Position numbers and translations under genes: made by a program. The notes beneath the pieces were generated by a model, which was not told the origin of the DNA, searched no databases, and saw only the letters and a list, made by a program, of their open reading frames with translations. This document shows, piece by piece, positions 1 through 64,000 of a DNA stretch of 64,000 bases; within the stretch, counting starts at the first letter, position 1; each line of letters begins with the position of its first letter. The stretch is from Methanoplanus sp. FWC-SCC4 (GTDB taxonomy: Archaea; Halobacteriota; Methanomicrobia; Methanomicrobiales; Methanomicrobiaceae), in the NCBI RefSeq assembly GCF_032878975.1, contig NZ_CP043875.1, positions 1,604,370-1,668,369 on the forward strand. Reading direction: 5' to 3'.

Positions 1-545
1 ACCCCCTTATCAAAAATCTCATGCATCTCATCTGCAAGGGATGAAACAAGACTCCAAAGGGAATCATCCAGATTCAGATGAACCCTTCTTCTGATCTCAT
101 GATAATAGAAGTCAGCCGATTCTATCCTGACTCCGAACATCTCCTCAAGGCACATTGCCTGTGCACAAAGCTGAACCTCGTCACGCTCGTCGGTTTTTGG
201 TTTCCCCCGCTTGTATTCAACAGGCCTCATCGTCCAGAGCCCTTCATACCCGGGGACTGAAATACCGTCCTTTGTTCGGATATACTCAACAACATCCGCA
301 ATCCCGAAAAGGCCAAGACTATGTGATACCAGAGGAAAAGCCCTTGATATGAAAACATCACCCCTGCTCTCAAAAAAGAAGGGATCATCGACACGCTCAT
401 GCAGGAAATGACCCTCTGTTGTCCTCAGATTATCCTCCCACTGGCGCTCAACATGAATTAAGGCCCACTGCCGTTTGCAAAAATAAAAATGCTGTATGCC
501 TGACAACGACAAAAGCTCGTCATCGGCATAGCTTTTTCCGGTCAT
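1..545 (-). CDS. cas4: CRISPR-associated Cas4 exonuclease (3' end cut by window)
   Basis: Reading leftward from the ATG at 545 gives a frame that is open to base 1. The N-terminus has the Cas4 pattern SGIQHFYFCKRQWALIH, with the first cluster cysteine near residue 23. A RecB/PD-(D/E)XK nuclease signature PVEYKRGKPK lies near residue 116, followed by DEVQLCAQAMCLEEMF. Cas4 is a Fe-S nuclease that helps trim and orient pre-spacers for Cas1-Cas2. The C-terminal cysteines lie beyond the window. Its ATG overlaps the cas7 stop (ATGA), so it is translationally coupled as the fifth gene of the operon. Cas1 and cas2 are expected just outside but are not seen. Confidence 0.9.
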   Translation of the reverse strand, partial: MTGKSYADDELLSLSGIQHFYFCKRQWALIHVERQWEDNLRTTEGHFLHERVDDPFFFESRGDVFISRAFPLVSHSLGLFGIADVVEYIRTKDGISVPGYEGLWTMRPVEYKRGKPKTDERDEVQLCAQAMCLEEMFGVRIESADFYYHEIRRRVHLNLDDSLWSLVSSLADEMHEIFDKG

Positions 546-1396
546 AATTTTTCAATCAGAGTAACCCCGGAAGGAATCTCATCCTTTAAAACAGTGACAT
601 CATAGTCACCAAACGAGCGTGGCGGAAGATCGCCTGAAACACGCTCAACTTTTACCTTGTCAAAGAGAACATGCGACTGACAGCATCCAAGTTCACTCTC
701 ATGCTTAAAGACTATCAGTTTCCTTGCAGACATCTTTCCCCTTGCAGCCGAGTGGTCATGCTCAAACATATTTACAAGACTGTCCCACAAAAGCTCAAGA
801 TCATCCTCTGTAAATCCGGTTGTCTTTCTGGCAAGATTTGCAGAAATATAACCCTCGGCACGGTAAAGACCGTATGGTATAATCTGCTTCTTTCCCATCG
901 TCTGACCTTTCTCGGCATCCTTGTCCTTTGTAACAGCACAACGGGTAACCGTTATCTCCTGCTGAAAAACGGGATCAAGGCTTCTTGAAAAATTGATCTG
1001 AACAGGCCCTCTTACCTGACCGCAGTTGACCTCTGTTGTCATAACAGCCCCGAATGCACGGATATCAAAGAAATTCTGGCACATAAACTTCGTAAGATCA
1101 CTATCTTTTGGCTTCTTTGAATCCTTTTTAATGCCGAGATTATCATACGCTTTCTGGTGCTGCTGATTTAGAACAGCACCTGACTTCACATAAATTTCAT
1201 AGCCGGGAACATCCTCTCTTACAAGATCAACATAATCCCTAATCTTTCTTTTAAGGCAGACATCGGTAACAATACCACAGCCTGTCTGCGGATCAATTCT
1301 TGGCATATTGCCCATATCGGGATCACCGTTGGGGTTTCCGTTCTCAACATCAAACAACAATACAAACTCATAACGATTCTTAATAATTTCACTCAT
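542..1396 (-). CDS. cas7: Type I-C Cascade backbone protein Cas7 (Csd2)
   Basis: This 284-residue protein begins NRYEFVLLFDVENGNPNGDP, the typical Cas7/Csd2 opening, followed by TDVCLKRKIRDYVDL. It also carries the family stretch FDIRAFGAVM and RGPVQINFSRSLDPV near the middle. Cas7 subunits polymerise along the crRNA to form the Cascade backbone. A strong Shine-Dalgarno (AAAGGAGGAG) sits just before the ATG, in the 3 nt gap after cas8c, and likely raises synthesis of this high-copy subunit. The stop overlaps the cas4 start. Length is normal for the family. Confidence 0.95.
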   Translation of the reverse strand: MSEIIKNRYEFVLLFDVENGNPNGDPDMGNMPRIDPQTGCGIVTDVCLKRKIRDYVDLVREDVPGYEIYVKSGAVLNQQHQKAYDNLGIKKDSKKPKDSDLTKFMCQNFFDIRAFGAVMTTEVNCGQVRGPVQINFSRSLDPVFQQEITVTRCAVTKDKDAEKGQTMGKKQIIPYGLYRAEGYISANLARKTTGFTEDDLELLWDSLVNMFEHDHSAARGKMSARKLIVFKHESELGCCQSHVLFDKVKVERVSGDLPPRSFGDYDVTVLKDEIPSGVTLIEKL

Positions 1397-1399
1397 AAT

Positions 1400-3274
1400 T
1401 TACTCCTCCTTTATTGAACTGCTCTCTTTCTTCTTGTAAAAATTCTTACGCTGATGATAATATCCAAGCATAAACATACCCTGTCCTTCAAGATTCAGAT
1501 ACTCAGGGAACTCATTTACTTCAGACAAAATTTCCTCTATGGACTTATTTGACACAAAGCCCCATTCTGACTTTGCAATATGATGCTGTGCAAGTTTTAG
1601 CAAAACAGGGAAAACTACCGCTGGTGTGGACGATGCGCTGCTGAAATATTTGCTGTTTATAGTACTACCCATATCCTTGTTTGTCTCACCCTGCACCTTT
1701 TCAAGCACAGCAAAAAGTCTTCCAAGACGATACGGCACATTTTGACTCTCTTCATTTAAACTCATGGTAATCAGACTCTCATCTAAACTGCTCAGACCGG
1801 ATCTCGAAAGCCTAAAAAGATAAGCCTTGATAAAACCGGCACGAACATAATTAATCGACCTCTCAACCTTTACACGACTTAAAATTGCGTTGTACATCTG
1901 AGCCGGATAGGCAGTCCCGTTAAGAATGGAATTCATCATAAGACCGCCGAGAAGGGGGGAAACTTCTCCCTTGTCAGAACTCTCAGGCACTGTTTCCCTC
2001 AAAAGATTCCGTACGGAAATATACCTGAAATCAAAATCACCCCTGACAATTTCCATATCCAGATAATGACGTGAAACCCTCTCAATGAAGTTTCCAAAAC
2101 TATCCATATACCAAAAACGGACAGCAATTCTTGCATTATTCGGAGACAGACCAAGGATGTAGAATCTGGTATCCCGATCTGTTTTTATGTCATCACTGTT
2201 TATTTTGTGACCTCTGCTAATCTTTTTCAGAACATCATTAGCAATCTGAAGGGTTTTTTCATCCTTAACTCTCTGATTTTCATCTGCATTCTCTTTATTA
2301 TCCTTAGATGCATCACGGGGGTTTAAGAAGAAATTTGCAAGATTTTCACAGGTCTTATCACTCGTTTCCGCCCAGAAAACCGTTGTTGTATCCCCAATTC
2401 TAATCCTGTTGTCCATCGACAAAAGCAGATGGTTAAGAACTGTTGTGTACTTAAACATCGCCAATTCGCCAACAGGGGCATTATAGCTCTGATCCTTCCC
2501 ATAAGAATAAAATGCATCATTATTGAAGCTTACAATCGAAGCACCTGCTGACTGTGCATTGGCAACGCCCTTTATTTTCTGATGCAGTCTTGCAACCGGA
2601 CCACTCTCACCGGTCACAAGGCACTGCCCGACAATGGCACCCTTTGAAGAACCGACAGAATTATACTTTTCCCAGCTCCTCCTGGCATCAGAACTGTTGT
2701 GCAAATAATCATCATCCCTTTCATACTGGAAAACAAAATTTCCGCCGGCAAGGATATCATCCTTGTACTGGTCAATCTTTGGATTTTTAACGAAATCTTC
2801 AGGATTCCAGTTATCAAGAAACAAAAGGAGTCCTTTTGCAGCCGGATTATTTACAACATCAAGCAGACTGTGATGAAGTTTCTTAAACTCCTCAAAACAT
2901 TCAAGCGAACGTGGATGAGTTAAAACAACCTCTTTTTCACCATCCTCTAAAAGAACACAGCCGCCTTTATACAGATATTTCTTCTCATAATCTGCTCTTT
3001 TTACCTTCTCAACACCAAAGACATACTTTGCATTTTCACACAGGAAATAAGGGGTAACACTGTTTGCACGGGAATTCTGCTGCGGGACATCCATCATCCG
3101 CGGTCTGGGCTTTTTATCATCTGATCGCAGATCAATGATGTTTAAAAGCTCGCCTTCACCTGAAATTATAAGATTAAATGAAACCTTTGCACTGCTGTAA
3201 CCGGGACGTGAAATAGAGACACTCTCATCATTCGCCAGAATATCATAATACCGGCATAAAGACTCAATTATCAC
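1400..3274 (-). CDS. cas8c: Type I-C Cascade large subunit Cas8c (Csd1)
   Basis: A protein of about 624 residues between cas5c and cas7, with the Csd1 opening [15 protein letters not shown]. Cas8c recognises the PAM and helps load Cas3; in some type I-C systems an internal start also yields a Cas11-like small subunit. I place the start at the GTG at 3274. It overlaps the cas5c stop as GTGA, has GGAGG six bases upstream, and matches the usual N-terminus; an ATG eight codons further upstream is also possible. The frame is intact. The central region contains [17 protein letters not shown] and the C-terminus ends in a lysine- and serine-rich tail. Confidence 0.92.
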
Positions 3275-3942
3275 GACAGACCTCCGTAACAGAGACATTT
3301 GTTCACATCAATCTCCCCGTCAGTCATACTTGCCCTGAAAAATACAGCTTTGTTCTCATCTTCAAAGTCTATGTCATGCAGCATAAACCCAAGATCCTTC
3401 TCACCACCTTTTTCACCGGAATAATAGGAATCAGGAACATCACCTTCAATAAATTCAAATGAGACAGGAAACTCACGGCAGCCGAAATACGGCTGATGAA
3501 AGCACTGACCTCTCTTCATTCTCCGAAGAGCAATATTGTAGTGCTTCTTTTCGGTATCATCAGGACCTGCCTTATCAGTCATTTCAAAATGTGCCTCAAT
3601 GCAGTAGCAGACATCACGTAAAACAAGCGATGCACGCTGAACTCTGTCATCATTTGAATCCTGATAAAGGGAAACATCCCCGCCTTTAATTGCATTTTTG
3701 ACCTTGTTCGCCGGAATTTTCCCAAGAACCTCGTTTCTCCTGATATTGTCAAAGCTGATTTTATTCAGCACATGAATCTTGTCAATCTTCCAAGAGATTG
3801 CAGGCTTCCAGTAAATTGCCTCCAAAATGCCCCTTGCAGCCGAAGGAGTCATTACATCATAACTCACCCGTTCGACTTTCATCTCAGGCCGTGTAAAACA
3901 GGCGTAATCGCCCCATACTTTTAGTTTAATTCCATAACCCAA
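3271..3942 (-). CDS. cas5c: Type I-C crRNA-processing endonuclease Cas5c
   Basis: This 223-residue RAMP protein has the Cas5d/Cas5c N-terminus [20 protein letters not shown] and the signature [17 protein letters not shown]. In type I-C systems, which lack Cas6, this protein cuts pre-crRNA and caps the 5' end of Cascade. The start is a TTG at 3942: the only upstream signal is a near-perfect AAAGGAGGTGA seven bases before it, partly inside the cas3 stop codon. The start is therefore unusual in codon but well supported. A conserved C-terminal [15 protein letters not shown] matches the family. The end overlaps cas8c. Confidence 0.93.
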
Positions 3943-3958
3943 TGCTAATTCACCTCCT

Positions 3959-6163
3959 TTAAGCTATCAAAAGCGCTCCGTTGAATTCATCGGAAGAAAT
4001 CCTCAACAGACCGGTTTTTTCTGAATAAAGGGACTCAGATGTAAGAATATAGTACCTGTCTGCAATAAGTTCCAGGGCATTTGATTCATTCAAAGCCTTA
4101 AACTCATGCGGATAAACCGAAACACTATATCCCTGAAGTTTTCGTCCATAATTTTCAGGAAAACCAATCTTTTGGATCTCTTTGATTGCTTTTCTTGCGC
4201 TGTCATCAAAAGGAATAATAATATCCTTCGTGTTTTCGTCAATTATTCTGAAATCATCACTGACATCTCCAAATGGAAATGCACATTCACCTACCCTTTT
4301 TTCAAGGGATAGCAGTATCTTCTTTTTGTCAAGCCCTTCATCTCCTTCATTAAAATATAATTTTTTGAAATATTCACTGACAGCTTCAGGCGATAGCGGA
4401 TCTTCAAACTCTCTGAATATCATCTCACCAATCTCAGCCGTTCTGCTCTGCCAGCTTGTCGCTTTTCCGTAATCCTCAGTTGATCTGAATACAAAAATCT
4501 CCCCTAAATCCCTTTTGCCTTCACGGTTGCATCTTCCTGCGGCCTGTGCAATAGAATCGATGCCTGTCCGGGCCCTGTAAACAAAAGGAAAATCGACGTC
4601 AACACCGGCCTCTATTAACTGTGTCGAAATAACCCTGCACGGTTTGCCTTCCTTTAAAAGAGAACGAATTTTTTCAAGCTGTTCTCTTCTGTGCACAGGA
4701 CACATTCCTGCACTCAGGTGAAAACAGCTGCCATCATCTTTAGATATTTCCGATTCAGTTATTCTTTGATAAAGAAGTCTGGCATGCTTTCTGGTGTTTA
4801 CAACGCATAGAGCCTGATGATGGCCGGTTATTCTCTCTGATAACTCTTCATCAGAAATATCTCCAAGGTTATTGACATGAACACGCCTGAAATGCTCATA
4901 AAGCTCTTTTGGCGATTCCATAATCTCAACCGGCTGTATATCCTCATCCAGAAAATCCCCAATCTTCGGCTGCGTTGCAGTGCAGATAACAACCGTCGAT
5001 CCGTAATTTCTGACAAGTTCCGATAAAGCAGAAAGGCAGGGTTTTAGGTATTTTGTCGGAAGCATCTGTGCCTCGTCAAGAATGATAACACTCCCTGAAA
5101 GATTGTGAATTTTTCGACACCTTGATCTTTTGTTTGAAAAAAGAGACTCAAAGAACTGAACATTGGTTGTCACAACAACAGGCATATCCCAGTTTTCAGA
5201 TGATAGTTTCAGCATATCCTCCTGATTAAAATCCCCGACATCCTCAAAACCCTCTTTTCCCGGATCATAATTGCTGTGATGTTCGAGGACATTTCCGCTT
5301 CCGAATATTTCCCTGAAAACTTTGGCATTCTGCTCGATGATGCTTGTATAGGGAATTACGTAAAAAATTCTCTTAAGGTCGTACTTTTTAAGATGCAATA
5401 GAGCAAAAGCCATTGATGAGAGGGTTTTCCCGCCGCCGGTCGGAACACTCAGCGTAAAAATGCCGGGCTTAAGTTCTGCCTTTCTTCTGCACTCCTGATA
5501 AATCTCATTTCTGCTTTGGTTTACGGGCGTATCCTCACATGACAATGAAATATCTCTCATCCGGTTTTCAAACTTTTCAAAAAGAGATTCAAAGGATTCA
5601 TATTTCCCCCTTAAAGCTGATTTTTCAGGATTTGCAAACCTCTCGGTATCAAGTGAATCCGCATCAACAAGGCAGGAGTATAGCATCCGGATATAAAATG
5701 AGATTGTAAACCCGGGTTTTGTAGGGGAACATACCAGCGTTGGATTGAAAGAATTCAAATCAGGGGGTTCAACCTCATATTTGTATGCGGAATAGTCATG
5801 AAGGACGGCGTTTTTGATCCTGCATTCAAGACCGCTTTCAGGGGTTCCGTAATTGAGGATACCTCCGTGATGTCCCGCAATAATATATTCAAGAATCCTG
5901 CTTAATGAAGGATTATAAAGACCCTTTGCCTCAACTGCCCCTGCTGTTGAATGATCAACTCTTATTCTCCTCCCTTCAAGCCGGTTTTGAAATTCCCCGG
6001 AATATTTTCCAATATCATGCAGGAGTCCTCCTGCGTAGGCAATCCTGCCTGAACCAAAGTCATCTGCAAATCCTGATGAAATCTGTGCCACACTTTCGAG
6101 GTGATCCTTTAGAGTCTGCCAGTCGCTTTTATTCGCATTTTCCGTAGTATGTGCATAGTACAT
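3959..6163 (-). CDS. cas3: CRISPR effector helicase-nuclease Cas3
   Basis: First gene of the cas operon. The N-terminal HD nuclease domain shows [16 protein letters not shown] and later AGHHGG. The SF2 helicase has Walker [16 protein letters not shown], motif [10 protein letters not shown], motif [10 protein letters not shown] and motif [14 protein letters not shown]. Both active centres appear intact, so target DNA degradation should be possible. I prefer the ATG at 6163 (MYYAHTTEN, a common Cas3 opening) to a TTG four codons upstream. About 735 residues is normal for type I-C. The AT-rich gap upstream presumably holds the operon promoter. Confidence 0.95.
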
Positions 6164-6175
6164 CTGATACCACAA

Positions 6176-6687
6176 CTTTTGTATTACTATGAGGAATGAG
6201 TCAAAAGGAAAAACAAGGATTCATAGCATAGATTCTCCGGCAATTAACGAGAAACAACGATTATATCCATATCTCATATGCAAAGGGCAAATCACGATTA
6301 TATTTGCCTGTTGAATTATTATCCCCTTATTTCAATCCCCACAATTGAAATTATTAAATTCTGGTTTAAAATTATACAAACCACGAAGAGACTATGTTAC
6401 CGATTCATCAGTACATAAACAAATCAAAGCACTTTCTCTCTTCTCTAACGAAGAGTGATTACACAGGATTTTTATTTATATATTCCTATTTTAAATTATA
6501 AAATACTAAATCCACGGAAAATAATTAATCAAATCTGTTAAAAATATTCAGCCTTAAAAAAATTCTCACAATGAATAATTCTCTTAAATCTTAATATATA
6601 TATGACCTAGTTAATTTGATTTGGATTATATTAAATTACAATCAATCATTTTTAATTAAAAAAATTACATAAACATTTTATTCAACT
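6176..6687. other. AT-rich divergent intergenic region with one hairpin
   Basis: About 500 bases between cas3 (leftward) and a sensor gene (rightward), with no credible coding frame. It holds a perfect 8-base inverted repeat, ATTTCAAT at 6329-6336 and ATTGAAAT at 6344-6351, separated by CCCCACA, and a 10-base direct repeat ACGATTATAT at 6257 and 6294. A run around 6595-6604 (TTAATATATATA) could supply a TATA box for the rightward gene. No CRISPR array is present: no unit recurs with regular spacing. Confidence 0.5.
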
Positions 6688-6696
6688 GTGATAATT

Positions 6697-7521
6697 ATGG
6701 TAAAATGGTATAACAGTATAATGACAAAGCTCACAGTCAGTTTTCTGATCCTGATAGTTGTAATCTCAGGAATGAGCTTTTTTTACACATACGGTGAAAC
6801 AAAAACCGCACTCAAAGACACAACACAGGATGAACTCACATCACTTGCAAGTGTTATTGCAACACAGATCGACGGCGACCTGTTATCCACACTAAAAGAG
6901 GGAGATGAAAACAGCCCTGAATTTATAAAATTACGAGATCAGCTCTACAAAATTCAGGAATCAAGTGATGAAATACTCTACGTCTATACTATGAGAAAAA
7001 TAGGTGACAAAGTCGCCTATGTTGTGGATGCTGAATACGGAATTTTCGATGATGACACTTCCGGCATCAATGAGATTTACGAAACACCCTCAAAAGAGAT
7101 GTTCATCGGGTTTGACAAACCAGTCTCTGAAAAAGAATTCACATATGATGAATGGGGAGTTGTAATTTCAGGATATGCACCTGTTCTCAATTCTAAAGGT
7201 GAAACAGTTGGTATTGTCGGAATAGATATGGACAGTCAGAAAGTTATTGACAGACAGAACTTTATCGGAAACATCATCTACATAATTATATTAATTTCAG
7301 TCCTTATCGCAGGCGGATTTATTGCGATGTTTGCAAGATCCATGATAAGAGATATTCACACACTAAACGCTACAGCCAATAAAATCAGCATGGGTGATAC
7401 AGGCGTAAATATTGATATAAAAAGAAATGATGAGATTGGGCTTCTTGCAGAATCTTTCGGCAGAATGGTTGCCAGCCTTAAGATAATGATGATGGACCCG
7501 GAAGATGAGGACAAACAATAA
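6697..7521 (+). CDS. Membrane sensor: Cache-like extracellular domain plus HAMP, no output domain
   Basis: A protein of about 274 residues. A transmembrane helix near residues 10-27 is followed by an extracellular region of about 155 residues (YVYTMRKIGDKVAYVVDAEY, then GYAPVLNSKGETVGIVGIDM) typical of Cache/PAS-like ligand-binding domains. A second helix lies near 186-206 and a HAMP linker follows (ISMGDTGVNIDIKRNDEIG). The protein stops after HAMP with MMDPEDEDKQ, so it lacks kinase, cyclase and methyl-accepting domains. I start at the ATG at 6697, with GTGAT just upstream, rather than the GTG at 6688. The signal presumably passes to the adjacent small gene or another partner; that is inference. 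Confidence 0.75.
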   Translation: MVKWYNSIMTKLTVSFLILIVVISGMSFFYTYGETKTALKDTTQDELTSLASVIATQIDGDLLSTLKEGDENSPEFIKLRDQLYKIQESSDEILYVYTMRKIGDKVAYVVDAEYGIFDDDTSGINEIYETPSKEMFIGFDKPVSEKEFTYDEWGVVISGYAPVLNSKGETVGIVGIDMDSQKVIDRQNFIGNIIYIIILISVLIAGGFIAMFARSMIRDIHTLNATANKISMGDTGVNIDIKRNDEIGLLAESFGRMVASLKIMMMDPEDEDKQ

Positions 7522-7530
7522 GGTGGTTGT

Positions 7531-7761
7531 GTGTCACTTATCTCAGATAAGGTTTTAAAAGAGGTAACTTTTTACCTTGGACCGGCAGCAGAAAGATTCC
7601 TTGAAAGACAGACAAAATATCACATGGATGGTCTGGCCTTTAAGGATATCGAAAGAAAACACCTCAAAGATCTTGCATACTGGTTGAAGGTTTCCGGAGG
7701 CCTTATTATAGACAAAGGAAAAGCAGAAGAAATGGCAAGGAAAGTTGAGAATCTCCATTAA
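7531..7761 (+). CDS. Small soluble protein paired with the HAMP sensor, unknown function
   Basis: A 76-residue protein starting at GTG 7531 with AGGTGG four bases upstream and only nine bases after the sensor stop, so the two are almost certainly cotranscribed. It is predicted helical and contains PAAERFLERQTKYHMDGL, DIERKHLKDLAYWLKVSG and a final EEMARKVENLH. I do not recognise a named family. Its size and position suggest an output or adaptor partner for the sensor, but nothing in the sequence proves this. There is no membrane segment or signal peptide. Confidence 0.65.
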   Translation: MSLISDKVLKEVTFYLGPAAERFLERQTKYHMDGLAFKDIERKHLKDLAYWLKVSGGLIIDKGKAEEMARKVENLH

Positions 7762-7932
7762 ATCCTGCTTAATTTTTTTAATTAAAATACATAAAACCCC
7801 TTCAGATTTTTAAAAATCCTGAATCTTTTTTACCAGAACTTTTCCACCGGATGAAACTGATTAATACCTGAAAAACAGATATTCAAAAATCCGTATAGCA
7901 TTAGGATTCAATTTTATTCATCAGGATTGTTT

Positions 7933-8793
7933 ATGCCCGAAAAAATATCAATGACAGGGAAACAGCCAAAAACAGCAGGTGACGTTGTTTCATGGTGCAG
8001 AAATAACGGGGTTATACCAGTTCCCTGCCGCCCCAAATCAAAAGCCCCGCTCGGAATTATTTCAGTAAAAGGGGTTTACGGCGAAAATCCCCCTGGTGAA
8101 AGGGAACTTTTAAGAAATTTTGACAGACGCTTCTTTGGAAAAACGGTTCGCGATTCTTTTCATATCCCCTCTCAAAAAAGGCTTGAGATTATTGAAAATT
8201 ACTGGAACCGGCCCTATACCAAAAGCTTCACAGCAGGGCAGATCAGCGTATCCCTTGATATGAACTATCCGACAAAAGACGGACTTACTATTGCCTGCAT
8301 CGACATTGACACAGACGATCTGGCTTTTCTTGCAGATGAAGAATTATTTCAAAAATGCCCCCTTATATCCGGTAAAAAAGGAGGAAAACTATTTTTCAAA
8401 CTCAATAAAGAAAAAGCCCTTCCAAGTCCCATAATCCAGTACACAACAAAAGAAAATCTTGAAAAACCGGGAACAGAACAAAAACCCGCACTAATCGAAC
8501 TTTTCACAGGGCATAAACATGCACTCATATTCGGAGAGCACCCGGAGAGCACACCTGAAAAACCTCTGTATTATCAGTTCCTTCGCGGCTTTGATGAACA
8601 AATCCCTGTTATCACCTGGGCAGACACAACAGCAGCACTAAATTCTTTTTCAAAAAAACACGGGCTTTTGATAAGAATGACAAACGAAGTTGTCCCATAT
8701 GACCAGACAAACCTCTCAGAATGGGAGAATAAAAAAACACAACAAAAGAAAATTTACAGAACACTTGGACAAAACCGGATCGACCGGTGGTAA
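7933..8793 (+). CDS. PrimPol-like (archaeo-eukaryotic primase) domain protein
   Basis: A protein of about 286 residues resembling the N-terminal bifunctional primase-polymerase domain of archaeal plasmids and proviruses. Motif I is CIDIDTDD (metal-binding Asp near 124 and 126). The motif II region is SGKKGGKLFFK, where the usual GGRH histidine is replaced by Lys near 152. The motif III-like region is ALIELFTGHKHALIFGEHPE. There is no helicase domain and no neighbouring replication gene. The ATG at 7933 is chosen because AGGA lies six bases upstream; a TTG two codons earlier is possible. It may be a remnant of a mobile element or a repurposed primase; the histidine change makes activity uncertain. 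Confidence 0.65.
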   Translation: MPEKISMTGKQPKTAGDVVSWCRNNGVIPVPCRPKSKAPLGIISVKGVYGENPPGERELLRNFDRRFFGKTVRDSFHIPSQKRLEIIENYWNRPYTKSFTAGQISVSLDMNYPTKDGLTIACIDIDTDDLAFLADEELFQKCPLISGKKGGKLFFKLNKEKALPSPIIQYTTKENLEKPGTEQKPALIELFTGHKHALIFGEHPESTPEKPLYYQFLRGFDEQIPVITWADTTAALNSFSKKHGLLIRMTNEVVPYDQTNLSEWENKKTQQKKIYRTLGQNRIDRW

Positions 8794-8799
8794 ATATCA

Positions 8800-8819
8800 C
8801 CTGATTATTAAAAATCAGG
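8800..8819. terminator. Hairpin between convergent genes
   Basis: A perfect 7-base inverted repeat, CCTGATT and AATCAGG, with a 6-base loop. It lies seven bases after the primase stop and upstream of AT-rich sequence leading to the convergent kinase end. Likely a transcript 3'-end structure. Confidence 0.4.
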
Positions 8820-8878
8820 AAGAATATCCCTAAAAAATTAAAAATGGCCCTGATAATAAATATTTTTTAAATTCAGAA

Positions 8879-10870
8879 TTATTTTTTATTTAAACGCCAT
8901 TTACCCGGCGGAACCGTTATTTCAAACCTGGCACCGACACCTTTAGTACCGGTTTCGACAATTAAAAACCCGTTTATTGCCAGAATTTCCCTTATTAGAA
9001 ATAGTCCGTAGCCTGTATTTGAACCAAACCCTTTCAGAAAAATCTTTTCCTTAATACAATCAGAAATCCCTGCACCGTCATCTTCAAAAATAATTAATCC
9101 GTTATCTCCCGACTCTTTAAAAGAAACCCCGATTGAATTAATGTCAACCCCGTGTCTTATGCTGTTGTCAAAAAGATTTGAAAAAACAAGCAGGAGCATC
9201 GGGTCGGCAAACACCAGATAATCATCGCAACAGTTCCTGAATGTGATCCCTTCAGCCAAGACACCCAAAGATGCCTGCCTGACACAATTATTCAGATCCT
9301 GCCAGGAAGGAGACTCCAATCCGAGATTTTCATAATTTTTTGTGAAGTTTATCTGGGCACGAATCATATCAGTGCATTTATCGATTTTATTTAAGACCTG
9401 ACATGCTTTTGAATTATCCTTAATTTGTTCAAGAATAAGTTCATTATACAGTTTAATAGCAGTAATCTGATTCAATATATCATGCCTTGTAATGCCGGAG
9501 AGAATTTTGAGTTTATTATTTGCACGAAAAAGAGCATCCTGTGAATTTTTTATATCAGATATATCATTGATTATTAGAATAAAACATATTATTTTACCGT
9601 TTCTTGATATGGGAATAAGTCTGACATCAAGATCAATTGTTCCTTTTTTTTCAGAAGTAAACCCCCATACTTCTTTTAAAAGATCAAAATTATACTTTAT
9701 CTCAGAGGATAACGCAACACCCTCTCTTATTGCCATTTTAATATTCGCAGGAATGTTAGGATCAGAAAATAAACCTGATTCATTAATGATGTCGCAATAT
9801 TCGGTTCCGAATAACTGTTTTATTCTATCATTACTTTCAAAAATATTGCCATTTTCATCGAAAATAACTATTGCCTGTGCCGACTGATTGAATATCTCAC
9901 TGTACTTAATCTCCCTTTCAAACAGTTTTTCTTCGGCAATCTTTTGTTTGGTCAGGTTTTCAACCATCGCCACGATATACTTTGGTTTTTTATCTCCTTC
10001 CCTTATTGCAAATACCGAAATATTCACCCAGACATCAGAACCATCTTTGTGAATATAACGCTTTTTTAATGAATAATTATTGATCTTTCCTGAAATCAGT
10101 TTATTATATAATTCAACATCAGCACTCATATCATCAGGATGGGTTATGTCAACGAAATTTTTCATAATCAGCTCTTCTGAACTCATTCCAAGAATCCTGC
10201 AGATTTCGTCATTTACGCTGATGAACCGGCCCTCTTCATTTGTCAGGTTCATACCAATAGGAACATATTTAAAAACAGACGTGAAGAGCATTTCACTCTC
10301 CTTTAAGGATTTTTCTGCCTCATTAATCTCAGCCATACCTGTAAAACTCTCAGGAAGGCAATTATTTCGGTTTAATTCCGGTTTACAGACCGTTTTCAAA
10401 ACAGGAACCTCATCACCGGATTCATCAAAAACAAACCTTTCAGAATCCTCTTTTTTGGCCGTTTCGATCTCAATGGATTTTTTTATGCTGAAATAAAGTT
10501 GTGCATACATCCCTTCTTCATCACAGCCTCCCTGAATAAAAAAATCAGCTCCACTTTTGACGGCTTCGTTTAAAATATCCTTCCCGCCACTTTTTGAAAA
10601 TAAAATAACAGGAGCAAAGAACCCGTTTTGGCGTATTTTCTTTACAAACCCGGGATCATAATTCCCGCCCTTTTCATATCCGAATATAATGGCATCATAA
10701 ACGGACTCCGTTTTGTCGGCAATAATGTCAGGGGAACAGTAAGCTGAATCTGAATATATGCCATAAATATTCTCAAGATAATTTCTGGCAGAGCTAAAAA
10801 AAGGATCATCAGATCCCGTGAATAAAACAACAGGAACGTATTTTTTCAGACTAACAACACTCCCCCCCAA
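8879..10870 (-). CDS. PAS histidine kinase with degenerate N-terminal receiver
   Basis: A protein of about 663 residues. Residues 1-130 fold like a response-regulator receiver, but the phospho-acceptor position reads AIIFGYEKGG instead of an Asp and the late Lys is missing, so it is probably a pseudo-receiver. Two PAS domains follow (about 195-310 and 320-440). The dimerisation H-box is GITRHDILNQITAIKLYN. The ATPase domain has an N-box NLFDNSIRHG, G1 DDGAGI and GYGLFL, all intact. No membrane helix is seen, so it should be cytosolic. The start is uncertain: the only upstream start codon is a TTG beside a G-run. A monocistronic gene with no adjacent cognate regulator. Confidence 0.85.
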   Translation of the reverse strand: MGGSVVSLKKYVPVVLFTGSDDPFFSSARNYLENIYGIYSDSAYCSPDIIADKTESVYDAIIFGYEKGGNYDPGFVKKIRQNGFFAPVILFSKSGGKDILNEAVKSGADFFIQGGCDEEGMYAQLYFSIKKSIEIETAKKEDSERFVFDESGDEVPVLKTVCKPELNRNNCLPESFTGMAEINEAEKSLKESEMLFTSVFKYVPIGMNLTNEEGRFISVNDEICRILGMSSEELIMKNFVDITHPDDMSADVELYNKLISGKINNYSLKKRYIHKDGSDVWVNISVFAIREGDKKPKYIVAMVENLTKQKIAEEKLFEREIKYSEIFNQSAQAIVIFDENGNIFESNDRIKQLFGTEYCDIINESGLFSDPNIPANIKMAIREGVALSSEIKYNFDLLKEVWGFTSEKKGTIDLDVRLIPISRNGKIICFILIINDISDIKNSQDALFRANNKLKILSGITRHDILNQITAIKLYNELILEQIKDNSKACQVLNKIDKCTDMIRAQINFTKNYENLGLESPSWQDLNNCVRQASLGVLAEGITFRNCCDDYLVFADPMLLLVFSNLFDNSIRHGVDINSIGVSFKESGDNGLIIFEDDGAGISDCIKEKIFLKGFGSNTGYGLFLIREILAINGFLIVETGTKGVGARFEITVPPGKWRLNKK

Positions 10871-11093
10871 ATGATATGTTTGTATATATTCTTACATATG
10901 ATAAAAATATATTTGAAATAAAATTTCCAAAATCAACAATATGATCAAAAATTTATTCCACAAATAATTTATTTAGAAATTATATTCAAATTAATGACGA
11001 GATATTGAATAAACAACATCTGCCCACAAATCTAAAAATATATCGTCAGAACAAAAAAGAAATTAAAAATTATTATTAGATTAGATCCTCAGC

Positions 11094-11684
11094 TTATTCC
11101 ACAAGATTCTTCAAAAACAACTCGTGAAGCCTCGTATCCCCGGTAAGTTCGGGATGAAAGGACAAAACCATATGTTTTCCCTGTGTCAGAGCAACTATCC
11201 CGGAATCTAATTTACAAAGAACAAAAACATCTTTCCCGGCAGATACTGCAACCGGCGCCCTTATAAAAACTGCATCATAAGGAGCAGAAAGCCCCCTTAT
11301 CTCAAGAGGCATCTGAAAGGAATCACGCTGTCTTCCAAACGCATTTCTGTCAACCGAAATATCAATAATACCTAAGGGTTTTACCCTTTTGTCATCAGCT
11401 TCTGATGAAAGAATTACCATACCGGCACAGGTTGCAAAAAAGCCCCCTTTGAAATTTACAAGGGCGTCCCTCATGCCGTTCTTATCAATAAGGCGTGATA
11501 TGGTGGTCGACTCACCTCCGGGTATAGCAATTGCATCACAAACGGGGATTTCATCAGAGTTTCTAAGTTCAAAAACTGATGAATCTGCCGTTTTTAGTCC
11601 AGCCGACAAAAGAGCCCTCTCAAACGCCAGGATGTGTTCGGAAACATCACCCTGAAGCGCCAGAACACCTATTTTAATTCCCAC
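11094..11684 (-). CDS. pdxT: Pyridoxal 5'-phosphate synthase glutaminase subunit PdxT
   Basis: A 196-residue class I glutamine amidotransferase that releases ammonia from glutamine and channels it to PdxS. It opens [13 protein letters not shown], the standard PdxT start. It has [12 protein letters not shown], nucleophile Cys near residue 86 in [11 protein letters not shown], and the catalytic His-Glu in SFHPELT. The start is a GTG at 11684 that overlaps the pdxS end by 11 bases, with GAGGTG upstream. It is cotranscribed with pdxS. Length and motifs are complete. Confidence 0.95.
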
Positions 11685-12570
11685 GGGTCGAGAGCACCTC
11701 TTCTTCCTTTAAACCGTGTACATCAAGACCGGGCATTGCCTCTCCAAGATTTTTGCTGACCTTTGCAATCACTGAAGCATCATTGAAGTTGTTTACAGCC
11801 TCTACAATTGCAAGAGCCATAACCTCAGGATTTGAAGACTTAAAAATTCCCGACCCGACGAAAACACCGTCACATCCAAGCTGCATCATCATCGCTGCAT
11901 CTGAAGGTGTTGCAATACCTCCCGCAGAGAAATTTACAACAGGAAGACGTCCCATCTTCGCACACTCAAGGACAATATCAACCGGTGCTTCAATCTTTCT
12001 TGCATACGCTGCAACTTCCTGCTCGTCCATTCCTTTCAGAAGTCTGATCTCACCGGTAATTGATCTCATGTGGCGGACAGCCTCGACAACATTTCCTGTT
12101 CCTGCCTCACCCTTTGTTCTGATCATGGCAGCTCCTTCATTGATACGTCTGCATGCCTCTCCGAGATTTCTTGCACCACATACGAAAGGAACAGTGAACT
12201 GTGTCTTATCAATATGATACTGCTCATCTGCCGGAGTTAAAACCTCACTCTCGTCTATCATATCAACACCGACAGCCTCTAAAACCTGAGCCTCAACAAA
12301 ATGACCGATCCTTGCCTTCCCCATAACAGGAATTGAAACAGCATCAATAATCTCTTCTACCTTTGCAACATCAGCCATCCTTGCAACGCCGCCTGCCTTT
12401 CTGATATCTGCAGGTACACGCTCAAGAGCCATTACAGCAACAGCACCTGCTGACTCGGCAATAACAGCCTGTTCTGCGTTTACAACATCCATGATTACAC
12501 CGCCTTTCTGCATGGATGCAAAACCTCTCTTTATAAGTTCAGTTCCGTGTCTGAGTTCTTCGAAATTCAT
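11674..12570 (-). CDS. pdxS: Pyridoxal 5'-phosphate synthase subunit PdxS
   Basis: A 298-residue (beta/alpha)8 synthase that makes PLP from ribose 5-phosphate, glyceraldehyde 3-phosphate and ammonia from PdxT. Highly conserved blocks are visible: [50 protein letters not shown] and [20 protein letters not shown]. The catalytic lysines in the second and fourth blocks' equivalents are present as far as can be judged by eye. First gene of the pdxST operon; about 265 bases of AT-rich sequence upstream should contain its promoter. Confidence 0.97.
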
Positions 12571-12836
12571 GTCTTAGTAATTTATCCTGATAAGCAATAA
12601 AACCAGCAATTCAAAAAAAATAACAGGATAATTCAAATTTTAATTTGATTTACATCAAATACAGGGAATATGACAGTATTTTTGAAAAAAACGCGAAATG
12701 ATGCATATGAAACAATCTATAAAAATAACCTCTTCCAATTTTATGCAAAACGGTCATGACATAAAAATTTTACAGTCTCTAAAATATTCAAATCACAAAT
12801 ACAAAAAATTATGATTAAAGATCTTTACCTTAAGTC

Positions 12837-15407
12837 TTATTTTATTCTGTACATTCCCCCGGGAACAGTAATTTCAAACCTCACACCCTCTCCGGGTACT
12901 CCGCATTCATTGATATTCATTCCAGTCATTGCAAGAACATTGCTGGTTAAAAACAACCCGTAACCGGTATTCTTGCCGAATCCTTTGAGAAGAATCTTGT
13001 CCTTGTCATGACAGGAAATTCCCTGGCCGTCATCGGTATATATTATCTTAAGCAGATCGTCAGACATCTCTGAAAATATATTTATTTGACTGAGTTTTTC
13101 GCCGCCATGCCGGATGGAATTGTCAATAAAGTTATAAAAGACCTTGTTCAAAAGCGGATCCGCATAAATTTCTATTTTTTCATCAATACTGACATCTACC
13201 AGGACATCTCCCTGACTAACCATATAGGCAGAGTACCACACAGTCTCAGACAAATTCTGCCATGCCGGTGAATGAACCCCAATCTCCTGATAATCTTTCG
13301 TAAAAGTTATCTGATGCTGTATGGTGCTTGCAATAACCTCCATCTTGCCAACCATCATGGCAGCCTGAGGATTGTCCGCCGCCATCTCTCTTGACAGTTC
13401 AAAATATCCGAGAAGTGCTGTCACCTGATTCAGTACATCATGCCGGGTGACACTTGACAAAAGATTTAATTTTTCATTTACTTCTGAAACCTTATCCTCA
13501 TACTCCTTTCTAAGTGTTATGTCACGGCATGTCTCACGCCTTCCAAGCCACTTCCCGGAACTGTCATAAACAGGCTGGCAGTAGTGGCTTAGCCACTTCA
13601 GTTTCCCGTCGTCAGGCCTTATGATCCTGAAATCAAAGTGAACAACATCGGTCATCTCCTCTGAAAAAGATTCATAGTGCCTTATAAAAGACTCCAGATC
13701 ATCAGGATGGATTAGATTTTTAATAACCCGAATGCCATTTTTTGTGAATTCATCCGGTTTGAATCCGGTTATCCTCTCGCACGACGGGGAGATATATACA
13801 ATATTTTTATCAGGCCCAATCCATGATTCAAGATCATATGTATAATCGGCAAGAGTGCGGAACTTCTCTTCGTTTTTCCGTAAAGCCTCCTCCATCTTTT
13901 TCCTGTTGCTTATGTCAAGGATTACACCGACAATTCCAAGAACATTTCCGTCGGCACCAAAAAGAGCGGTTTTTGAGAAGAGAACATCTATTCTCTCCCC
14001 TTTTGCATTATTGATTGTATATTCATACTGCTGAAGATGCGGATTATTAATTATTTCAAGATCCTTCTTTGTATAAACATCTGCAAGATCTTTTTCAAAG
14101 AAGTCATGGATATTTTTGCCGATTATCTCGTCCTTTGAAAGACCGACAAGCTCTTCAAATGCAACATTGCAGTCGTAATATATTCCGTATCTGTCCCTGT
14201 AAAAAACAGGGGCAGGGATAGTATCTTTTAGTGCCTGTACAAAATTTACTTCTTTGATTAAATTGTTCTCAATCTTTTTCCGGTCACTTATATCAATTAT
14301 AATCCCGACAATACCACTGACAGTCCCGTCTTCTGCAAACCTTGCAGTCTTTGAAAATATAACATCCTTTTTCTCGCCTTTTGAATTATTGGCACAGAAT
14401 TCATACCGTTGGACATGAGGATTTTTAACAATCTCTTCATCTTTTTTTGCATATACATCAGCCAGATCCTTTTCAAAGAAATCATAGATGTTTTTGCCGA
14501 TTATCTCATCCCTTGAATAACCGACAAATTCCTCAAAGGCAAGGTTGCAGTCGTAATAAACTCCTTTTGTATCTCTGAAAAAAACAGGTGCGGCGATCGT
14601 GTTCATTAACGCCTGCACATAATTGATCTCTTCCTTTAAGGATTTCTGCATCCTCTTTTGAATGGTTGTATCTCTCCCGACAGCCTGATATTCAACAATA
14701 TTTCCGTTTTCATCAAATATCGCCCTGTCAATCCAGTGCTGCCAGCGGACTTCACCATCAGGCATTATAACCCTGTGTTCAATATCCAGTACAGGATTGT
14801 TAGGTCTTAGCAGACGCAGATTTACTTCAAGCCTTTTCCTGTCAGACCTCGGAATTTTTGTTTTAAGACTTCTGCCGATTATCGAAGAAGACTCAACATT
14901 ATAATTGCGGCAAAATGCCTCATTTGCAAAATTGATAATCCCTGATGGAGCAAACCTGCACACAAATTCAGTCTGGCTTTCAACAACCGCCCTGTATCTC
15001 TCCTCACTTTCCCGCAATGCTTTTTCAGCCTGTTTTCTCTTAACAGCCTGTACAATCATATTCTTCATCTCGGCGAACTGTGCTTTTGGTTTACCTCCCT
15101 TCTGAAGATAAAAGTCGGCACCGTTATTTATCGCCTCAATTAAAACATCCTCTCTGCCCCTTCCGCTGAAGATAATAAAAGGGGTACTAAACCCGAGAGC
15201 CCGGATTTCTTTTAAAAATTCAATACCGTTCATTCCGGGCATTTCAAAATCAGAAATTATGGCATCAAAAGGTTCTGATTTCAGTAAAGAAATACCTTCA
15301 ATAGCAGAATTTGCATTTTTTACACTGTATTCGCTCTCTTTTTCCAGAAATATCCTTGTGATTTCCAAAAGCGCAGGCTCGTCATCGACATGCAGAATTT
15401 TTATCAA
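12837..15407 (-). CDS. Hybrid response regulator - multi-PAS histidine kinase
   Basis: An 856-residue cytosolic protein. The N-terminal receiver is complete: acidic pair Asp8-Asp9, phospho-acceptor Asp53 in SDFEMPG, Ser in IIFSGRG, Lys in YLQKGG. Four PAS domains follow at about 140-255, 260-380, 385-505 and 510-630. The second and third are near copies (both contain IIGKNI.DFFEKDLADVY). The kinase core has the H-box SSVTRHDVLNQVTALLGY, N-box NFIDNSIRHGG, G1 DDGQGI and GYGLFL. A receiver at the N-terminus feeding a kinase is common in Methanomicrobiales. It has its own upstream region and no partner regulator beside it. Confidence 0.92.
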   Translation of the reverse strand: MIKILHVDDEPALLEITRIFLEKESEYSVKNANSAIEGISLLKSEPFDAIISDFEMPGMNGIEFLKEIRALGFSTPFIIFSGRGREDVLIEAINNGADFYLQKGGKPKAQFAEMKNMIVQAVKRKQAEKALRESEERYRAVVESQTEFVCRFAPSGIINFANEAFCRNYNVESSSIIGRSLKTKIPRSDRKRLEVNLRLLRPNNPVLDIEHRVIMPDGEVRWQHWIDRAIFDENGNIVEYQAVGRDTTIQKRMQKSLKEEINYVQALMNTIAAPVFFRDTKGVYYDCNLAFEEFVGYSRDEIIGKNIYDFFEKDLADVYAKKDEEIVKNPHVQRYEFCANNSKGEKKDVIFSKTARFAEDGTVSGIVGIIIDISDRKKIENNLIKEVNFVQALKDTIPAPVFYRDRYGIYYDCNVAFEELVGLSKDEIIGKNIHDFFEKDLADVYTKKDLEIINNPHLQQYEYTINNAKGERIDVLFSKTALFGADGNVLGIVGVILDISNRKKMEEALRKNEEKFRTLADYTYDLESWIGPDKNIVYISPSCERITGFKPDEFTKNGIRVIKNLIHPDDLESFIRHYESFSEEMTDVVHFDFRIIRPDDGKLKWLSHYCQPVYDSSGKWLGRRETCRDITLRKEYEDKVSEVNEKLNLLSSVTRHDVLNQVTALLGYFELSREMAADNPQAAMMVGKMEVIASTIQHQITFTKDYQEIGVHSPAWQNLSETVWYSAYMVSQGDVLVDVSIDEKIEIYADPLLNKVFYNFIDNSIRHGGEKLSQINIFSEMSDDLLKIIYTDDGQGISCHDKDKILLKGFGKNTGYGLFLTSNVLAMTGMNINECGVPGEGVRFEITVPGGMYRIK

Positions 15408-15564
15408 TTCATATTTCCCCCTTAAACCGGGACCTTTCAGCGTGGTATAAAGATAAATTAACCCTGTTTTTCAGATCATTGTAATATATATAATTTTATT
15501 CATACGGATAAAATAAACAAATAAAAGGAAAAATGCTGAGGATACTTCAGCAGTATTTTCCGGA

Positions 15565-15744
15565 TTATTCTTCCCTTATAATCATCGCCCCGCCGATTGC
15601 AAGTATTAATCCGAATATTATTGCGATAACGCCGAGGAATTTTTCAACAATTACAGTAATCAGTTCAACAGAAAAAGTCATTCCTACTCCAAGAATGATA
15701 AGCAATACCCCGATAAGCAGGGCAATAGTTCCTAACCAGTCCAT
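15565..15744 (-). CDS. Small two-helix membrane protein
   Basis: A 59-residue protein that is almost entirely two hydrophobic helices: TIALLIGVLLIILGVGM near the start and FLGVIAIIFGLILAIGGAM near the end, with a short charged tail IIREE. The ATG at 15744 is preceded by AGGTGG at a good distance, which supports it being a real gene; a GTG three codons earlier would overlap that site. I do not recognise a specific family. It stands alone on the minus strand, downstream of an apparent noncoding stretch. Confidence 0.65.
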   Translation of the reverse strand: MDWLGTIALLIGVLLIILGVGMTFSVELITVIVEKFLGVIAIIFGLILAIGGAMIIREE

Positions 15745-15753
15745 AAATACCAC

Positions 15754-16108
15754 CTGAATTTGTGAAGCAGCTGTGCAAAAAATAATTACAAAGCTCTGTC
15801 AATAAAAAATCGGCTGAATATTATTAAATCATTTTGGTTTTATAAGTTTTAATAAATTACACGGAGAATTTAGTCTTTTAAAAAAGCATTCCATAAAGGC
15901 GTCATATATTTCATTATATTTAAGATTATGAAATATATCTTATTCGGGTCAACAATTCAACCATTTTGACCCCTAAAATCCTGAAGATTAACTCCGGGCA
16001 TACCAAAATACAAAAAACTAAAAAAATATTATCAGAGATCAGGCTGTTTTCATATTATAAGCAAATCCATATGTTCGTTCGCTGATTGAACAGGTAACAA
16101 AAAGATCA
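15754..16108. other. Noncoding interval with two nested-size inverted repeats
   Basis: No credible coding frame. It holds two perfect inverted repeats close together. The first is ATATATTTCAT (15904-15914) with its complement at 15928-15938; the second is GGGTCAA (15946-15952) with its complement at 15966-15972. Both have 13-base spacers. They may be operators, an RNA structure or the 3' end of the leftward permease transcript's antisense side; the sequence alone does not decide. Confidence 0.45.
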
Positions 16109-17116
16109 TTATTCAGCCCCGGCTAAACCATAATTATTCCTGATTATTTTATATCCGCCGATAATAAGAGCTACAAAAACAGGCCCCATTATAAACCCGA
16201 AAATGCCCATAACCGCAATTCCTCCAAAGAAAGCAATAAACATCAGGACAGAATTCACACTTGCCCTTTTCCCCATTAAAAACGGCCGCATCCACCAGTC
16301 GGGAATTGCACACAATAGTGGCCAGCCCAGAATCAGAACTATCAAAAGACCTCTTATATCCGATATTGAAACAGAATATACCACAAGAAACGCAATTAGA
16401 AAAACAGGTCCGAATACAGGTATCAGTGCCAGTATACCTGATAAAACAGCATAAAAGAAAATATGCCCGTATCCCAGTACATAGAAAACCGGAAAAGACA
16501 GGAAAAATACAATTACAGCGATTACAACATGAACATTGAATAGGGCATACAGCATGTCCATAACCCCCCGGTCCAGTATCTCAATATCATCCCTGCTCTT
16601 TTCAGGAATCAGTTCTCTGATCTGACCTGACAAATCATCTCCGAATTCAAGAAGCAAAAACACTGCAAGAAACAGAATCATAACTTTTATTGCAATAAGC
16701 GGCAGGATAACCAGAAATTCGAGGGTTGTCTCCTTTACCCACAATATAATGGCAGAAGTAAAATCCGAGATGAATGGCAGGGGATTAAAATATCCGCTGC
16801 CACTGGTAGAAAGATACGCATCACCAAACCAGGAAGTTATCGACACGAGCATTTCTTTTAAATAATCCAGATTGCTATAAAGAACAATTGACGAGACATA
16901 AATTGCCATAATTATCAGAAAAGCCGAAATACATGTTATCAGTAGTGAGGAAAATGCAGGTTTCATATACTCTTCAAGATACCTTTGTGCAGGCATCAAA
17001 ACAGCTGCAAGAGCAACTGCAACAACAAAGATTGCGGCAAACTCCCAAAAGGCAATCAATGCAGCTGCAAATATGATCAGAACAACTCCAAAAGAAAATA
17101 TCTCCCATTTTTCCAA
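16109..17116 (-). CDS. AI-2E family transporter (UPF0118 permease)
   Basis: A 335-residue integral membrane protein with about eight hydrophobic segments arranged as in the AI-2E family: paired N-terminal helices (FSFGVVLIIFAAALIAFW, then IFVVAVALAAVLMPAQRYLE), a soluble segment around residues 85-130, and a C-terminal cluster with LALIPVFGPVFLIAFL and FFGGIAVMGIFGFIMGPV. The P.G....P signature in the latter half is typical. Substrates vary in this family (ions, peptides, AI-2), so no substrate is assigned. Monocistronic; the ATG at 17116 opens MEKWEIFSFG. Confidence 0.88.
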   Translation of the reverse strand: MEKWEIFSFGVVLIIFAAALIAFWEFAAIFVVAVALAAVLMPAQRYLEEYMKPAFSSLLITCISAFLIIMAIYVSSIVLYSNLDYLKEMLVSITSWFGDAYLSTSGSGYFNPLPFISDFTSAIILWVKETTLEFLVILPLIAIKVMILFLAVFLLLEFGDDLSGQIRELIPEKSRDDIEILDRGVMDMLYALFNVHVVIAVIVFFLSFPVFYVLGYGHIFFYAVLSGILALIPVFGPVFLIAFLVVYSVSISDIRGLLIVLILGWPLLCAIPDWWMRPFLMGKRASVNSVLMFIAFFGGIAVMGIFGFIMGPVFVALIIGGYKIIRNNYGLAGAE

Positions 17117-17305
17117 CTTCCTCCCCCCATATTATTGAGTTTTAACAGCTCAAACAGGTAAAAAGATTGCTGTGCAAAAATAATAAAAAAACAATTGATA
17201 AAATAACCGTCAAACAAAAATTCAAAGCAACTTTTATTGAGAAATCCGGAAACAATTGAATATAATTATATTTATTGTAAACAGAGAGTATTAAAGGAGT
17301 ATATA

Positions 17306-17968
17306 ATGGTTAATCTGGCATCAATTCCACCGCAAATAGTTCTTGCGGGGATAATCGTGATATACATTGCAATTATGCTGATTGCAATTACATCAATAAA
17401 AAAGAGAAGAACAGGACAGACCAGGGAAAGAGACGACATAAGACAGGAAAAAAAGTTTAGAATAAAGTTTTTCAAAAGCCTCACAGAAGGATTTCAGCTT
17501 GAATCCATAAAATGTCTCGAAGACATACTAAACATTTATAAGGCAACCCCGGGACTCAGTGAAGAGGACATAAACTACCGCTATGGCCTTTCAAGATATC
17601 TGCGTGAATATATGCTCGCACTTATCTCAAAAGACAATAAAATAATCCCTGATTCAACAACAGAAGCCGAGATCCAGGAATGGAAAAAAACCCTCGATCT
17701 GATTATATCACAAAACGATGTTCAGATGCCTTATTCGGATCTCCCTCCTCTTGAGAGAAATATTTTAAACGACATAACAGTGTCAATAAAACGCGATGAC
17801 AGAGAACATGTCAATGATAAACTAAAAGAGCTCTCAAGACTTGTTCTGGCAAGGGACAATGAACTAAACCGCATCTACCAGAAAAATGACGGTTCGGCAA
17901 ATGTTGCAGTTGTTTCACTGATAATGTCTGTTATATTCGGTCTGATTGCACTGTACCAGTATATTTAA
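17306..17968 (+). CDS. Membrane-anchored protein of unknown function
   Basis: A 220-residue protein starting at ATG 17306 with AAAGGAGT just upstream; in-frame sequence before it is not supported. One hydrophobic helix near residues 8-30 (PPQIVLAGIIVIYIAIMLIA) and one at the very C-terminus (VAVVSLIMSVIFGLIALYQY) flank a charged, mostly helical region of about 165 residues. That region includes ESIKCLEDILNIYKATPGLS and PPLERNILNDITVSIKRDD. The topology suggests a cytoplasmic domain held by two membrane anchors. I do not recognise the family. It is convergent with the archaellin gene, with a T-run between them. Confidence 0.7.
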   Translation: MVNLASIPPQIVLAGIIVIYIAIMLIAITSIKKRRTGQTRERDDIRQEKKFRIKFFKSLTEGFQLESIKCLEDILNIYKATPGLSEEDINYRYGLSRYLREYMLALISKDNKIIPDSTTEAEIQEWKKTLDLIISQNDVQMPYSDLPPLERNILNDITVSIKRDDREHVNDKLKELSRLVLARDNELNRIYQKNDGSANVAVVSLIMSVIFGLIALYQYI

Positions 17969-18008
17969 AGATTAAAAATAAATAACAAAATTTTTTTTGA
18001 TCTCAATT

Positions 18009-18578
18009 TTAGTATAAAATGTTCGTATCATGAATGTTATCCGGAACACTTCCTGATAACGAAACTGACGCACCAAGTGATGGGAGCAGATCAATCTTGA
18101 AGTTTTCATTGCTTTTAAGCTCAAGATCCTCTGTAAGACTGATTACTATCGTTGCAGATTCACCCATCGAAAGAGATGAGGATTCTTCGTCTTTTTTTAT
18201 GACACTCCAGTAACCCGGAGCAGGATATGTTTCCGATAAAACCGGACTGGACCGTTTTATTTTTGTGATGCTGTCCTTTTTCATCAAAATGATATTCATA
18301 TTATTTAGATCAAGCGGAACAACCGAATAGGGACTTCTTATAGACAACCTGATTTTATCGATATTTCCGGACGTGGAATTTTTTAACCCGTAAACATCCC
18401 CTTCTATCATAAAAGAAGAAGAACTCTGCTCAACAGCACTATAAATTACACTCTGTGATTTCTGGATTGAAAAATAACCTGCCCCGAGAATTACATATGA
18501 AAATACAGATGCAACTACAATAAAGGCAAGAAGAACAAGTGCCGCCTCAAGACCGGTAAATGCTTCATCTCTTTTCAT
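18009..18578 (-). CDS. Archaellin (FlaB-type archaeal flagellin), isolated gene
   Basis: A protein of about 189 residues with a class III signal peptide, MKRDEAFTG, followed by the hydrophobic assembly helix LEAALVLLAFIVVASVFSYV and ILGAGYFSIQKSQ, the typical archaellin N-terminus. The predicted FlaK/PibD cleavage is after Gly9. The rest is beta-rich, as in archaellins, and contains MGESATIVISL near the end. I start at the ATG at 18578; upstream in-frame codons would bury the signal peptide. No fla/arl accessory genes are adjacent, so it is a solitary copy. A pilin-like role cannot be excluded. Confidence 0.8.
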   Translation of the reverse strand: MKRDEAFTGLEAALVLLAFIVVASVFSYVILGAGYFSIQKSQSVIYSAVEQSSSSFMIEGDVYGLKNSTSGNIDKIRLSIRSPYSVVPLDLNNMNIILMKKDSITKIKRSSPVLSETYPAPGYWSVIKKDEESSSLSMGESATIVISLTEDLELKSNENFKIDLLPSLGASVSLSGSVPDNIHDTNILY

Positions 18579-18789
18579 AAAAATCACTGATCTAAATACC
18601 ATCTGCCTAATTTAAAAATCATAAAAAAATTATGCTATTTTAAATTCAGAGGTTGCAGATCTCTCAGGTTATCATAGACATATATCCAAAAAGCAATAAA
18701 AATATCGCAATCCGCTTATTTTATCAGCCGGTTTTTTAGTACAAATACAAAAAACACTCAAATATAAGTTGCATCATTAATAGAAAAAG

Positions 18790-19986
18790 ATGAGCACAGG
18801 CATATTCCCACCCGTTGAATTTCAGATGAGCCTTCTTCTTTTCATAGCACTCGGAGGGTACCTTCTTGCATCAAGGATTAATCAGTCAGCTGTCGTGGGA
18901 GAGATCCTGATAGGACTTCTTTTCGGTCCGAGTTTCTTAGGGCTGATAACGTATACGGACTTTGTCAGGAGTATTGCAGGACTTGGTGCCGTAATCCTGA
19001 TGTTTGTAATAGGGTTTGAGTTCAGCTTAAAAGAACTCAGCAATATTAAATTTGGAATTCTGGGAATCTCAGGTGTGATCGTTCCCTGGATAGGCGGATA
19101 TCTGCTGGCGGTTTTATTCGATTTTGACTTCACAACCTCCCTTTTTATTGGAACGGCCCTTACCGCAACAAGCATTGCCATAACTGCCAATGTCCTCCGC
19201 GAGATGTGCCTTTTAAACACCGATGCCGCAAAGGCAATTATTGGCGCTGCAGTTATCGACGATGTGTTAAGCCTTCTTGCTCTTTCAATTACAGCGGATC
19301 TTGCATCGGGTGCTTTTTCATTCACAGGGATTGCCCTTACAATAGCAAAGCAGATTGGATTTTTGGTAATTGCCGGAGCTTTTGGCATAATCTTCATATC
19401 CAGGTGGATTGAGAAGATAGACAGGACGAGACTGGCAAGGAAACACCCCGAGTTTGTCTTTATATTTGCCGTAATGATTGCATTCCTCTATGCCACACTC
19501 TCAGAATATTTCGGCATTTCAGCAATAATAGGTGCATTTATTGCAGGGGTTTCAATAAACGGAGTCGACCTCACTCACAGCAGGGATATTGAGGAGGGGG
19601 CAGAGTATCTGTACATCATTTTTGCATCCATATTCTTTGTCTCACTCGGTATACTGGTTGACGTTTCAGTAATGACAACAGGAGGACTTGTATTCCTCAT
19701 TGTCCTGACAACAGTTGCAATTCTTACAAAAGTTGTGGGATGCAGTATTCCGGCAATTTTACTTGGGTATAGCAAAAAAGACTCACTGGCAATAGGACTG
19801 GGGATGTCACCACGAGGTGAGGTTGCAATGATAGTCGCCTTAATGGGACTAAATATGGCACTTATAGGACAGGATATATTCGTCTCAATCATTATGATGA
19901 GCCTTATAACGACAATATTTACACCAATTGTCTTTCGAAACTGGCTTTATAAAAAAGAGGCCCTTGCATGTGAAGCTGAATTCTGA
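18790..19986 (+). CDS. CPA2-family Na+(K+)/H+ antiporter
   Basis: A 398-residue membrane protein with about 12 hydrophobic segments. Family features include NQSAVVGEILIGLLFGPSFL, FVIGFEFSLKEL, TALTATSIAITANVLREM and the ion-binding double aspartate in GAAVIDDVLSLLAL. Near the C-terminus is GMSPRGEVAMIVALMG, the R-G-E motif of Kef/NapA-type exchangers. It lacks the C-terminal RCK/TrkA-N domain of KefB/C, so it resembles NapA/GerN-type exchangers; ion specificity is not readable from the sequence. It stands alone on the plus strand, with a short AT-rich promoter region upstream. Confidence 0.9.
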   Translation: MSTGIFPPVEFQMSLLLFIALGGYLLASRINQSAVVGEILIGLLFGPSFLGLITYTDFVRSIAGLGAVILMFVIGFEFSLKELSNIKFGILGISGVIVPWIGGYLLAVLFDFDFTTSLFIGTALTATSIAITANVLREMCLLNTDAAKAIIGAAVIDDVLSLLALSITADLASGAFSFTGIALTIAKQIGFLVIAGAFGIIFISRWIEKIDRTRLARKHPEFVFIFAVMIAFLYATLSEYFGISAIIGAFIAGVSINGVDLTHSRDIEEGAEYLYIIFASIFFVSLGILVDVSVMTTGGLVFLIVLTTVAILTKVVGCSIPAILLGYSKKDSLAIGLGMSPRGEVAMIVALMGLNMALIGQDIFVSIIMMSLITTIFTPIVFRNWLYKKEALACEAEF

Positions 19987-20018
19987 AATTAAAACCATGG
20001 ATAAATAAAAAACCAAAA

Positions 20019-21554
20019 TCATAATTTTTTAAGATCAAATACAAACTTTGCACCGGAACTGAAATCACCTTCAATTCTGTCTGTTACAAAAATATCGCTT
20101 CCGTACCTTTCAAGAACCATTTTTACAATGCACAGTCCAAGCCCCTTACCACTTTTATTGAGCTTCCCTTTGGAAAATCTCTCAAAGACAACTGGTTTTT
20201 GTTCATCGAAAATCCCCGGCCCGTCATCAGCAACTGATACTCTCAGATAATCCCCGCAGTCTTTGCAGTCAACATATATTTTGACATCAGACCCGCCAAA
20301 CTTCACACTGTTTCCAAAAAGATTAGCAAAAACCTCGTTTAACAGTTCATCGGCAAGAACCCTGAAACCGCAGGAGGTATAATCAAAATCAGCATCAGGC
20401 AGATGAGACATTTCCCTGCCGATTACTTCATCGACACTGAGGCTTTTTAATTCAGGCAGGTCATCCCTGCACTTCCTTATTATTGAAACATTATTGATTA
20501 TATCAATGCTTTTTTCTATCCCGCATATTGCTTTTCTGGAATTTTCCGAGGTTTCTCCACCCACATCACTGAGAAGTTCGGCATAACCCATGCTAATCAT
20601 GTTTGCATTGCTGATATCATGCATCATTATGTCAAGGTACAGGTTTGCATTTTCATTTGCCCGGATTAAATCCTCCTGCAAATACGCTGACCGGATTATG
20701 CCGCCTGTATGCTGCCCAATAGCTTCAAGCGTTTCTTTTTCCTCAGGTGAAAATTTATGGAAACTGCTTGTTGCAATATTTAATGAACCAATAACTTTAC
20801 CATCAACAGTTACAGGTACGGATGCAACAGAAAACACCCCCATTTCCCCCTCTTCGTGTGGAACGCCAAGATACTCTTCAAGGTAACACGGCTTTTTATT
20901 CAGGAATACCTCATTATGAGGCGGCCGGCAGATATCCGGAGTCAGAACTTTCGGGAAATACAACTGATAAAGCCCGTAATATGAGGTCAGATCTGCTTTT
21001 TTATTATTTTTATCAATGCAGTACAATGCTCCGGCATCAAACTCCATTAACTCAACCGTCTTTGATACAACATTATTAAGTGCATCAGAAGGTGTTTTTG
21101 CAGACACTGAGGCGTTCATAATCTGGTTGATTATGTGAAGCTTGCGGTTTAGGGTTCTTATATCCAATATTGCCTCATTTCTTTCCGTATCATCCCTTAG
21201 CGTTATCATAATCATCTTTTCTGAAAAGTTCTTTCCGGGAATTTTACGGAGGTCGGCAGATATGTATTTTAAGCCGTCAATGCTTTGAAAACGGCAGAGA
21301 ACCCGGGATGAAAAGGATTCCTCGTCATAAATAAGATTGTCAATAACAGGTTTGATTTCATTTTTATCAAAAATGCCCACATCGGGAGAATAAAGGGAAT
21401 TACCTTCAAATAAATCCATGCCTCCCCCTGTTATCAAAGATACCTCTTTTCCTGCACAAACAATTCTGTGATCAGCGTCAGCAATAATATATGGCAGATC
21501 CATATCATCAAGAAATTTTTTCAGATTTTCATGGTCAGGTATGTAATCAGGCAT
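20019..21554 (-). CDS. PAS-GAF histidine kinase
   Basis: A protein of about 511 residues. An N-terminal PAS region (about 10-120) is followed by a GAF domain (about 145-285; SDALNNVVSKTVELMEFDAG, GSLNIATSSFHKFSPEEKE). The dimerisation segment has the methanogen-type H-box LDIMMHDISNANMISMGYAE. The ATPase domain has NLFGNSVKFGG, DDGPGI and GKGLGLCIVK, all intact. No transmembrane helices. The ATG at 21554 has AAGGGTG six bases upstream; a GTG nine codons earlier is an alternative. The CheY-CheC pair 2 kb away could interact, but that is only proximity. Confidence 0.9.
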   Translation of the reverse strand: MPDYIPDHENLKKFLDDMDLPYIIADADHRIVCAGKEVSLITGGGMDLFEGNSLYSPDVGIFDKNEIKPVIDNLIYDEESFSSRVLCRFQSIDGLKYISADLRKIPGKNFSEKMIMITLRDDTERNEAILDIRTLNRKLHIINQIMNASVSAKTPSDALNNVVSKTVELMEFDAGALYCIDKNNKKADLTSYYGLYQLYFPKVLTPDICRPPHNEVFLNKKPCYLEEYLGVPHEEGEMGVFSVASVPVTVDGKVIGSLNIATSSFHKFSPEEKETLEAIGQHTGGIIRSAYLQEDLIRANENANLYLDIMMHDISNANMISMGYAELLSDVGGETSENSRKAICGIEKSIDIINNVSIIRKCRDDLPELKSLSVDEVIGREMSHLPDADFDYTSCGFRVLADELLNEVFANLFGNSVKFGGSDVKIYVDCKDCGDYLRVSVADDGPGIFDEQKPVVFERFSKGKLNKSGKGLGLCIVKMVLERYGSDIFVTDRIEGDFSSGAKFVFDLKKL

Positions 21555-21681
21555 AGGGTACACCCTTATATTGCTTTTCACAATAAAACATCTTCTTATC
21601 AGTCAGGTTAAATCACAGAAAAGGTCTGATAAATGTCATAATCGAATGGTTTTTGTATATCACCGCCGGAGAGAATAGAAT

Positions 21682-22161
21682 ATGAAAGAAATTGAGAAAT
21701 TATCAGGAATACCGGGGATGCTTAGACCATTTAAACAGTACTTAAGTTCAGCAGGTCTTGCTGACGGGAGTCAGATAGTCTTTTACGGATGCCCGGGGAC
21801 ATGCACTCCTTTTGTTGAGCTTTTATCGTATGCTGTCAGGGACTTGCCCTTAAAACCGGTTTTTGTACCGCTTCTTGACGAGGATAATGCAAAAAGCCTT
21901 TCAAATGTACAGGGGGTTGGAATACAGGCGGATAACGATACAAAGATCAACAATCCTTTTGCTGTTGTCTTAATGGGCGGCCTTTCAATGCCAAATGTAC
22001 CGGTATCAGCAGAAGATGCGGCGGATACCATATCAAAATACGACTCAAAAGTGATCGGAATATGTTTCATGAGCATGTTTGAAAAGACAGGATGGCTTGA
22101 AAAATTAAATTTTGATCTATTAATTGATGCAGAAATTGATCCGGTTAAAATATTCAGATAA
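21682..22161 (+). CDS. DUF2124-like conserved archaeal protein
   Basis: A 159-residue soluble protein. It contains QIVFYGCPGTCTPFVELL (a Cys-x3-Cys), alternating strand-helix patterns, AVVLMGGLSMPNVPVS and KVIGICFMSMFEKTGWLEKL. The pattern fits the DUF2124 family of methanogens from memory; I could not search. Function is unknown. The small Rossmann-like layout and two cysteines suggest a ligand- or metal-binding fold, which is inference. It is flanked by two leftward kinase genes and transcribed alone on the plus strand, ending in a strong hairpin. Confidence 0.65.
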   Translation: MKEIEKLSGIPGMLRPFKQYLSSAGLADGSQIVFYGCPGTCTPFVELLSYAVRDLPLKPVFVPLLDEDNAKSLSNVQGVGIQADNDTKINNPFAVVLMGGLSMPNVPVSAEDAADTISKYDSKVIGICFMSMFEKTGWLEKLNFDLLIDAEIDPVKIFR

Positions 22162-22164
22162 AAG

Positions 22165-22187
22165 GATGTGGAATATTTTTCCACATC
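22165..22187. terminator. Strong hairpin between convergent genes
   Basis: A perfect 9-base inverted repeat, GATGTGGAA and TTCCACATC, with a TATTT loop. It starts four bases after the DUF2124-like stop and ends nine bases before the convergent kinase end. It could end or stabilise both transcripts. Confidence 0.55.
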
Positions 22188-22195
22188 AACAATTT

Positions 22196-23332
22196 TCAGG
22201 ATGCATCTTTGAGAGTAAAACGTATCCGAAGCCCGGGTTTTTCAAGACCGGGGGTTACATCTTCTAAAACCAGCTCTCCGGCATATCTTTCAACAAGCAT
22301 TTTTACAATGTAAAGCCCGAGTCCGCTTCCCGGCTTCCATTCCCCGCTGCCCCTCTTAAAACGCTGAAGAACCTCTTCTTTTTCAGCATCGGAGACCCCG
22401 GGGCCGTTATCCTCAACCGATACAAAAACCTCGCCTTCTGATTTGCAGGCCACAATTTTTATTTTGGAATCACTTCCACTGTATTTGAGGCTGTTTCCAA
22501 TAATGTTTACAAAAACCTCTGTCAGGAGTTCATCGGCATAAACATACAGGCCGCTCATCTCATATTCTATATCTGCCTGCGGATACTGCAAAACAGCCTT
22601 GTTTATCTGATCATCAAGAGAGAGTCTGGCAAACGATGAAGCAGTATGCCGAACTTTTCTGATGGTTGACACTGACTTGATTATCTCAGAACTTCTCTGG
22701 GCCGCAATTGTAATTTTTTTTGCATAGTCCTTAACAGTCTCCCCGTCAGTATCTTCCATAAGTATTGAATATCCCATTACAAGCATGTTTATATTGGCAA
22801 TATCATGGGACATAATGTCAAGGTAGAGGTTTGCCTCCTCGTTTGCACTAACAACAGCCTCTTCTGCTTTTATCCTCTCGTTCAGTGCCAGAATCGCACG
22901 ATCCTTCATTCTCCGGTATGCAAGAACCTCTTTTTTGAGTTCGGTTACATCCTCTATAACCATAACGCCAAAAATACCCTCGCCAGTTTCATGCCCGATT
23001 ACAGTACTTGTCTGAATTCTCGGCTCGCCGCCGGGAAGAAAAGCCGGAATTATGGATTCATGAAGCTGGGAGGAAAAAATAACCGGAGGTCCGCCTGCCA
23101 GAACATCATCAACCCTTTCACAGAAAATGATCTCCCTTAAATGGGGATACAAATCAGTAAGTTGTCTGCCCTTTATTTCGGATAGCTCAAGACCTGTCCA
23201 CTCTTCAAGTATTTTGTTCCAGAAAACAACCCTGTATTCTTTATCAAATACACAAACTCCTTCGGGAAAATATCTGGTTACTTCAAAAAGCTCCTCCATA
23301 TTGCATGCACCGTTAAAAGCTTCCAAATTCAT
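22196..23332 (-). CDS. PAS histidine kinase
   Basis: A 378-residue cytosolic kinase with one PAS domain at about 15-135 (FPEGVCVFDKEYRVVFWNKI, EEWTGLELSEIKGRQL). The H-box is YLDIMSHDIANINMLVMGY, close to that of the neighbouring PAS-GAF kinase, so the two probably share ancestry. The ATPase domain is complete: NIIGNSLKYSG, DNGPGV and GSGLGLYIVKMLVERYAG. It lies ten bases upstream of the CheC gene's 3' end side on the same strand, in the order CheY, CheC, kinase, and may be cotranscribed with them. That would make CheY a plausible partner. Confidence 0.9.
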   Translation of the reverse strand: MNLEAFNGACNMEELFEVTRYFPEGVCVFDKEYRVVFWNKILEEWTGLELSEIKGRQLTDLYPHLREIIFCERVDDVLAGGPPVIFSSQLHESIIPAFLPGGEPRIQTSTVIGHETGEGIFGVMVIEDVTELKKEVLAYRRMKDRAILALNERIKAEEAVVSANEEANLYLDIMSHDIANINMLVMGYSILMEDTDGETVKDYAKKITIAAQRSSEIIKSVSTIRKVRHTASSFARLSLDDQINKAVLQYPQADIEYEMSGLYVYADELLTEVFVNIIGNSLKYSGSDSKIKIVACKSEGEVFVSVEDNGPGVSDAEKEEVLQRFKRGSGEWKPGSGLGLYIVKMLVERYAGELVLEDVTPGLEKPGLRIRFTLKDAS

Positions 23333-23341
23333 ATTTTAAAT

Positions 23342-23941
23342 CTAAATCCGATTAATCTTATCAAGGAGAACCTTCATCGATCCGATCTCAAGAAGCATCA
23401 CAATATTTCCCTCAACATTGAGATCCTTCACATTAAAACAGGCGGTTGCCATCAGCACATATTTGTCAAGGCTTTTACTGGATGATTTTACAAGACCAAT
23501 TATTGTATCCTCGCCATAATTTGGTACAGAATATTTTATGTGCGTTTTGAGGATGTTCCCGACCGATCCCATCACACCGTTGAGTATAATATTTCCAATC
23601 TCTTTTACAGTTTCAGCACGAAGACTGTCAAGCTCAGGGGTTCCTGCATCTTCTCCGGTAATTGCCATCACAAGTTTTGCCGCACTGTCGGGAGGGAACA
23701 AAACAGCAGTTGTGCCACAAAAATCCCCGCCGAAATCAAGCTTTACTATTGCGGATTTCTGCTGCAAAAATGAGTCTTTGACTGATTCAATTTCATCAAT
23801 GTGAAATATGCGGATTTGAGGAATGCTTAAAGTGATATGGGATTTTGTAATTTTATTCAGCATCATGGCTGAACGTCCAATTCCAATATTAAGAATTTCA
23901 CGCACTGCATCTATATCTTCGTTGGAAAAATTATGAGGCAT
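23342..23941 (-). CDS. cheC: CheC-type CheY-P phosphatase
   Basis: A 200-residue protein. Both CheC active-site motifs are present: Glu15-x2-Asn18 in VREILNIGIG and Glu114-x2-Asn117 in VKEIGNIILNGVMG. CheC dephosphorylates CheY-P. The ATG at 23941 is preceded by AAAGGTGAT and overlaps nothing essential; it starts just after the CheY stop. It follows the receiver gene and precedes a PAS kinase, all leftward, so the trio likely forms an operon. No cheA, cheW, cheB or cheR genes are nearby, so this is a detached module or serves a chemotaxis system elsewhere. Confidence 0.88.
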   Translation of the reverse strand: MPHNFSNEDIDAVREILNIGIGRSAMMLNKITKSHITLSIPQIRIFHIDEIESVKDSFLQQKSAIVKLDFGGDFCGTTAVLFPPDSAAKLVMAITGEDAGTPELDSLRAETVKEIGNIILNGVMGSVGNILKTHIKYSVPNYGEDTIIGLVKSSSKSLDKYVLMATACFNVKDLNVEGNIVMLLEIGSMKVLLDKINRI

Positions 23942-23948
23942 TGAAAAA

Positions 23949-24377
23949 TCACCTTTCAAGAATACGGGAAACATTTTCAAGAAGTATTTCTTCGTCCACC
24001 GGTTTGTTTACAAAACCCATCGCACCAAGACTTTCACACATCTCCCTGGTGGATTCCTGAATGTCCGATGTCAGTACAACGATTGGAACTTCAATTCCGG
24101 TCTTCTTTGCTTCCCTTAGAACTTCAAAACCATCCATTTCAGGCATAAGAAGATCAAGAATCATTAGATCAGGCTTTTTTGAAACCAGAATCTCGAGAGC
24201 ATCCTTTCCATTGGAGGCTTCAAGAACCAGATAACCTTTTTTCTTCAAAATGGACGTTACTATTTTTCTCTGGAATATTGAGTCATCTGTTACAAGAATA
24301 TGAAACGTAAAATCACCTTTAATAATCTTATAGGAAACTGGTCTGTGAATTGAAGATAAGTTAAACCACAGATACAA
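23949..24377 (-). CDS. CheY-like response regulator (single receiver)
   Basis: A receiver of about 120 residues: ILVTDDSIFQRKIV (acidic pair), DLMILDLLMPEMDG (phospho-acceptor Asp), VVLTSD (Thr), FVNKPVDE (Lys). No output domain, so it acts like CheY. The start is puzzling. A clear AAAGGTGAT site at 24312-24320 is followed by no ATG, GTG or TTG in frame, only an ATT at 24297-24299 just before the conserved core. The first standard start is a TTG at 24377, far upstream of the fold. The upstream boundary is therefore tentative. It heads a CheY-CheC-kinase gene trio. Confidence 0.85.
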   Translation of the reverse strand: MYLWFNLSSIHRPVSYKIIKGDFTFHILVTDDSIFQRKIVTSILKKKGYLVLEASNGKDALEILVSKKPDLMILDLLMPEMDGFEVLREAKKTGIEVPIVVLTSDIQESTREMCESLGAMGFVNKPVDEEILLENVSRILER

Positions 24378-24505
24378 TAAACTTATCTGATTGAAAATAA
24401 TTCACAAAACTAAATTTTAAAAAATAGATAATTTGCCATCAATTCATAAATTCCTTACATATTAAGGACTTTTTACTGAATCAACAATACTTTCGTAAAA
24501 AAAAT

Positions 24506-25369
24506 TTAGATGTATGGGTTGCGCAGACCTTTGCCGACACCCATTGTTGCACGCTCTTCCAGAGTCTTTTTGTTCTTGTCGATCTTGCCTGTAGCAAGTT
24601 TTGTGACAAGGTCAAGACCAGGTTTGACGTCTGCAATGTCTTTTGTCTCAAAGTATCCTGCATTGATTGCCTTTGTCCAGACATCCTCACCCTTCTTTGT
24701 GCGTACAAAGACTGTGCTCCATCCGTCAGGGCTGCCAACAGATCCTGTTGAAACATCCGCAAGGTTTGCTACGTAGTCAAGACATACGTGGCATCCGGGC
24801 TGCTCATATTTGTGTGTTGCTGCAAGAGGGATCTGTGAAAGTGCACCACGCTCTGTGTAAACAGAGAACTTGCCCTTTCCAATGTCCATCTTAACCGCAG
24901 ATTCCATCTTTGTCTTGCAGTGGTCCTCGACGATTGTCTCAAGACCCTGGTATGGGAAGTTTTCCATGCAGAAGATACCGATTGCAAGTGCAATCTTGTC
25001 AGGAACCTTGCGCATTGCCATAGGGTAAAGCTGGGCTTTTCTGACTGCCTGCATCTGACATGGTGTTCCGACAATACCTACTTTGTCAAGACCATAGGAA
25101 CGTGTTGCCTCTTTGATGAGCATCATGTTAGGGCTGATTGTGTAGCGGGTACCGCGTGCTGCAAGAAGCTCTTCCTTTGTTGTTGCAACTACAGGCTCGG
25201 GTTTCCATGGCTCATCGCCAGGTCCTGCCACGATAGCTCCGTCAATGATACCTTCTTCAAGTGCATATGCAAAGAGCTGGGTTACAATACCTCCGTCCTG
25301 AGAGTATTTAAGAATCTCAGGATCTGCTGCACGTGCTGACACTGCTGTTTTATAGTTTCCGAGTACCAT
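24506..25369 (-). CDS. frhB: F420-reducing hydrogenase subunit beta FrhB
   Basis: A protein of about 287 residues; the FAD- and Fe-S-containing subunit that passes electrons from the hydrogenase core to coenzyme F420. Family blocks include YSQDGGIVTQLFAYALEEG, ARGTRYTISPN, GIVGTPCQMQAVRKAQL, FCMENFPYQGL and a late HVCLDYVANLADVSTGSVG. The cysteines of the cluster and the FAD region look conserved. The ATG at 25369 has AGGTGAG upstream and sits immediately after the frhG stop. Last gene of frhADGB, the gene order known from methanogens. Confidence 0.96.
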   Translation of the reverse strand: MVLGNYKTAVSARAADPEILKYSQDGGIVTQLFAYALEEGIIDGAIVAGPGDEPWKPEPVVATTKEELLAARGTRYTISPNMMLIKEATRSYGLDKVGIVGTPCQMQAVRKAQLYPMAMRKVPDKIALAIGIFCMENFPYQGLETIVEDHCKTKMESAVKMDIGKGKFSVYTERGALSQIPLAATHKYEQPGCHVCLDYVANLADVSTGSVGSPDGWSTVFVRTKKGEDVWTKAINAGYFETKDIADVKPGLDLVTKLATGKIDKNKKTLEERATMGVGKGLRNPYI

Positions 25370-25370
25370 T

Positions 25371-26348
25371 TCACTCACCTCCCTTGCCCATTGCACCATC
25401 AATTGCTTCGATTATACCTTCAAACTGATTCATTACATCGAAGTTGAAGAAACTGCGTGGACACTGTGCATAGCATGCACCGCATTTTATGCACATTTCA
25501 CGGTCAATGTTGGGTCTTCCGTATTCAATTGTGATTGCACGGACAGGGCAGCTTGCTGCACATGTACCGCATCCCATACAGAGACCCTGATTGATGACAT
25601 CCACCATGAGGTCGCATCCGCAGGCTTCTGTTCCCTTCTTTGCAAGGTCCATTAACGGCTTTAAGTATGCTGCTGCAAGTTCTTTCTGCTCGTCTGTACC
25701 CTGCAGGAGCAGGTATGCCATTACACAGACATTTCTGATTGCTTCTGCACCCGGCGGGCATGAAGGGATATAAAGATCCACATCAATCAGGTCGCCGATT
25801 GGCACGAAAGACTCATGCTGGGGCTGGTTCCACTGACCACCACGGCAGAATCTTGTTATGTTTCCATATGCTGCACATCCACCGAGGGCAACGACAACTT
25901 TTGCCTTTTCCCTGGTTTCCTTAATTTCTCTGACGGAACACTCATCCTGAAGACATACTGAACCCTCTACCAATGCAACATCCATTTCAGGGATGTGCCT
26001 GACATCTGCAAGTGTCAGACAGTAGACGAGGTCTGCATAATCATCCAGAATTTTGAAGAGCCCCTCATAATTATCTGCAAGTGACACCAAACATCCGGTA
26101 CATCCGGACATGTGAACGTGTCCAACGGTAATTTTGTTTACCACAGGCTTTTCCTCCTTAATTTCTCCATCCAGCTTTTGTTCTGTCTTTACATCAGCGG
26201 GTTTCACCATGGGTTTTTCCACGGTTTCTTCCACAGGTTTCACGGGCCCGGACTTCTCCTGATCCACAACCGGTATTTTCACCGGCTTTTTCCCGGATTC
26301 CTTATCTTCGCCTGTAAAGATCTCTTTAAGTCGAGATAGTAGTCCCAT
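25371..26348 (-). CDS. frhG: F420-reducing hydrogenase small subunit FrhG with N-terminal extension
   Basis: A 325-residue small subunit holding the electron-transfer clusters. The hydrogenase core starts near residue 73 with GHVHMSGCTGCLVSLADN (proximal cluster cysteines 83 and 86), then LVEGSVC, GGCAAYGNI and IPSCPPGAEAI. Two ferredoxin motifs follow, CMGCGTCAASCP and CIKCGACYAQCP. An extra N-terminal segment of about 70 residues is unusual: it opens MGLLSRLKEIFTGE, a likely amphipathic helix, and continues with repeated Lys-Pro-Val-Glu. Its ATG has GGGGTGG at a good distance and no later start fits, so the extension is real. It overlaps frhD by 23 bases. Confidence 0.96.
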   Translation of the reverse strand: MGLLSRLKEIFTGEDKESGKKPVKIPVVDQEKSGPVKPVEETVEKPMVKPADVKTEQKLDGEIKEEKPVVNKITVGHVHMSGCTGCLVSLADNYEGLFKILDDYADLVYCLTLADVRHIPEMDVALVEGSVCLQDECSVREIKETREKAKVVVALGGCAAYGNITRFCRGGQWNQPQHESFVPIGDLIDVDLYIPSCPPGAEAIRNVCVMAYLLLQGTDEQKELAAAYLKPLMDLAKKGTEACGCDLMVDVINQGLCMGCGTCAASCPVRAITIEYGRPNIDREMCIKCGACYAQCPRSFFNFDVMNQFEGIIEAIDGAMGKGGE

Positions 26349-26841
26349 AATCCACCCCTATTTCTGTCAGTGCTAACTGCACTGCTTTAGGAATGGCCTT
26401 TCTAACGCTTTCAGTGACCCAGAATTCGGCCTCATCAGACTCGTTATCAATCTGGGATATGTCAATGCTCTCAGGCTGGCAACCCAATATTACTATTTCA
26501 GTTCTTTCCGAAAGGATCTGAAGCGGCTCTTTTAACCCCCATGAATGAGGATCGGTATAGCTTCCCGGAGGAAGAACATCCGGCGTCACTCTTGTTATCT
26601 CCCCTGGCTCACCGCCAAAGTCCATTATATCCAGTATAACCATTTTTTTAACAGGTATATCGGACTGTGCCATGAGTGTGAAGAGATAATGAGGGCCTGC
26701 CAGGCCTGCATCCATAGCCTTTACATTTTCAGGAAGTGACAGCTTTTTTAATTCGGCAATCGCTGCCGGTCCAAAACCGTCGTCAGTCTGAAGCGGATTT
26801 CCGCAACCGACGATCATATTTTCAGCATACCAGTCTGACAT
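26326..26841 (-). CDS. frhD: Coenzyme F420 hydrogenase maturation endopeptidase FrhD
   Basis: A 171-residue HycI-type protease that trims the C-terminus of FrhA after nickel insertion. The N-terminal IVGCGNPLQTDDGFGPAAI contains the conserved Gly-Asn-x-Asp-like nickel-sensing stretch, and DAGLAGPHYL and LDIMDFGGEPG follow as in the family. It sits between frhA and frhG as in other methanogens and overlaps frhG at its 3' end. Its substrate FrhA ends with a removable tail of 17 residues, which is consistent with this role. Confidence 0.94.
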   Translation of the reverse strand: MSDWYAENMIVGCGNPLQTDDGFGPAAIAELKKLSLPENVKAMDAGLAGPHYLFTLMAQSDIPVKKMVILDIMDFGGEPGEITRVTPDVLPPGSYTDPHSWGLKEPLQILSERTEIVILGCQPESIDISQIDNESDEAEFWVTESVRKAIPKAVQLALTEIGVDYGTTIST

Positions 26842-26851
26842 TAAACACTAC

Positions 26852-28222
26852 TCACTGAACAAGCTTCTGGGCCACTACCTTCTTCTTTTCATCCACTACC
26901 ATCATGTGTGTTGCACATGATACACATGGGTCGTATGCACGAACAATAACTTCTGCAAGCTGCCATGGTGCGCCTTCAAGTGCACGGCTGCATACAGGGA
27001 AGTTCCATGTGGTCGGCACAAGAAGTGAATACCACTGGACACGTCCGTCCTTTACTTTTGCAAGGTGTACATCTGTTCCACGTGGTGCTTCGTTTGCTGC
27101 CCATCCAAGTGAGCCGTCACCCTGTGGAATCTCGTCTGCAACTACAGCTCCTGAAGTGTCAAGTGCATCGACTGCCTCGATCATGCTGTATAAACAGTCC
27201 GGATATTCCATCTGACGTGCAATCTGAAGACCCATTGCTCCTTTCTTGTCATAGTTGCGGAACATTGCAAGACGTGCACGTGGTCCTACCTCGATAGGTG
27301 CTCCGTCATACATCGGAACAGCAGTACATGCTTCCACCTGTGGCCATGCCTTTCCACCTGCAGGTGTTGTGGCGTGGTTTGGATAGTTCGGGTCGTCAAG
27401 TGTAATTTCCTGCTCGCCCATGTACCAGTCCCATGGTCTGACTTCTGTCCAGCGCTCAGGGAACCACTTTGGATCTGCGTCAAGGTTTGTGCTTGCGTAG
27501 AGCGGATCTACTGCCATGTAACCCTGATCGTGGAATCCAAACTTGTCATCCTTCTCGACCTCGTAGCTGCCTGCAACAGATGCAGTTCCACGGTTCTCCC
27601 AGTCCTTCAGGACTGTTATCATGAACTCCATCTGATCATGTGCAAGACCTACTGCCTCTTTTGCAAGATCATAGATCTTTGCTTTTCCACGTGGTGAGAT
27701 GTTCTTGTACATACCACCAATTCTTGGGTTGCTTGGGTGAATTGGTTCTCCACCTGCAATCTCTCCCACAGTCTGACCGATCTCACGGAGTCTCTGGATA
27801 CGCAGTGCAACGCTGCGGACAGGTTCTTCCTTTGAGAACGGGTTGATGTGTGTATCTGTACCTGGCAGGTACATGTCAGGGAGAGTTAGAATGTTGTGCA
27901 GTGCGTGGCTGTGCAGCCTGTTTGCACACTGCAGGATGATACGAAGAAGGTATGCATCGTCAGGAATTTCACAGCCGATGGAACCTTCCATTGCTTCGAT
28001 ACCTGCGAGAGTGTGCGCAATCGGGCAGATACCACAGACACGGGATGAAATCTTTGGTGCCTGATGCATGGTCTTTCCGATTGCGAGTTTCTCAATACCC
28101 CTTACAGGTGTTATGCTGAGCCAGTCTCCACGCTCGATAATACCGTCATCATTGACTTTCAAAACGAGCTTGGTGTGACCCTCATGCCTTGTAGTTGGGG
28201 AAACCTCTACAACTTTCGACAA
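26852..28222 (-). CDS. frhA: F420-reducing [NiFe] hydrogenase large subunit FrhA
   Basis: A 456-residue catalytic subunit that splits H2. Nickel-iron ligands are the N-terminal RVCGIC (Cys63, Cys66) and the C-terminal DPCVSCATH (Cys433, Cys436). Cleavage by FrhD is expected after His439, removing 17 residues. No selenocysteine: both C-terminal positions are plain cysteine codons. The start is a TTG at 28222 with GAGGCGAT upstream, and the N-terminus SKVVEVSPTTRHEGH matches the family, so the non-ATG start is credible. First gene of the operon; the upstream 280 bases carry the promoter and a tandem repeat. Confidence 0.97.
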   Translation of the reverse strand: MSKVVEVSPTTRHEGHTKLVLKVNDDGIIERGDWLSITPVRGIEKLAIGKTMHQAPKISSRVCGICPIAHTLAGIEAMEGSIGCEIPDDAYLLRIILQCANRLHSHALHNILTLPDMYLPGTDTHINPFSKEEPVRSVALRIQRLREIGQTVGEIAGGEPIHPSNPRIGGMYKNISPRGKAKIYDLAKEAVGLAHDQMEFMITVLKDWENRGTASVAGSYEVEKDDKFGFHDQGYMAVDPLYASTNLDADPKWFPERWTEVRPWDWYMGEQEITLDDPNYPNHATTPAGGKAWPQVEACTAVPMYDGAPIEVGPRARLAMFRNYDKKGAMGLQIARQMEYPDCLYSMIEAVDALDTSGAVVADEIPQGDGSLGWAANEAPRGTDVHLAKVKDGRVQWYSLLVPTTWNFPVCSRALEGAPWQLAEVIVRAYDPCVSCATHMMVVDEKKKVVAQKLVQ

Positions 28223-28500
28223 ATTAATCGCCTCATTATTTTATATTTTGTTCAATTGGCTATACTGGTGTAAACACACAATTTGTTTTGCAACACACGT
28301 ACCTGAACTAATCTGAACTAATCCAGTACGCTAATTGGTAATTTCAGTCTTAGCTTTAAAAATAGCTTTCGTTCTTAATTCAAAATAATATTACAAATTT
28401 GTTTAAAAGTATTACCTTTTGCAGAAGATAAGTTAACATTCTGACCATAATAAATGAAAGAATTTTATTTTTGAACAAAAAGGTGGTTTGGATTAAGGAT
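28223..28500 (-). promoter_or_regulatory. frh operon upstream region with tandem repeat and palindromic flanks
   Basis: AT-rich noncoding region before frhA. At 28303-28322 the 10-base unit CTGAACTAAT occurs twice in tandem, that is on the same helix face. The pair is bracketed by CGTAC (28298-28302) and its complement GTACG (28326-28330). It lies about 80 bases upstream of the frhA start, and a TATA-like AAAATATAAAATAA is nearer the start. A regulator-binding site is the simplest reading, but no factor can be named. Confidence 0.45.
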
Positions 28501-29439
28501 TTAAGCCGTTTCGTTAAGTTCTGCACGAAGTTCCGCGATCGTGGCTTTTCTTTCGGCGTATGCATCATGCTGATGGATACTCTCTTCGTTTGTCTGTCTT
28601 ATAGTGACCAGTGAATCACCGGGCAGGAACGAGAAGTCTGTCAGAACGTGCTTTGCCATCTCACGGACACAGTCCTCGACAAACCTTGCATTTTTATGAG
28701 CTGAGAATACAACATGACTCTCATCACCACGTTTTAGGAGTTCGTAGATCTTTGCACTCATCGAATCCTTCAGAACTGAAATAATCTGTTCGAGATCGAC
28801 ACGCTGATCGTCATCAGTCTCGATGCACAAAAAGCCCTGTCCACGCTGGTTGTGTGTGGCCATAGGAACTTCAGAGAGGAACTTCTCTATCTTGTCGTGC
28901 TCAACACCAAGATCGATTAATTTGTTGTGGGCAATCTCTTTCATGATGTTCTGGGCACAGGGACAGGCGGTAATGCCGGTTACCTGGGCACCAATGCTCT
29001 TCCTGACAATAGGATCAGAACCGTTTCTTCTTGCAACCGCACTTGCGACAACCTTTACGACTTCATCGCACCCGGTCTTTGAAACAGGGGTCTCGCGACG
29101 TACCATGAAAGTGCTGGTCATTCTGACCTCTGTCCTGTCTGCGTACTCGTGATGATCAAGCAGTTTTCTTGCTACTGAATTGCAGACATCCTCTATTCCG
29201 TTGACTTCACCCTGAACGGTCTGCTGCAGTACTTCGTCAATTACTTCGAAATTGCGTGACATGTTTGCGCCTTTAAGACTGCTTGGCAGGTCCACAAAAA
29301 CATCAAAATTTGAAATAAAGATAACAGGACGTTTGCCAGGTCTTGCAACTTCGACTAACTTCTTTACGTTTTTCACACCGACTCTTGTAAGGTTGATGCG
29401 AACTTCCGGCAAAGTAGATTGGGTATCAGGTAATTCCAT
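28501..29439 (-). CDS. mptA: GTP cyclohydrolase MptA (methanopterin biosynthesis)
   Basis: A 312-residue COG1469/FolE2-type enzyme that converts GTP to 7,8-dihydro-D-neopterin 2',3'-cyclic phosphate, the first step of methanopterin synthesis. Characteristic segments: LTRVGVKNVKKLVEV, the metal-site region VRRETPVSKTGCDEVVK, GITACPCAQNIMKEIAHNK, and NQRGQGFLCIETDD. The cysteines and histidines expected around the Fe(II)/Zn site are present. Transcribed leftward ahead of the frh operon, with an AT-rich region separating them, so probably its own unit. Confidence 0.93.
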   Translation of the reverse strand: MELPDTQSTLPEVRINLTRVGVKNVKKLVEVARPGKRPVIFISNFDVFVDLPSSLKGANMSRNFEVIDEVLQQTVQGEVNGIEDVCNSVARKLLDHHEYADRTEVRMTSTFMVRRETPVSKTGCDEVVKVVASAVARRNGSDPIVRKSIGAQVTGITACPCAQNIMKEIAHNKLIDLGVEHDKIEKFLSEVPMATHNQRGQGFLCIETDDDQRVDLEQIISVLKDSMSAKIYELLKRGDESHVVFSAHKNARFVEDCVREMAKHVLTDFSFLPGDSLVTIRQTNEESIHQHDAYAERKATIAELRAELNETA

Positions 29440-29707
29440 TGAATAATCCTCTTAAATTTATCTGTGAACAACAATCTGAAAAATTAAAACAAACCACCAT
29501 TGAGCACGTTCTAAAAAAATCTCCTTTTTTTTATTTAACGGAACTCCAATCAGAAGAATATAAACTTCCTGATGAATTTTTACAGATAATGAACACAATT
29601 TTTTTTGGTCTTTGTACGTATTTTTACGTCAATAATATAATATTTATGAAGTTGCACCACAGTCTTAAAAATATTTTTAAAAAGACAAAAGTCAATTAAT
29701 ATCTGAC
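29440..29707. other. AT-rich divergent intergenic region
   Basis: Separates mptA (leftward) from the KARI-like gene (rightward). The only long frame here would begin with TTG inside the mptA start region, has no Shine-Dalgarno and reads as an unremarkable AT-rich translation, so I treat the interval as noncoding. It should hold both promoters; AATATAATATTTATG around 29635-29650 is a plausible TATA-rich element. Confidence 0.5.
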
Positions 29708-30571
29708 ATGTCCACCAAATCCGGAGATAACGCAGGAATTTTAGATAAAAGAAGAATTTCAATTATCGGTTATGGAAATGAAGGAAGACAGCATGCTCAG
29801 CGCCTGCGCGATTCCGGAACTGATTTTGTAATAGGCGTCAGACCGGGGAATAGCTGGGAAAGGGCATCAAAAGATGGATTTGACGTATTCTCCATTTCAG
29901 ATGCAGTCAGCGGATCGGATGTTGTAATCGTAACTCTTGCCGCAGACGGAATCAGAACCTCATTTGAAAAATATATCTCACCTTATATGAAAGAGGGAGC
30001 CTCTCTCGTTATTACTGATCCTTTTTTTCCCTGTTACCAGCTTTTGGAAACAAACAAAAATTATGACATCGGCGTTTTTTTTGTAACAGGACAGGACATA
30101 AGCAGTTCACAGGCGGATCTCATACCCAAATCCGCATATATATCGGTTTTAAACAACTTCAGCAAAAAGGCACAGGACATTGCAGCAGAACTTGCGACTC
30201 TGGAAGGAATTGCAGATGATCACATCTGTTTTGAAGACTTAAGGGACATTGCGGAATCAAAAATATTCGCTGAAGAGGCTGTCATGAAAGGGGCGGGGAT
30301 TTTTATCAGGGCTGCCATTGCGACGATGGAAAATAATGGTTACAATTCCAAAATGTCAAAAGAGATCGTTCTTAACACTTACATGGCGGCTGCTAATGAA
30401 TATTTAAGGAAGAATGATGAAAAAAAGGTAAAAACAGATGGTCAATCCCGCAGTGAAACTATAATGGAAGAAAATATTGCGGAATATATGAATGAAGTTA
30501 TTAAACTGACAAAAACAGGAATCATTGCAAGAGACAGAATGTTGTCAGAACTTACCCTGACAAATCATTAA
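29708..30571 (+). CDS. Ketol-acid reductoisomerase-like protein, probably not KARI
   Basis: A 287-residue protein whose N-terminal Rossmann domain matches IlvC: ISIIGYGNEGRQHAQRLRDSG and VIGVRPGNSW. Its C-terminal helical domain (ESKIFAEEAVMKGAG, residues 183-197) aligns with the KARI block around the metal ligands. Key changes: the KARI Asp of the Mg2+ site is Lys185, although Glu189 stays; the AHGFNIH block is TDPFFP (residues 103-108); and the KGPGH block is VTGQDIS. It therefore likely binds NAD(P)H but cannot catalyse the standard isomeroreduction. Not beside any ilv gene. Function unknown. Confidence 0.75.
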   Translation: MSTKSGDNAGILDKRRISIIGYGNEGRQHAQRLRDSGTDFVIGVRPGNSWERASKDGFDVFSISDAVSGSDVVIVTLAADGIRTSFEKYISPYMKEGASLVITDPFFPCYQLLETNKNYDIGVFFVTGQDISSSQADLIPKSAYISVLNNFSKKAQDIAAELATLEGIADDHICFEDLRDIAESKIFAEEAVMKGAGIFIRAAIATMENNGYNSKMSKEIVLNTYMAAANEYLRKNDEKKVKTDGQSRSETIMEENIAEYMNEVIKLTKTGIIARDRMLSELTLTNH

Positions 30572-30755
30572 TCTGAATTTACCGGGGGGGGATTTCGAGG
30601 TAAAACCAAATTTTTCATTTTTATCAGACACGGCCTGAAAGATTCTTTCCGTGCACTTTTTCACTAAACCTTTTTAATACACGTTTTTACATTCAGATTT
30701 TAATTCACGGAAACAGGATATCATTTAAATTGCAGATAGATATATAGATTACATT

Positions 30756-31220
30756 ATGTCTGTTTGTATTATTTACCATTCAGAATCAGGAAACACAAAA
30801 GAGATTGCCCAAAAACTTTCAAAGATTACCGGGGCAGATTTAATCGAAGTAAAACCTTCAAAAAAATACTCTAAAATATCCCTTTATACCCTTGGAATAA
30901 AAAGAGCAATTTCAGGCGATTTGGATCCGATTAACCACGATAAACTTGATGTTTCAGATTATGACACAATAGTAATCGGAACGCCGGTATGGGCGGGAAG
31001 GCAGACCCCTGCAATTAACAGTGCAATAAATGCGCTTACAGGGCATAAAGACAAAGATGCAATTGTATATGCCACCTACAAAAAAGATAAGGCGGAAACA
31101 TTTGACATTCTGACAACTAAACTGACTGAAAACGGGATGAATGTAAAATCTTCATTTGGATTTTCTGAATCAGAAATAAATGACAACGAAAAAATATCCG
31201 GACTCGCACAGCTGATCTAA
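30756..31220 (+). CDS. Flavodoxin family protein
   Basis: A 154-residue protein with the FMN phosphate-binding loop near the start (IIYHSESGNTKEIAQKLS) and the isoalloxazine-binding loop in VIGTPVWAGRQTPAINSAI. A small FMN electron carrier or FMN-dependent reductase subunit is likely. It follows the KARI-like gene by 184 bases on the same strand, with an AT-rich promoter-like region (AGATATATAGATTACATT) just upstream, so it is probably transcribed on its own. Confidence 0.88.
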   Translation: MSVCIIYHSESGNTKEIAQKLSKITGADLIEVKPSKKYSKISLYTLGIKRAISGDLDPINHDKLDVSDYDTIVIGTPVWAGRQTPAINSAINALTGHKDKDAIVYATYKKDKAETFDILTTKLTENGMNVKSSFGFSESEINDNEKISGLAQLI

Positions 31221-31252
31221 AAAAATTTAAAAAAAGATAAAAATATTTTTAG

Positions 31253-31275
31253 GAAAAATGGAAATTCCATTTTTC
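31253..31275. terminator. Palindromic hairpin followed by T-runs
   Basis: An 11-base perfect inverted repeat, GAAAAATGGAA and TTCCATTTTTC, around one central base. T-rich sequence flanks both sides (TTTTT before, a run of T after). It lies between the rightward flavodoxin gene and the leftward purL end, so it can act on either transcript. Confidence 0.55.
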
Positions 31276-31340
31276 AGGTATTTTTTTGCATTAAAATCCC
31301 CACCAGAAGGACGGGAATTTCAATTGCCGAAATATTTCCC

Positions 31341-33416
31341 TTAGTATCTCATCAGTTTTGTTGTTGAAGACAACAGCTCTTTTAATTCTGTACCTGTAAT
31401 TGCCAGGTCACCTGATTCGGTATGAATTAAAATACCGTCGCCTCCGCACTTTCCAATAACAGTGTAAGAAACTCCGGCAAGTGATTTCTCATCACTGACG
31501 GCAACAAGGAATCTGCCGTAAGACTCAGAGAAAAGCTCAGTCAGGGCATCTCCCTTTATTGTTACCTCACATGATTCAGTGAGACCGGCAAGTGCTGCAA
31601 CAAGTCCTCCATGTGAGATATCAGTTGCAGACCAGACATTTCCGTTTCTAACAAGATTCCTCATCACGTCAAGGACACAAACATCAGGAACTAAAGGTGC
31701 AGAGCCGCCGCATCCGGTCAGAAGATCAAGCATTGATCCTCCAAACTCAGGCTTTGCACTGCCGCCGATGACTGCAAGAATCATTCCGGGCTTTGCAGCA
31801 TTGAAGGCCCTTACATCTCCTTTACCCGCCATTCCAATCGACGGAGTCGGGAGAATCTGTGTTCCGAATTCATCAGATTCATTGTACAGGGATACATTTC
31901 CTCCGACTACAGGGATGTTGAGCTTCCTGCACATATCTCCCATACCCCTTACCGATTCACTGATCTGCCAGAAAATCTCTTTGTGAACAGGACTTGCAAA
32001 ATTCAGACAGTTTACAATACAGAGAGGTTCGGCACCCATTGCCGCAAGGTTTGCCGCATTCTCATAAACCACGTTTGCAGTACCTTCATACGGCTTTAGT
32101 CTGATCTGTCTCGGACTGCACCCGCATGAGAGATAGAGGGCCGAATCACCAAGACGCAAAACACCGCATCCGCCTTGTGTTGAGACTGTTCTTAGCTGGA
32201 CATCATGATCATACTGCCTTTTGACCCATGACTTGTCTGCAATGTCAGGATGGGAGAGAACCTTTTCAGCCAGCGTTTTGATGTTCTCTGATGGTTTTAT
32301 GAAAGGTGTTTCAACGGAATAGGGAGTGCCCTCCCAGGCTTCTTCCGGAGCACCCTCAACTAAAAGATCAATTGGGAGATCACAGACAACCTGACCATGG
32401 AAAGTTACGACATACCGCTTTTCTTCGGTTACCTCTCCGATATCGCTCCATTTCAGATCATATTTTTCAATAATCCTTGTGAGCTCTTCGACATCTTCTG
32501 AAAGGACTTCCATTAACATTCTTTCCTGCGATTCGGCAAGAAGAATCTCAACTTCGTTCATGTTGCTTTCACGAAGATGTACCTTGTCGGCAGCGATTCT
32601 TGCACCATAAGTGCTTGACATCTCTGATGATGCACCTGCAAGACCTGCCGCTCCAAGATCCCTGCATGAGAGAACCTTTCCGGTTTCTGCCATCTCAAGT
32701 GTTGCTTCAATTAAGAGTTTCTCTGTGTATGGATCTCCCACCTGCACAGCAGGTCTGTCCTCTGACTCGGAGTCCTCTGACAAATCGCGTGAAGCAAAGG
32801 ATGCGCCGCCAAGACCGTCCCTTCCGGTTGAGGAACCGTATAAAATCAGGCGGCTTTTTGGCTTTTTTACGCGTGCTGTCAGATATGTTTCAGGATCGAC
32901 CACACCAACGCAGACAACATTTACAAGAGGATTTCCGCTGTAATTCTCATCAAACGTCAGTTCACCCCTTACAACAGGAACACCGATGCAGTTGCCGTAA
33001 TCTCCGATACCGGATACAACGTGTTCGAAGAGGTACCTGTTCTTCTCACCTGACAAATCCCCAAAATAAAGGGGGTCCATAAGTGCAATCGGTCTTGCGC
33101 CCATAGATATAATGTCGCGGACAATTCCTCCGACACCTGTTGCGGCACCGTCATAAGGATCGACATAGCTTGGATGGTTATGTGATTCCATTCCGATTGC
33201 TATTGCAATCTCGTCAGAAAAACGCACAATCGCGGCATCGTCGCCCGGTCCCAAAAGCACATTTTCCCCGCTTGTCGGCAGGGTGCGCAGAAGGGGCTTT
33301 GTTGAACGATAGGAGCAGTGCTCACTCCAGAGGTTCTCAAAACATGCCATTTCAAGATCAGAGAGAGATCTCCCGATTTCCTTTTCTATATACTCAATAT
33401 CACGGGAAGGTAGCAT
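31341..33416 (-). CDS. purL: Phosphoribosylformylglycinamidine synthase PurL
   Basis: A 691-residue PurL, the small type used by archaea with PurS and PurQ. It catalyses the ATP-dependent conversion of FGAR to FGAM in purine synthesis. Blocks: FENLWSEHCSYRSTKPLLR, GPGDDAAIVRF, ESHNHPSYVDPYDGAATGVG, GGIVRDIISMGARPIALMD, and in the second half NLAAMGAEPLCIVNCLNF and PVVGGNVSLYNES. Length is normal. A short inverted repeat lies about 80 bases upstream of the start. No other pur genes are adjacent. Confidence 0.96.
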   Translation of the reverse strand: MLPSRDIEYIEKEIGRSLSDLEMACFENLWSEHCSYRSTKPLLRTLPTSGENVLLGPGDDAAIVRFSDEIAIAIGMESHNHPSYVDPYDGAATGVGGIVRDIISMGARPIALMDPLYFGDLSGEKNRYLFEHVVSGIGDYGNCIGVPVVRGELTFDENYSGNPLVNVVCVGVVDPETYLTARVKKPKSRLILYGSSTGRDGLGGASFASRDLSEDSESEDRPAVQVGDPYTEKLLIEATLEMAETGKVLSCRDLGAAGLAGASSEMSSTYGARIAADKVHLRESNMNEVEILLAESQERMLMEVLSEDVEELTRIIEKYDLKWSDIGEVTEEKRYVVTFHGQVVCDLPIDLLVEGAPEEAWEGTPYSVETPFIKPSENIKTLAEKVLSHPDIADKSWVKRQYDHDVQLRTVSTQGGCGVLRLGDSALYLSCGCSPRQIRLKPYEGTANVVYENAANLAAMGAEPLCIVNCLNFASPVHKEIFWQISESVRGMGDMCRKLNIPVVGGNVSLYNESDEFGTQILPTPSIGMAGKGDVRAFNAAKPGMILAVIGGSAKPEFGGSMLDLLTGCGGSAPLVPDVCVLDVMRNLVRNGNVWSATDISHGGLVAALAGLTESCEVTIKGDALTELFSESYGRFLVAVSDEKSLAGVSYTVIGKCGGDGILIHTESGDLAITGTELKELLSSTTKLMRY

Positions 33417-33497
33417 AATTGTAGAAATGTCTGGTTTTATAAACAGATAATAGATGCCTAAACATGTTCATCATTTAAATGTCTGGCAGGGTTTTCA

Positions 33498-33518
33498 CCG
33501 GCAGGCATGATCTGCCGG
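33498..33518. terminator. GC-rich hairpin between the receiver gene and purL
   Basis: A perfect 7-base inverted repeat, CCGGCAG and CTGCCGG, with a GCATGAT loop. It lies about 55 bases beyond the receiver gene's stop and about 80 bases upstream of purL. It may be the receiver transcript's 3' end or a purL leader structure. Confidence 0.4.
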
Positions 33519-33570
33519 AAAGTGGACTGATTTGTTAAAAAACAGCAGATTTCAAAAAAATATCTGAAAA

Positions 33571-33954
33571 TTATTTATTAAGAGCAATCTTTATTGCCAT
33601 TTTTAGTTCAAAATCCTCAAAAGGTTTTGTAATATACCCCGAGGGCTTTGTTTCAATCGCACGGGAGATTATTTCATCTTCCATATGTGAACTCAGATAG
33701 ATTACAGGAATATCAGGGTACACCTTTTTAATTTGATGCACGGCCTCTATCCCGTCAATCTCACCCGGGAGAGTGATATCCATTAAAACAAGGTCAGGAA
33801 GATATTTTCCGACAGCCAGAACACCATCTTCTCCTGTCATTGCAACCTCATAGTTTCCATAACCCATTTCTTTTAACCGCCACTGGATAAGATCGGATAC
33901 AATCTCATCATCCTCTACAATAAGTATTTTAATACCGGACAAATCCAAAAACAT
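33571..33954 (-). CDS. Single-domain response regulator
   Basis: A 127-residue receiver with ILIVEDDEIVSDLIQWRL (acidic pair), DLVLMDITLPGEIDG (phospho-acceptor Asp), VIYLSSHMED (Ser) and YITKPFEDFE (Lys). All conserved positions are intact, and there is no DNA-binding domain. It follows the large multi-PAS kinase by about 50 bases on the same strand and is the most likely direct partner for that kinase. Output is unknown; single receivers can act as phosphate shuttles or protein switches. Confidence 0.93.
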   Translation of the reverse strand: MFLDLSGIKILIVEDDEIVSDLIQWRLKEMGYGNYEVAMTGEDGVLAVGKYLPDLVLMDITLPGEIDGIEAVHQIKKVYPDIPVIYLSSHMEDEIISRAIETKPSGYITKPFEDFELKMAIKIALNK

Positions 33955-34007
33955 CTCCCTCTCAATAATTTATTATTAGAGCCGTATTATCTAAAAAACT
34001 TTATTTT

Positions 34008-36950
34008 TTATTCTGAAAATCTGTAACCCTCATAAGGTATTTCTATCTCAAATCTTGCGCCTTCACCATAAACACCTGTCTCATGAATTTTCATCCCCGT
34101 AATGCCCAGAATTTCTTTTGTTAAAAATAACCCGAGACCCGTATTGCTTCCAAAACCATGATCAAATATCTTCTCTTTTAACTTATCCGGAACACCAAGA
34201 CCATTGTCCATGACCACAATAACACCATAATCATTGGATTTAACAAAATCCAGAGACATCATAGTCACTTTTTCACCATGCCTTACTGCATTGTCAAACA
34301 GATTGAAAAATATCTTCTCAAGCATAGGATCGGCATAAACCTCCAGAGGTCCGCATTTCACATCAATTGTGACCCCGGAAGACCTGGCCATCCCCTTAAT
34401 TCTTAATGCAATATTGTCAACCCTCTGCCATCTGGGCACTTCCACTCCTACATTGTGATAATCACGGGTAAATTCAATCTGCTCTTTGATATTTTCAGAT
34501 GCCTGACGAATTCTTTTAAGGTGATGCGTCAGTTCATCATTATCCCTGACTTTTTTGTCCATCAGGTCTGTAAAGCCCTTTATCCCCGCAACCTGATTTA
34601 GAATATCATGGCGGGTTATGCTTGACAAAAGATTGAGCTTTCTGTTTGCTTCGTATAATGAGTTCTGATACTGCTTGATCTCGTTTATATCCTGCATTAT
34701 TCCGACAATTCTTAATGGGATTCCTCCTGAATCTGTGTCGGATATTTTTCCCATCACATTTATCCATTTATATCTGCCATCTCCGCACAGGATGTGATAT
34801 TCGGATTCAAAATGCCTGCTTTCCTTATCAATAACCCTCTGTTCAACATCAACAACATCGTTAAAGAAATCCATGATGTCCCTGAAGAACTTCACCTGAA
34901 GTATGTCCTTCCAGTTGTCCGAACCCTTATAACAACCCTCTTCGCTGTAACAGAACATTTCCTGGTAATTGCCGGAGAAAAACATCTCGTCATTTACCAT
35001 ATCCCAGTCCCAGACACAGACACCTGCCCCTTCTATTGCAAGATTAAGCCTTTCCTCACTGACAATAAAGGCTTCTTCCATCCTTTTTCTGGATGATATG
35101 TCAATCGCAATGCCCCGGGCACCTTCAGTCTTTCCGTTTTTTTCAATGGGACTTGTATAGATCAAAAAGGGTATTTTAGTGCCGTTAGTTTTTATAACGG
35201 AATATTCATATCCCCTTTCTGAGCGATACCCTGAGATCATCCACTCAAAATTCTCCCTTGCCCTTGAGCGGTCAGGCTCGTCAATGAGTGAATAGATGTT
35301 AAAGCCTTCTTTAAACTGTTCGGGAGAGATAATTCCCGAATCAAAACCATTTTTATTTAAAAATGTGATCATGCCTCCATTGTCAATTTCAAAGACAATC
35401 TGCGGCAGAAGATCGGTAAGATTCCTAAACCTCCTCTCACTTTCGATAAGTGCGGATTCAGAGATCTTCCTCTCTGTAATATCCCTGATAATTGACTGAA
35501 CAATTCCCTTGCTTTTGGAAACAATGCTTGCACTGATTTCTACAAATACCTCATTTCCCGAACGGGTTTTGAGCTTTGTTTCATAAAAATAATTTCCTGA
35601 TTCTTTTAGATTTGAGAGTGCATCTTTGAGGGCATTATATTCTGACCCGGGATATACAGCCGATAATTCAATATTTAGTAGTTCATCTTTTTTATAGCCG
35701 AGAATTTTAACCAGGCTGTCATTTATATCAATAATTCTTCCATTGAAATCATGAATTATTACGGCATCGTTGGAATTTTCAAAAAGACTCCTGTATTTTT
35801 TCTCATTTCTTCTAAGAGCCTTTTCCATGTGCTTTCTCTGGCTAATGTCAATTGCAATCCCGCGAAGACCACTGATCTCACCGCCATTGAATATATATCC
35901 AAAATGAACCATCAGTGGAAAAACCGAACCATCCTTTCTTTTGGCATTGTATTCAACAGCACCTATTATATGCCCTGTCAAAAACCAGTGAATGTTTTTG
36001 GTTGCCCTTTCACGCTCTTCTTCACTTAATATACCCTGAAATAACATCCCTCCTTCAAGCTCTTCGGGAGAATATCCAAACATATTGGTGGAATAACGTG
36101 TTGCAAAAGTGAATTTTCCATTAGAATCCATCTCAAATATAACTTCGGGAAGCTGATTGGTCAGACTTTTCAGCCTGTTTTCACTTTCACGAAGAGCATT
36201 GAGCGCATTCATTTTACCGGTTGTATCCCTTATGAAGACATGCATGATCCCTTTTTCAGAATCAGCCATGCTTGCGCTGATTTCAGCCGTGATCACCTTT
36301 CCGCTTTTAATCTTTATTTCGGTTTCATAAAAGCCGTGTCCGTCTCTCATCACCTCAGCCAGGGCTTTTCTCATCAGTTTGCAATCGCCCTCAATTTTCA
36401 GATCCTTAAAATCAAGTTCTTCATCAATGCTGCCTTCAATCTCAAACATTTTTCTGGCAGCAGGATTGCACATGAGAATTTTACCGTCCATTCTGTGAAC
36501 GATCACCCCGTCTCCGGAGTTTTCAAAAATATTCAGATACCTTTTTTGAATCTCCTTTAAATCATCCTCTTTTTGATGGAGTCCCTGTGCAATTACCGTT
36601 GTAACTGTCCCTATACAGACGTAGGTGAATACAAAAAGAATCCCTGAATAAAAAATCATCTCACCAGGGCTGCCTGCCAAAACATAGATTATGAGATTTG
36701 TGAATATGTAGAATGCAGCAAGTGAAAAACTAATCCGGAGTCCTTTTGCAGGATACTGAAATATAAGAAATATCAGCGGAAAATAAAATATATGGGACAA
36801 AACAAGCATTAACCCGTCACTAAAGAGATAGAGGGAAATCTCGGATATAAAAACCGTAAATACAACAAGTCCCAAAAGAATAAGATTTAGAAGATCCCCA
36901 CAATTTTTACCTTTAAAGTCCCGTATTTTCATTAAGCCTGTAAATTTCAA
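34008..36950 (-). CDS. Membrane-bound multi-PAS histidine kinase
   Basis: About 980 residues. Four or five membrane helices occupy the first 115 residues, without an extracellular ligand domain. Five PAS domains follow (roughly 140-255, 265-385, 390-505, 510-630, 635-760). The first and third share FENSxDxVIxH and the second and fourth share LPxxxFE, suggesting a duplicated PAS pair. The kinase core has the H-box SSITRHDILNQVAGIKGFTD, N-box NLFDNAVRHG, DNGLGV and GLGLFLTKEI. The TTG at 36950 with AGGGTGA upstream is my preferred start; GTG 36959 and ATG 36932 are alternatives. Likely cotranscribed with the receiver gene downstream. Confidence 0.9.
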   Translation of the reverse strand: MKFTGLMKIRDFKGKNCGDLLNLILLGLVVFTVFISEISLYLFSDGLMLVLSHIFYFPLIFLIFQYPAKGLRISFSLAAFYIFTNLIIYVLAGSPGEMIFYSGILFVFTYVCIGTVTTVIAQGLHQKEDDLKEIQKRYLNIFENSGDGVIVHRMDGKILMCNPAARKMFEIEGSIDEELDFKDLKIEGDCKLMRKALAEVMRDGHGFYETEIKIKSGKVITAEISASMADSEKGIMHVFIRDTTGKMNALNALRESENRLKSLTNQLPEVIFEMDSNGKFTFATRYSTNMFGYSPEELEGGMLFQGILSEEERERATKNIHWFLTGHIIGAVEYNAKRKDGSVFPLMVHFGYIFNGGEISGLRGIAIDISQRKHMEKALRRNEKKYRSLFENSNDAVIIHDFNGRIIDINDSLVKILGYKKDELLNIELSAVYPGSEYNALKDALSNLKESGNYFYETKLKTRSGNEVFVEISASIVSKSKGIVQSIIRDITERKISESALIESERRFRNLTDLLPQIVFEIDNGGMITFLNKNGFDSGIISPEQFKEGFNIYSLIDEPDRSRARENFEWMISGYRSERGYEYSVIKTNGTKIPFLIYTSPIEKNGKTEGARGIAIDISSRKRMEEAFIVSEERLNLAIEGAGVCVWDWDMVNDEMFFSGNYQEMFCYSEEGCYKGSDNWKDILQVKFFRDIMDFFNDVVDVEQRVIDKESRHFESEYHILCGDGRYKWINVMGKISDTDSGGIPLRIVGIMQDINEIKQYQNSLYEANRKLNLLSSITRHDILNQVAGIKGFTDLMDKKVRDNDELTHHLKRIRQASENIKEQIEFTRDYHNVGVEVPRWQRVDNIALRIKGMARSSGVTIDVKCGPLEVYADPMLEKIFFNLFDNAVRHGEKVTMMSLDFVKSNDYGVIVVMDNGLGVPDKLKEKIFDHGFGSNTGLGLFLTKEILGITGMKIHETGVYGEGARFEIEIPYEGYRFSE

Positions 36951-37112
36951 TTGTTTCACCCTGATGAATTATTTCGAAATGCTGTAAGACAATGCCTCAA
37001 TGCATGTATCCCTCTAAAGAGTAGTCTGGTCAATTTCAGAATAAAATAAATCCGGTTTTGCCGGTTGCCTGAAAAGATATAATTTATACTCATAGTGTCA
37101 TATAAGTAAAGC

Positions 37113-37724
37113 ATGACCGACCCATACGAATCTCTTTTGAAGCAGGCATATTCCAATATTACTGAAAAATCGGGTGATTTAGGCAGATTTACAGTTCCGG
37201 CAGCCAGGGTGTATATTGAGGGAAAGACAACAGTCTTTGAAAATTTTGCAGAAATTGCATCAACACTGCGCCGTGAACAGGATCATTTCATGAAATATCT
37301 GTTGAGTGAAATAGGCACGGCAGGTAAAATTGACGGCAACAGGGCAGTATTCAATGGTAAATTTGACAAAAGCCAGCTGGAAAAAATCATCGATAAATAC
37401 ACGCAGGATTATGTCATCTGTTCAGAGTGTGGAAAGCCCGATACACGCCTTGTAAAAGACGGACGTATTACACTTCTCCGCTGCGATGCCTGCGGTGGAC
37501 ACAGACCTGTAAAGAAGAGAAAGACACACAATGAAGGCGGACTAAACCAGGTCGAAGAAGGAAAGGAAATGACTGTCCAGATCGAATATCTTTCCAAAAG
37601 AGGCGATGGTGTTGCAAAGGTTGGCAAATATACACTTTATATCAAGGGAGCAAAACCAGGCCAGAATGTGAGAGTTAAAATCACAAGAGTTGCAGGTTCA
37701 ATTGCATTCACTGAAAAGATCTGA
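37113..37724 (+). CDS. Translation initiation factor aIF2 beta subunit with TRAM domain
   Basis: A 203-residue protein. The aIF2-beta core (residues 1-140) has [20 protein letters not shown], the central alpha-beta fold, and a zinc ribbon with CSEC and CDAC. It is fused to a C-terminal TRAM domain ([36 protein letters not shown]), which probably binds RNA. aIF2-beta is part of the trimer that delivers initiator tRNA. The TRAM fusion occurs in Methanomicrobia and is not a frameshift. It is convergent with rpoL. Confidence 0.94.
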
Positions 37725-37753
37725 TAAATTTCCAAAAAAAATAATTTTTATTA

Positions 37754-37807
37754 AAATCACTTTGTGATTTCTAATCAGACAGTGCCTGAAACATTGGTTT
37801 CATGCAC
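37754..37807. terminator. Two successive hairpins between convergent aIF2-beta and rpoL
   Basis: The first is a perfect 7-base stem, AAATCAC and GTGATTT, with a TTT loop (37754-37770). The second has an 11-base stem with one mismatch, GTGCCTGAAAC and GTTTCATGCAC, with loop ATTG (37782-37807). T-rich sequence lies on both sides. One may serve each transcript. Confidence 0.5.
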
Positions 37808-37832
37808 GTTTGTTATAATTTTTTGTCTAAAA

Positions 37833-38102
37833 TTATGCTTTTTCAATCTCTTTGATAATGAAATCTGTTTTCTCCACAAGCTTCTGTGCAGCATCCTTAA
37901 TTGCGGTTATCGGGTTTTTTCCGTTCTTTGTTGTTACAAGCAATACAGGATCTACAAAATGAAATTCGTGCGTATACTGTGCGACATCCACATCCTTGTC
38001 ATTTAAAAGCTCATTTGAAAGGGCACTCATGTATGTATGGGTCTCTCCGACAAATTTGATACGTGCGAGATCATCCTTTAATTCAACAATCTTGATATCC
38101 AT
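37833..38102 (-). CDS. rpoL: DNA-directed RNA polymerase subunit L (Rpo11)
   Basis: An 89-residue subunit related to eukaryotic Rpb11 and bacterial alpha. MDIKIVELKDDLARIKFVGE at the start, THTYMSALSNELLNDKDVDV in the middle and a helical C-terminus fit archaeal RpoL, which dimerises with Rpo3. I start at the ATG at 38102, which gives the usual length; longer in-frame starts upstream would add a non-conserved extension. The gene is convergent with the aIF2-beta gene. Confidence 0.85.
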   Translation of the reverse strand: MDIKIVELKDDLARIKFVGETHTYMSALSNELLNDKDVDVAQYTHEFHFVDPVLLVTTKNGKNPITAIKDAAQKLVEKTDFIIKEIEKA

Positions 38103-38229
38103 AGGTACCCATACGTTTGGAATCTTTTTTAGTATATAGATATGGGTCATTACCAGTCAGGGTGAAAAAACAAATTTACATAATAGCCGGGCATCCCGAA
38201 TTAAAAAAAGTTGGTTTTTAGATTTTGGA

Positions 38230-38949
38230 TTAAAATTCAAATACATCGCCGTCATGCGATACATGAGGCAGATCATCCCCGATTCTGTGACTCATGTGAA
38301 CCAGATGAAATTCTTTTGCACGGACAGCTTTTGCAAACTCTGTTGCCTCTGCGTAGTTCATGTGTTTCCCTATATGGACATCAGGGGGCATTAGTGAATC
38401 CAGGAAAAGAAGATCACAGTCAGATAAAAGTTCTGTCGTCCTCTCATTTAACAGAGGGTTCGTATCAGACGTATATCCGATTTTTTTGCCGTTGTATTCC
38501 ATTACAACACCGCAGGTGAATATGGGCGGATGGTTAACCTCAACCAGTGTGAACCTGATTCCTGCCAGGACAAAGGACTCATAAGCAGGAACAGGATTTT
38601 TCTCAAACCGAAGGTAATAAAAGAATTTTTTTATGTCTTCCATCACTTCAGGCGCCGCATAAGCGGGAGGAAATTTCTGCACCCTGTAAAATTCATTGTA
38701 TCCTGCAATGTGATCATAGTGTGCATGCGTCCACACCACATAATCAATAGCAGGAGAACCGTTTGAGAGAAGCTGACGCCTCAGGTCAGGAGAAGTATCG
38801 ATCAAAATTCTTTTCCCCTCATTTTCAATCAGCATCGAGGTTCTCAGACGCTCACGATTCTCAGCTTTCAGGAGGCTGCATACTTCACAGTCGCAGCCGA
38901 TTTTTGGAGCACCTATGGTATCTCCGGTGCCTAACAGGGTTATTTTCAT
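38230..38949 (-). CDS. MBL-fold metal-dependent phosphodiesterase, PhnP-like
   Basis: A 239-residue metallo-beta-lactamase fold protein. It has the metal-binding THAHYDHIAGYNEF (HxHxDH), an N-terminal LGTGDTIGAPKIGCDCEVCS with cysteines as in PhnP, IDTSPDLRRQLL, and a C-terminal HLVHMSHRIG. PhnP-like enzymes hydrolyse cyclic phosphodiesters; the archaeal substrate is unknown. Its start overlaps the AAA ATPase stop by four bases (ATGA), so the two are translationally coupled. Confidence 0.88.
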   Translation of the reverse strand: MKITLLGTGDTIGAPKIGCDCEVCSLLKAENRERLRTSMLIENEGKRILIDTSPDLRRQLLSNGSPAIDYVVWTHAHYDHIAGYNEFYRVQKFPPAYAAPEVMEDIKKFFYYLRFEKNPVPAYESFVLAGIRFTLVEVNHPPIFTCGVVMEYNGKKIGYTSDTNPLLNERTTELLSDCDLLFLDSLMPPDVHIGKHMNYAEATEFAKAVRAKEFHLVHMSHRIGDDLPHVSHDGDVFEF

Positions 38950-40229
38950 ATTGAAACGCTCTGGCGGATTGTGTCACGGTCTTTTACCGTTCCCATACCC
39001 TGTTCTATATCAGACTCATTCATCTCGTAACTGTCACGCATTAGTGCGGAAATTAACGATTCCTTGATCATTATGCGGAGATCAGCTCCGGAAAAGCCAT
39101 CTGTCTCCTCTGCAAGTTCGTCATAGTCGCAGGTGCAGTCAAGCTCTCTTGTGATCTTTTTGAGGATCTCCCTTCTCATCTCATAATCAGGCAGAGGGAA
39201 TTCAACAACATCGTCAAACCTTCTCCATGCGGCATCGTCGAGAAGTCTTGGGTGATTTGTCGCACCGATTAGCAAAACTCCGTTTTTGACGAAACTGATT
39301 GTATCGATATTTTTGAGAAGCATGTTTACGGCACGCTTCATGGCTCCGTTGTCATCTGAAATCCTGCTCTTGGCAACGAAGTCAAACTCATCAATGAAAA
39401 GGATACACGGAGAGAGTCTCCTTGCAAGATCGAATATTCTGTCGATGTTCTTTGAAGTCTCACCAAGATACTGCGATGTCACCATTGCAAGCCTGACTTC
39501 CAGAAGCGGCATCTTAAGCTTCTTTGACATTGCAAGAGCAAGGGAGGTTTTTCCGGTTCCGGGAGGACCTACAAAAAGAAGTTTTCCAAGCTCATAGATC
39601 CTTCTTTCCTTTAGATAATCCCTGTTTTTAAGGGCAATGTTTATTTTTCTGAGAGCCTCTTCCTGACGATGGGTGCATACGAGATCGTCTATTGAGTGTT
39701 CCACTTCTTCAGGGGCACTTATGATTATAAGGCTGCTTGCGATCTTTAACTCCTCGTCATCCCCCACTATCTCATCAATTCTTGCTTTTAGGTATTCCTT
39801 TGAATCCCTGAATCTTACAATCGAGGATTTTGATTTTTCATATGATATTCCCCCAAGTCCCGACTTTTCAAAATAATATGCAAGTACGGGATTTTTTTCA
39901 ATCCTTTCCATCGCATCCTGTTTTGAAAACCATCCGGCAGCCGCATCAAGTGCGGATATCCCAAGACGCTTTCCAAAATCATCAAAAGTTACAAATGGAT
40001 TTTTTCGCACAAGCTCATAGGACTTGCCTGTGCATAATATCCGGTCAGCAATGCTTTCGCTTACAACAACCGGCCTTTCTATATCTGTATTGCACCCTGT
40101 GGTCCCCGAAATATCCCTGAATTTCGCCGGAAGATCATCCATATCAAGATTTTCATACTGATTTAGGATCTCCGATGTCAGTAAAAGTTCGAAGACATCA
40201 AGGGCCTGTGCATCATTATCTGAAGACAT
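38946..40229 (-). CDS. Single-domain AAA+ ATPase of CDC48/proteasome-like type
   Basis: A protein of about 427 residues. The N-terminal half (1-190) is not recognisable. The AAA module follows: Walker A LLFVGPPGTGKTSLALAM, pore-loop area VTSQYLGETSKN, Walker B CILFIDEFDFVAK, sensor I GATNHPRLLD, arginine finger AAWRRFDDVVEFPLPD, and sensor II FSGADLRIMIKESL. It has one ring, unlike CDC48. The ATG at 40229 is favoured; 23 upstream codons exist in frame but look unlike a domain. Cotranscribed with the MBL-fold gene. A protein-remodelling role is inferred. Confidence 0.85.
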   Translation of the reverse strand: MSSDNDAQALDVFELLLTSEILNQYENLDMDDLPAKFRDISGTTGCNTDIERPVVVSESIADRILCTGKSYELVRKNPFVTFDDFGKRLGISALDAAAGWFSKQDAMERIEKNPVLAYYFEKSGLGGISYEKSKSSIVRFRDSKEYLKARIDEIVGDDEELKIASSLIIISAPEEVEHSIDDLVCTHRQEEALRKINIALKNRDYLKERRIYELGKLLFVGPPGTGKTSLALAMSKKLKMPLLEVRLAMVTSQYLGETSKNIDRIFDLARRLSPCILFIDEFDFVAKSRISDDNGAMKRAVNMLLKNIDTISFVKNGVLLIGATNHPRLLDDAAWRRFDDVVEFPLPDYEMRREILKKITRELDCTCDYDELAEETDGFSGADLRIMIKESLISALMRDSYEMNESDIEQGMGTVKDRDTIRQSVSI

Positions 40230-40329
40230 GCGTACAACATAATATATACCCGTTCTATTGGGATATAGATATCCCTGGTAACATTTCCTGATTAACAAAT
40301 TATTAAAAAAAAGGATTTTTCCTGATTTT

Positions 40330-41205
40330 TCAGGCAGTAGTAATAATACATCCGTCTTCTGTCACAATGACGGTGTGTTCCGCCTGGGACACAAGGGAAC
40401 CCGGGATGTCATGGAGCACGGGATAACCTCTGATAATCCCCTGTTTGTAAAGCTGTGCAAGTGCAATTTCACTTTTTCCGCTGTACCATCTGCGTGCAAA
40501 GGGAAGACTCTGTCTTGTTTTTATTTCAGAAAGCAGCTTCTTTGCAGACGGGAGTCTGACGTTGCGATTGGAAATCTGACTGAAAATTTCGGCTCTCGGC
40601 CCGTCTGTCACCTGGCCGCTTCCGGTGGTTGCAAAAGGTTCTATTGCAAATGACATTCCCTCCTCAATGACAGTCCCGCCACTCATTCCGACATTCGGGA
40701 TTGTCGGGATTCCATGCAGGAGGTATTTTCCAAGACCATGGCCGGTAAGGTTTGAGACAGGACGGTAACCTCTTCTTTCAATCTCCTTTTGAACGGCAGC
40801 CCCGATCTCCCCTGTGGTTACACCGGGTTTTACCATTGAGATTGCAGTATTTAAGGCGCTTCTTGAGGCTTCCACCAGCAGATCATTCTTTCCAAGGTCA
40901 ACTGTCATTGCAGTGTCTGCGACATATCCGTCGATATGAACACCCATATCGACTTTTACAACATCACCTTTTGAAAAGCAGCGTGTGTCGCCTGCCGATG
41001 CAGTGTCGTGGGCAGCGTTGTTGTTAAGCGAGATATTCAGGGGGAATGCTATTTCACCACCCATATCAATTATTTCAGCTTCCGAGACCTCGACTAAATC
41101 AAGTATCGATGCATCCGGTTTTACTCTTGCCGCTGCATTTGCAAGGCATTTTTTCGCAATATCTCCTGCCTGTTTGTATAATTCCACTATTTCTTCGTCC
41201 ATCAT
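40330..41205 (-). CDS. map: Methionine aminopeptidase, archaeal type
   Basis: A 291-residue M24A enzyme that removes the initiator methionine. Metal ligands appear in VDMGVHIDGYVADTAMTVD (Asp pair), NLTGHGLGKYLLHG (His), FAIEPFATTG (Glu) and AEHTVIVTEDG (Glu). The insertion NRNVRLPSAKKLLSEI and the TTGSGQVTDGP loop match type II/archaeal Map. It overlaps the upstream M24 peptidase gene by four bases (MMDEEI start against the previous stop), so the two form an operon. Confidence 0.95.
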   Translation of the reverse strand: MMDEEIVELYKQAGDIAKKCLANAAARVKPDASILDLVEVSEAEIIDMGGEIAFPLNISLNNNAAHDTASAGDTRCFSKGDVVKVDMGVHIDGYVADTAMTVDLGKNDLLVEASRSALNTAISMVKPGVTTGEIGAAVQKEIERRGYRPVSNLTGHGLGKYLLHGIPTIPNVGMSGGTVIEEGMSFAIEPFATTGSGQVTDGPRAEIFSQISNRNVRLPSAKKLLSEIKTRQSLPFARRWYSGKSEIALAQLYKQGIIRGYPVLHDIPGSLVSQAEHTVIVTEDGCIITTA

Positions 41206-42329
41206 ATTATCAGTTCATCCTTGTATTTTGTAAAACAGTCAAAGCCCTCTTTTAAAACGAGGCCCATATCTTCAAGCCTTATACCGCCTGTGCTGCGATA
41301 GTAGAGTCCCGGTTCAACAGTTACGACATTTCCGGCCAGGAGCTCTTTTCCGGACGGCGATAGTGAAGGCTCTTCATGAACCGCCATGCCAACTCCGTGC
41401 CCCAGACTGTGAATGAAACCTTCCGTGCCGGTTTTGTAGCCTGAACCCTCAAAATGTGACACCACTGCGTTGTGGACAGCGCTTCCCGACACACCCTCGC
41501 GTATCATGCTTTTCCCGAGAACTTTTGCTTCCCTGACAACGGAGAACATGTTTTTTATTTCCCCGTCTGGTTCGCCGCGGACAAATGTTCTTGTCATATC
41601 GGCATAGTATCCGGTTTTTGTATCCTGCGGAAAGAGGTCTATCATTATCGGTTCGTTTTCGACAAGGACACCCGAACCTTTGCAGTGCGGCATCGATGTC
41701 TCCGGCCCGCATGATACGATTGTATCCCTTGCAAGAAGCCCTCTTTTTAAGAGATAACAGTGGATCTCATTTCTGAGATAGTCTGAAGTCAGAGGGGTTT
41801 CGTTGATTTCAAGTTCCCCCGTTTTAGCGGAGGCACTTTTTATCAGGGATACTGCAAAGGATATTGCATCCTCTGTTATTTTCTGGGAATGCCTGATGAA
41901 ATCAGCTTCATCAGGAGTTTTTACGGCACGCATCCCCGATACCGTTCCTTTGTCAATATTGATTTTGCACAATCTCTCCATTTCGCGTGCAAGATAGAGA
42001 GGGAATGTGCGGGGCACAAGAATATCCCCTCCTGCAAGCGCCGCCACCATTTTTGCTGTGGCTTTTGCAGGGTCTTTTTCTTCTTTTAAATAATCAAAAA
42101 ATCCTGCATCGCCGCGTGTCACCACATCACAGTGAGATTCAGATACGGCTCTTTCAGCCTCCATCTGCGGCACAACAAGTGTTCCCTTTCTTCCTTTTTT
42201 CTTTATGTAAAAAACGGGATCACCGGTCTCAAAGCCTGTCAGATATCTCATATCAGGATCATCAGATGATGAATACAGAACATAAGCCTCTGCGCCCGCC
42301 GCTTCAAGTGGCCTGTCAGGAAAATTCAT
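41202..42329 (-). CDS. M24 family Xaa-Pro peptidase
   Basis: A protein of about 375 residues. The N-terminal domain (AYVLYSSSDDPDMRYLTGF) is typical of creatinase-type aminopeptidases. The catalytic pita-bread domain carries the two metal aspartates in PIMIDLFPQDTKTGYYADM, the His in SLGHGVGMAVHEEPSLSP, and two glutamates (TVEPGLYY, GIRLEDMGLV). It likely cleaves X-Pro peptides; exact specificity is not readable. The ATG at 42329 (MNFPDRP) is chosen. Its stop overlaps map by four bases. Confidence 0.9.
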   Translation of the reverse strand: MNFPDRPLEAAGAEAYVLYSSSDDPDMRYLTGFETGDPVFYIKKKGRKGTLVVPQMEAERAVSESHCDVVTRGDAGFFDYLKEEKDPAKATAKMVAALAGGDILVPRTFPLYLAREMERLCKINIDKGTVSGMRAVKTPDEADFIRHSQKITEDAISFAVSLIKSASAKTGELEINETPLTSDYLRNEIHCYLLKRGLLARDTIVSCGPETSMPHCKGSGVLVENEPIMIDLFPQDTKTGYYADMTRTFVRGEPDGEIKNMFSVVREAKVLGKSMIREGVSGSAVHNAVVSHFEGSGYKTGTEGFIHSLGHGVGMAVHEEPSLSPSGKELLAGNVVTVEPGLYYRSTGGIRLEDMGLVLKEGFDCFTKYKDELII

Positions 42330-42403
42330 TTTTATCAATCCGTTAATAATTTGATTCGTACACAGAAGTAATTTTACCACATAGAGCAGAAGTTTTAGTC
42401 ATA

Positions 42404-42634
42404 ATGAATGAGTCTGCCAAAAAGACATTTAAAATGAAATTTGCAAAGCTTACAATGATGCTCAACGCCATACTTCTGCTGGCCGCCCTGTCTGTTCTGG
42501 CATTTTTTGGTCTTATTCCAATATATAGCATACAGATTGCGGCAATATGCGCCATCCTCTGTATCATCCTTATCGTTTTATTCAGGAAGCATTACCTGGC
42601 TGATAAGGCATGGCTTAATGAGCAGGATGACTAA
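42404..42634 (+). CDS. Small two-helix membrane protein
   Basis: A 76-residue protein with two adjacent hydrophobic helices (MLNAILLLAALSVLAFFGLI and IQIAAICAILCIILIVLF) and a charged C-terminus KHYLADKAWLNEQDD. The charged N-terminus KKTFKMKFAK suggests both ends face the cytoplasm. No family recognised. It is transcribed rightward, 31 bases before a small winged-helix gene, so the two may be cotranscribed. Confidence 0.6.
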   Translation: MNESAKKTFKMKFAKLTMMLNAILLLAALSVLAFFGLIPIYSIQIAAICAILCIILIVLFRKHYLADKAWLNEQDD

Positions 42635-42664
42635 TTAATGATTAATCCAGAGGGAGAGATTTGA

Positions 42665-42958
42665 GTGCTGCAAAAACTTCAAAATGAGATAGAGCTTGTC
42701 GGAAGACACATTGACGTTGTACTGGTGGTTGTCGAGCACCAGCCAATCGGCATTATGAAACTCTCCGAGCTTTTGCAGATACCCTCCCATCGTGTGCGCT
42801 ACTCTCTCAAGGTTTTAGAGCAGCTCGGATACATAAAAGCATCACCTTCAGGAGCGGTTGCAACCAAAAAGGCCTCAGAACTGGCGCTGAATCTGGATAA
42901 TGAAATAGATATTCTCATTAGCCGCCTTGAGGCAATGAAAAGGGATCATGCAGATTAA
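42665..42958 (+). CDS. Small winged-helix transcriptional regulator
   Basis: A 97-residue protein with a winged-helix core: IGIMKLSELLQIPSHRVRYS looks like helix 2 and the recognition helix, followed by LKVLEQLGYIKASPSGAVAT as the wing. A helical tail (ELALNLDNEIDILISRLEAM) may dimerise. It starts at GTG 42665 with AGGGAGAG upstream. Conserved archaeal regulators of this type are common; the target is unknown. It lies 53 bases before tRNA-Asn. Confidence 0.78.
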   Translation: MLQKLQNEIELVGRHIDVVLVVVEHQPIGIMKLSELLQIPSHRVRYSLKVLEQLGYIKASPSGAVATKKASELALNLDNEIDILISRLEAMKRDHAD

Positions 42959-43011
42959 TTTCGCAATATTTAATACTGCAAAAGTCAACTTTTATTGGCA
43001 ACTCACAGAGT

Positions 43012-43084
43012 GCCTCCATAACTCAGTTGGTAGAGTGTCTGGCTGTTAACCAGAATGTCACAGGTTCGAGTCCTGTTGGGGGCG
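43012..43084 (+). tRNA. tRNA-Asn (GTT)
   Basis: A complete cloverleaf. The acceptor stem pairs GCCTCCA with TGGGGGC (one G-U pair), D-arm ACTCAGTTGGTAGAGT, anticodon stem TCTGG/CCAGA around CTGTTAA with anticodon GTT at 43045-43047, and T-arm CAGGTTCGAGTCCTG. No intron. CCA is not encoded. Preceded by a TTTATTGG promoter-like area. Confidence 0.96.
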
Positions 43085-43448
43085 TAATTTTCTTTTACGC
43101 TAATTTTTATCACCAGATATTTGATTATTAACAATTTAAATTTAGAATTTTAATCAGTATTTATTCGCTTTTAATAGTATAACAGAAGTTATTTACAGCG
43201 CACACCACAATCATTTTTCTACCGGTTTCATAAAATTAATATTTAGTAGAAATATTTTGTAAAGCATTAAAAATTTAATTCATGGCTGAATGTTGAGCAA
43301 AAATATTCTTAATAAGTCCAAATTATAATCAGTACTTTCAAACTAAATTCTCACATCACAAATAATATATCTCCCTATTTTTACAATAAAATATAAGATG
43401 TAATTTTTTACATCAGGAATACATTTGTTGCGCAGGTGAAAATTATTC
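43085..43448. other. AT-rich region after tRNA-Asn
   Basis: About 360 bases of AT-rich sequence (for example 43241-43330 and 43371-43420) with no credible coding frame. I searched by eye for a second copy of the tRNA 3' half, which an integrated element would leave, and saw none nearby. It contains several T-runs that could end the tRNA transcript. Confidence 0.45.
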
Positions 43449-43802
43449 ATGACCAAAAAAAGACACCAAAAGAAGAAAAATTATCACAAATACAAAAATA
43501 GTAGTAATTTAAGTGAGAGTCACACTCAGCATAAAAAATTCAAATATCCGGAAAATAAACTCAAGAATAAAGGGATTTTTGCAAGAATCAGAATGCAAAT
43601 CTGTAAAAAGTATCGGAGATGGATTCCCGTAGAACCAGACGAAATTCCAGAGAAAATAGTATTAATGGCACAAAGGAAAAGGGATTTGCGACTTAAAGAA
43701 GAGTATGTCAAAGATAAAAATTTCATTTATAAAATATATTATAACAAAACAGGACACAGTCAACACAGAATAAAATATTACAAGAAGAAAATCTGTGAAT
43801 AA
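43449..43802 (+). CDS. Lysine-rich basic protein of unknown function
   Basis: A 117-residue, strongly basic and AT-rich gene product opening MTKKRHQKKKNYHKYK, with later FARIRMQICKKYRRW and a C-terminal KYYKKKICE. AGGTGA lies nine bases upstream of the ATG, so translation is plausible. No recognised domain. The composition, with high Lys, Asn and Tyr, differs from its neighbours, and it sits behind a tRNA gene; both hint at acquired DNA. A nucleic-acid-binding role is only suggested by charge. It could also be a spurious frame. Confidence 0.5.
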   Translation: MTKKRHQKKKNYHKYKNSSNLSESHTQHKKFKYPENKLKNKGIFARIRMQICKKYRRWIPVEPDEIPEKIVLMAQRKRDLRLKEEYVKDKNFIYKIYYNKTGHSQHRIKYYKKKICE

Positions 43803-43878
43803 CTGCAATAATGTCGATTTTTTCTTTACATCTTTTCCATCCCAAAACTAATATAATATAAAATACTCATTTTCGGAT

Positions 43879-44337
43879 ATGAAACTTAATCCGGTGCTGA
43901 TACTTATAGCACTTTTAGGAACGGGTATTTTCATAACAGGGTGCACTACCGAAGACAAAAACGGCGAACAGCCCGGACTAAAAAGCACAACATGGCACCT
44001 CACCGGATACAAAGACGAGGGAGGGGAATATCAGCCCCTCATTTCAGGAACGGAAATCTCACTCATCATCCTCACTGACGGGAAGATATCAGGCTCCGCC
44101 GGATGCAACGGTTACGGCGGAATATACACGGTAGAGGAAAACAAAATCTCTTTTCAAAATATCTACTCAACTGAAATCTACTGCGCAATACCAATCGGGA
44201 CAATGGAGCAGGAAACCTGGTATCTTACCAGTTTGAGGGATTCATCATCATATCAGATTCAAAACGGCAAACTCGACATCATGAATGAAAACGGTGAGAC
44301 AATTCTCACTTATGAAAACAGGATACAAAAAATATAA
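43879..44337 (+). CDS. META-domain lipoprotein
   Basis: A 152-residue secreted protein. The signal peptide is followed by a lipobox-like IFITGC, so lipid anchoring at Cys22 is likely. The mature part is a META/HslJ-like domain: STTWHLTGYKDEGG, a central SGSAGCNGYGGIYT and ending with MEQETWYLTSLRDSSSYQI. HslJ proteins in bacteria are linked to heat or drug tolerance; the role here is unknown. It is convergent with the por operon. Confidence 0.85.
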   Translation: MKLNPVLILIALLGTGIFITGCTTEDKNGEQPGLKSTTWHLTGYKDEGGEYQPLISGTEISLIILTDGKISGSAGCNGYGGIYTVEENKISFQNIYSTEIYCAIPIGTMEQETWYLTSLRDSSSYQIQNGKLDIMNENGETILTYENRIQKI

Positions 44338-44341
44338 ATTA

Positions 44342-44365
44342 TTCCGGCTTTAATCCCTGCCGGAA
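44342..44365. terminator. Hairpin at the convergent end of the por operon
   Basis: An inverted repeat, TTCCGGC and GCCGGAA, with a 10-base loop, four bases after the META lipoprotein stop and about 60 bases beyond the porD stop. Likely a 3'-end structure. Confidence 0.5.
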
Positions 44366-44423
44366 AAACAATTCAATTTAATGAAAATACCAGGATTTAG
44401 GCATTCTCATAATATATGATTGT

Positions 44424-44669
44424 TTAATCTTCTTCCCTGACCATCGAGATGGCTTTTTTCGGACAGACCTCTGCACAGATTCCGCAACCCTTGCAGAAAT
44501 CATAGTCTATCTCAAAATCTGTGGTTATTGCGGCATCAGGGCAGAAACGGTAACAGTTGCCGCAGCTGTTGCATTTTTCCCTGTCCACAACAGGTTTGAA
44601 TGTCCTCCAGGAACCGGTGTTTCCACAGGCTCCCTTCTTTGGTCTTGAAATTGCAAGTTTTGCACTCAT
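44424..44669 (-). CDS. porD: Pyruvate:ferredoxin oxidoreductase delta subunit (PorD)
   Basis: An 81-residue ferredoxin-type subunit with two [4Fe-4S] motifs, [16 protein letters not shown] and [16 protein letters not shown]. It relays electrons from the catalytic clusters to ferredoxin. It overlaps porC by four bases (ATGA) and ends the operon. The N-terminal [20 protein letters not shown] is typical of PorD. Confidence 0.93.
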
Positions 44670-45193
44670 AACACCAGCTCCTCATATGCCTTTAAGGCTG
44701 CCTCGGTATTTCTCTCATCCTTAAACACTCCTGAGATCGCCTCCCTCACTGATTCACGGGAAACGAGACCGACCTTTGCAATTGCTCCCAGAAGCGGGGT
44801 ATTCAGGATTGGGTTTCCGGCAATGACAAGGTCAAGTGAAAGTGCAACACCGGTAAGATCAGCACTGTAAACCTTGTGGCCTTCCATTTCAACAGGATGA
44901 GGGCTGTTTATTAAAACCTCTCCGTCCGGCTTAATGCCGTTTAAAACGTCAACAGTCTGCATGATGCTTGGATCAAGGACAATAACAAGATCAGGCTTTC
45001 TGATCTGTGAGTACACCCTGATTGGATGATCATCGATTCTTATGAAGGATACAACCGGAGCACCGCGTCTCTCGGCACCGTAAAGAGGTGTCGCAGTGGC
45101 ATGCTTTCCGTCAAGGAAAGCAGCATTTGCAAGAAGTTTTGCGGCTGTTACACCGCCCTGACCTCCGCGTGAATGGAGTCTTATCTCATACAT
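44666..45193 (-). CDS. porC: Pyruvate:ferredoxin oxidoreductase gamma subunit (PorC)
   Basis: A 175-residue subunit with the gamma-family opening [20 protein letters not shown], a central [19 protein letters not shown] and VLDPSIMQT. It contacts the CoA and TPP-containing subunits. Its start abuts the porA stop directly and its 3' end overlaps porD, so translation is coupled. Length is normal. Confidence 0.93.
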
Positions 45194-46306
45194 TTACTCG
45201 CTCACCCCGAACCACTCTTCTCCGCCTTCCTTTCTGTGCCTGACAAATCCGGCGATGTCGTCAAATGTGACTTCCTGACCGCCGAGACCGGCAATGACAC
45301 TGAACGGATTGCATCCGGTTTTTGAGCGGATTTCGTTTGCAAGAACACCGCCGTATCCGAATGAATAGTCACGGTCAATTACAACGACCTCCTTACCCAA
45401 AAGAACACCTTTTAAGTCAGGGAAAGGCCTGAACCAGCGGACACGAACTGTACCGACACGAATACCCTCTTTTCTGAGAATATCTGCGGCAACTTCCATC
45501 TCCTTTCCAAGAGTTCCCATGGCGACAATCACAACTTCGGCATCTTCGGTCATGTATTCCTCATACATACCGTAACTGCGGCCAAAGCGCTTTTCAAACT
45601 CGCTATGAGCTTCCCCGATAACTGCCACGGAATCGTTCATTCCACGCTGGATGTCATGACGGAATTTAAAGTGCTCTGATGGAGGTGTGAGTGTACCGTA
45701 TCCGCCAGGATTGTCTATATCAATTGCATGCGCCAGTTTGATCGGCGGGATGTAGTCCCCCGGCTCAACTGTCTCAAGCGACTGGGTAATGTGTGTTAAA
45801 AGGAATCCGTCAAGATTGATCATCACAGGCAGGGAAACATCATCATGCTCTGCAATACGGAATGCCATCAGTGTGGTATCATATGCCTCCTGAACAGTCG
45901 ACACATATACCTGAAGCCATCCGGTATCCCTCATTGAGATAGAATCGGAGTGTTCAGCACCGATATTCCATCCTGGACCAAGGGCACGGTTCGCATTTGC
46001 CATTACAATAGGGAGGCGTGCTCCCGCTGACATGTGAAGCATCTCGCACATATACACAAGTCCGTGTGAACTTGTTGCGGTAAACGTCCTGACGCCTGTT
46101 GCGGAAGAACCAATGCACGCAGCCATTGATGAATGTTCTGACTCAACAGGGATATAGCGTGCATCGAGCTGACCTGAGCTTACATAGTTTGCAATCTCTT
46201 CCACAATCTCTGTCTGCGGAGTGATAGGATATGCCGCAACAACGACAGGTTTTGCATCCTTTACAGCCGTTGCAACAGCCTTGTTTCCGGTTGAAATTGT
46301 CAGCAT
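45194..46306 (-). CDS. porA: Pyruvate:ferredoxin oxidoreductase alpha subunit (PorA)
   Basis: A 370-residue subunit opening with TGNKAVATAVKDAKP and AYPITPQTEIVEEIANYVSS, then VESEHSSMAACIGSSATGVR, all typical of the POR alpha chain, which together with beta forms the TPP-binding pocket. GTLGKEMEVAADILRKEGI and VRWFRPFPD mark the C-terminal domain. It overlaps porB by seven bases. It belongs to the enzyme that reductively carboxylates acetyl-CoA to pyruvate in methanogens. A 2-ketoisovalerate oxidoreductase is less likely given the beta subunit. Confidence 0.92.
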   Translation of the reverse strand: MLTISTGNKAVATAVKDAKPVVVAAYPITPQTEIVEEIANYVSSGQLDARYIPVESEHSSMAACIGSSATGVRTFTATSSHGLVYMCEMLHMSAGARLPIVMANANRALGPGWNIGAEHSDSISMRDTGWLQVYVSTVQEAYDTTLMAFRIAEHDDVSLPVMINLDGFLLTHITQSLETVEPGDYIPPIKLAHAIDIDNPGGYGTLTPPSEHFKFRHDIQRGMNDSVAVIGEAHSEFEKRFGRSYGMYEEYMTEDAEVVIVAMGTLGKEMEVAADILRKEGIRVGTVRVRWFRPFPDLKGVLLGKEVVVIDRDYSFGYGGVLANEIRSKTGCNPFSVIAGLGGQEVTFDDIAGFVRHRKEGGEEWFGVSE

Positions 46307-47181
46307 ATTCCAGTCTCCTCCTTCTCAAGTCTTTTGATGTTCATCTCAACATGCTCCTGCAAAACAGCGATGTCCTCTTTGGTTGCTGTTTTGAAACGTC
46401 CCTGTTGTTTTAGATAATCCTCGACAGGAATTCTCTTCTTCATCGCCGCTTTTGAAGCGCCGGTAATTTTTAATTTCCCGCTTTCACGTTCGTATAAGAC
46501 CCACATTCCGGACTGCACTGCAAGTTTTCCCATATCGATAGTCTTCTCTGCAGGGTAACGCCATCCGGGAGGACATGGTGCAAGGACATGCATAAACTTT
46601 GGACCGGGTATTGAAAGTGCTTTTTTGACTTTATTATAGAGATCCACCGGGTATGCACTGCATGCAGTAGCCATATATGCAGGATTATGGGCTGCCACAA
46701 TTGCATCAAGATCTTTTTTGTATTCATTCTTTCCAAGCGGCGTTGTCGTTGTTCTTGCGCCAAGCGGTGTTGCACCTGATCTCTGCATGCCTGTGTTTGA
46801 GTATGCCTCGTTGTCATAGCATACATACAAAAAGTCAGTACCGCGTTCAAGAGCACCCGAAAGCGCCTGAATTCCTATGTCGACTGTTCCGCCATCACCT
46901 GCAAAACAGATGACATTGGTCTGTTTACCAATGGCACGGAATGCTTCACTCATACCTGATGCAACCGCCGCTGCGGATGCAAATGCAACGTTGTACACCG
47001 GAATGTCAACTGCAGTATTAGGATAAATCCCCTGAATCACACTTGTACAACATGCGGGAACAACCAGCACCGTATCCTTACCTGCCGCTTTGGTAACATA
47101 GCGGAGGGTTAAAGAGGCACTGCACCCTGCACATGCGGATGTTGTCTTTAGTATGAATTCCTCATCCGGAATTTCTGCCAA
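46300..47181 (-). CDS. porB: Pyruvate:ferredoxin oxidoreductase beta subunit (PorB)
   Basis: A 293-residue TPP-binding subunit. CAGCSASLTLRYV near residues 17-29 provides two cluster cysteines. CFAGDGGTVDIGIQALSGAL and VCYDNEAYSNTGMQRSGATP form the TPP/Mg2+ site, followed by TPLGK as in POR beta. It is the first gene of the operon here, giving the order B-A-C-D. That order differs from the porC-D-A-B order I recall for other archaea. About 155 bases upstream should include the promoter. Confidence 0.93.
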   Translation of the reverse strand: MAEIPDEEFILKTTSACAGCSASLTLRYVTKAAGKDTVLVVPACCTSVIQGIYPNTAVDIPVYNVAFASAAAVASGMSEAFRAIGKQTNVICFAGDGGTVDIGIQALSGALERGTDFLYVCYDNEAYSNTGMQRSGATPLGARTTTTPLGKNEYKKDLDAIVAAHNPAYMATACSAYPVDLYNKVKKALSIPGPKFMHVLAPCPPGWRYPAEKTIDMGKLAVQSGMWVLYERESGKLKITGASKAAMKKRIPVEDYLKQQGRFKTATKEDIAVLQEHVEMNIKRLEKEETGIC

Positions 47182-47337
47182 TATTAAAACCTCACTAAAT
47201 AATTTGTCATCATTTATAATGATGGTTTGGCTTGAAATTATAAAAGAGTAAATAATGCAAAAGCCGGATCAGGAAATGCACCCACTGAATATATTATAAC
47301 AGCCATCAAAACATAAGACATTAACATCAAATCAACC

Positions 47338-47901
47338 ATGTTATGGGACTATTATAAAACGCTGGGCCTTAAAATCACAGCCACAGATGAGGATATCAAA
47401 AAGGCATACAGGAGTCTTGCAAAGGCATACCACCCTGATACATCCACCCACCCAAACGCTGCCGAACAGTTCAGACTGATTACAATCGCATATGAAACCC
47501 TCTCCGGACCTGATACCAAAAGTGAATACGATAAAAAATTAAAAGGAAGTCAGGAGAGTTACACTAAGAGTGAAACTCACAAAGAGGATAAAAAAGACGA
47601 ATATTCCCTGATGGCAGACTACGAGTTCACGGTCAGGGAAAAAGAGCGTTTTTTAATTGACGGAGAGGAGCTTGTTCTCAAAAATACAAGGCATCTTTTA
47701 ATCAAAGACACAGAATACATCGTATATAATGACGGTCTCATAAACATAGGGGGCATTCACAGATTTAAAAATTCAGGGACTGAACGCTATTTAATAGACG
47801 GCACTGAATACATCCTTGAAAATGCAGAACATTATTATCAGAAAGGAGAGGAATTCATACTGATTAACGGAATTCCCTACAAAATAAAATCCTCTGATTA
47901 A
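47338..47901 (+). CDS. J-domain protein with duplicated C-terminal region
   Basis: A 187-residue protein. Residues 4-66 form a J-domain (KKAYRSLAKAYHPDTSTHP, with the HPD at 32-34) that can stimulate a DnaK/Hsp70 ATPase. After a charged linker (70-90) there are two similar beta-rich units: ERFLIDGEELVLKN (103-116) and ERYLIDGTEYILEN (149-162), each followed by a His and a Lys/Glu stretch. There is no Gly/Phe region, zinc finger or DnaJ C-terminal domain, so it is not classical DnaJ. The tail may bind a specific client; that is inference. Confidence 0.82.
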   Translation: MLWDYYKTLGLKITATDEDIKKAYRSLAKAYHPDTSTHPNAAEQFRLITIAYETLSGPDTKSEYDKKLKGSQESYTKSETHKEDKKDEYSLMADYEFTVREKERFLIDGEELVLKNTRHLLIKDTEYIVYNDGLINIGGIHRFKNSGTERYLIDGTEYILENAEHYYQKGEEFILINGIPYKIKSSD

Positions 47902-47937
47902 CCAGTGAGTGCATAAAAAATAACACTGTTATTTTCA

Positions 47938-47952
47938 TCAGGCGGGGCCTGA
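47938..47952. terminator. GC-rich hairpin after the J-domain gene
   Basis: A perfect 6-base stem, TCAGGC and GCCTGA, with a GGG loop, about 37 bases after the J-domain stop in an otherwise AT-rich intergenic region. No long T-run follows, so terminator function is tentative. Confidence 0.35.
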
Positions 47953-48070
47953 AATAATGTTAAAAGACACTTTTTCTAAAGAATTTTAGGGAGAGATTTA
48001 ATTTAGAAAGATTCAAAACCACAATATCCTTATATATTTCTAAAATAATCAGATTTTAAAGGTGAAAATA

Positions 48071-49012
48071 ATGGTGAAATTACCTGACAAGAAATCACTG
48101 GAAGGATTATCCAAAAAAGTAGGGGAGGCTGTAAAACTTCCGGAAAAGCCGGAAGACAAAGAAATCGCAGAAACTAACGATTCTCAAACAGCTTCAGTTC
48201 CAAACGGCCTTTCAGAAGAGGAAATCAATAAAATACGTGAGGAAGAGAGGAAAAAAATTGAACAGGAGAGAATAGAGAAGGAAAAAGCTGAAAAGGCCAA
48301 AAAATACGAGGAGATAGAAGCCGAAAAAAGGAAGGAAGAGGAAAGAATTCTCGAAGAAAGAAAAAAGCAGGAAGAACTCGAAAAACTTGAAAAAGAGCGT
48401 CAGGCAGAAGAGGCAATAAAAGAAAAAGAACGGGAGGAATGGAAAAAAGAGGAGGAAAGAAAGAAAACGGAAGACGAAAAAAAGCGTCAGGAAATTGAGA
48501 AGGAAATCCTCAGAAAACAAAAGGAGGAGGCAAAAGCAGCTAAAAAAGGCGGCCACCTCGTAAGGAATATCGGGATTGTTGTCCTTTTGATTGCAGTTAT
48601 TCTGGTTGCCGGATATATCTCTCTTATTACCGGAAATGACAATATCGAGGCATATGGCTATCCGCTTTCATACTCGGCACAGTATGATGTTCTGATGCCT
48701 GACAGCAAAGAAGTAAGCTTTGGCGGAATTCCTGTATCCGCAGTTACAAGCGGGGATTCAACGATCCTGAAAATAGGAAATGACAGGCAGTCAATCAATA
48801 AAGGTGAGACAAAAACATTCCAGCCAAAACATATTACAATCAAAATGTTTGGAATGAGTGTTTATGATTCAGACTATCAGGTGACTGCAACATACAGGGG
48901 AATTGTCACAAACAGGATAGATCTTTTAATGACCATAAAAACATCAGCCCCAATACAGCAGTGGCTTGCTAAAATAATGACACCGGGCGGAGTTGCAATA
49001 ACTCCGGTATAA
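48071..49012 (+). CDS. Coiled-coil single-pass membrane protein
   Basis: A protein of about 313 residues. Residues 50-160 are an uninterrupted charged coiled coil made almost only of Glu, Lys and Arg (for example EEERKKIEQERIEKEKAEK). A membrane helix follows near 168-190 (IGIVVLLIAVILVAGYISLI), then a beta-like extracytoplasmic domain of about 120 residues ending MTPGGVAITPV. The ATG at 48071 is preceded by AAAGGTGA. The layout recalls TolA/TonB, but the order (coiled coil inside, domain outside) and sequence give no family. It may link cytosolic and surface structures. Confidence 0.75.
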   Translation: MVKLPDKKSLEGLSKKVGEAVKLPEKPEDKEIAETNDSQTASVPNGLSEEEINKIREEERKKIEQERIEKEKAEKAKKYEEIEAEKRKEEERILEERKKQEELEKLEKERQAEEAIKEKEREEWKKEEERKKTEDEKKRQEIEKEILRKQKEEAKAAKKGGHLVRNIGIVVLLIAVILVAGYISLITGNDNIEAYGYPLSYSAQYDVLMPDSKEVSFGGIPVSAVTSGDSTILKIGNDRQSINKGETKTFQPKHITIKMFGMSVYDSDYQVTATYRGIVTNRIDLLMTIKTSAPIQQWLAKIMTPGGVAITPV

Positions 49013-49044
49013 TTTTTTCCGATTTTCTTTATTAATATTATAAA

Positions 49045-49824
49045 TTACCACAACTCAGCTGTTTTCTTAAGCTGTGCGTATTTCTTTAAAATTTCATCCT
49101 GGTGGGATATGCTTTTTCTGTGAACATCAATGGGCGTAAACACAATCCCGCAGTCAACATCCCACAACACAAGGCCCTCAGGTGGTGCGGCAGGATACCT
49201 GTGCCCTTCGGTATTCAGAAGTGAATCCCTTATTTCCACAGGTTCAATCTCACCCCTGCCAGCCAGCATAAGTGCATGTGACATGCACCTGACCATATTC
49301 CACAAAAATGAGACACCGGTTATTTCAAAAACAGTAAATCCGTCTTCAGTAAAAACATCGCATGAGAGAATTTCCCTGTGGGGACTTTTCCCGTCAAGAC
49401 GTGCAAATCTTGTAAAATTGTGCCGGCCTTCAAAGTAAGCCGCAGATTGCCTCATTTTTTCGATATCATAATCTGTTCCGTAAAAATAATACCTGTAAGT
49501 CCTTTTTTTTGCTGCCAGACGCGGATTGAAATTTTCGTCTACCTCTGCCCATCCGGTAAAACGGATATCACCAGGCAGTTTTTTGTTTATTGCCAAAACA
49601 GCCCTTTCAGGATACGGGGTTGTGAATGAAATTACCTGACAGCGTGCATGAACACCCCTGTCAGTTCTTCCTGACAGATAAATCCGTGCTTTTTGCCGGT
49701 CTGAAAAGAGATTCAGTTCCGTCAGGGATTTTATTATATCGTCCATGACGGTTCTTTTACCGGTCTGCTGCTGAGAGCCTGAAAACCCGGTACCAAAGTA
49801 TGCAATCCTAAAAGCCAGCCTCAT
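49045..49824 (-). CDS. truA: tRNA pseudouridine(38-40) synthase TruA
   Basis: A 259-residue archaeal TruA. The active-site region reads LSGRTDRGVHARCQVISF, with the catalytic Asp in GRTDRGVHA. RLAYFGTGFSG-like opening, LAAKKRTYRYYFYG, and the late ITGVSFLWNMVRCM agree. It isomerises uridines at positions 38-40 of tRNA. Its start overlaps the PHP gene end by four bases. Confidence 0.94.
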   Translation of the reverse strand: MRLAFRIAYFGTGFSGSQQQTGKRTVMDDIIKSLTELNLFSDRQKARIYLSGRTDRGVHARCQVISFTTPYPERAVLAINKKLPGDIRFTGWAEVDENFNPRLAAKKRTYRYYFYGTDYDIEKMRQSAAYFEGRHNFTRFARLDGKSPHREILSCDVFTEDGFTVFEITGVSFLWNMVRCMSHALMLAGRGEIEPVEIRDSLLNTEGHRYPAAPPEGLVLWDVDCGIVFTPIDVHRKSISHQDEILKKYAQLKKTAELW

Positions 49825-50489
49825 CTCTTATGAACACGCCCGGATATTTTTCGCTTGGTATTCCGCCAGGACTGGTGTGTATATGCACGAAGCGGAGTCA
49901 TCTTCCCCCTGACTTCGGTTTTTCCGGCGATTATTGCATTGATTACCGAATCAACATTTTTATCGGCATCAACCAGAGTAAGCCCGTACCCGACAAATCT
50001 TGCATTATGGGCATCACTCCCTGCAACACACGGTTTTTCATAAAATTTTGCTTTTCTGCCGGCTTTTTTGTTTGCAGCACCTACAATATAACGACTGTTA
50101 AAACATTCCACAGCATCAACAACACTAATGGCGGTCTTTAGCTTAATTCCAACACCATGCCTCCACTGGTGATAAGGATGGGGCAGAATAAGCAATGCTC
50201 CAAGCTCTTTTGCTATCCTCACAGTTTCAAAAAAGTCAAGTCCTTTTGGAATTTCTTCTGTGATACCAAGAGCAAGCAGATGACCCTGCCTTGTGGAAAT
50301 CTCAATCCCCGGTATCACAAGTACAGGTGAGTCAATGCCAAGCGCATATATGGCGCCTTTCGTTGTGTCATGGTCGGTTATTGCTATTACATCAAGACCG
50401 GCCGCTTCAGCTTTTTTAAGTACATCTTCCACACCGCTCTCCCCGTCACGTGAGAAACTGGTATGGATATGCAGATCGCACTTTAACAT
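49821..50489 (-). CDS. PHP-domain metal-dependent phosphoesterase
   Basis: A protein of about 222 residues. Metal ligands are visible as CDLHIHTSFSRDGE (HxH), IAITDHDTTKGA, PGIEISTRQGHLLALGI, LPHPYHQW and GSDAHNARFVG. The family includes phosphatases and histidinol phosphatase-like enzymes; the substrate is unknown. The ATG at 50489 gives a clean N-terminus, although a GTG at 50510 is possible. It overlaps truA by four bases and is divergent from the DHPS-like gene, so the two promoters share about 45 bases. Confidence 0.88.
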   Translation of the reverse strand: MLKCDLHIHTSFSRDGESGVEDVLKKAEAAGLDVIAITDHDTTKGAIYALGIDSPVLVIPGIEISTRQGHLLALGITEEIPKGLDFFETVRIAKELGALLILPHPYHQWRHGVGIKLKTAISVVDAVECFNSRYIVGAANKKAGRKAKFYEKPCVAGSDAHNARFVGYGLTLVDADKNVDSVINAIIAGKTEVRGKMTPLRAYTHQSWRNTKRKISGRVHKR

Positions 50490-50535
50490 CAGATCAGTAG
50501 TATTTTTCACCTATTGCATATTAATTCAAGCTACA

Positions 50536-51951
50536 ATGACAATACTTCTCCCGACAGGTGAACTGGCATATAATACGGTTCTGGAGGCTGCAAAAGGTTT
50601 TGATGTAAATATTGTTGTTTTTGGAAAAATAGCTGCATTCCTGACACCAAATAATCTGGAAAAAATATTACTGGAAAATAAAAACTGCGAAATGGTTCTG
50701 GTTTCGGGAATGTGCACCGCAGATTTTTCAAATCTTGAGGACAAAATGCACATTCCAATATACAGAGGTCCGCGCCATGCAGCAGACCTCGGCCTTGTCT
50801 TAAGAAGTCTTGACGAGATCAAACTCTCAAGGCACGTCCCGGCAGATGAGATGCTGGCAAAAAAACGCGAAGAAGAAGCTGTTTTCAAAGTCCTTGAAAA
50901 TGAAAAAAATTCATCCTGCGATTTTGAGATTAAAGGCCTTAAAATAGGTGGGAATTCGAGGATAAAGGTTCTTGCGGAGATAATGGATGCACACAAAAAC
51001 GTGGACACTGCATTTGTTGCAGCCCGTTATTTTGAATCGGGTGCGGATATTGTCGATTTGGGATTTGGATTTGATGCAACACCTGATGATGTGAAACGCA
51101 CATTTGAGTCCCTCAAAGAAGTGAAAGGTCTTCTTGCCGCAGACACACAGGACCCTGAACTGATAAAAGCGGCAATACCGTACACTGACATAATCCTCTC
51201 CCTTCACGATGAAAACATGGGCTCTGTTGCAGAGGATATCGCAAAACATGATGTTGCCGCAGTCATCGTGCCTCACGAAAAAACACTCGAAGAAAACATT
51301 GCAATGGCAAAAGAGGCGGGGATTAAAAAAATCATCGCCGATCCGCTTTTACAGCCTGTAGGTTCAGGGCTGGTAAAATCCCTGTCTGATTTTAAAAATA
51401 CGGGCTGCCCCTTATTCTTTGGTGCAGGAAATGTGGCAGAGCTCATCGATGCCGATTCAGTCGGGATAAACGCACTCCTGGCCGGCATGGCAAAGGAAAC
51501 CGGTGCATCGGTAATTTTTACAAGCGAGCATTCCGACAAGACAAAAGGCAGCATAAAGGAGATGAAGACAGCTGTCTGCATGATGGCACTTACAGATGAC
51601 AGACCGTACCCAAAAGATCTCGGAATCGATCTTTTTGTAATTAAGGAGAAGAGAAAAAGAAGAGAACCTCCACTGAAATACGAAACGATAACAGATGCCG
51701 AAGAGATGCCGGAAGATATGACATATGACCCTCTTGGCAATCTGAGAATCGGAATAGAAGACGGGTTCATAGTTGCCATACATAACGGCTCTGCAGTCAG
51801 GGGTAAAAAATGGGAAGATGTTTTCCACACCATACTAAAGCAGAACAGGGTTTCGCTAATGGATCACGCGGCATATCTCGGAAAAGAGTTATACAAGGCA
51901 GAACTTGCCCTAAAATTTGACCGAAGCTTTGATCAGGACGGAGATTTTTAA
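50536..51951 (+). CDS. Dihydropteroate synthase-related protein of methanogens
   Basis: A 471-residue protein matching the archaeal DHPS-related family thought to act in methanopterin synthesis. The N-terminal part (1-130; TILLPTGELAYNTVLEAAKG) is a distinct domain. The central barrel has ESGADIVDLGFGFDATPDDV, LLAADTQDPELIKAAI, IIADPLLQPVGSG and FGAGNVAELIDADSVGINAL. The C-terminal part is methanogen-specific. I start at the ATG at 50536, with no strong Shine-Dalgarno visible; longer in-frame starts would run into the divergent gene. Enzymatic activity for this family has not been settled, to my knowledge. Confidence 0.9.
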   Translation: MTILLPTGELAYNTVLEAAKGFDVNIVVFGKIAAFLTPNNLEKILLENKNCEMVLVSGMCTADFSNLEDKMHIPIYRGPRHAADLGLVLRSLDEIKLSRHVPADEMLAKKREEEAVFKVLENEKNSSCDFEIKGLKIGGNSRIKVLAEIMDAHKNVDTAFVAARYFESGADIVDLGFGFDATPDDVKRTFESLKEVKGLLAADTQDPELIKAAIPYTDIILSLHDENMGSVAEDIAKHDVAAVIVPHEKTLEENIAMAKEAGIKKIIADPLLQPVGSGLVKSLSDFKNTGCPLFFGAGNVAELIDADSVGINALLAGMAKETGASVIFTSEHSDKTKGSIKEMKTAVCMMALTDDRPYPKDLGIDLFVIKEKRKRREPPLKYETITDAEEMPEDMTYDPLGNLRIGIEDGFIVAIHNGSAVRGKKWEDVFHTILKQNRVSLMDHAAYLGKELYKAELALKFDRSFDQDGDF

Positions 51952-52028
51952 ATAATCCGTTTCTTTTTTATTTTAACATTTAAGGCAGTAACAGCGTTTT
52001 AAAAAATCCCCGGTAAAAATAAAATATT

Positions 52029-52475
52029 CTATCTTACAACAAGCACCGATACCTTGCTGTGTGACACGATTGCAGAGCTTACACTTCCCAAAAGAAGCCT
52101 TTTTGCCATTCCCTTCCCCGTAGACCCGACAATAATAAGATCAGCGGATGTTTTTTCGGCATAATCGAGCATTTCATCCCTTGCATCTCCGAATTTCATA
52201 TCAAAATCACCACCGGCACCTTCTTCAAGAGCAATTTTTTTTGCTTCTTCAATAATCTGCCATCCTTCATCCCTTAACATGTTGAATATACGCTCAGATG
52301 AAGGATCAACAACACCCATGGAAGGATCCACCACTGAGGCACCGTAAATCCCCGGGTTTATGACATACAAACCGTACAATTTTGCATTCCATCCCTTTGC
52401 AAGCGACAGTGCCTTTTTAAGCGCCTTTATTGATGGTTCAGAACCATCTATTCCCACAAGAATCCTTTTGTACAT
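52029..52475 (-). CDS. Universal stress protein UspA family
   Basis: A 148-residue Usp fold. It opens MYKRILVGIDGSEPSIKALK and ends with the ATP-binding signature LIIVGSTGKGMAKRLLLGSV and SSAIVSHSKVSVLVVR, so it should bind ATP. A 20-residue insertion (NPGIYGASVVDPSMG) is typical of archaeal members. It is monocistronic and faces leftward; its upstream 150 bases are shared with the rightward JAMM gene. Confidence 0.92.
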   Translation of the reverse strand: MYKRILVGIDGSEPSIKALKKALSLAKGWNAKLYGLYVINPGIYGASVVDPSMGVVDPSSERIFNMLRDEGWQIIEEAKKIALEEGAGGDFDMKFGDARDEMLDYAEKTSADLIIVGSTGKGMAKRLLLGSVSSAIVSHSKVSVLVVR

Positions 52476-52623
52476 GACTGCCTATATAGCCCCACTAATT
52501 ATTAATTCTAACCTGAATAAGCAAAAGGCCGGCAACTTCAAATGCACTCCGGAACACACCCTCTTTCATAAAATTATCAATGAAAAACTTATCAGTGCAG
52601 CACCTCAACATATCATAGCACAT

Positions 52624-52995
52624 ATGCCTGATATAAAAATTAGAAAAGAACTGCTTGAAACCCTTCTTGAGCTTGGCAAAAGTCAGCACCCGGATGAATT
52701 TCTGGCAATTTTAAAAGAGGATAAAGGTGTGATTGAAGAACTTGAACTTGTTCCGGGGACAATTTCCGGCGAAACAAGTGCACGCTTTGACCACTTCATG
52801 CTGCCACTTGACACAAAAACAGCCGGAAGTGCACACTCACATCCGAGCGGTGCAATAAGACCTTCAGATGCAGATTTACGCTTTTTCCCAAAAATAGGCA
52901 AATACCATATAATTATCGGAAATCCATATACTACAGATTCCTGGAGATGCTTCAGGGCTAACGGCGACTTGTTCTCAATGGAGGTCATTGAATGA
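52624..52995 (+). CDS. JAMM/MPN domain metalloprotease
   Basis: A 123-residue protein with an intact JAMM motif: Glu25 in HPDEFLAIL, then H71-S-H73-P-S-G and Ser81 and Asp84 in PSDADLRFF. Archaeal JAMM proteins can act as desampylases or related isopeptidases; activity here is predicted. The start is the ATG at 52624 within a region lacking a clear Shine-Dalgarno. Its stop overlaps the ribL start by four bases (ATGA), so the two are translationally coupled. Confidence 0.85.
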   Translation: MPDIKIRKELLETLLELGKSQHPDEFLAILKEDKGVIEELELVPGTISGETSARFDHFMLPLDTKTAGSAHSHPSGAIRPSDADLRFFPKIGKYHIIIGNPYTTDSWRCFRANGDLFSMEVIE

Positions 52996-53429
52996 AAAGG
53001 GTGGTTGCAACAGGAACTTTTGATATACTTCACCCTGGCCATGTATTCTATCTTGAAGAGTCAAAAAAACTCGGAGATGAGCTGCACGTAATAGTAGCAA
53101 GGGATGCAAACGTAAAGCACAAACCAAGACCGGTTATCCCCGAGGAACAGAGGCTCATGATGGTAAGAGCACTCAAAACAGTTGACTTTGCACGCCTTGG
53201 TTCTGAAAAAGACATGTTTGAACCAATAGAAGAGATAAAACCCGATATTATCACAATAGGATTCAACCAGTACTTTGACACAGGCAAACTTAAAGACCAA
53301 CTCAATGAGAGAGGAATTTATTCTGAAGTCGTAAAAATAAATGATTACAAAGGGCAGGGATTTTCCAGTTCGAGAAGCATCATGCAGCAGATATTAAAGC
53401 AGCGCTGTAATGAAACCCTGGAAAAATAA
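52992..53429 (+). CDS. ribL: FAD synthase RibL
   Basis: A 145-residue archaeal nucleotidyltransferase that transfers AMP to FMN to make FAD. The nucleotide-binding GTFDILHPGHVFYLEESK (HxGH) and KHKPRPVIPEEQRLMMV, plus ITIGFNQYFD and SSSRSIMQQILK at the C-terminus, match RibL. Coupled to the JAMM gene by an ATGA overlap. It works with RibK, encoded 3 kb away, to convert riboflavin through FMN to FAD, which FrhB needs. Confidence 0.92.
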   Translation: MKRVVATGTFDILHPGHVFYLEESKKLGDELHVIVARDANVKHKPRPVIPEEQRLMMVRALKTVDFARLGSEKDMFEPIEEIKPDIITIGFNQYFDTGKLKDQLNERGIYSEVVKINDYKGQGFSSSRSIMQQILKQRCNETLEK

Positions 53430-53486
53430 ATAATAAAATCAAAAAATCCCCGTTCACTTATTTGATCTTCATATGTGTTGATCTTA

Positions 53487-54146
53487 TTATTCAAGAAGAC
53501 TTGTCCAGATTTTATTTTGGTTTAACAAAAGCCAGTATTTTTTTAGCTCTTTTCTGTGATCACGGTATAATGGACAGTGATTTTCAACAACGCTCCAAAA
53601 AGACCGTGAATGATTCATCTCTTTGAGGTGGGCAAGTTCATGAACAATTACATAATCCCTTAAATGCGGGGGAAGCCCGATCAGCCTGAGATTGAAATTG
53701 AGATTGCCCTTTGAGGAACAGCTGCCCCACCTTGTCTTCTGTTTTTTAACAGAATACCTGTTGTATGATACACCCATATCTTCTGAAAAATAATCAAGAC
53801 GGGGAGTCAGATCATTTTTCAGCCTTTCTTTCAGATAATTTTCAAGGTCAGAGGGCGATGAATAAAAAATGACTTCATCCTGAAAGTCAATCCTGCATGA
53901 ATCACCCCCGCAGATGTCATAATAAATACCATATATCAGAAACTTATCGTCATTTAAAGAGCAGGGGGTATTCTCAGAAATTTGCCGGACATGCTTTAAA
54001 ATCCATGCCTTCTTTTCATTAAGAACAGAATTTACATCAAACCCAGGGGGAGCGACCACTTTTATAGTTTTGTCGGGCAGAACAGATATTCGGATATTTT
54101 TTACAGGACGCCTGACAACAGAGACGTCGCATCCGGAAAATTTCAT
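53487..54146 (-). CDS. YgjP-like zinc metallopeptidase (DUF45)
   Basis: A 219-residue protein with the SprT/YgjP signature: TRWGSCSSKGNLNFNLRL (138-155), catalytic HELAH at 169-173 and the third ligand His179 in EMNHSRSFW. The N-terminal region is beta-rich. These proteins are probable zinc peptidases of unknown substrate. It is convergent with ribL; the gap is T-rich with no strong hairpin. Confidence 0.9.
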   Translation of the reverse strand: MKFSGCDVSVVRRPVKNIRISVLPDKTIKVVAPPGFDVNSVLNEKKAWILKHVRQISENTPCSLNDDKFLIYGIYYDICGGDSCRIDFQDEVIFYSSPSDLENYLKERLKNDLTPRLDYFSEDMGVSYNRYSVKKQKTRWGSCSSKGNLNFNLRLIGLPPHLRDYVIVHELAHLKEMNHSRSFWSVVENHCPLYRDHRKELKKYWLLLNQNKIWTSLLE

Positions 54147-54180
54147 ATAATCTGTCCATCTGAAAATAATTTATCAGAGA

Positions 54181-55287
54181 TCAATTCATTTTTCTTGTCT
54201 TGAGCATACCAATCGGACTTTTTACGTTGGGACGCCGCTTTACGGTAATTCCGTAATGCTTTGAGAGCATATCCCTGACCTTATCCGACTCAATCCATCC
54301 TGTATCAAGCTTTCTTACTATACTGTCTATTTCCATCGCCTGTAAAATTATCTTTTCCCCAAATGACCCGCCTTCAAGATCGGCAAGGCCCACAATTCCC
54401 TGAAGCGGATTTCTTATATGATCATTTAATATGGCAAACTGCTCCATATTTTTTTCAATCTGGAAAAAAGCCTCTTTTTTAAGCTCTTCAAGTTGATAAC
54501 TGCGGGTCCTGTCGCGAAGAATAGTCAAAACCTTCACAACCTCCCCGTCCTCAAAAATCGGAGACTTTAAAACCTCATATATAGTAAGCCCGCCGTCTTC
54601 ACGGTGCTTTACTGTTGTGTCAAGTGTTTCTCCGGATGTAAACACATACCGGTATTCAAGGCAGAGTTTTCCAGTAAGATAAGGGGCAATATCCTGAAGG
54701 TTTTTACCTTGAAGTTCCCCGGACGAATTATTATATCCGGTTATTCTTCCAAATGCCCTGTTATATATTTCAATACCCAGATCCCTGTTTACAACAACAA
54801 GAGCGTCATGTATTGCATCAATTGTTGTCCGGTGCAGTATTTCAGACTCAAAAATAGCATCACGGCTTCTTTTTGTTTCTTTGCAGTCTGAAAATCCGCC
54901 TTCGAGAATCATTGCAATGTAATTTTTTTCATTATGGGAAAATTCGGCTGATTTAAATTTTAAACGGACACCTTCACAGGAATTGTCTTTTATTTTTGCA
55001 ATTACTTTATTTTCACAATCAGATTCAACCGAAATAAAAATATCGCTGATATTTAAGGAGACGGCATCTAAATTCAGGCTTTTATAATAAAGGACAGCGG
55101 ATTTGTTTGTATATTCAATATTTCCCGACGGATACCCGAATATCAAAACCGGTTTTTCAGAGAGATTAAAAACAGGATCAATGAAATCAGGCAAATCCTT
55201 TTCTTCAGGCAATCCGGAAGTATTACAAACAGGATTTTCAATAATCATCCTGATTTTATTTATCGTATCAGACTGTCCTGCGGGCAA
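54181..55287 (-). CDS. PAS protein with dimerisation helix but no kinase ATPase domain
   Basis: A 368-residue protein. Two PAS regions (about 40-140 and 145-260) are followed by a histidine-containing helix: MEQFAILNDHIRNPLQGIVG near residues 285-304, like the H-box of methanogen kinases. The protein then ends after about 65 residues (IESDKVRDMLSKHYGITVKR) with no N, G1 or G2 boxes. The frame ends with an ordinary stop and no ATPase sequence is seen downstream. The TTG at 55287 has AGGAGAT six bases upstream. It may be a natural receiver-phosphotransfer or sensor protein, or the remains of a truncated kinase. Confidence 0.75.
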   Translation of the reverse strand: MPAGQSDTINKIRMIIENPVCNTSGLPEEKDLPDFIDPVFNLSEKPVLIFGYPSGNIEYTNKSAVLYYKSLNLDAVSLNISDIFISVESDCENKVIAKIKDNSCEGVRLKFKSAEFSHNEKNYIAMILEGGFSDCKETKRSRDAIFESEILHRTTIDAIHDALVVVNRDLGIEIYNRAFGRITGYNNSSGELQGKNLQDIAPYLTGKLCLEYRYVFTSGETLDTTVKHREDGGLTIYEVLKSPIFEDGEVVKVLTILRDRTRSYQLEELKKEAFFQIEKNMEQFAILNDHIRNPLQGIVGLADLEGGSFGEKIILQAMEIDSIVRKLDTGWIESDKVRDMLSKHYGITVKRRPNVKSPIGMLKTRKMN

Positions 55288-55532
55288 TATATTATCTCCT
55301 GAAATTTCAGTTTTCTGAAATCATATTGTCAGTAATATTTGTATTATCTATGAATTATTAAATCAGCAGTGATTTTCCAAACTGATTTGCACCATTGTAA
55401 CGATACCTGATTCTATATTTTTCGTTTAAATGTTATATATATAGTGATAATAACCCGGCAATTCAAAGAGAGATTTAAGAAATTTCAGATAATAATTATA
55501 TGATTATAAAAAATTTATGAGATTTATTTTCA

Positions 55533-56213
55533 TCAGACCTGCTGACTTTTTTGTTTTTCCCAGTATTCCACAATCTCTTTTCCGCCGATAAATACAAGAC
55601 CGTTCTCCTCAGCATATTTTTCTGCATCTTCTTTTGAAAGAGCACGTCCGGTATTGTCGTCAAGCATTTCACAGATTGTAATGCAGGGTGTGATGCCCCC
55701 AATCTCCGCAAGTGTTATTGAAAGTTCGGTCTGACCCCGTCTTTCATCAAGAAGTTTTTTGTTTGCACGCAGTGTTGCCATGTGTCCGGGTGTCCTGAAC
55801 TCAGATGCAAAATCAAGAGCACCTCCGTTCATTGCATGCTTTACATGATCTGCAAGGTGGTTTGCAGTAAGCGCCCTGTCAATATCGGTAATTCCGGTGA
55901 ATGTATCCTTGTGATTCACCCAGAGTGAAAACGATGAATGGTTCTTCTTGTCATATGGGATATCGCCTTCCTTTTCTGCGATGTGAGTCATTTTCAAAAC
56001 CTCACTTGCAAAGGGAAGTCCCATTTTATCAGCGGCATCTGAATGAACTGCAGTGCAGATAAGTCCGCCGGCATCCTTTCTCATGGACCGGATATCTTCA
56101 GGTGTAATCATGTCGGAACGTATCGCAAAGTCTGTCTCTCCCTCGCGGTCTGCAAAATCGTATATTAGTACAAATTCTCCTTTTTTTAGTGCTTCTACTG
56201 CTTTCTGTATCAT
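55533..56213 (-). CDS. ribB: 3,4-dihydroxy-2-butanone 4-phosphate synthase RibB
   Basis: A protein of about 226 residues that converts ribulose 5-phosphate to the four-carbon precursor of riboflavin. Motifs: FADREGETDFAIRSDMITPE, DAGGLICTAVHSDAADKMGL, SLWVNHKDTFTGITDIDRA and RRGQTELSITLAEIGG. All residues of the Mg2+ and substrate site seem present. The ATG at 56213 overlaps the ribK stop as ATGA and has GGAGGT nine bases upstream. A longer ATG three codons earlier would leave no room for that site. Confidence 0.95.
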   Translation of the reverse strand: MIQKAVEALKKGEFVLIYDFADREGETDFAIRSDMITPEDIRSMRKDAGGLICTAVHSDAADKMGLPFASEVLKMTHIAEKEGDIPYDKKNHSSFSLWVNHKDTFTGITDIDRALTANHLADHVKHAMNGGALDFASEFRTPGHMATLRANKKLLDERRGQTELSITLAEIGGITPCITICEMLDDNTGRALSKEDAEKYAEENGLVFIGGKEIVEYWEKQKSQQV

Positions 56214-56878
56214 TTTGAACATACCTCCACTGTAATTCTTATTCCGTCTTTTAATCCGAGTTCTTCACGAAGTCTGACTCCTGAAATTATTTCAATAACG
56301 TCATCAAGGTGATGCGTCCTTCCCGGTACTATTATTGCACACTTTATTCCGCTGATTCTGCATGGCAGACATTTAGCCGCTCCAAATGTTCTCTCATCGG
56401 CCTTAAATCCGTCAATGTCAACCCAGCCGTGCATTTCCGCTTTCTTTCGTGTTTCCACATTTGCAGGATCAAGCTTTACATTAAGTGTGCCGGGGAAGGG
56501 ATCAATTCCAAGGCGCTCTTTAAACTGCGCCACATATCCGGGGATTGCTACATAATACCTGCCTTCCCCGAGACCGCTTACAACCTCACCTTCAATTCTG
56601 AAAGTACCGGCACTTTCCTCAAAAAGCCGTTTATAATCAGCATATTCTTTTTTAAGAGAATCTTCACCGGATTTGGTTATTGACACATACTGACCGTCCT
56701 GACGGACTGATCTCGTTATCAGTTCCTCTTTTTCAAGAGATATTAAACGGCGGGAAGCAGTCTGGGGACTGATTCCAAGAGCATCTCCAAGTTTCTGGGA
56801 TGAAACATTGACCTGCCCGTTCAGACCGCCCATCTGTCCGATCTTTTTCAGCGATATCAGATCTTCTGCTGTTGCCAT
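56210..56878 (-). CDS. ribK: CTP-dependent riboflavin kinase RibK with winged-helix domain
   Basis: A protein of about 222 residues. The N-terminal winged helix (GDALGISPQTASRRLISLEK, residues 30-50) may bind DNA. The C-terminal kinase has GEGRYYVAIPGYVAQFKERL and DPFPGTLNVKLDP, then AIIVPGRTHHLDDVIEI, as in archaeal RibK, which uses CTP to phosphorylate riboflavin. The DNA-binding domain suggests it also regulates flavin genes, which is inference. It is the first gene of a ribK-ribB operon. The ATG at 56878 (MATAEDL) is chosen over one eight codons upstream. Confidence 0.93.
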   Translation of the reverse strand: MATAEDLISLKKIGQMGGLNGQVNVSSQKLGDALGISPQTASRRLISLEKEELITRSVRQDGQYVSITKSGEDSLKKEYADYKRLFEESAGTFRIEGEVVSGLGEGRYYVAIPGYVAQFKERLGIDPFPGTLNVKLDPANVETRKKAEMHGWVDIDGFKADERTFGAAKCLPCRISGIKCAIIVPGRTHHLDDVIEIISGVRLREELGLKDGIRITVEVCSK

Positions 56879-56998
56879 CGTTATACCATAATTGATAAGC
56901 ATACCATATATGGATTTTGATCATGAACTCTATTTTTTCGTGAAATGACGAATGGGCTTTCGCTAATTATATAACATAGTAAATGCTCATATATTCTC

Positions 56999-57709
56999 AT
57001 GAAATCCGCACTGCGCAATCGTCTTGCTGAAAAAATGGCAGGAGAGATTACGCTGTCAGAGGCACCCGGAGATGCACTCAAAAAATGGAGGATGAATTTC
57101 GCCATAGCCCCGGGTATTCTGGCAGAAAAACTCGGGGTTTCTCCGTCTGTCATCTCAGACTATGAAGGCGGAAGGAGAAAAAGCCCGGGAACCGCAGTAG
57201 TCGGAAAGATTGTTGAGACAATTCTTAAAATAGACGAGGAGAATGGCGGCAAATACATGAAAAAGTATGCCAAAATTCTTTACAGTGATTTTGATGATGA
57301 CGTAATCTATGATATGCATGATTACGACTCATCCATACCGCTAAAAGACCTCTGTGATGCGATAAACTGCTCACTTATTGATGGCACACTTGCACACAGG
57401 ATTTACGGCTATACAGTTGTCAACAGTCTGAACGCCATCGTTCAGCTTTCAGCCGCGGAGTTTAACAAGATTTACGGCTGGAGCACTGAACGGGCGCTGA
57501 TTTTCACAAACGTCTCAACCGGCAAATCGCCGATGATCGCAATAAGAGTTACTCCTTTCAAACCGCGATGTGTTATTCTTCAGGGAATAACAAAAGAGAA
57601 GATTCACCCGCTTGTAATAGAGCTCGCAAAAAGAGACAATATTACACTGCTTACAACAGAAATGGAAGTAACAAAAATTGTTGAAATTCTGAGGGAAGAA
57701 CCATGGTAG
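56999..57709 (+). CDS. Helix-turn-helix regulator upstream of HMG-CoA synthase
   Basis: A 236-residue protein. An N-terminal XRE-type helix-turn-helix ([20 protein letters not shown], residues 40-60) is followed by a conserved archaeal C-terminal domain ([39 protein letters not shown]) of unknown ligand. It overlaps the HMG-CoA synthase start by seven bases, so it is cotranscribed with the mevalonate genes and may control them. It is divergent from ribK-ribB. Its N-terminal residues are rich in basic amino acids ([11 protein letters not shown]). Confidence 0.88.
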
Positions 57710-58752
57710 GAATTATTACATACGGTGCTTATATCCCGAGATACCGCATCAAAACTGAAGAGATTGCAAGGGTCTGGGGTTCAAACGGCGCTGAGATTGC
57801 AAAAGGACTGGGGGTTTTTGAAAAATCCGTACCGGACCTTGACGAGGATACACTTACAATCTCGGTAAACGCAGCAAGAAATGCACTCTTAAGAAGAGAA
57901 GTAAACCCCGATGATATCGGTGCAATTTATGTGGGCAGTGAGTCACACCCGTATGCAGTCAAACCAACAGCAGTTACTGTAGGAGAGGCAATCGGTGCAA
58001 CTCCGGTCATGACCGCCGCTGACTACGAATTTGCATGCAAAGCAGGAACAGCAGGCATTCAGACCTGCATGGGTCTTGTAAAAAGTGGCATGATAAAATA
58101 CGGTGTTGCAATCGGTTCAGACATTGCACAGGGTGCACCAGGGGATGCTCTTGAGTACACCGCTGCCGCCGGAGGTGCCGCATTTGTTATCGGAAACGAT
58201 GATGTAATCGCAGAGATTAACGACACATGCTCTTTTTCTTCAGATACACCTGATTTCTGGAGACGTGAGGGACAGGAATACCCAAGACACGGAGGACGTT
58301 TCTCAGGTGAACCTGCATACTTCAAGCACATCCAGGGTGCTGCAAATCTCATGATGGAAAGAATGGGCACAAGTCCTTCAGATTATGACTATGCGGTTTT
58401 CCACCAGCCAAATGCTAAATTCCCGAGAAATGTTTCAAAAATGCTCGGATTTACATCAGAACAGATAAAACCGGGACTTGCAGTACCGCGTCTTGGAAAC
58501 ACATATTCAGGTGCAGTGCCGGTCGGACTTTCAGCAACTCTTGATATAGCAAAACCTGGCGACAGGATATTTGTAACATCCTACGGATCAGGTTCAGGAA
58601 GCGATGCATTCGACATCACTGTAACTGATGCAATTGAGACTGAGATCGACAGGAAAAAAGCACCTTCTGTTGAGGAACTCTTAGAAGACAAGCAGTACCT
58701 CGACTATGCACTGTATGCCAAACACAAGGGTAAAATCGTGATGCAATTATGA
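57703..58752 (+). CDS. Hydroxymethylglutaryl-CoA synthase
   Basis: A 349-residue archaeal HMG-CoA synthase. Catalytic Cys lies in [19 protein letters not shown], the His in [14 protein letters not shown], and the Glu in [28 protein letters not shown]-like and [19 protein letters not shown] segments match. It condenses acetoacetyl-CoA and acetyl-CoA. Its ends overlap the regulator (7 bases) and the thiolase (4 bases, ATGA), which fits the archaeal complex in which thiolase, DUF35 and HMGS work together. Confidence 0.96.
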
Positions 58753-59915
58753 GAGACGTAGCAGTTATCGGAATAGGACTCACCAACTTTGGTGAAATGT
58801 GGGACACCTCATTCAGAGAGCTTTGTGTTGAAGCCGGTGTAAAGGCAATAGAAGATGCAGGGCTTGACGGTGAACAGATTGACGAGATGTTTGTCGGAAA
58901 CATGAGCGGTGGTCGTTTTGTACTCCAGGAACATATTGGAGCACTCATTGCAGACTACGCCGGCCTTGCAACAAACCACATCCCTTCAACAAGAACAGAA
59001 GCAGCCTGTGCATCAGGAGGTCTGGCATTCAGACAGGCAGTTACCTGCGTCGCATCAGGGATGCAGGACGTAGTAATTGCAGCAGGTGTCGAGAAAATGA
59101 CCGATGTCTCCGGCGGAGAGACAACCGATGCCCTTGCAGGCGCAGCTGACAGGGAATGGGAAGGAATCTACGGAGTCACATTCCCTTCACTTTACGCAAT
59201 GATGGCAAGGGACTACATCCACAAGTACGGTCTTACAAGAGAACAGCTTGCACAGGTTGCAGTCAAAAATCACTTCAACGGCGCAAGAAACCCAATAGCA
59301 CAGTTCAGAAAAGAAATTACACTGGACGTTGTCAAAAACTCAACCCTTGTTGCAGACCCTCTGCGCCTCATGGACTGCTCACCGGTTTCAGACGGAGCTT
59401 CAGCAGTTATCGTATGCCCGCTTGAACGTGCACATGAATTCACAGACACACCTGTCAAAGTTCTGGCATCAACACAGGCAACAGATACAATTTCACTTCA
59501 CGACCGCCGTGACATCAGCACAATTGATGCAACAATCGCGGCAGGAAACCGTGCATTTAAGATGGCAGGGCTTGAGAGAAAGGATATCGACCTTGTTGAA
59601 GTCCACGACTGTTTCACAATTGCAGAAATCTGTGCAATAGAAGATCTCGGATTCTGTAAAAAAGGAGAAGCCGGAAAACTTACAGAGGAAGGATACACTG
59701 CTCTTGACGGAAAGCTTCCTGTCAACACAAGCGGCGGACTTAAGGCATGCGGACACCCTGTCGGTGCAACAGGCATAAAGCAGGTCTGTGAAATTGTCCA
59801 GCAGCTCAGGGGAGATGCAGGAAAGAGACAGGTTAACGGTGCCGAAATCGGAATGACACAAAATGTCGGCGGAACCGGTGCAACTGTTGTAACACACATA
59901 TTTGGGAGGACCTAA
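58749..59915 (+). CDS. Acetyl-CoA acetyltransferase (thiolase)
   Basis: A 388-residue thiolase that makes acetoacetyl-CoA. The nucleophile Cys is in [36 protein letters not shown] holds the second Cys and His, and [14 protein letters not shown] and [18 protein letters not shown] are typical of archaeal thiolases of this operon. It is coupled to the HMGS gene by an ATGA overlap and followed three bases later by DUF35. These three proteins are known to form a complex that channels the unfavourable intermediate. Confidence 0.96.
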
Positions 59916-59918
59916 TAA

Positions 59919-60308
59919 ATGTCAGTTCCACGTTTCTGGAGAAAACAGCCCCAGCGCTATAATCTGATTGGTACAAAGTGCGAGACATGCGGTACACACT
60001 ATTTCCCGCCACGTACACTTTGTCCAAAATGCAGAAGAGAAGGAAAAATTGTCGAACATAAATTTAAAGGAACAGGTAAAGTTGTCACCTTCTCCATAAT
60101 CCGAACGACAAGTGAAGAGTACGATATTCAGACACCTTTCCCGGTTGCAATTATCGAACTCGATGAGGGAACCAGAATGACTGCACCTGTGGTCTGCGAT
60201 ATTAATGAAATACACATAGGAATGCCGGTAAAATCCACATTCAGAAAGATTGTTTCTGACGGCCCGAGCGGAACTATAGTATACGGTACAAAATTTGTAC
60301 CTGCTTAA
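59919..60308 (+). CDS. DUF35 zinc-ribbon/OB-fold CoA-binding protein
   Basis: A 129-residue protein. Residues 20-45 hold a rubredoxin-like zinc ribbon (CETCGTHYFPPRTLCPKC), followed by the OB-fold (GTGKVVTFSIIRT, FPVAIIELDEGTRM, FRKIVSDGPSGTIVYGTKFV). It binds the thiolase and HMG-CoA synthase and passes CoA intermediates between them. It lies three bases after the thiolase stop. Last gene of the operon. Confidence 0.93.
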   Translation: MSVPRFWRKQPQRYNLIGTKCETCGTHYFPPRTLCPKCRREGKIVEHKFKGTGKVVTFSIIRTTSEEYDIQTPFPVAIIELDEGTRMTAPVVCDINEIHIGMPVKSTFRKIVSDGPSGTIVYGTKFVPA

Positions 60309-60374
60309 ACAAAAAATCCAATTTCCAATAACCTAATTTTTATACACAAAAGTCTATTTTATGGGGGGGCTTTG

Positions 60375-60878
60375 ATGAAATTAAAAAATTATATAAAAGA
60401 ACCACTGACTCTTATAGCCTCGGTCATAATCTGCAACCTTGCAGGAATAATAGGAGGATTTTTTACTGAAACCGGCCCTGGTTCATGGTACGCAGAAGAG
60501 CTTGTAAAGCCATGGTTTATTCCGCCTTCAATTGCATTTCCAATTGTCTGGATTACACTTTACACACTGATGGGGATATCCCTGTATCTTCTGCTTGCTG
60601 AAGGGTTTAACCGGCAGAAAGTACGGGCGGCGGTTTCAGTGTTTGCAATTCAGCTGATTTTAAATGTGCTCTGGTCGGTTTTGTTCTTTGGTATGAAAAG
60701 TCCGCTATTCGGGATGATTGGGATTATATTTCTCTGGATATTCATATTGCAGACAATCATTGTTTCATATGATATCAACAAAAAGGCGGCATACCTGCTT
60801 ATGCCATACATTGCATGGGTTTCTTTTGCAGCATATATCAATGCGGCAATACTGATGATAAACCCGGTTATTGTCTGA
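60375..60878 (+). CDS. TspO/MBR family membrane protein
   Basis: A protein of about 167 residues with five membrane helices. Tryptophan-rich TspO motifs include GSWYAEELVKPWFIPPSIAF, FPIVWITLYTLMGISLYLL and NVLWSVLFFGMKSPL, and the last helix ends FAAYINAAILMINPVIV. TspO proteins bind porphyrins and steroids in other organisms; here the ligand is unknown, possibly tetrapyrroles linked to F430 or heme precursors (inference). The ATG at 60375 follows a G-run AT sequence (GGGGGG) that could act as Shine-Dalgarno. Confidence 0.9.
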   Translation: MKLKNYIKEPLTLIASVIICNLAGIIGGFFTETGPGSWYAEELVKPWFIPPSIAFPIVWITLYTLMGISLYLLLAEGFNRQKVRAAVSVFAIQLILNVLWSVLFFGMKSPLFGMIGIIFLWIFILQTIIVSYDINKKAAYLLMPYIAWVSFAAYINAAILMINPVIV

Positions 60879-60961
60879 AAAAGAGAGCGGGAAACAGATT
60901 AATCTTTTTTTCTAACCCCGCCCCCCCATAAAAAATTGATTTATTTCCTTATTTTGAATTA

Positions 60962-61786
60962 TTATTCTTTTACAAGTTCAACATGTGGATAAGGAATTTT
61001 GACACCTGCCGTGTTGAGACCATCATATAACATGTTCATAAGCTCCGATTTTACCTGATAGTAATCAGGTGTATTAACCCAGACCCTAAGCTGAAGATTA
61101 ACTGATGATTCAGCCATCTCGAGAAATTTAACGGCTGGCTCAGGATCGCCATGAACCAGTGAATGTTTTTTGGCAGCTGAAACGGCTGCGTTTACCGCAT
61201 CAGGCACACTGCTGTCATACGATATTCCGAAATTTAATATGAGCATCCTGATTGGCATTTTGGTATAATTGATAATTGGACTGTTCCAGATATTTCCGTT
61301 TGGAATTATTGCCCTTGCATTGTCAATCTGCTTCAGCTCTGTTGCAAGCAGGTTCATGTCAACAATCAGGCCGGTCAGACCGGAAACTGTCACCTCATCA
61401 TCAATATCATATGCTTTTGTTGCCGAAATCCAAAGTCCTGATGCAATGTTGTTTACAGTGTCCTTCATGCCAAATCCCAAAATCAGACCTAAGAACGCAC
61501 CGATTGCAATGATTATTCCGGCAACATCGAAATTCAGGAAAGCGAGAGCCAGGAGTATCACAAGTACATATAGTACAAATTTTATCGCCCTTGCAATCTG
61601 GATCATCATAAGAGCAGGTATATTCAGATTTTTCTCACCGCTTTTTCTGATGGCCTCTCCTATGAACCTGACAATTATGTAACCTAAAATAAGAGTTGCC
61701 AAAGCCAGAATCAGATTTCCCAACGACAGCGAAAAAAGTGCGCCAAAATTTATTGCATTTAAATTTAATGAAAATTCTTCAGCCAT
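60962..61786 (-). CDS. Small-conductance mechanosensitive channel MscS family
   Basis: A protein of about 274 residues. Three N-terminal helices (LGNLILALATLILGYIIVRF, then RAIKFVLYVLVILLALAFL) precede the MscS pore helix and the conserved AFLGLILGFGMKDTVNNIAS. The beta domain follows: ATKAYDIDDEVTVSGLTGLI and RAIIPNGNIWNSPIINYTK. It relieves turgor under osmotic downshock. The ATG at 61786 has a G-rich AGGGGGG site upstream. It is convergent with tspO. Confidence 0.93.
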   Translation of the reverse strand: MAEEFSLNLNAINFGALFSLSLGNLILALATLILGYIIVRFIGEAIRKSGEKNLNIPALMMIQIARAIKFVLYVLVILLALAFLNFDVAGIIIAIGAFLGLILGFGMKDTVNNIASGLWISATKAYDIDDEVTVSGLTGLIVDMNLLATELKQIDNARAIIPNGNIWNSPIINYTKMPIRMLILNFGISYDSSVPDAVNAAVSAAKKHSLVHGDPEPAVKFLEMAESSVNLQLRVWVNTPDYYQVKSELMNMLYDGLNTAGVKIPYPHVELVKE

Positions 61787-61927
61787 TAAATAGCCCCCCT
61801 TTTTTCTAAATAATCTGCAAGGTATATAATACCAGCCTCTGCACACGATCGGTTTAAAGGCAGAAAAAACTCTAAAAAATATTGTAAAAATAAGTCAGTA
61901 GAACCGGGTTGTTAAAAAACTCCGGGT

Positions 61928-64000
61928 CTACTTCCCTGATCTTTTATTCAGGGATATTGCAATTATCCCGGAGATTATGCAGACAAAAAGCCATACAGGA
62001 CCGGTTCCTGCTTTTTTCGTGCCGGCAGAGTCAGTGTTTGTGCCGTTTTCAGTCTGGATATTATTTATGCCTGATATCAGGTCTGTTTCAGGAAGACCTG
62101 ATATTTTGCCGTCATCTTCAAATATGGTTGCATTCTTCTCAACCGTTATTGCAAAGTATGAAAATGAGGGGGTTATTGCTTTGTAGTAGTAAAAGCCTGC
62201 ATCCTCACGGACGAAATATGTAGGAAGGGACTCCCATCCGCCGTTTACATAGTGCTTCATTACAACATCGCCCTGTTTATATCCTTTCCCGGACAGCCAT
62301 TTTTTCTCAACCTTGAAGAAAAGGTCGGCATCCTTCATTGAATCGGAAGATGTTTTGTAAAGCGTTGCCTTCTCATATTCATACACCGGCGTGTCCTCTA
62401 TCGCCATATTACTGTTTATACCCGAGACTTCCTCAACTGTGACCATCAGTTTTGGTACATCCCTGGCGGCTGTGACCTCAACATCGTAGACTGCACCTTT
62501 GCTCATCTTAAATGAAGCAGTACTGCCTGAACTGATCTGTGTCGCATAGCCGGAACCTACATTTGAATTGCCTCCCGAACCCTGACCTGAACGGGGAGTC
62601 TCTGTAGGAGTTACGGGCTTTTTGGTAACTGTGACGTTGTGTGAAACCTCCCCGGATAATCCGCCGGCACTTACATTAAGGACAACAGGATATACCCCCG
62701 GCTTTTCAAAAGTCCGGCTGAAGGAAACTGCATTTGATTCCGGCGTGCCGTTTACCGTCCAGTTGAATAAAACCGGATTTCCGGTTGATGTGCTGGCAAA
62801 TGCAACTGTAAGAGGAGCACATCCTTCTGATTTATCCATTGAAAATTCCGCAACGGGAAAGACTGACACAGTCTTTGTAATGTTGTCGGTATTACCCCAT
62901 TTGTCAGTTACATTTATCCCGACAGTGTGATTTCCGGCAGTGTCAAAGTTGTGTACCAGCACCGGTGAAGACGAGATATTCAAAAATTCATCAACAGTCC
63001 AGTTGCGTGATGTAATGTAGCCGGAGGAAGTGTCAACGGCCGTGAACCTGAAAGGTGCACCCCCTGTCAGGGAATTTTCAGTAAAAGATGCGTTTGCACG
63101 CAGAAATATTTTTACAACGGTTGAAGTCTCGTTGTTAATGCCATCAGAAGACTGCCTTAGAGTAACTGTATAGTTTCCGGCAGTTTCAAAGTCCCTTATG
63201 AAATCCAGCTCGGATGAGACCATAACTCCGTTTATGAACCACTCCCGCTTATCAAATGCCTGAATGGAAGTGTCAGTGAATCTGATGCTGCACGGGGCAT
63301 GGAATTCTGTTATATTTGCAGTGAATTTCGGCAGCGGATAAATCTTTACACTGGCCGAGGTATTGTCTGAAAAGCCCCATCTGTCGGTCACATTCAGGCG
63401 GATATCAAATACTCCGGAATCAGCAAAGGTATATGTCATATTTTGGCTGTCAGATGCATGAACATTGTCAATCAGCCATTCATAAGATAGTGTATCACCT
63501 TCTGAAGTGTCGTTAAATGAGATCACGTCATTAAGTACTCCCTCATTTTTACCGGCGTAAAAGGATGCATTTACCGGCACCGGCGGATTTGAAACAATTT
63601 CTATATCCGACCGGTTGTACAAACCACCAAAACTTACGTTTAATGAAACAAGATACCGGCCGGGATCAAATGTATGAGTGATATTTCTCTCGTTTGACTC
63701 AAATACACCGTCAATACTCCATTCATAATTGTCAGGGCGACCTGTGGAAGTTTCATTGAAGGATACAAAAAGCGGTCCCTCTCCGGTTGTATTGTCTGCT
63801 GTAAAAGATGATACAGGATATACTGTAATGTCTGATGATGTATTGGACTCATATCCCCAGATGTCTGTAACATTTAAGTTTACGCTGTATATTCCGGCTG
63901 TATCAAAGGTTTTATCAAAGGAACTGCTGTTGGAGGCAAAAACACCCCCGACAGTCCAGTTGTATTCACTAATATCTCCTGTGGATGTGCTCTCAAAATG
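61928..64000 (-). CDS. Multi-PKD surface protein with PGF-pre-PGF domain (5' end cut)
   Basis: The frame is open to the right edge with no start in view. The visible part, about 690 residues, has at least six PKD-type beta domains. Repeats alternate: odd ones contain NVTDxWGxxxN (for example NVTDRWGFSDNT and NVTDKWGNTDN), even ones NVSxGG. A Thr/Pro/Gly linker (TETPRSGQGSGGNSNVGSG) follows, then a PGF-pre-PGF-like domain near residues 370-500 (DVVMKHYVNGGWESLPTYF and AITPSFSYFAITVE). The C-terminus has a membrane helix (WLFVCIISGIIAISL) and a basic tail. Likely secreted and anchored, with many N-x-T/S sites for glycosylation. A role in adhesion or cell-wall contact is inference. Confidence 0.88.
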   Translation of the reverse strand, partial: HFESTSTGDISEYNWTVGGVFASNSSSFDKTFDTAGIYSVNLNVTDIWGYESNTSSDITVYPVSSFTADNTTGEGPLFVSFNETSTGRPDNYEWSIDGVFESNERNITHTFDPGRYLVSLNVSFGGLYNRSDIEIVSNPPVPVNASFYAGKNEGVLNDVISFNDTSEGDTLSYEWLIDNVHASDSQNMTYTFADSGVFDIRLNVTDRWGFSDNTSASVKIYPLPKFTANITEFHAPCSIRFTDTSIQAFDKREWFINGVMVSSELDFIRDFETAGNYTVTLRQSSDGINNETSTVVKIFLRANASFTENSLTGGAPFRFTAVDTSSGYITSRNWTVDEFLNISSSPVLVHNFDTAGNHTVGINVTDKWGNTDNITKTVSVFPVAEFSMDKSEGCAPLTVAFASTSTGNPVLFNWTVNGTPESNAVSFSRTFEKPGVYPVVLNVSAGGLSGEVSHNVTVTKKPVTPTETPRSGQGSGGNSNVGSGYATQISSGSTASFKMSKGAVYDVEVTAARDVPKLMVTVEEVSGINSNMAIEDTPVYEYEKATLYKTSSDSMKDADLFFKVEKKWLSGKGYKQGDVVMKHYVNGGWESLPTYFVREDAGFYYYKAITPSFSYFAITVEKNATIFEDDGKISGLPETDLISGINNIQTENGTNTDSAGTKKAGTGPVWLFVCIISGIIAISLNKRSGK

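Follow-up and report, generated by a model that had tools for sequence, protein, structure and literature searches.

What is a protein that resembles ketol-acid reductoisomerase (KARI, the product of ilvC) but has lost almost its entire active site, and does it still do anything? The question arises in Methanoplanus sp. FWC-SCC4, where we analyzed a stretch of 64,000 nucleotides, here called the window (C1:1604370-1668369). An open reading frame of 287 codons with an ATG start was confirmed at 29708-30571 on the forward strand. Its product matches KARI_N (PF07991) with 85.9 bits against a cut-off of 20.6 (E 3e-24), whereas KARI_C (PF01450) gave no match to it by hmmscan or in a search of its own genome, and its score of 98.7 bits for the ilvC equivalog TIGR00465 lies below the cut-off of 226. 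Compared by sequence with solved structures, the protein has KARIs as its best matches, aligned over residues 14-217. A preliminary description, made from the sequence, had called it a KARI-like protein with lost catalytic residues and an IlvC-like fold. The open reading frame, the KARI_N match and the single remaining residue of a seven-residue active site bear out the first statement. As for the fold, the Rossmann half stands, but the helical knot is not established, with KARI_C unmatched and the AlphaFold2 model weak in its C-terminal part. The gene and its surroundings are composed as follows.

28501..29439, minus strand: mptA (GTP cyclohydrolase MptA), divergent neighbor that marks the slot (equivalog profile, gene order)
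29634..29650, no strand assigned: AT-rich element (AATATAATATTTATGAA and variants) separating mptA from the KARI-like gene, kept in 7 of 7 aligned genomes, among them G013, which lacks the gene
29708..30571, plus strand: KARI-like gene (287 aa), located in the ancestral ilvC slot (profiles and gene order)
30756..31220, plus strand: flavodoxin gene, belonging to the ilvC-flavodoxin block (profile, gene order)
31341..33416, minus strand: purL, convergent neighbor that closes the block (equivalog profile, gene order)

Leftward mptA, rightward ilvC and flavodoxin, and leftward purL form a block conserved across the order, and the KARI-like gene occupies the ilvC position. In relatives, ordinary ilvC is divergent from mptA across gaps of 121-317 bases, often with flavodoxin and then purL next. 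The preliminary description had taken the flavodoxin gene and the lack of branched-chain amino-acid genes nearby as hints of a redox role. Both observations are accurate: the flavodoxin gene does follow, and ilvC, ilvB and ilvD scoring over cut-off are absent from the window, their genomic copies lying outside it. They offer no such hint, however, because ordinary ilvC adjoins mptA order-wide, often with the same flavodoxin. As the ilvC-flavodoxin block is itself conserved, the flavodoxin is no clue to function; it lies within 2.5 kb of mptA on the slot side in at least 33 of 76 genomes, many of the stretches being short. As a functional partner of the KARI-like protein it was ruled out, since it is also found 3' of ordinary ilvC elsewhere in the order. 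In one genome (G036, L115 3111-4154), two tandem flavodoxin genes lie 3' of ilvC in this block. The AT-rich element may be the mptA promoter or a shared promoter, and an Rfam scan of 26000-37000 returned no match.

We surveyed the slot in 80 genomes, including that of Methanoplanus sp. FWC-SCC4 (G000), of which 76 had a readable mptA locus. Ordinary ilvC occupied the slot in 64, a KARI-like gene in six (G000, G007, G019, G022, G024 and G026), and neither in six (G001, G005, G008, G011, G013 and G015); these counts place G027, a 59% complete genome, by eye under ordinary ilvC with frame breaks, against its automatic label as KARI-like. All 12 slots without ordinary ilvC belong to genera g1, g2, g6 and g8, which are united by mptA trees (support 94/97 for DNA and 89/82 for protein), although neither tree settles whether g1 is sister to g8. 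A search for remnants where the slot is empty (G013, g2 and g6) detected none (best E 0.25). Since the KARI-like gene has gone without detectable trace from these genomes, one of them (G013) in the same genus, it is dispensable.

To read the active site, we aligned 76 ordinary IlvC sequences, comprising 62 filed as mptA-linked (one of them, G031, from a stretch without mptA) and 14 leu-linked; rows L039 (G062), L089 (G016, at a contig edge) and L088 (G027, frame-broken) were kept outside this set. The following features of the KARI-like gene emerge.

29750..30022, plus strand: retained NADP-binding Rossmann half, residues 15-105, the part kept in short forms (profiles, alignment, model)
29840..29854, plus strand: β2-αB loop R45-S49 (RPGNS), equivalent of the NADPH 2'-phosphate loop (alignment; loop role from PMC8615647 and PMC5940873)
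30017..30019, plus strand: codon of Asp104, which replaces catalytic His107 and is Asp in 6 of 6 homologues (alignment)
30260..30262, plus strand: codon of Lys185, which replaces the metal-bridging Asp190 (alignment)
30023..30568, plus strand: C-terminal part, what is left of the catalytic helical domain; diverges fast and is missing from short forms (alignment, model)

His107, Lys130, Asp190, Glu194, Glu226, Glu230 and Ser251, in the numbering of the organism's own IlvC, are invariant in 76/76 ordinary sequences; His107, Lys130 and Ser251 are catalytic residues. The corresponding letters of the window protein are Asp104, Thr, Lys185, Glu189, a gap, a gap and Glu, so that only Glu189, the counterpart of Glu194, is retained. 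Glu194 is the sole active-site residue kept in two of the three long KARI-like proteins, and the catalytic His has become Asp in all six homologues. Residue 185 is indeed Lys, as the preliminary description had it, where class I KARI has the Mg-bridging Asp; there, both Mg ions are bridged by Asp190 (D191 in Sac-KARI), with Glu residues making up the rest of the sites (PMC5940873). With all metal ligands but one lost, a Mg-dependent KARI-type enzyme is unlikely, and with six of seven active-site positions replaced or gapped, KARI chemistry is not credible for the window protein. A functional second KARI was accordingly ruled out.

The cofactor side has fared differently. According to PMC8615647 and PMC5940873, an Arg and a Ser of the KARI β2-αB loop hold the 2'-phosphate of NADPH, and both (R45 and S49 in the window protein) are kept in all six KARI-like homologues, which share the motif GVRPGxSWERAS. 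The glycine loop reads GYGxxG in the window protein and the three short forms; in G019 and G007 it is broken (GYDxxG or GYDxxA), which would weaken dinucleotide binding there. Class I KARI of the mptA-linked type in the same order thus resembles the window protein in slot, N-terminal Rossmann domain and NADPH-type β2-αB loop, with a mean identity of 43% between the N-terminal half and the mptA-linked IlvC of its own family. It differs in length (about 330 aa versus 287 or 131-141 aa) and in having an intact active site and KARI_C, where the window protein keeps one Glu and no recognizable KARI_C.

Three of the KARI-like genes are short. They come from Methanomicrobium mobile BP (G022) and two rumen Methanomicrobium MAGs (G024 and G026), and their slot ORFs of 141, 131 and 135 aa, respectively, end after the NADP-binding half. 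Only about 115-140 bases separate the stop codon from purL in G022 and G024, so the catalytic half has been deleted there. No ilvC, ilvD or ilvB over cut-off was found in G022, G024 or G026 (completeness 91%, 89% and 74%). Loss of the pathway fits the requirement of M. mobile for isovalerate, 2-methylbutyrate and isobutyrate (PMC10658910).

Structure prediction reflects the same division. The AlphaFold2 model of the window protein, built with three sequences in the alignment, has a mean pLDDT of 65, with blocks of 80-91 over residues 11-100 and ten-residue blocks of 31-64 from residue 181 on. Foldseek matched this model to KARIs with high rmsd, a sign that the domains do not align as a single rigid unit. 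The G024 short form was modeled with a pLDDT of 90 and a pTM of 0.85, its short tail forming an extra strand, and its best Foldseek matches in the PDB are KARI N-domains.

We then asked whether these genes are under selection. A pseudogene would be recognized by a disrupted frame or a dN/dS near 1; here, reading frames are open in 6/6 copies, and the three short-form pairs gave dN/dS values of 0.38 (95% bootstrap 0.22-0.63), 0.31 (0.19-0.48) and 0.22 (0.13-0.36), or 0.24, 0.25 and 0.22 over residues 1-105. The short forms are under purifying selection, although their values are about 4 to 8 times higher than those of mptA in the same pairs (0.03-0.09). For the long forms, dS is saturated, so the case for selection draws on the open frames plus the slower evolution of the N-terminal half, with dN of 0.50, 0.54 and 0.34 versus 0.96, 1.17 and 0.77 for the remainder. 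When neutral evolution was simulated at 0.3 redraws per site, the ORF of the window protein acquired a mean of 7.5 stops and was still open in 0.05% of 2000 runs. Short ORFs stayed open in 4-18% of runs, making open frames by themselves weak evidence in their case.

The preliminary description had proposed looking for a normal ilvC in the genome, and one is present at C1:1965641-1966573, adjoining leuA homologues and ilvB, with ilvD at C1:1984113. Such a leu-linked ilvC occurs in 9 of the 12 genomes without ordinary ilvC in the slot, the exceptions being G022, G024 and G026. Together with those of G066, G052, G062 and G072, the nine copies form one clade (13 rows, 100/95), on which basis the second ilvC appears to be of single origin. 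Leu-linked ilvC has probably also passed between families. The copies of G052, G062 and G072 (family f6; L127, L040 and L042) are nested in the leu-linked clade of g1, g2, g6 and g8, which belong to another family, a placement that suggests horizontal transfer of the leu/ilv cluster.

A similar arrangement exists in g21 (G047, G062 and G072), whose mptA-linked IlvC has likewise diverged in the mptA slot while a second ilvC sits elsewhere, leu-linked in G062 and G072 and beside an ilvB in G047. Unlike the KARI-like proteins, these slot copies keep the active-site motifs as far as the sequences run, and those of G062 and G072 are perhaps a parallel, earlier stage of the same process. The slot ilvC of G062 (L039 4849-5721, 291 aa) ends early, its open frame measuring 305 aa versus 464 in G072 (L041 5324-6295).

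The ancestry of the KARI-like genes was examined in a tree of 54 of 82 rows, which leaves out the short forms and takes at most 4 rows per outside family, besides the g21 and leu-linked rows. The three long KARI-like proteins form one clade (100/100) on branches at or near the program's length maximum, in a tree that carries warnings on letter make-up and long branches. With that long-branch caveat, the comparison with IlvC that had been suggested at the outset groups the window protein with two other catalytically dead copies and not with functional IlvC. With a normal ilvC also present in the genome, neither of the two outcomes that would have spoken against the preliminary description was obtained. 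Because of the extreme branch lengths, we base the origin mainly on gene order and less on the tree. In 6/6 cases, the N-terminal half has a higher mean identity with mptA-linked IlvC (f1) than with leu-linked copies, while the C-terminal halves do not discriminate; in six diagnostic N-half columns (36 letters), 15 letters favor mptA-linked, 6 leu-linked and 15 neither. Given gene order, N-half identity and the shared Asp104 and GVRPGxSWERAS, common descent from mptA-linked ilvC is our best reading of these sequences.

We also examined how far the family extends. A profile built from the six KARI-like proteins was searched in 232 genomes of the order, 215 of which had a match; it scored 225-455 bits on its own members and 162.5 on the next best of the 232 genomes. 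A scan of genome contigs gave 32 loci, of which four lack the active site (L129, L139, L145 and L154), all from Methanomicrobiaceae (one MAG of that family and three Methanomicrobium). A wide spread was rejected, since most or all of the active-site residues are retained at the remaining 28. A KARI homologue of the haloarchaeon Halobellus salinus (L157, 3001-3336) has Ser for His107 and Arg for Lys130 but retains the active-site Ser and every metal ligand, and is possibly another reworked KARI.

We consider it probable, at roughly 0.68, that the KARI-like gene is a displaced ancestral ilvC that became a non-catalytic, putative NADP(H)-binding protein. On this reading, the original ilvC of the order is the mptA-linked gene. 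Branched-chain amino-acid synthesis would have passed, in an ancestor shared by a few related genera, to a second ilvC next to leuA and ilvB, whereupon the freed old copy would have lost its active-site His, Lys, Asp, two Glu and Ser, and its catalytic helical domain would have eroded. The N-terminal half with the NADP(H) 2'-phosphate loop has remained under purifying selection, and in the M. mobile group it stands alone as a protein of 131-141 aa. The slot, the lost active-site residues, the second ilvC, the truncation, the selection on the short forms and the confident model of one of them are observed, whereas the order of events is inferred. With moderate confidence we favor a putative role in NADP(H) binding, since the Rossmann half and the 2'-phosphate loop are what all six sequences share; the broken glycine loops of G007 and G019 argue against such binding in those two. 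The protein may act without catalysis, for example as a cofactor-responsive or scaffolding protein.

The main rival holds that the gene is a slowly decaying pseudogene without present function, left behind after replacement by leu-linked ilvC. Its loss from G013, g2 and g6 with no remnant detected, its fast evolution, the deletion of the C-terminal half in the M. mobile group, the two broken glycine loops and a short-form dN/dS well above that of mptA would all fit decay. Yet every frame is open, against the rarity of open frames in the neutral runs for the window gene; the upper bounds on short-form dN/dS stay below 0.65; the His-to-Asp change and the GVRPGxSWERAS motif are common to all six; and the short form is predicted as a compact fold. 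We therefore regard decay as a serious but rather unlikely account. A pseudo-subunit that regulates functional IlvC by pairing with it is very improbable. KARI is an oligomeric enzyme, and both proteins are present in G000, G007 and G019, but M. mobile and its two relatives keep the short form with no IlvC found, so pairing is not the common role.

It is also improbable, though less so, that the active site was rebuilt and the gene now encodes a novel NAD(P)H-dependent enzyme. The precedent would be BurG, which PMC9359912 presents as a neofunctionalized KARI: an NAD+-dependent cyclopropanol synthase of the KARI family (PDB 7pce and others), repurposed away from amino-acid synthesis. BurG is among the Foldseek matches of the KARI-like models, and the clade-specific Asp for the catalytic His (6/6) speaks for such a path. 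BurG, however, is a working enzyme, whereas the KARI-like proteins have lost metal ligands. A KARI-like enzyme is disfavored because three of the six species have lost the whole catalytic half; the C-terminal halves of the other three share few residues, and we saw in them no new set of conserved metal-binding or acid-base residues.

Returning to the displaced, non-catalytic protein, a broader version of that reading is tentative and rather doubtful as a whole: that a central metabolic enzyme, once displaced, shed its catalytic domain step by step until a small independent protein responsive to NADP(H) was left, that this protein was kept after its host lost the pathway, and that intermediates, full-length but dead or half-length, survive in extant relatives. 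In the collection of papers searched for KARI pseudoenzymes and paralogs, including those of Methanomicrobiales, no paper on these KARI-like proteins was found. For annotation they are a hazard, as the KARI_N match could yield the name ketol-acid reductoisomerase, which in M. mobile would falsely imply a valine/isoleucine pathway. At one syntenic site, related methanogens present a natural series of active enzyme, dead full-length copy, cofactor-binding half and empty slot. If the half-protein binds NADP(H), it would show how a housekeeping enzyme can give rise to a sensor or binding protein.
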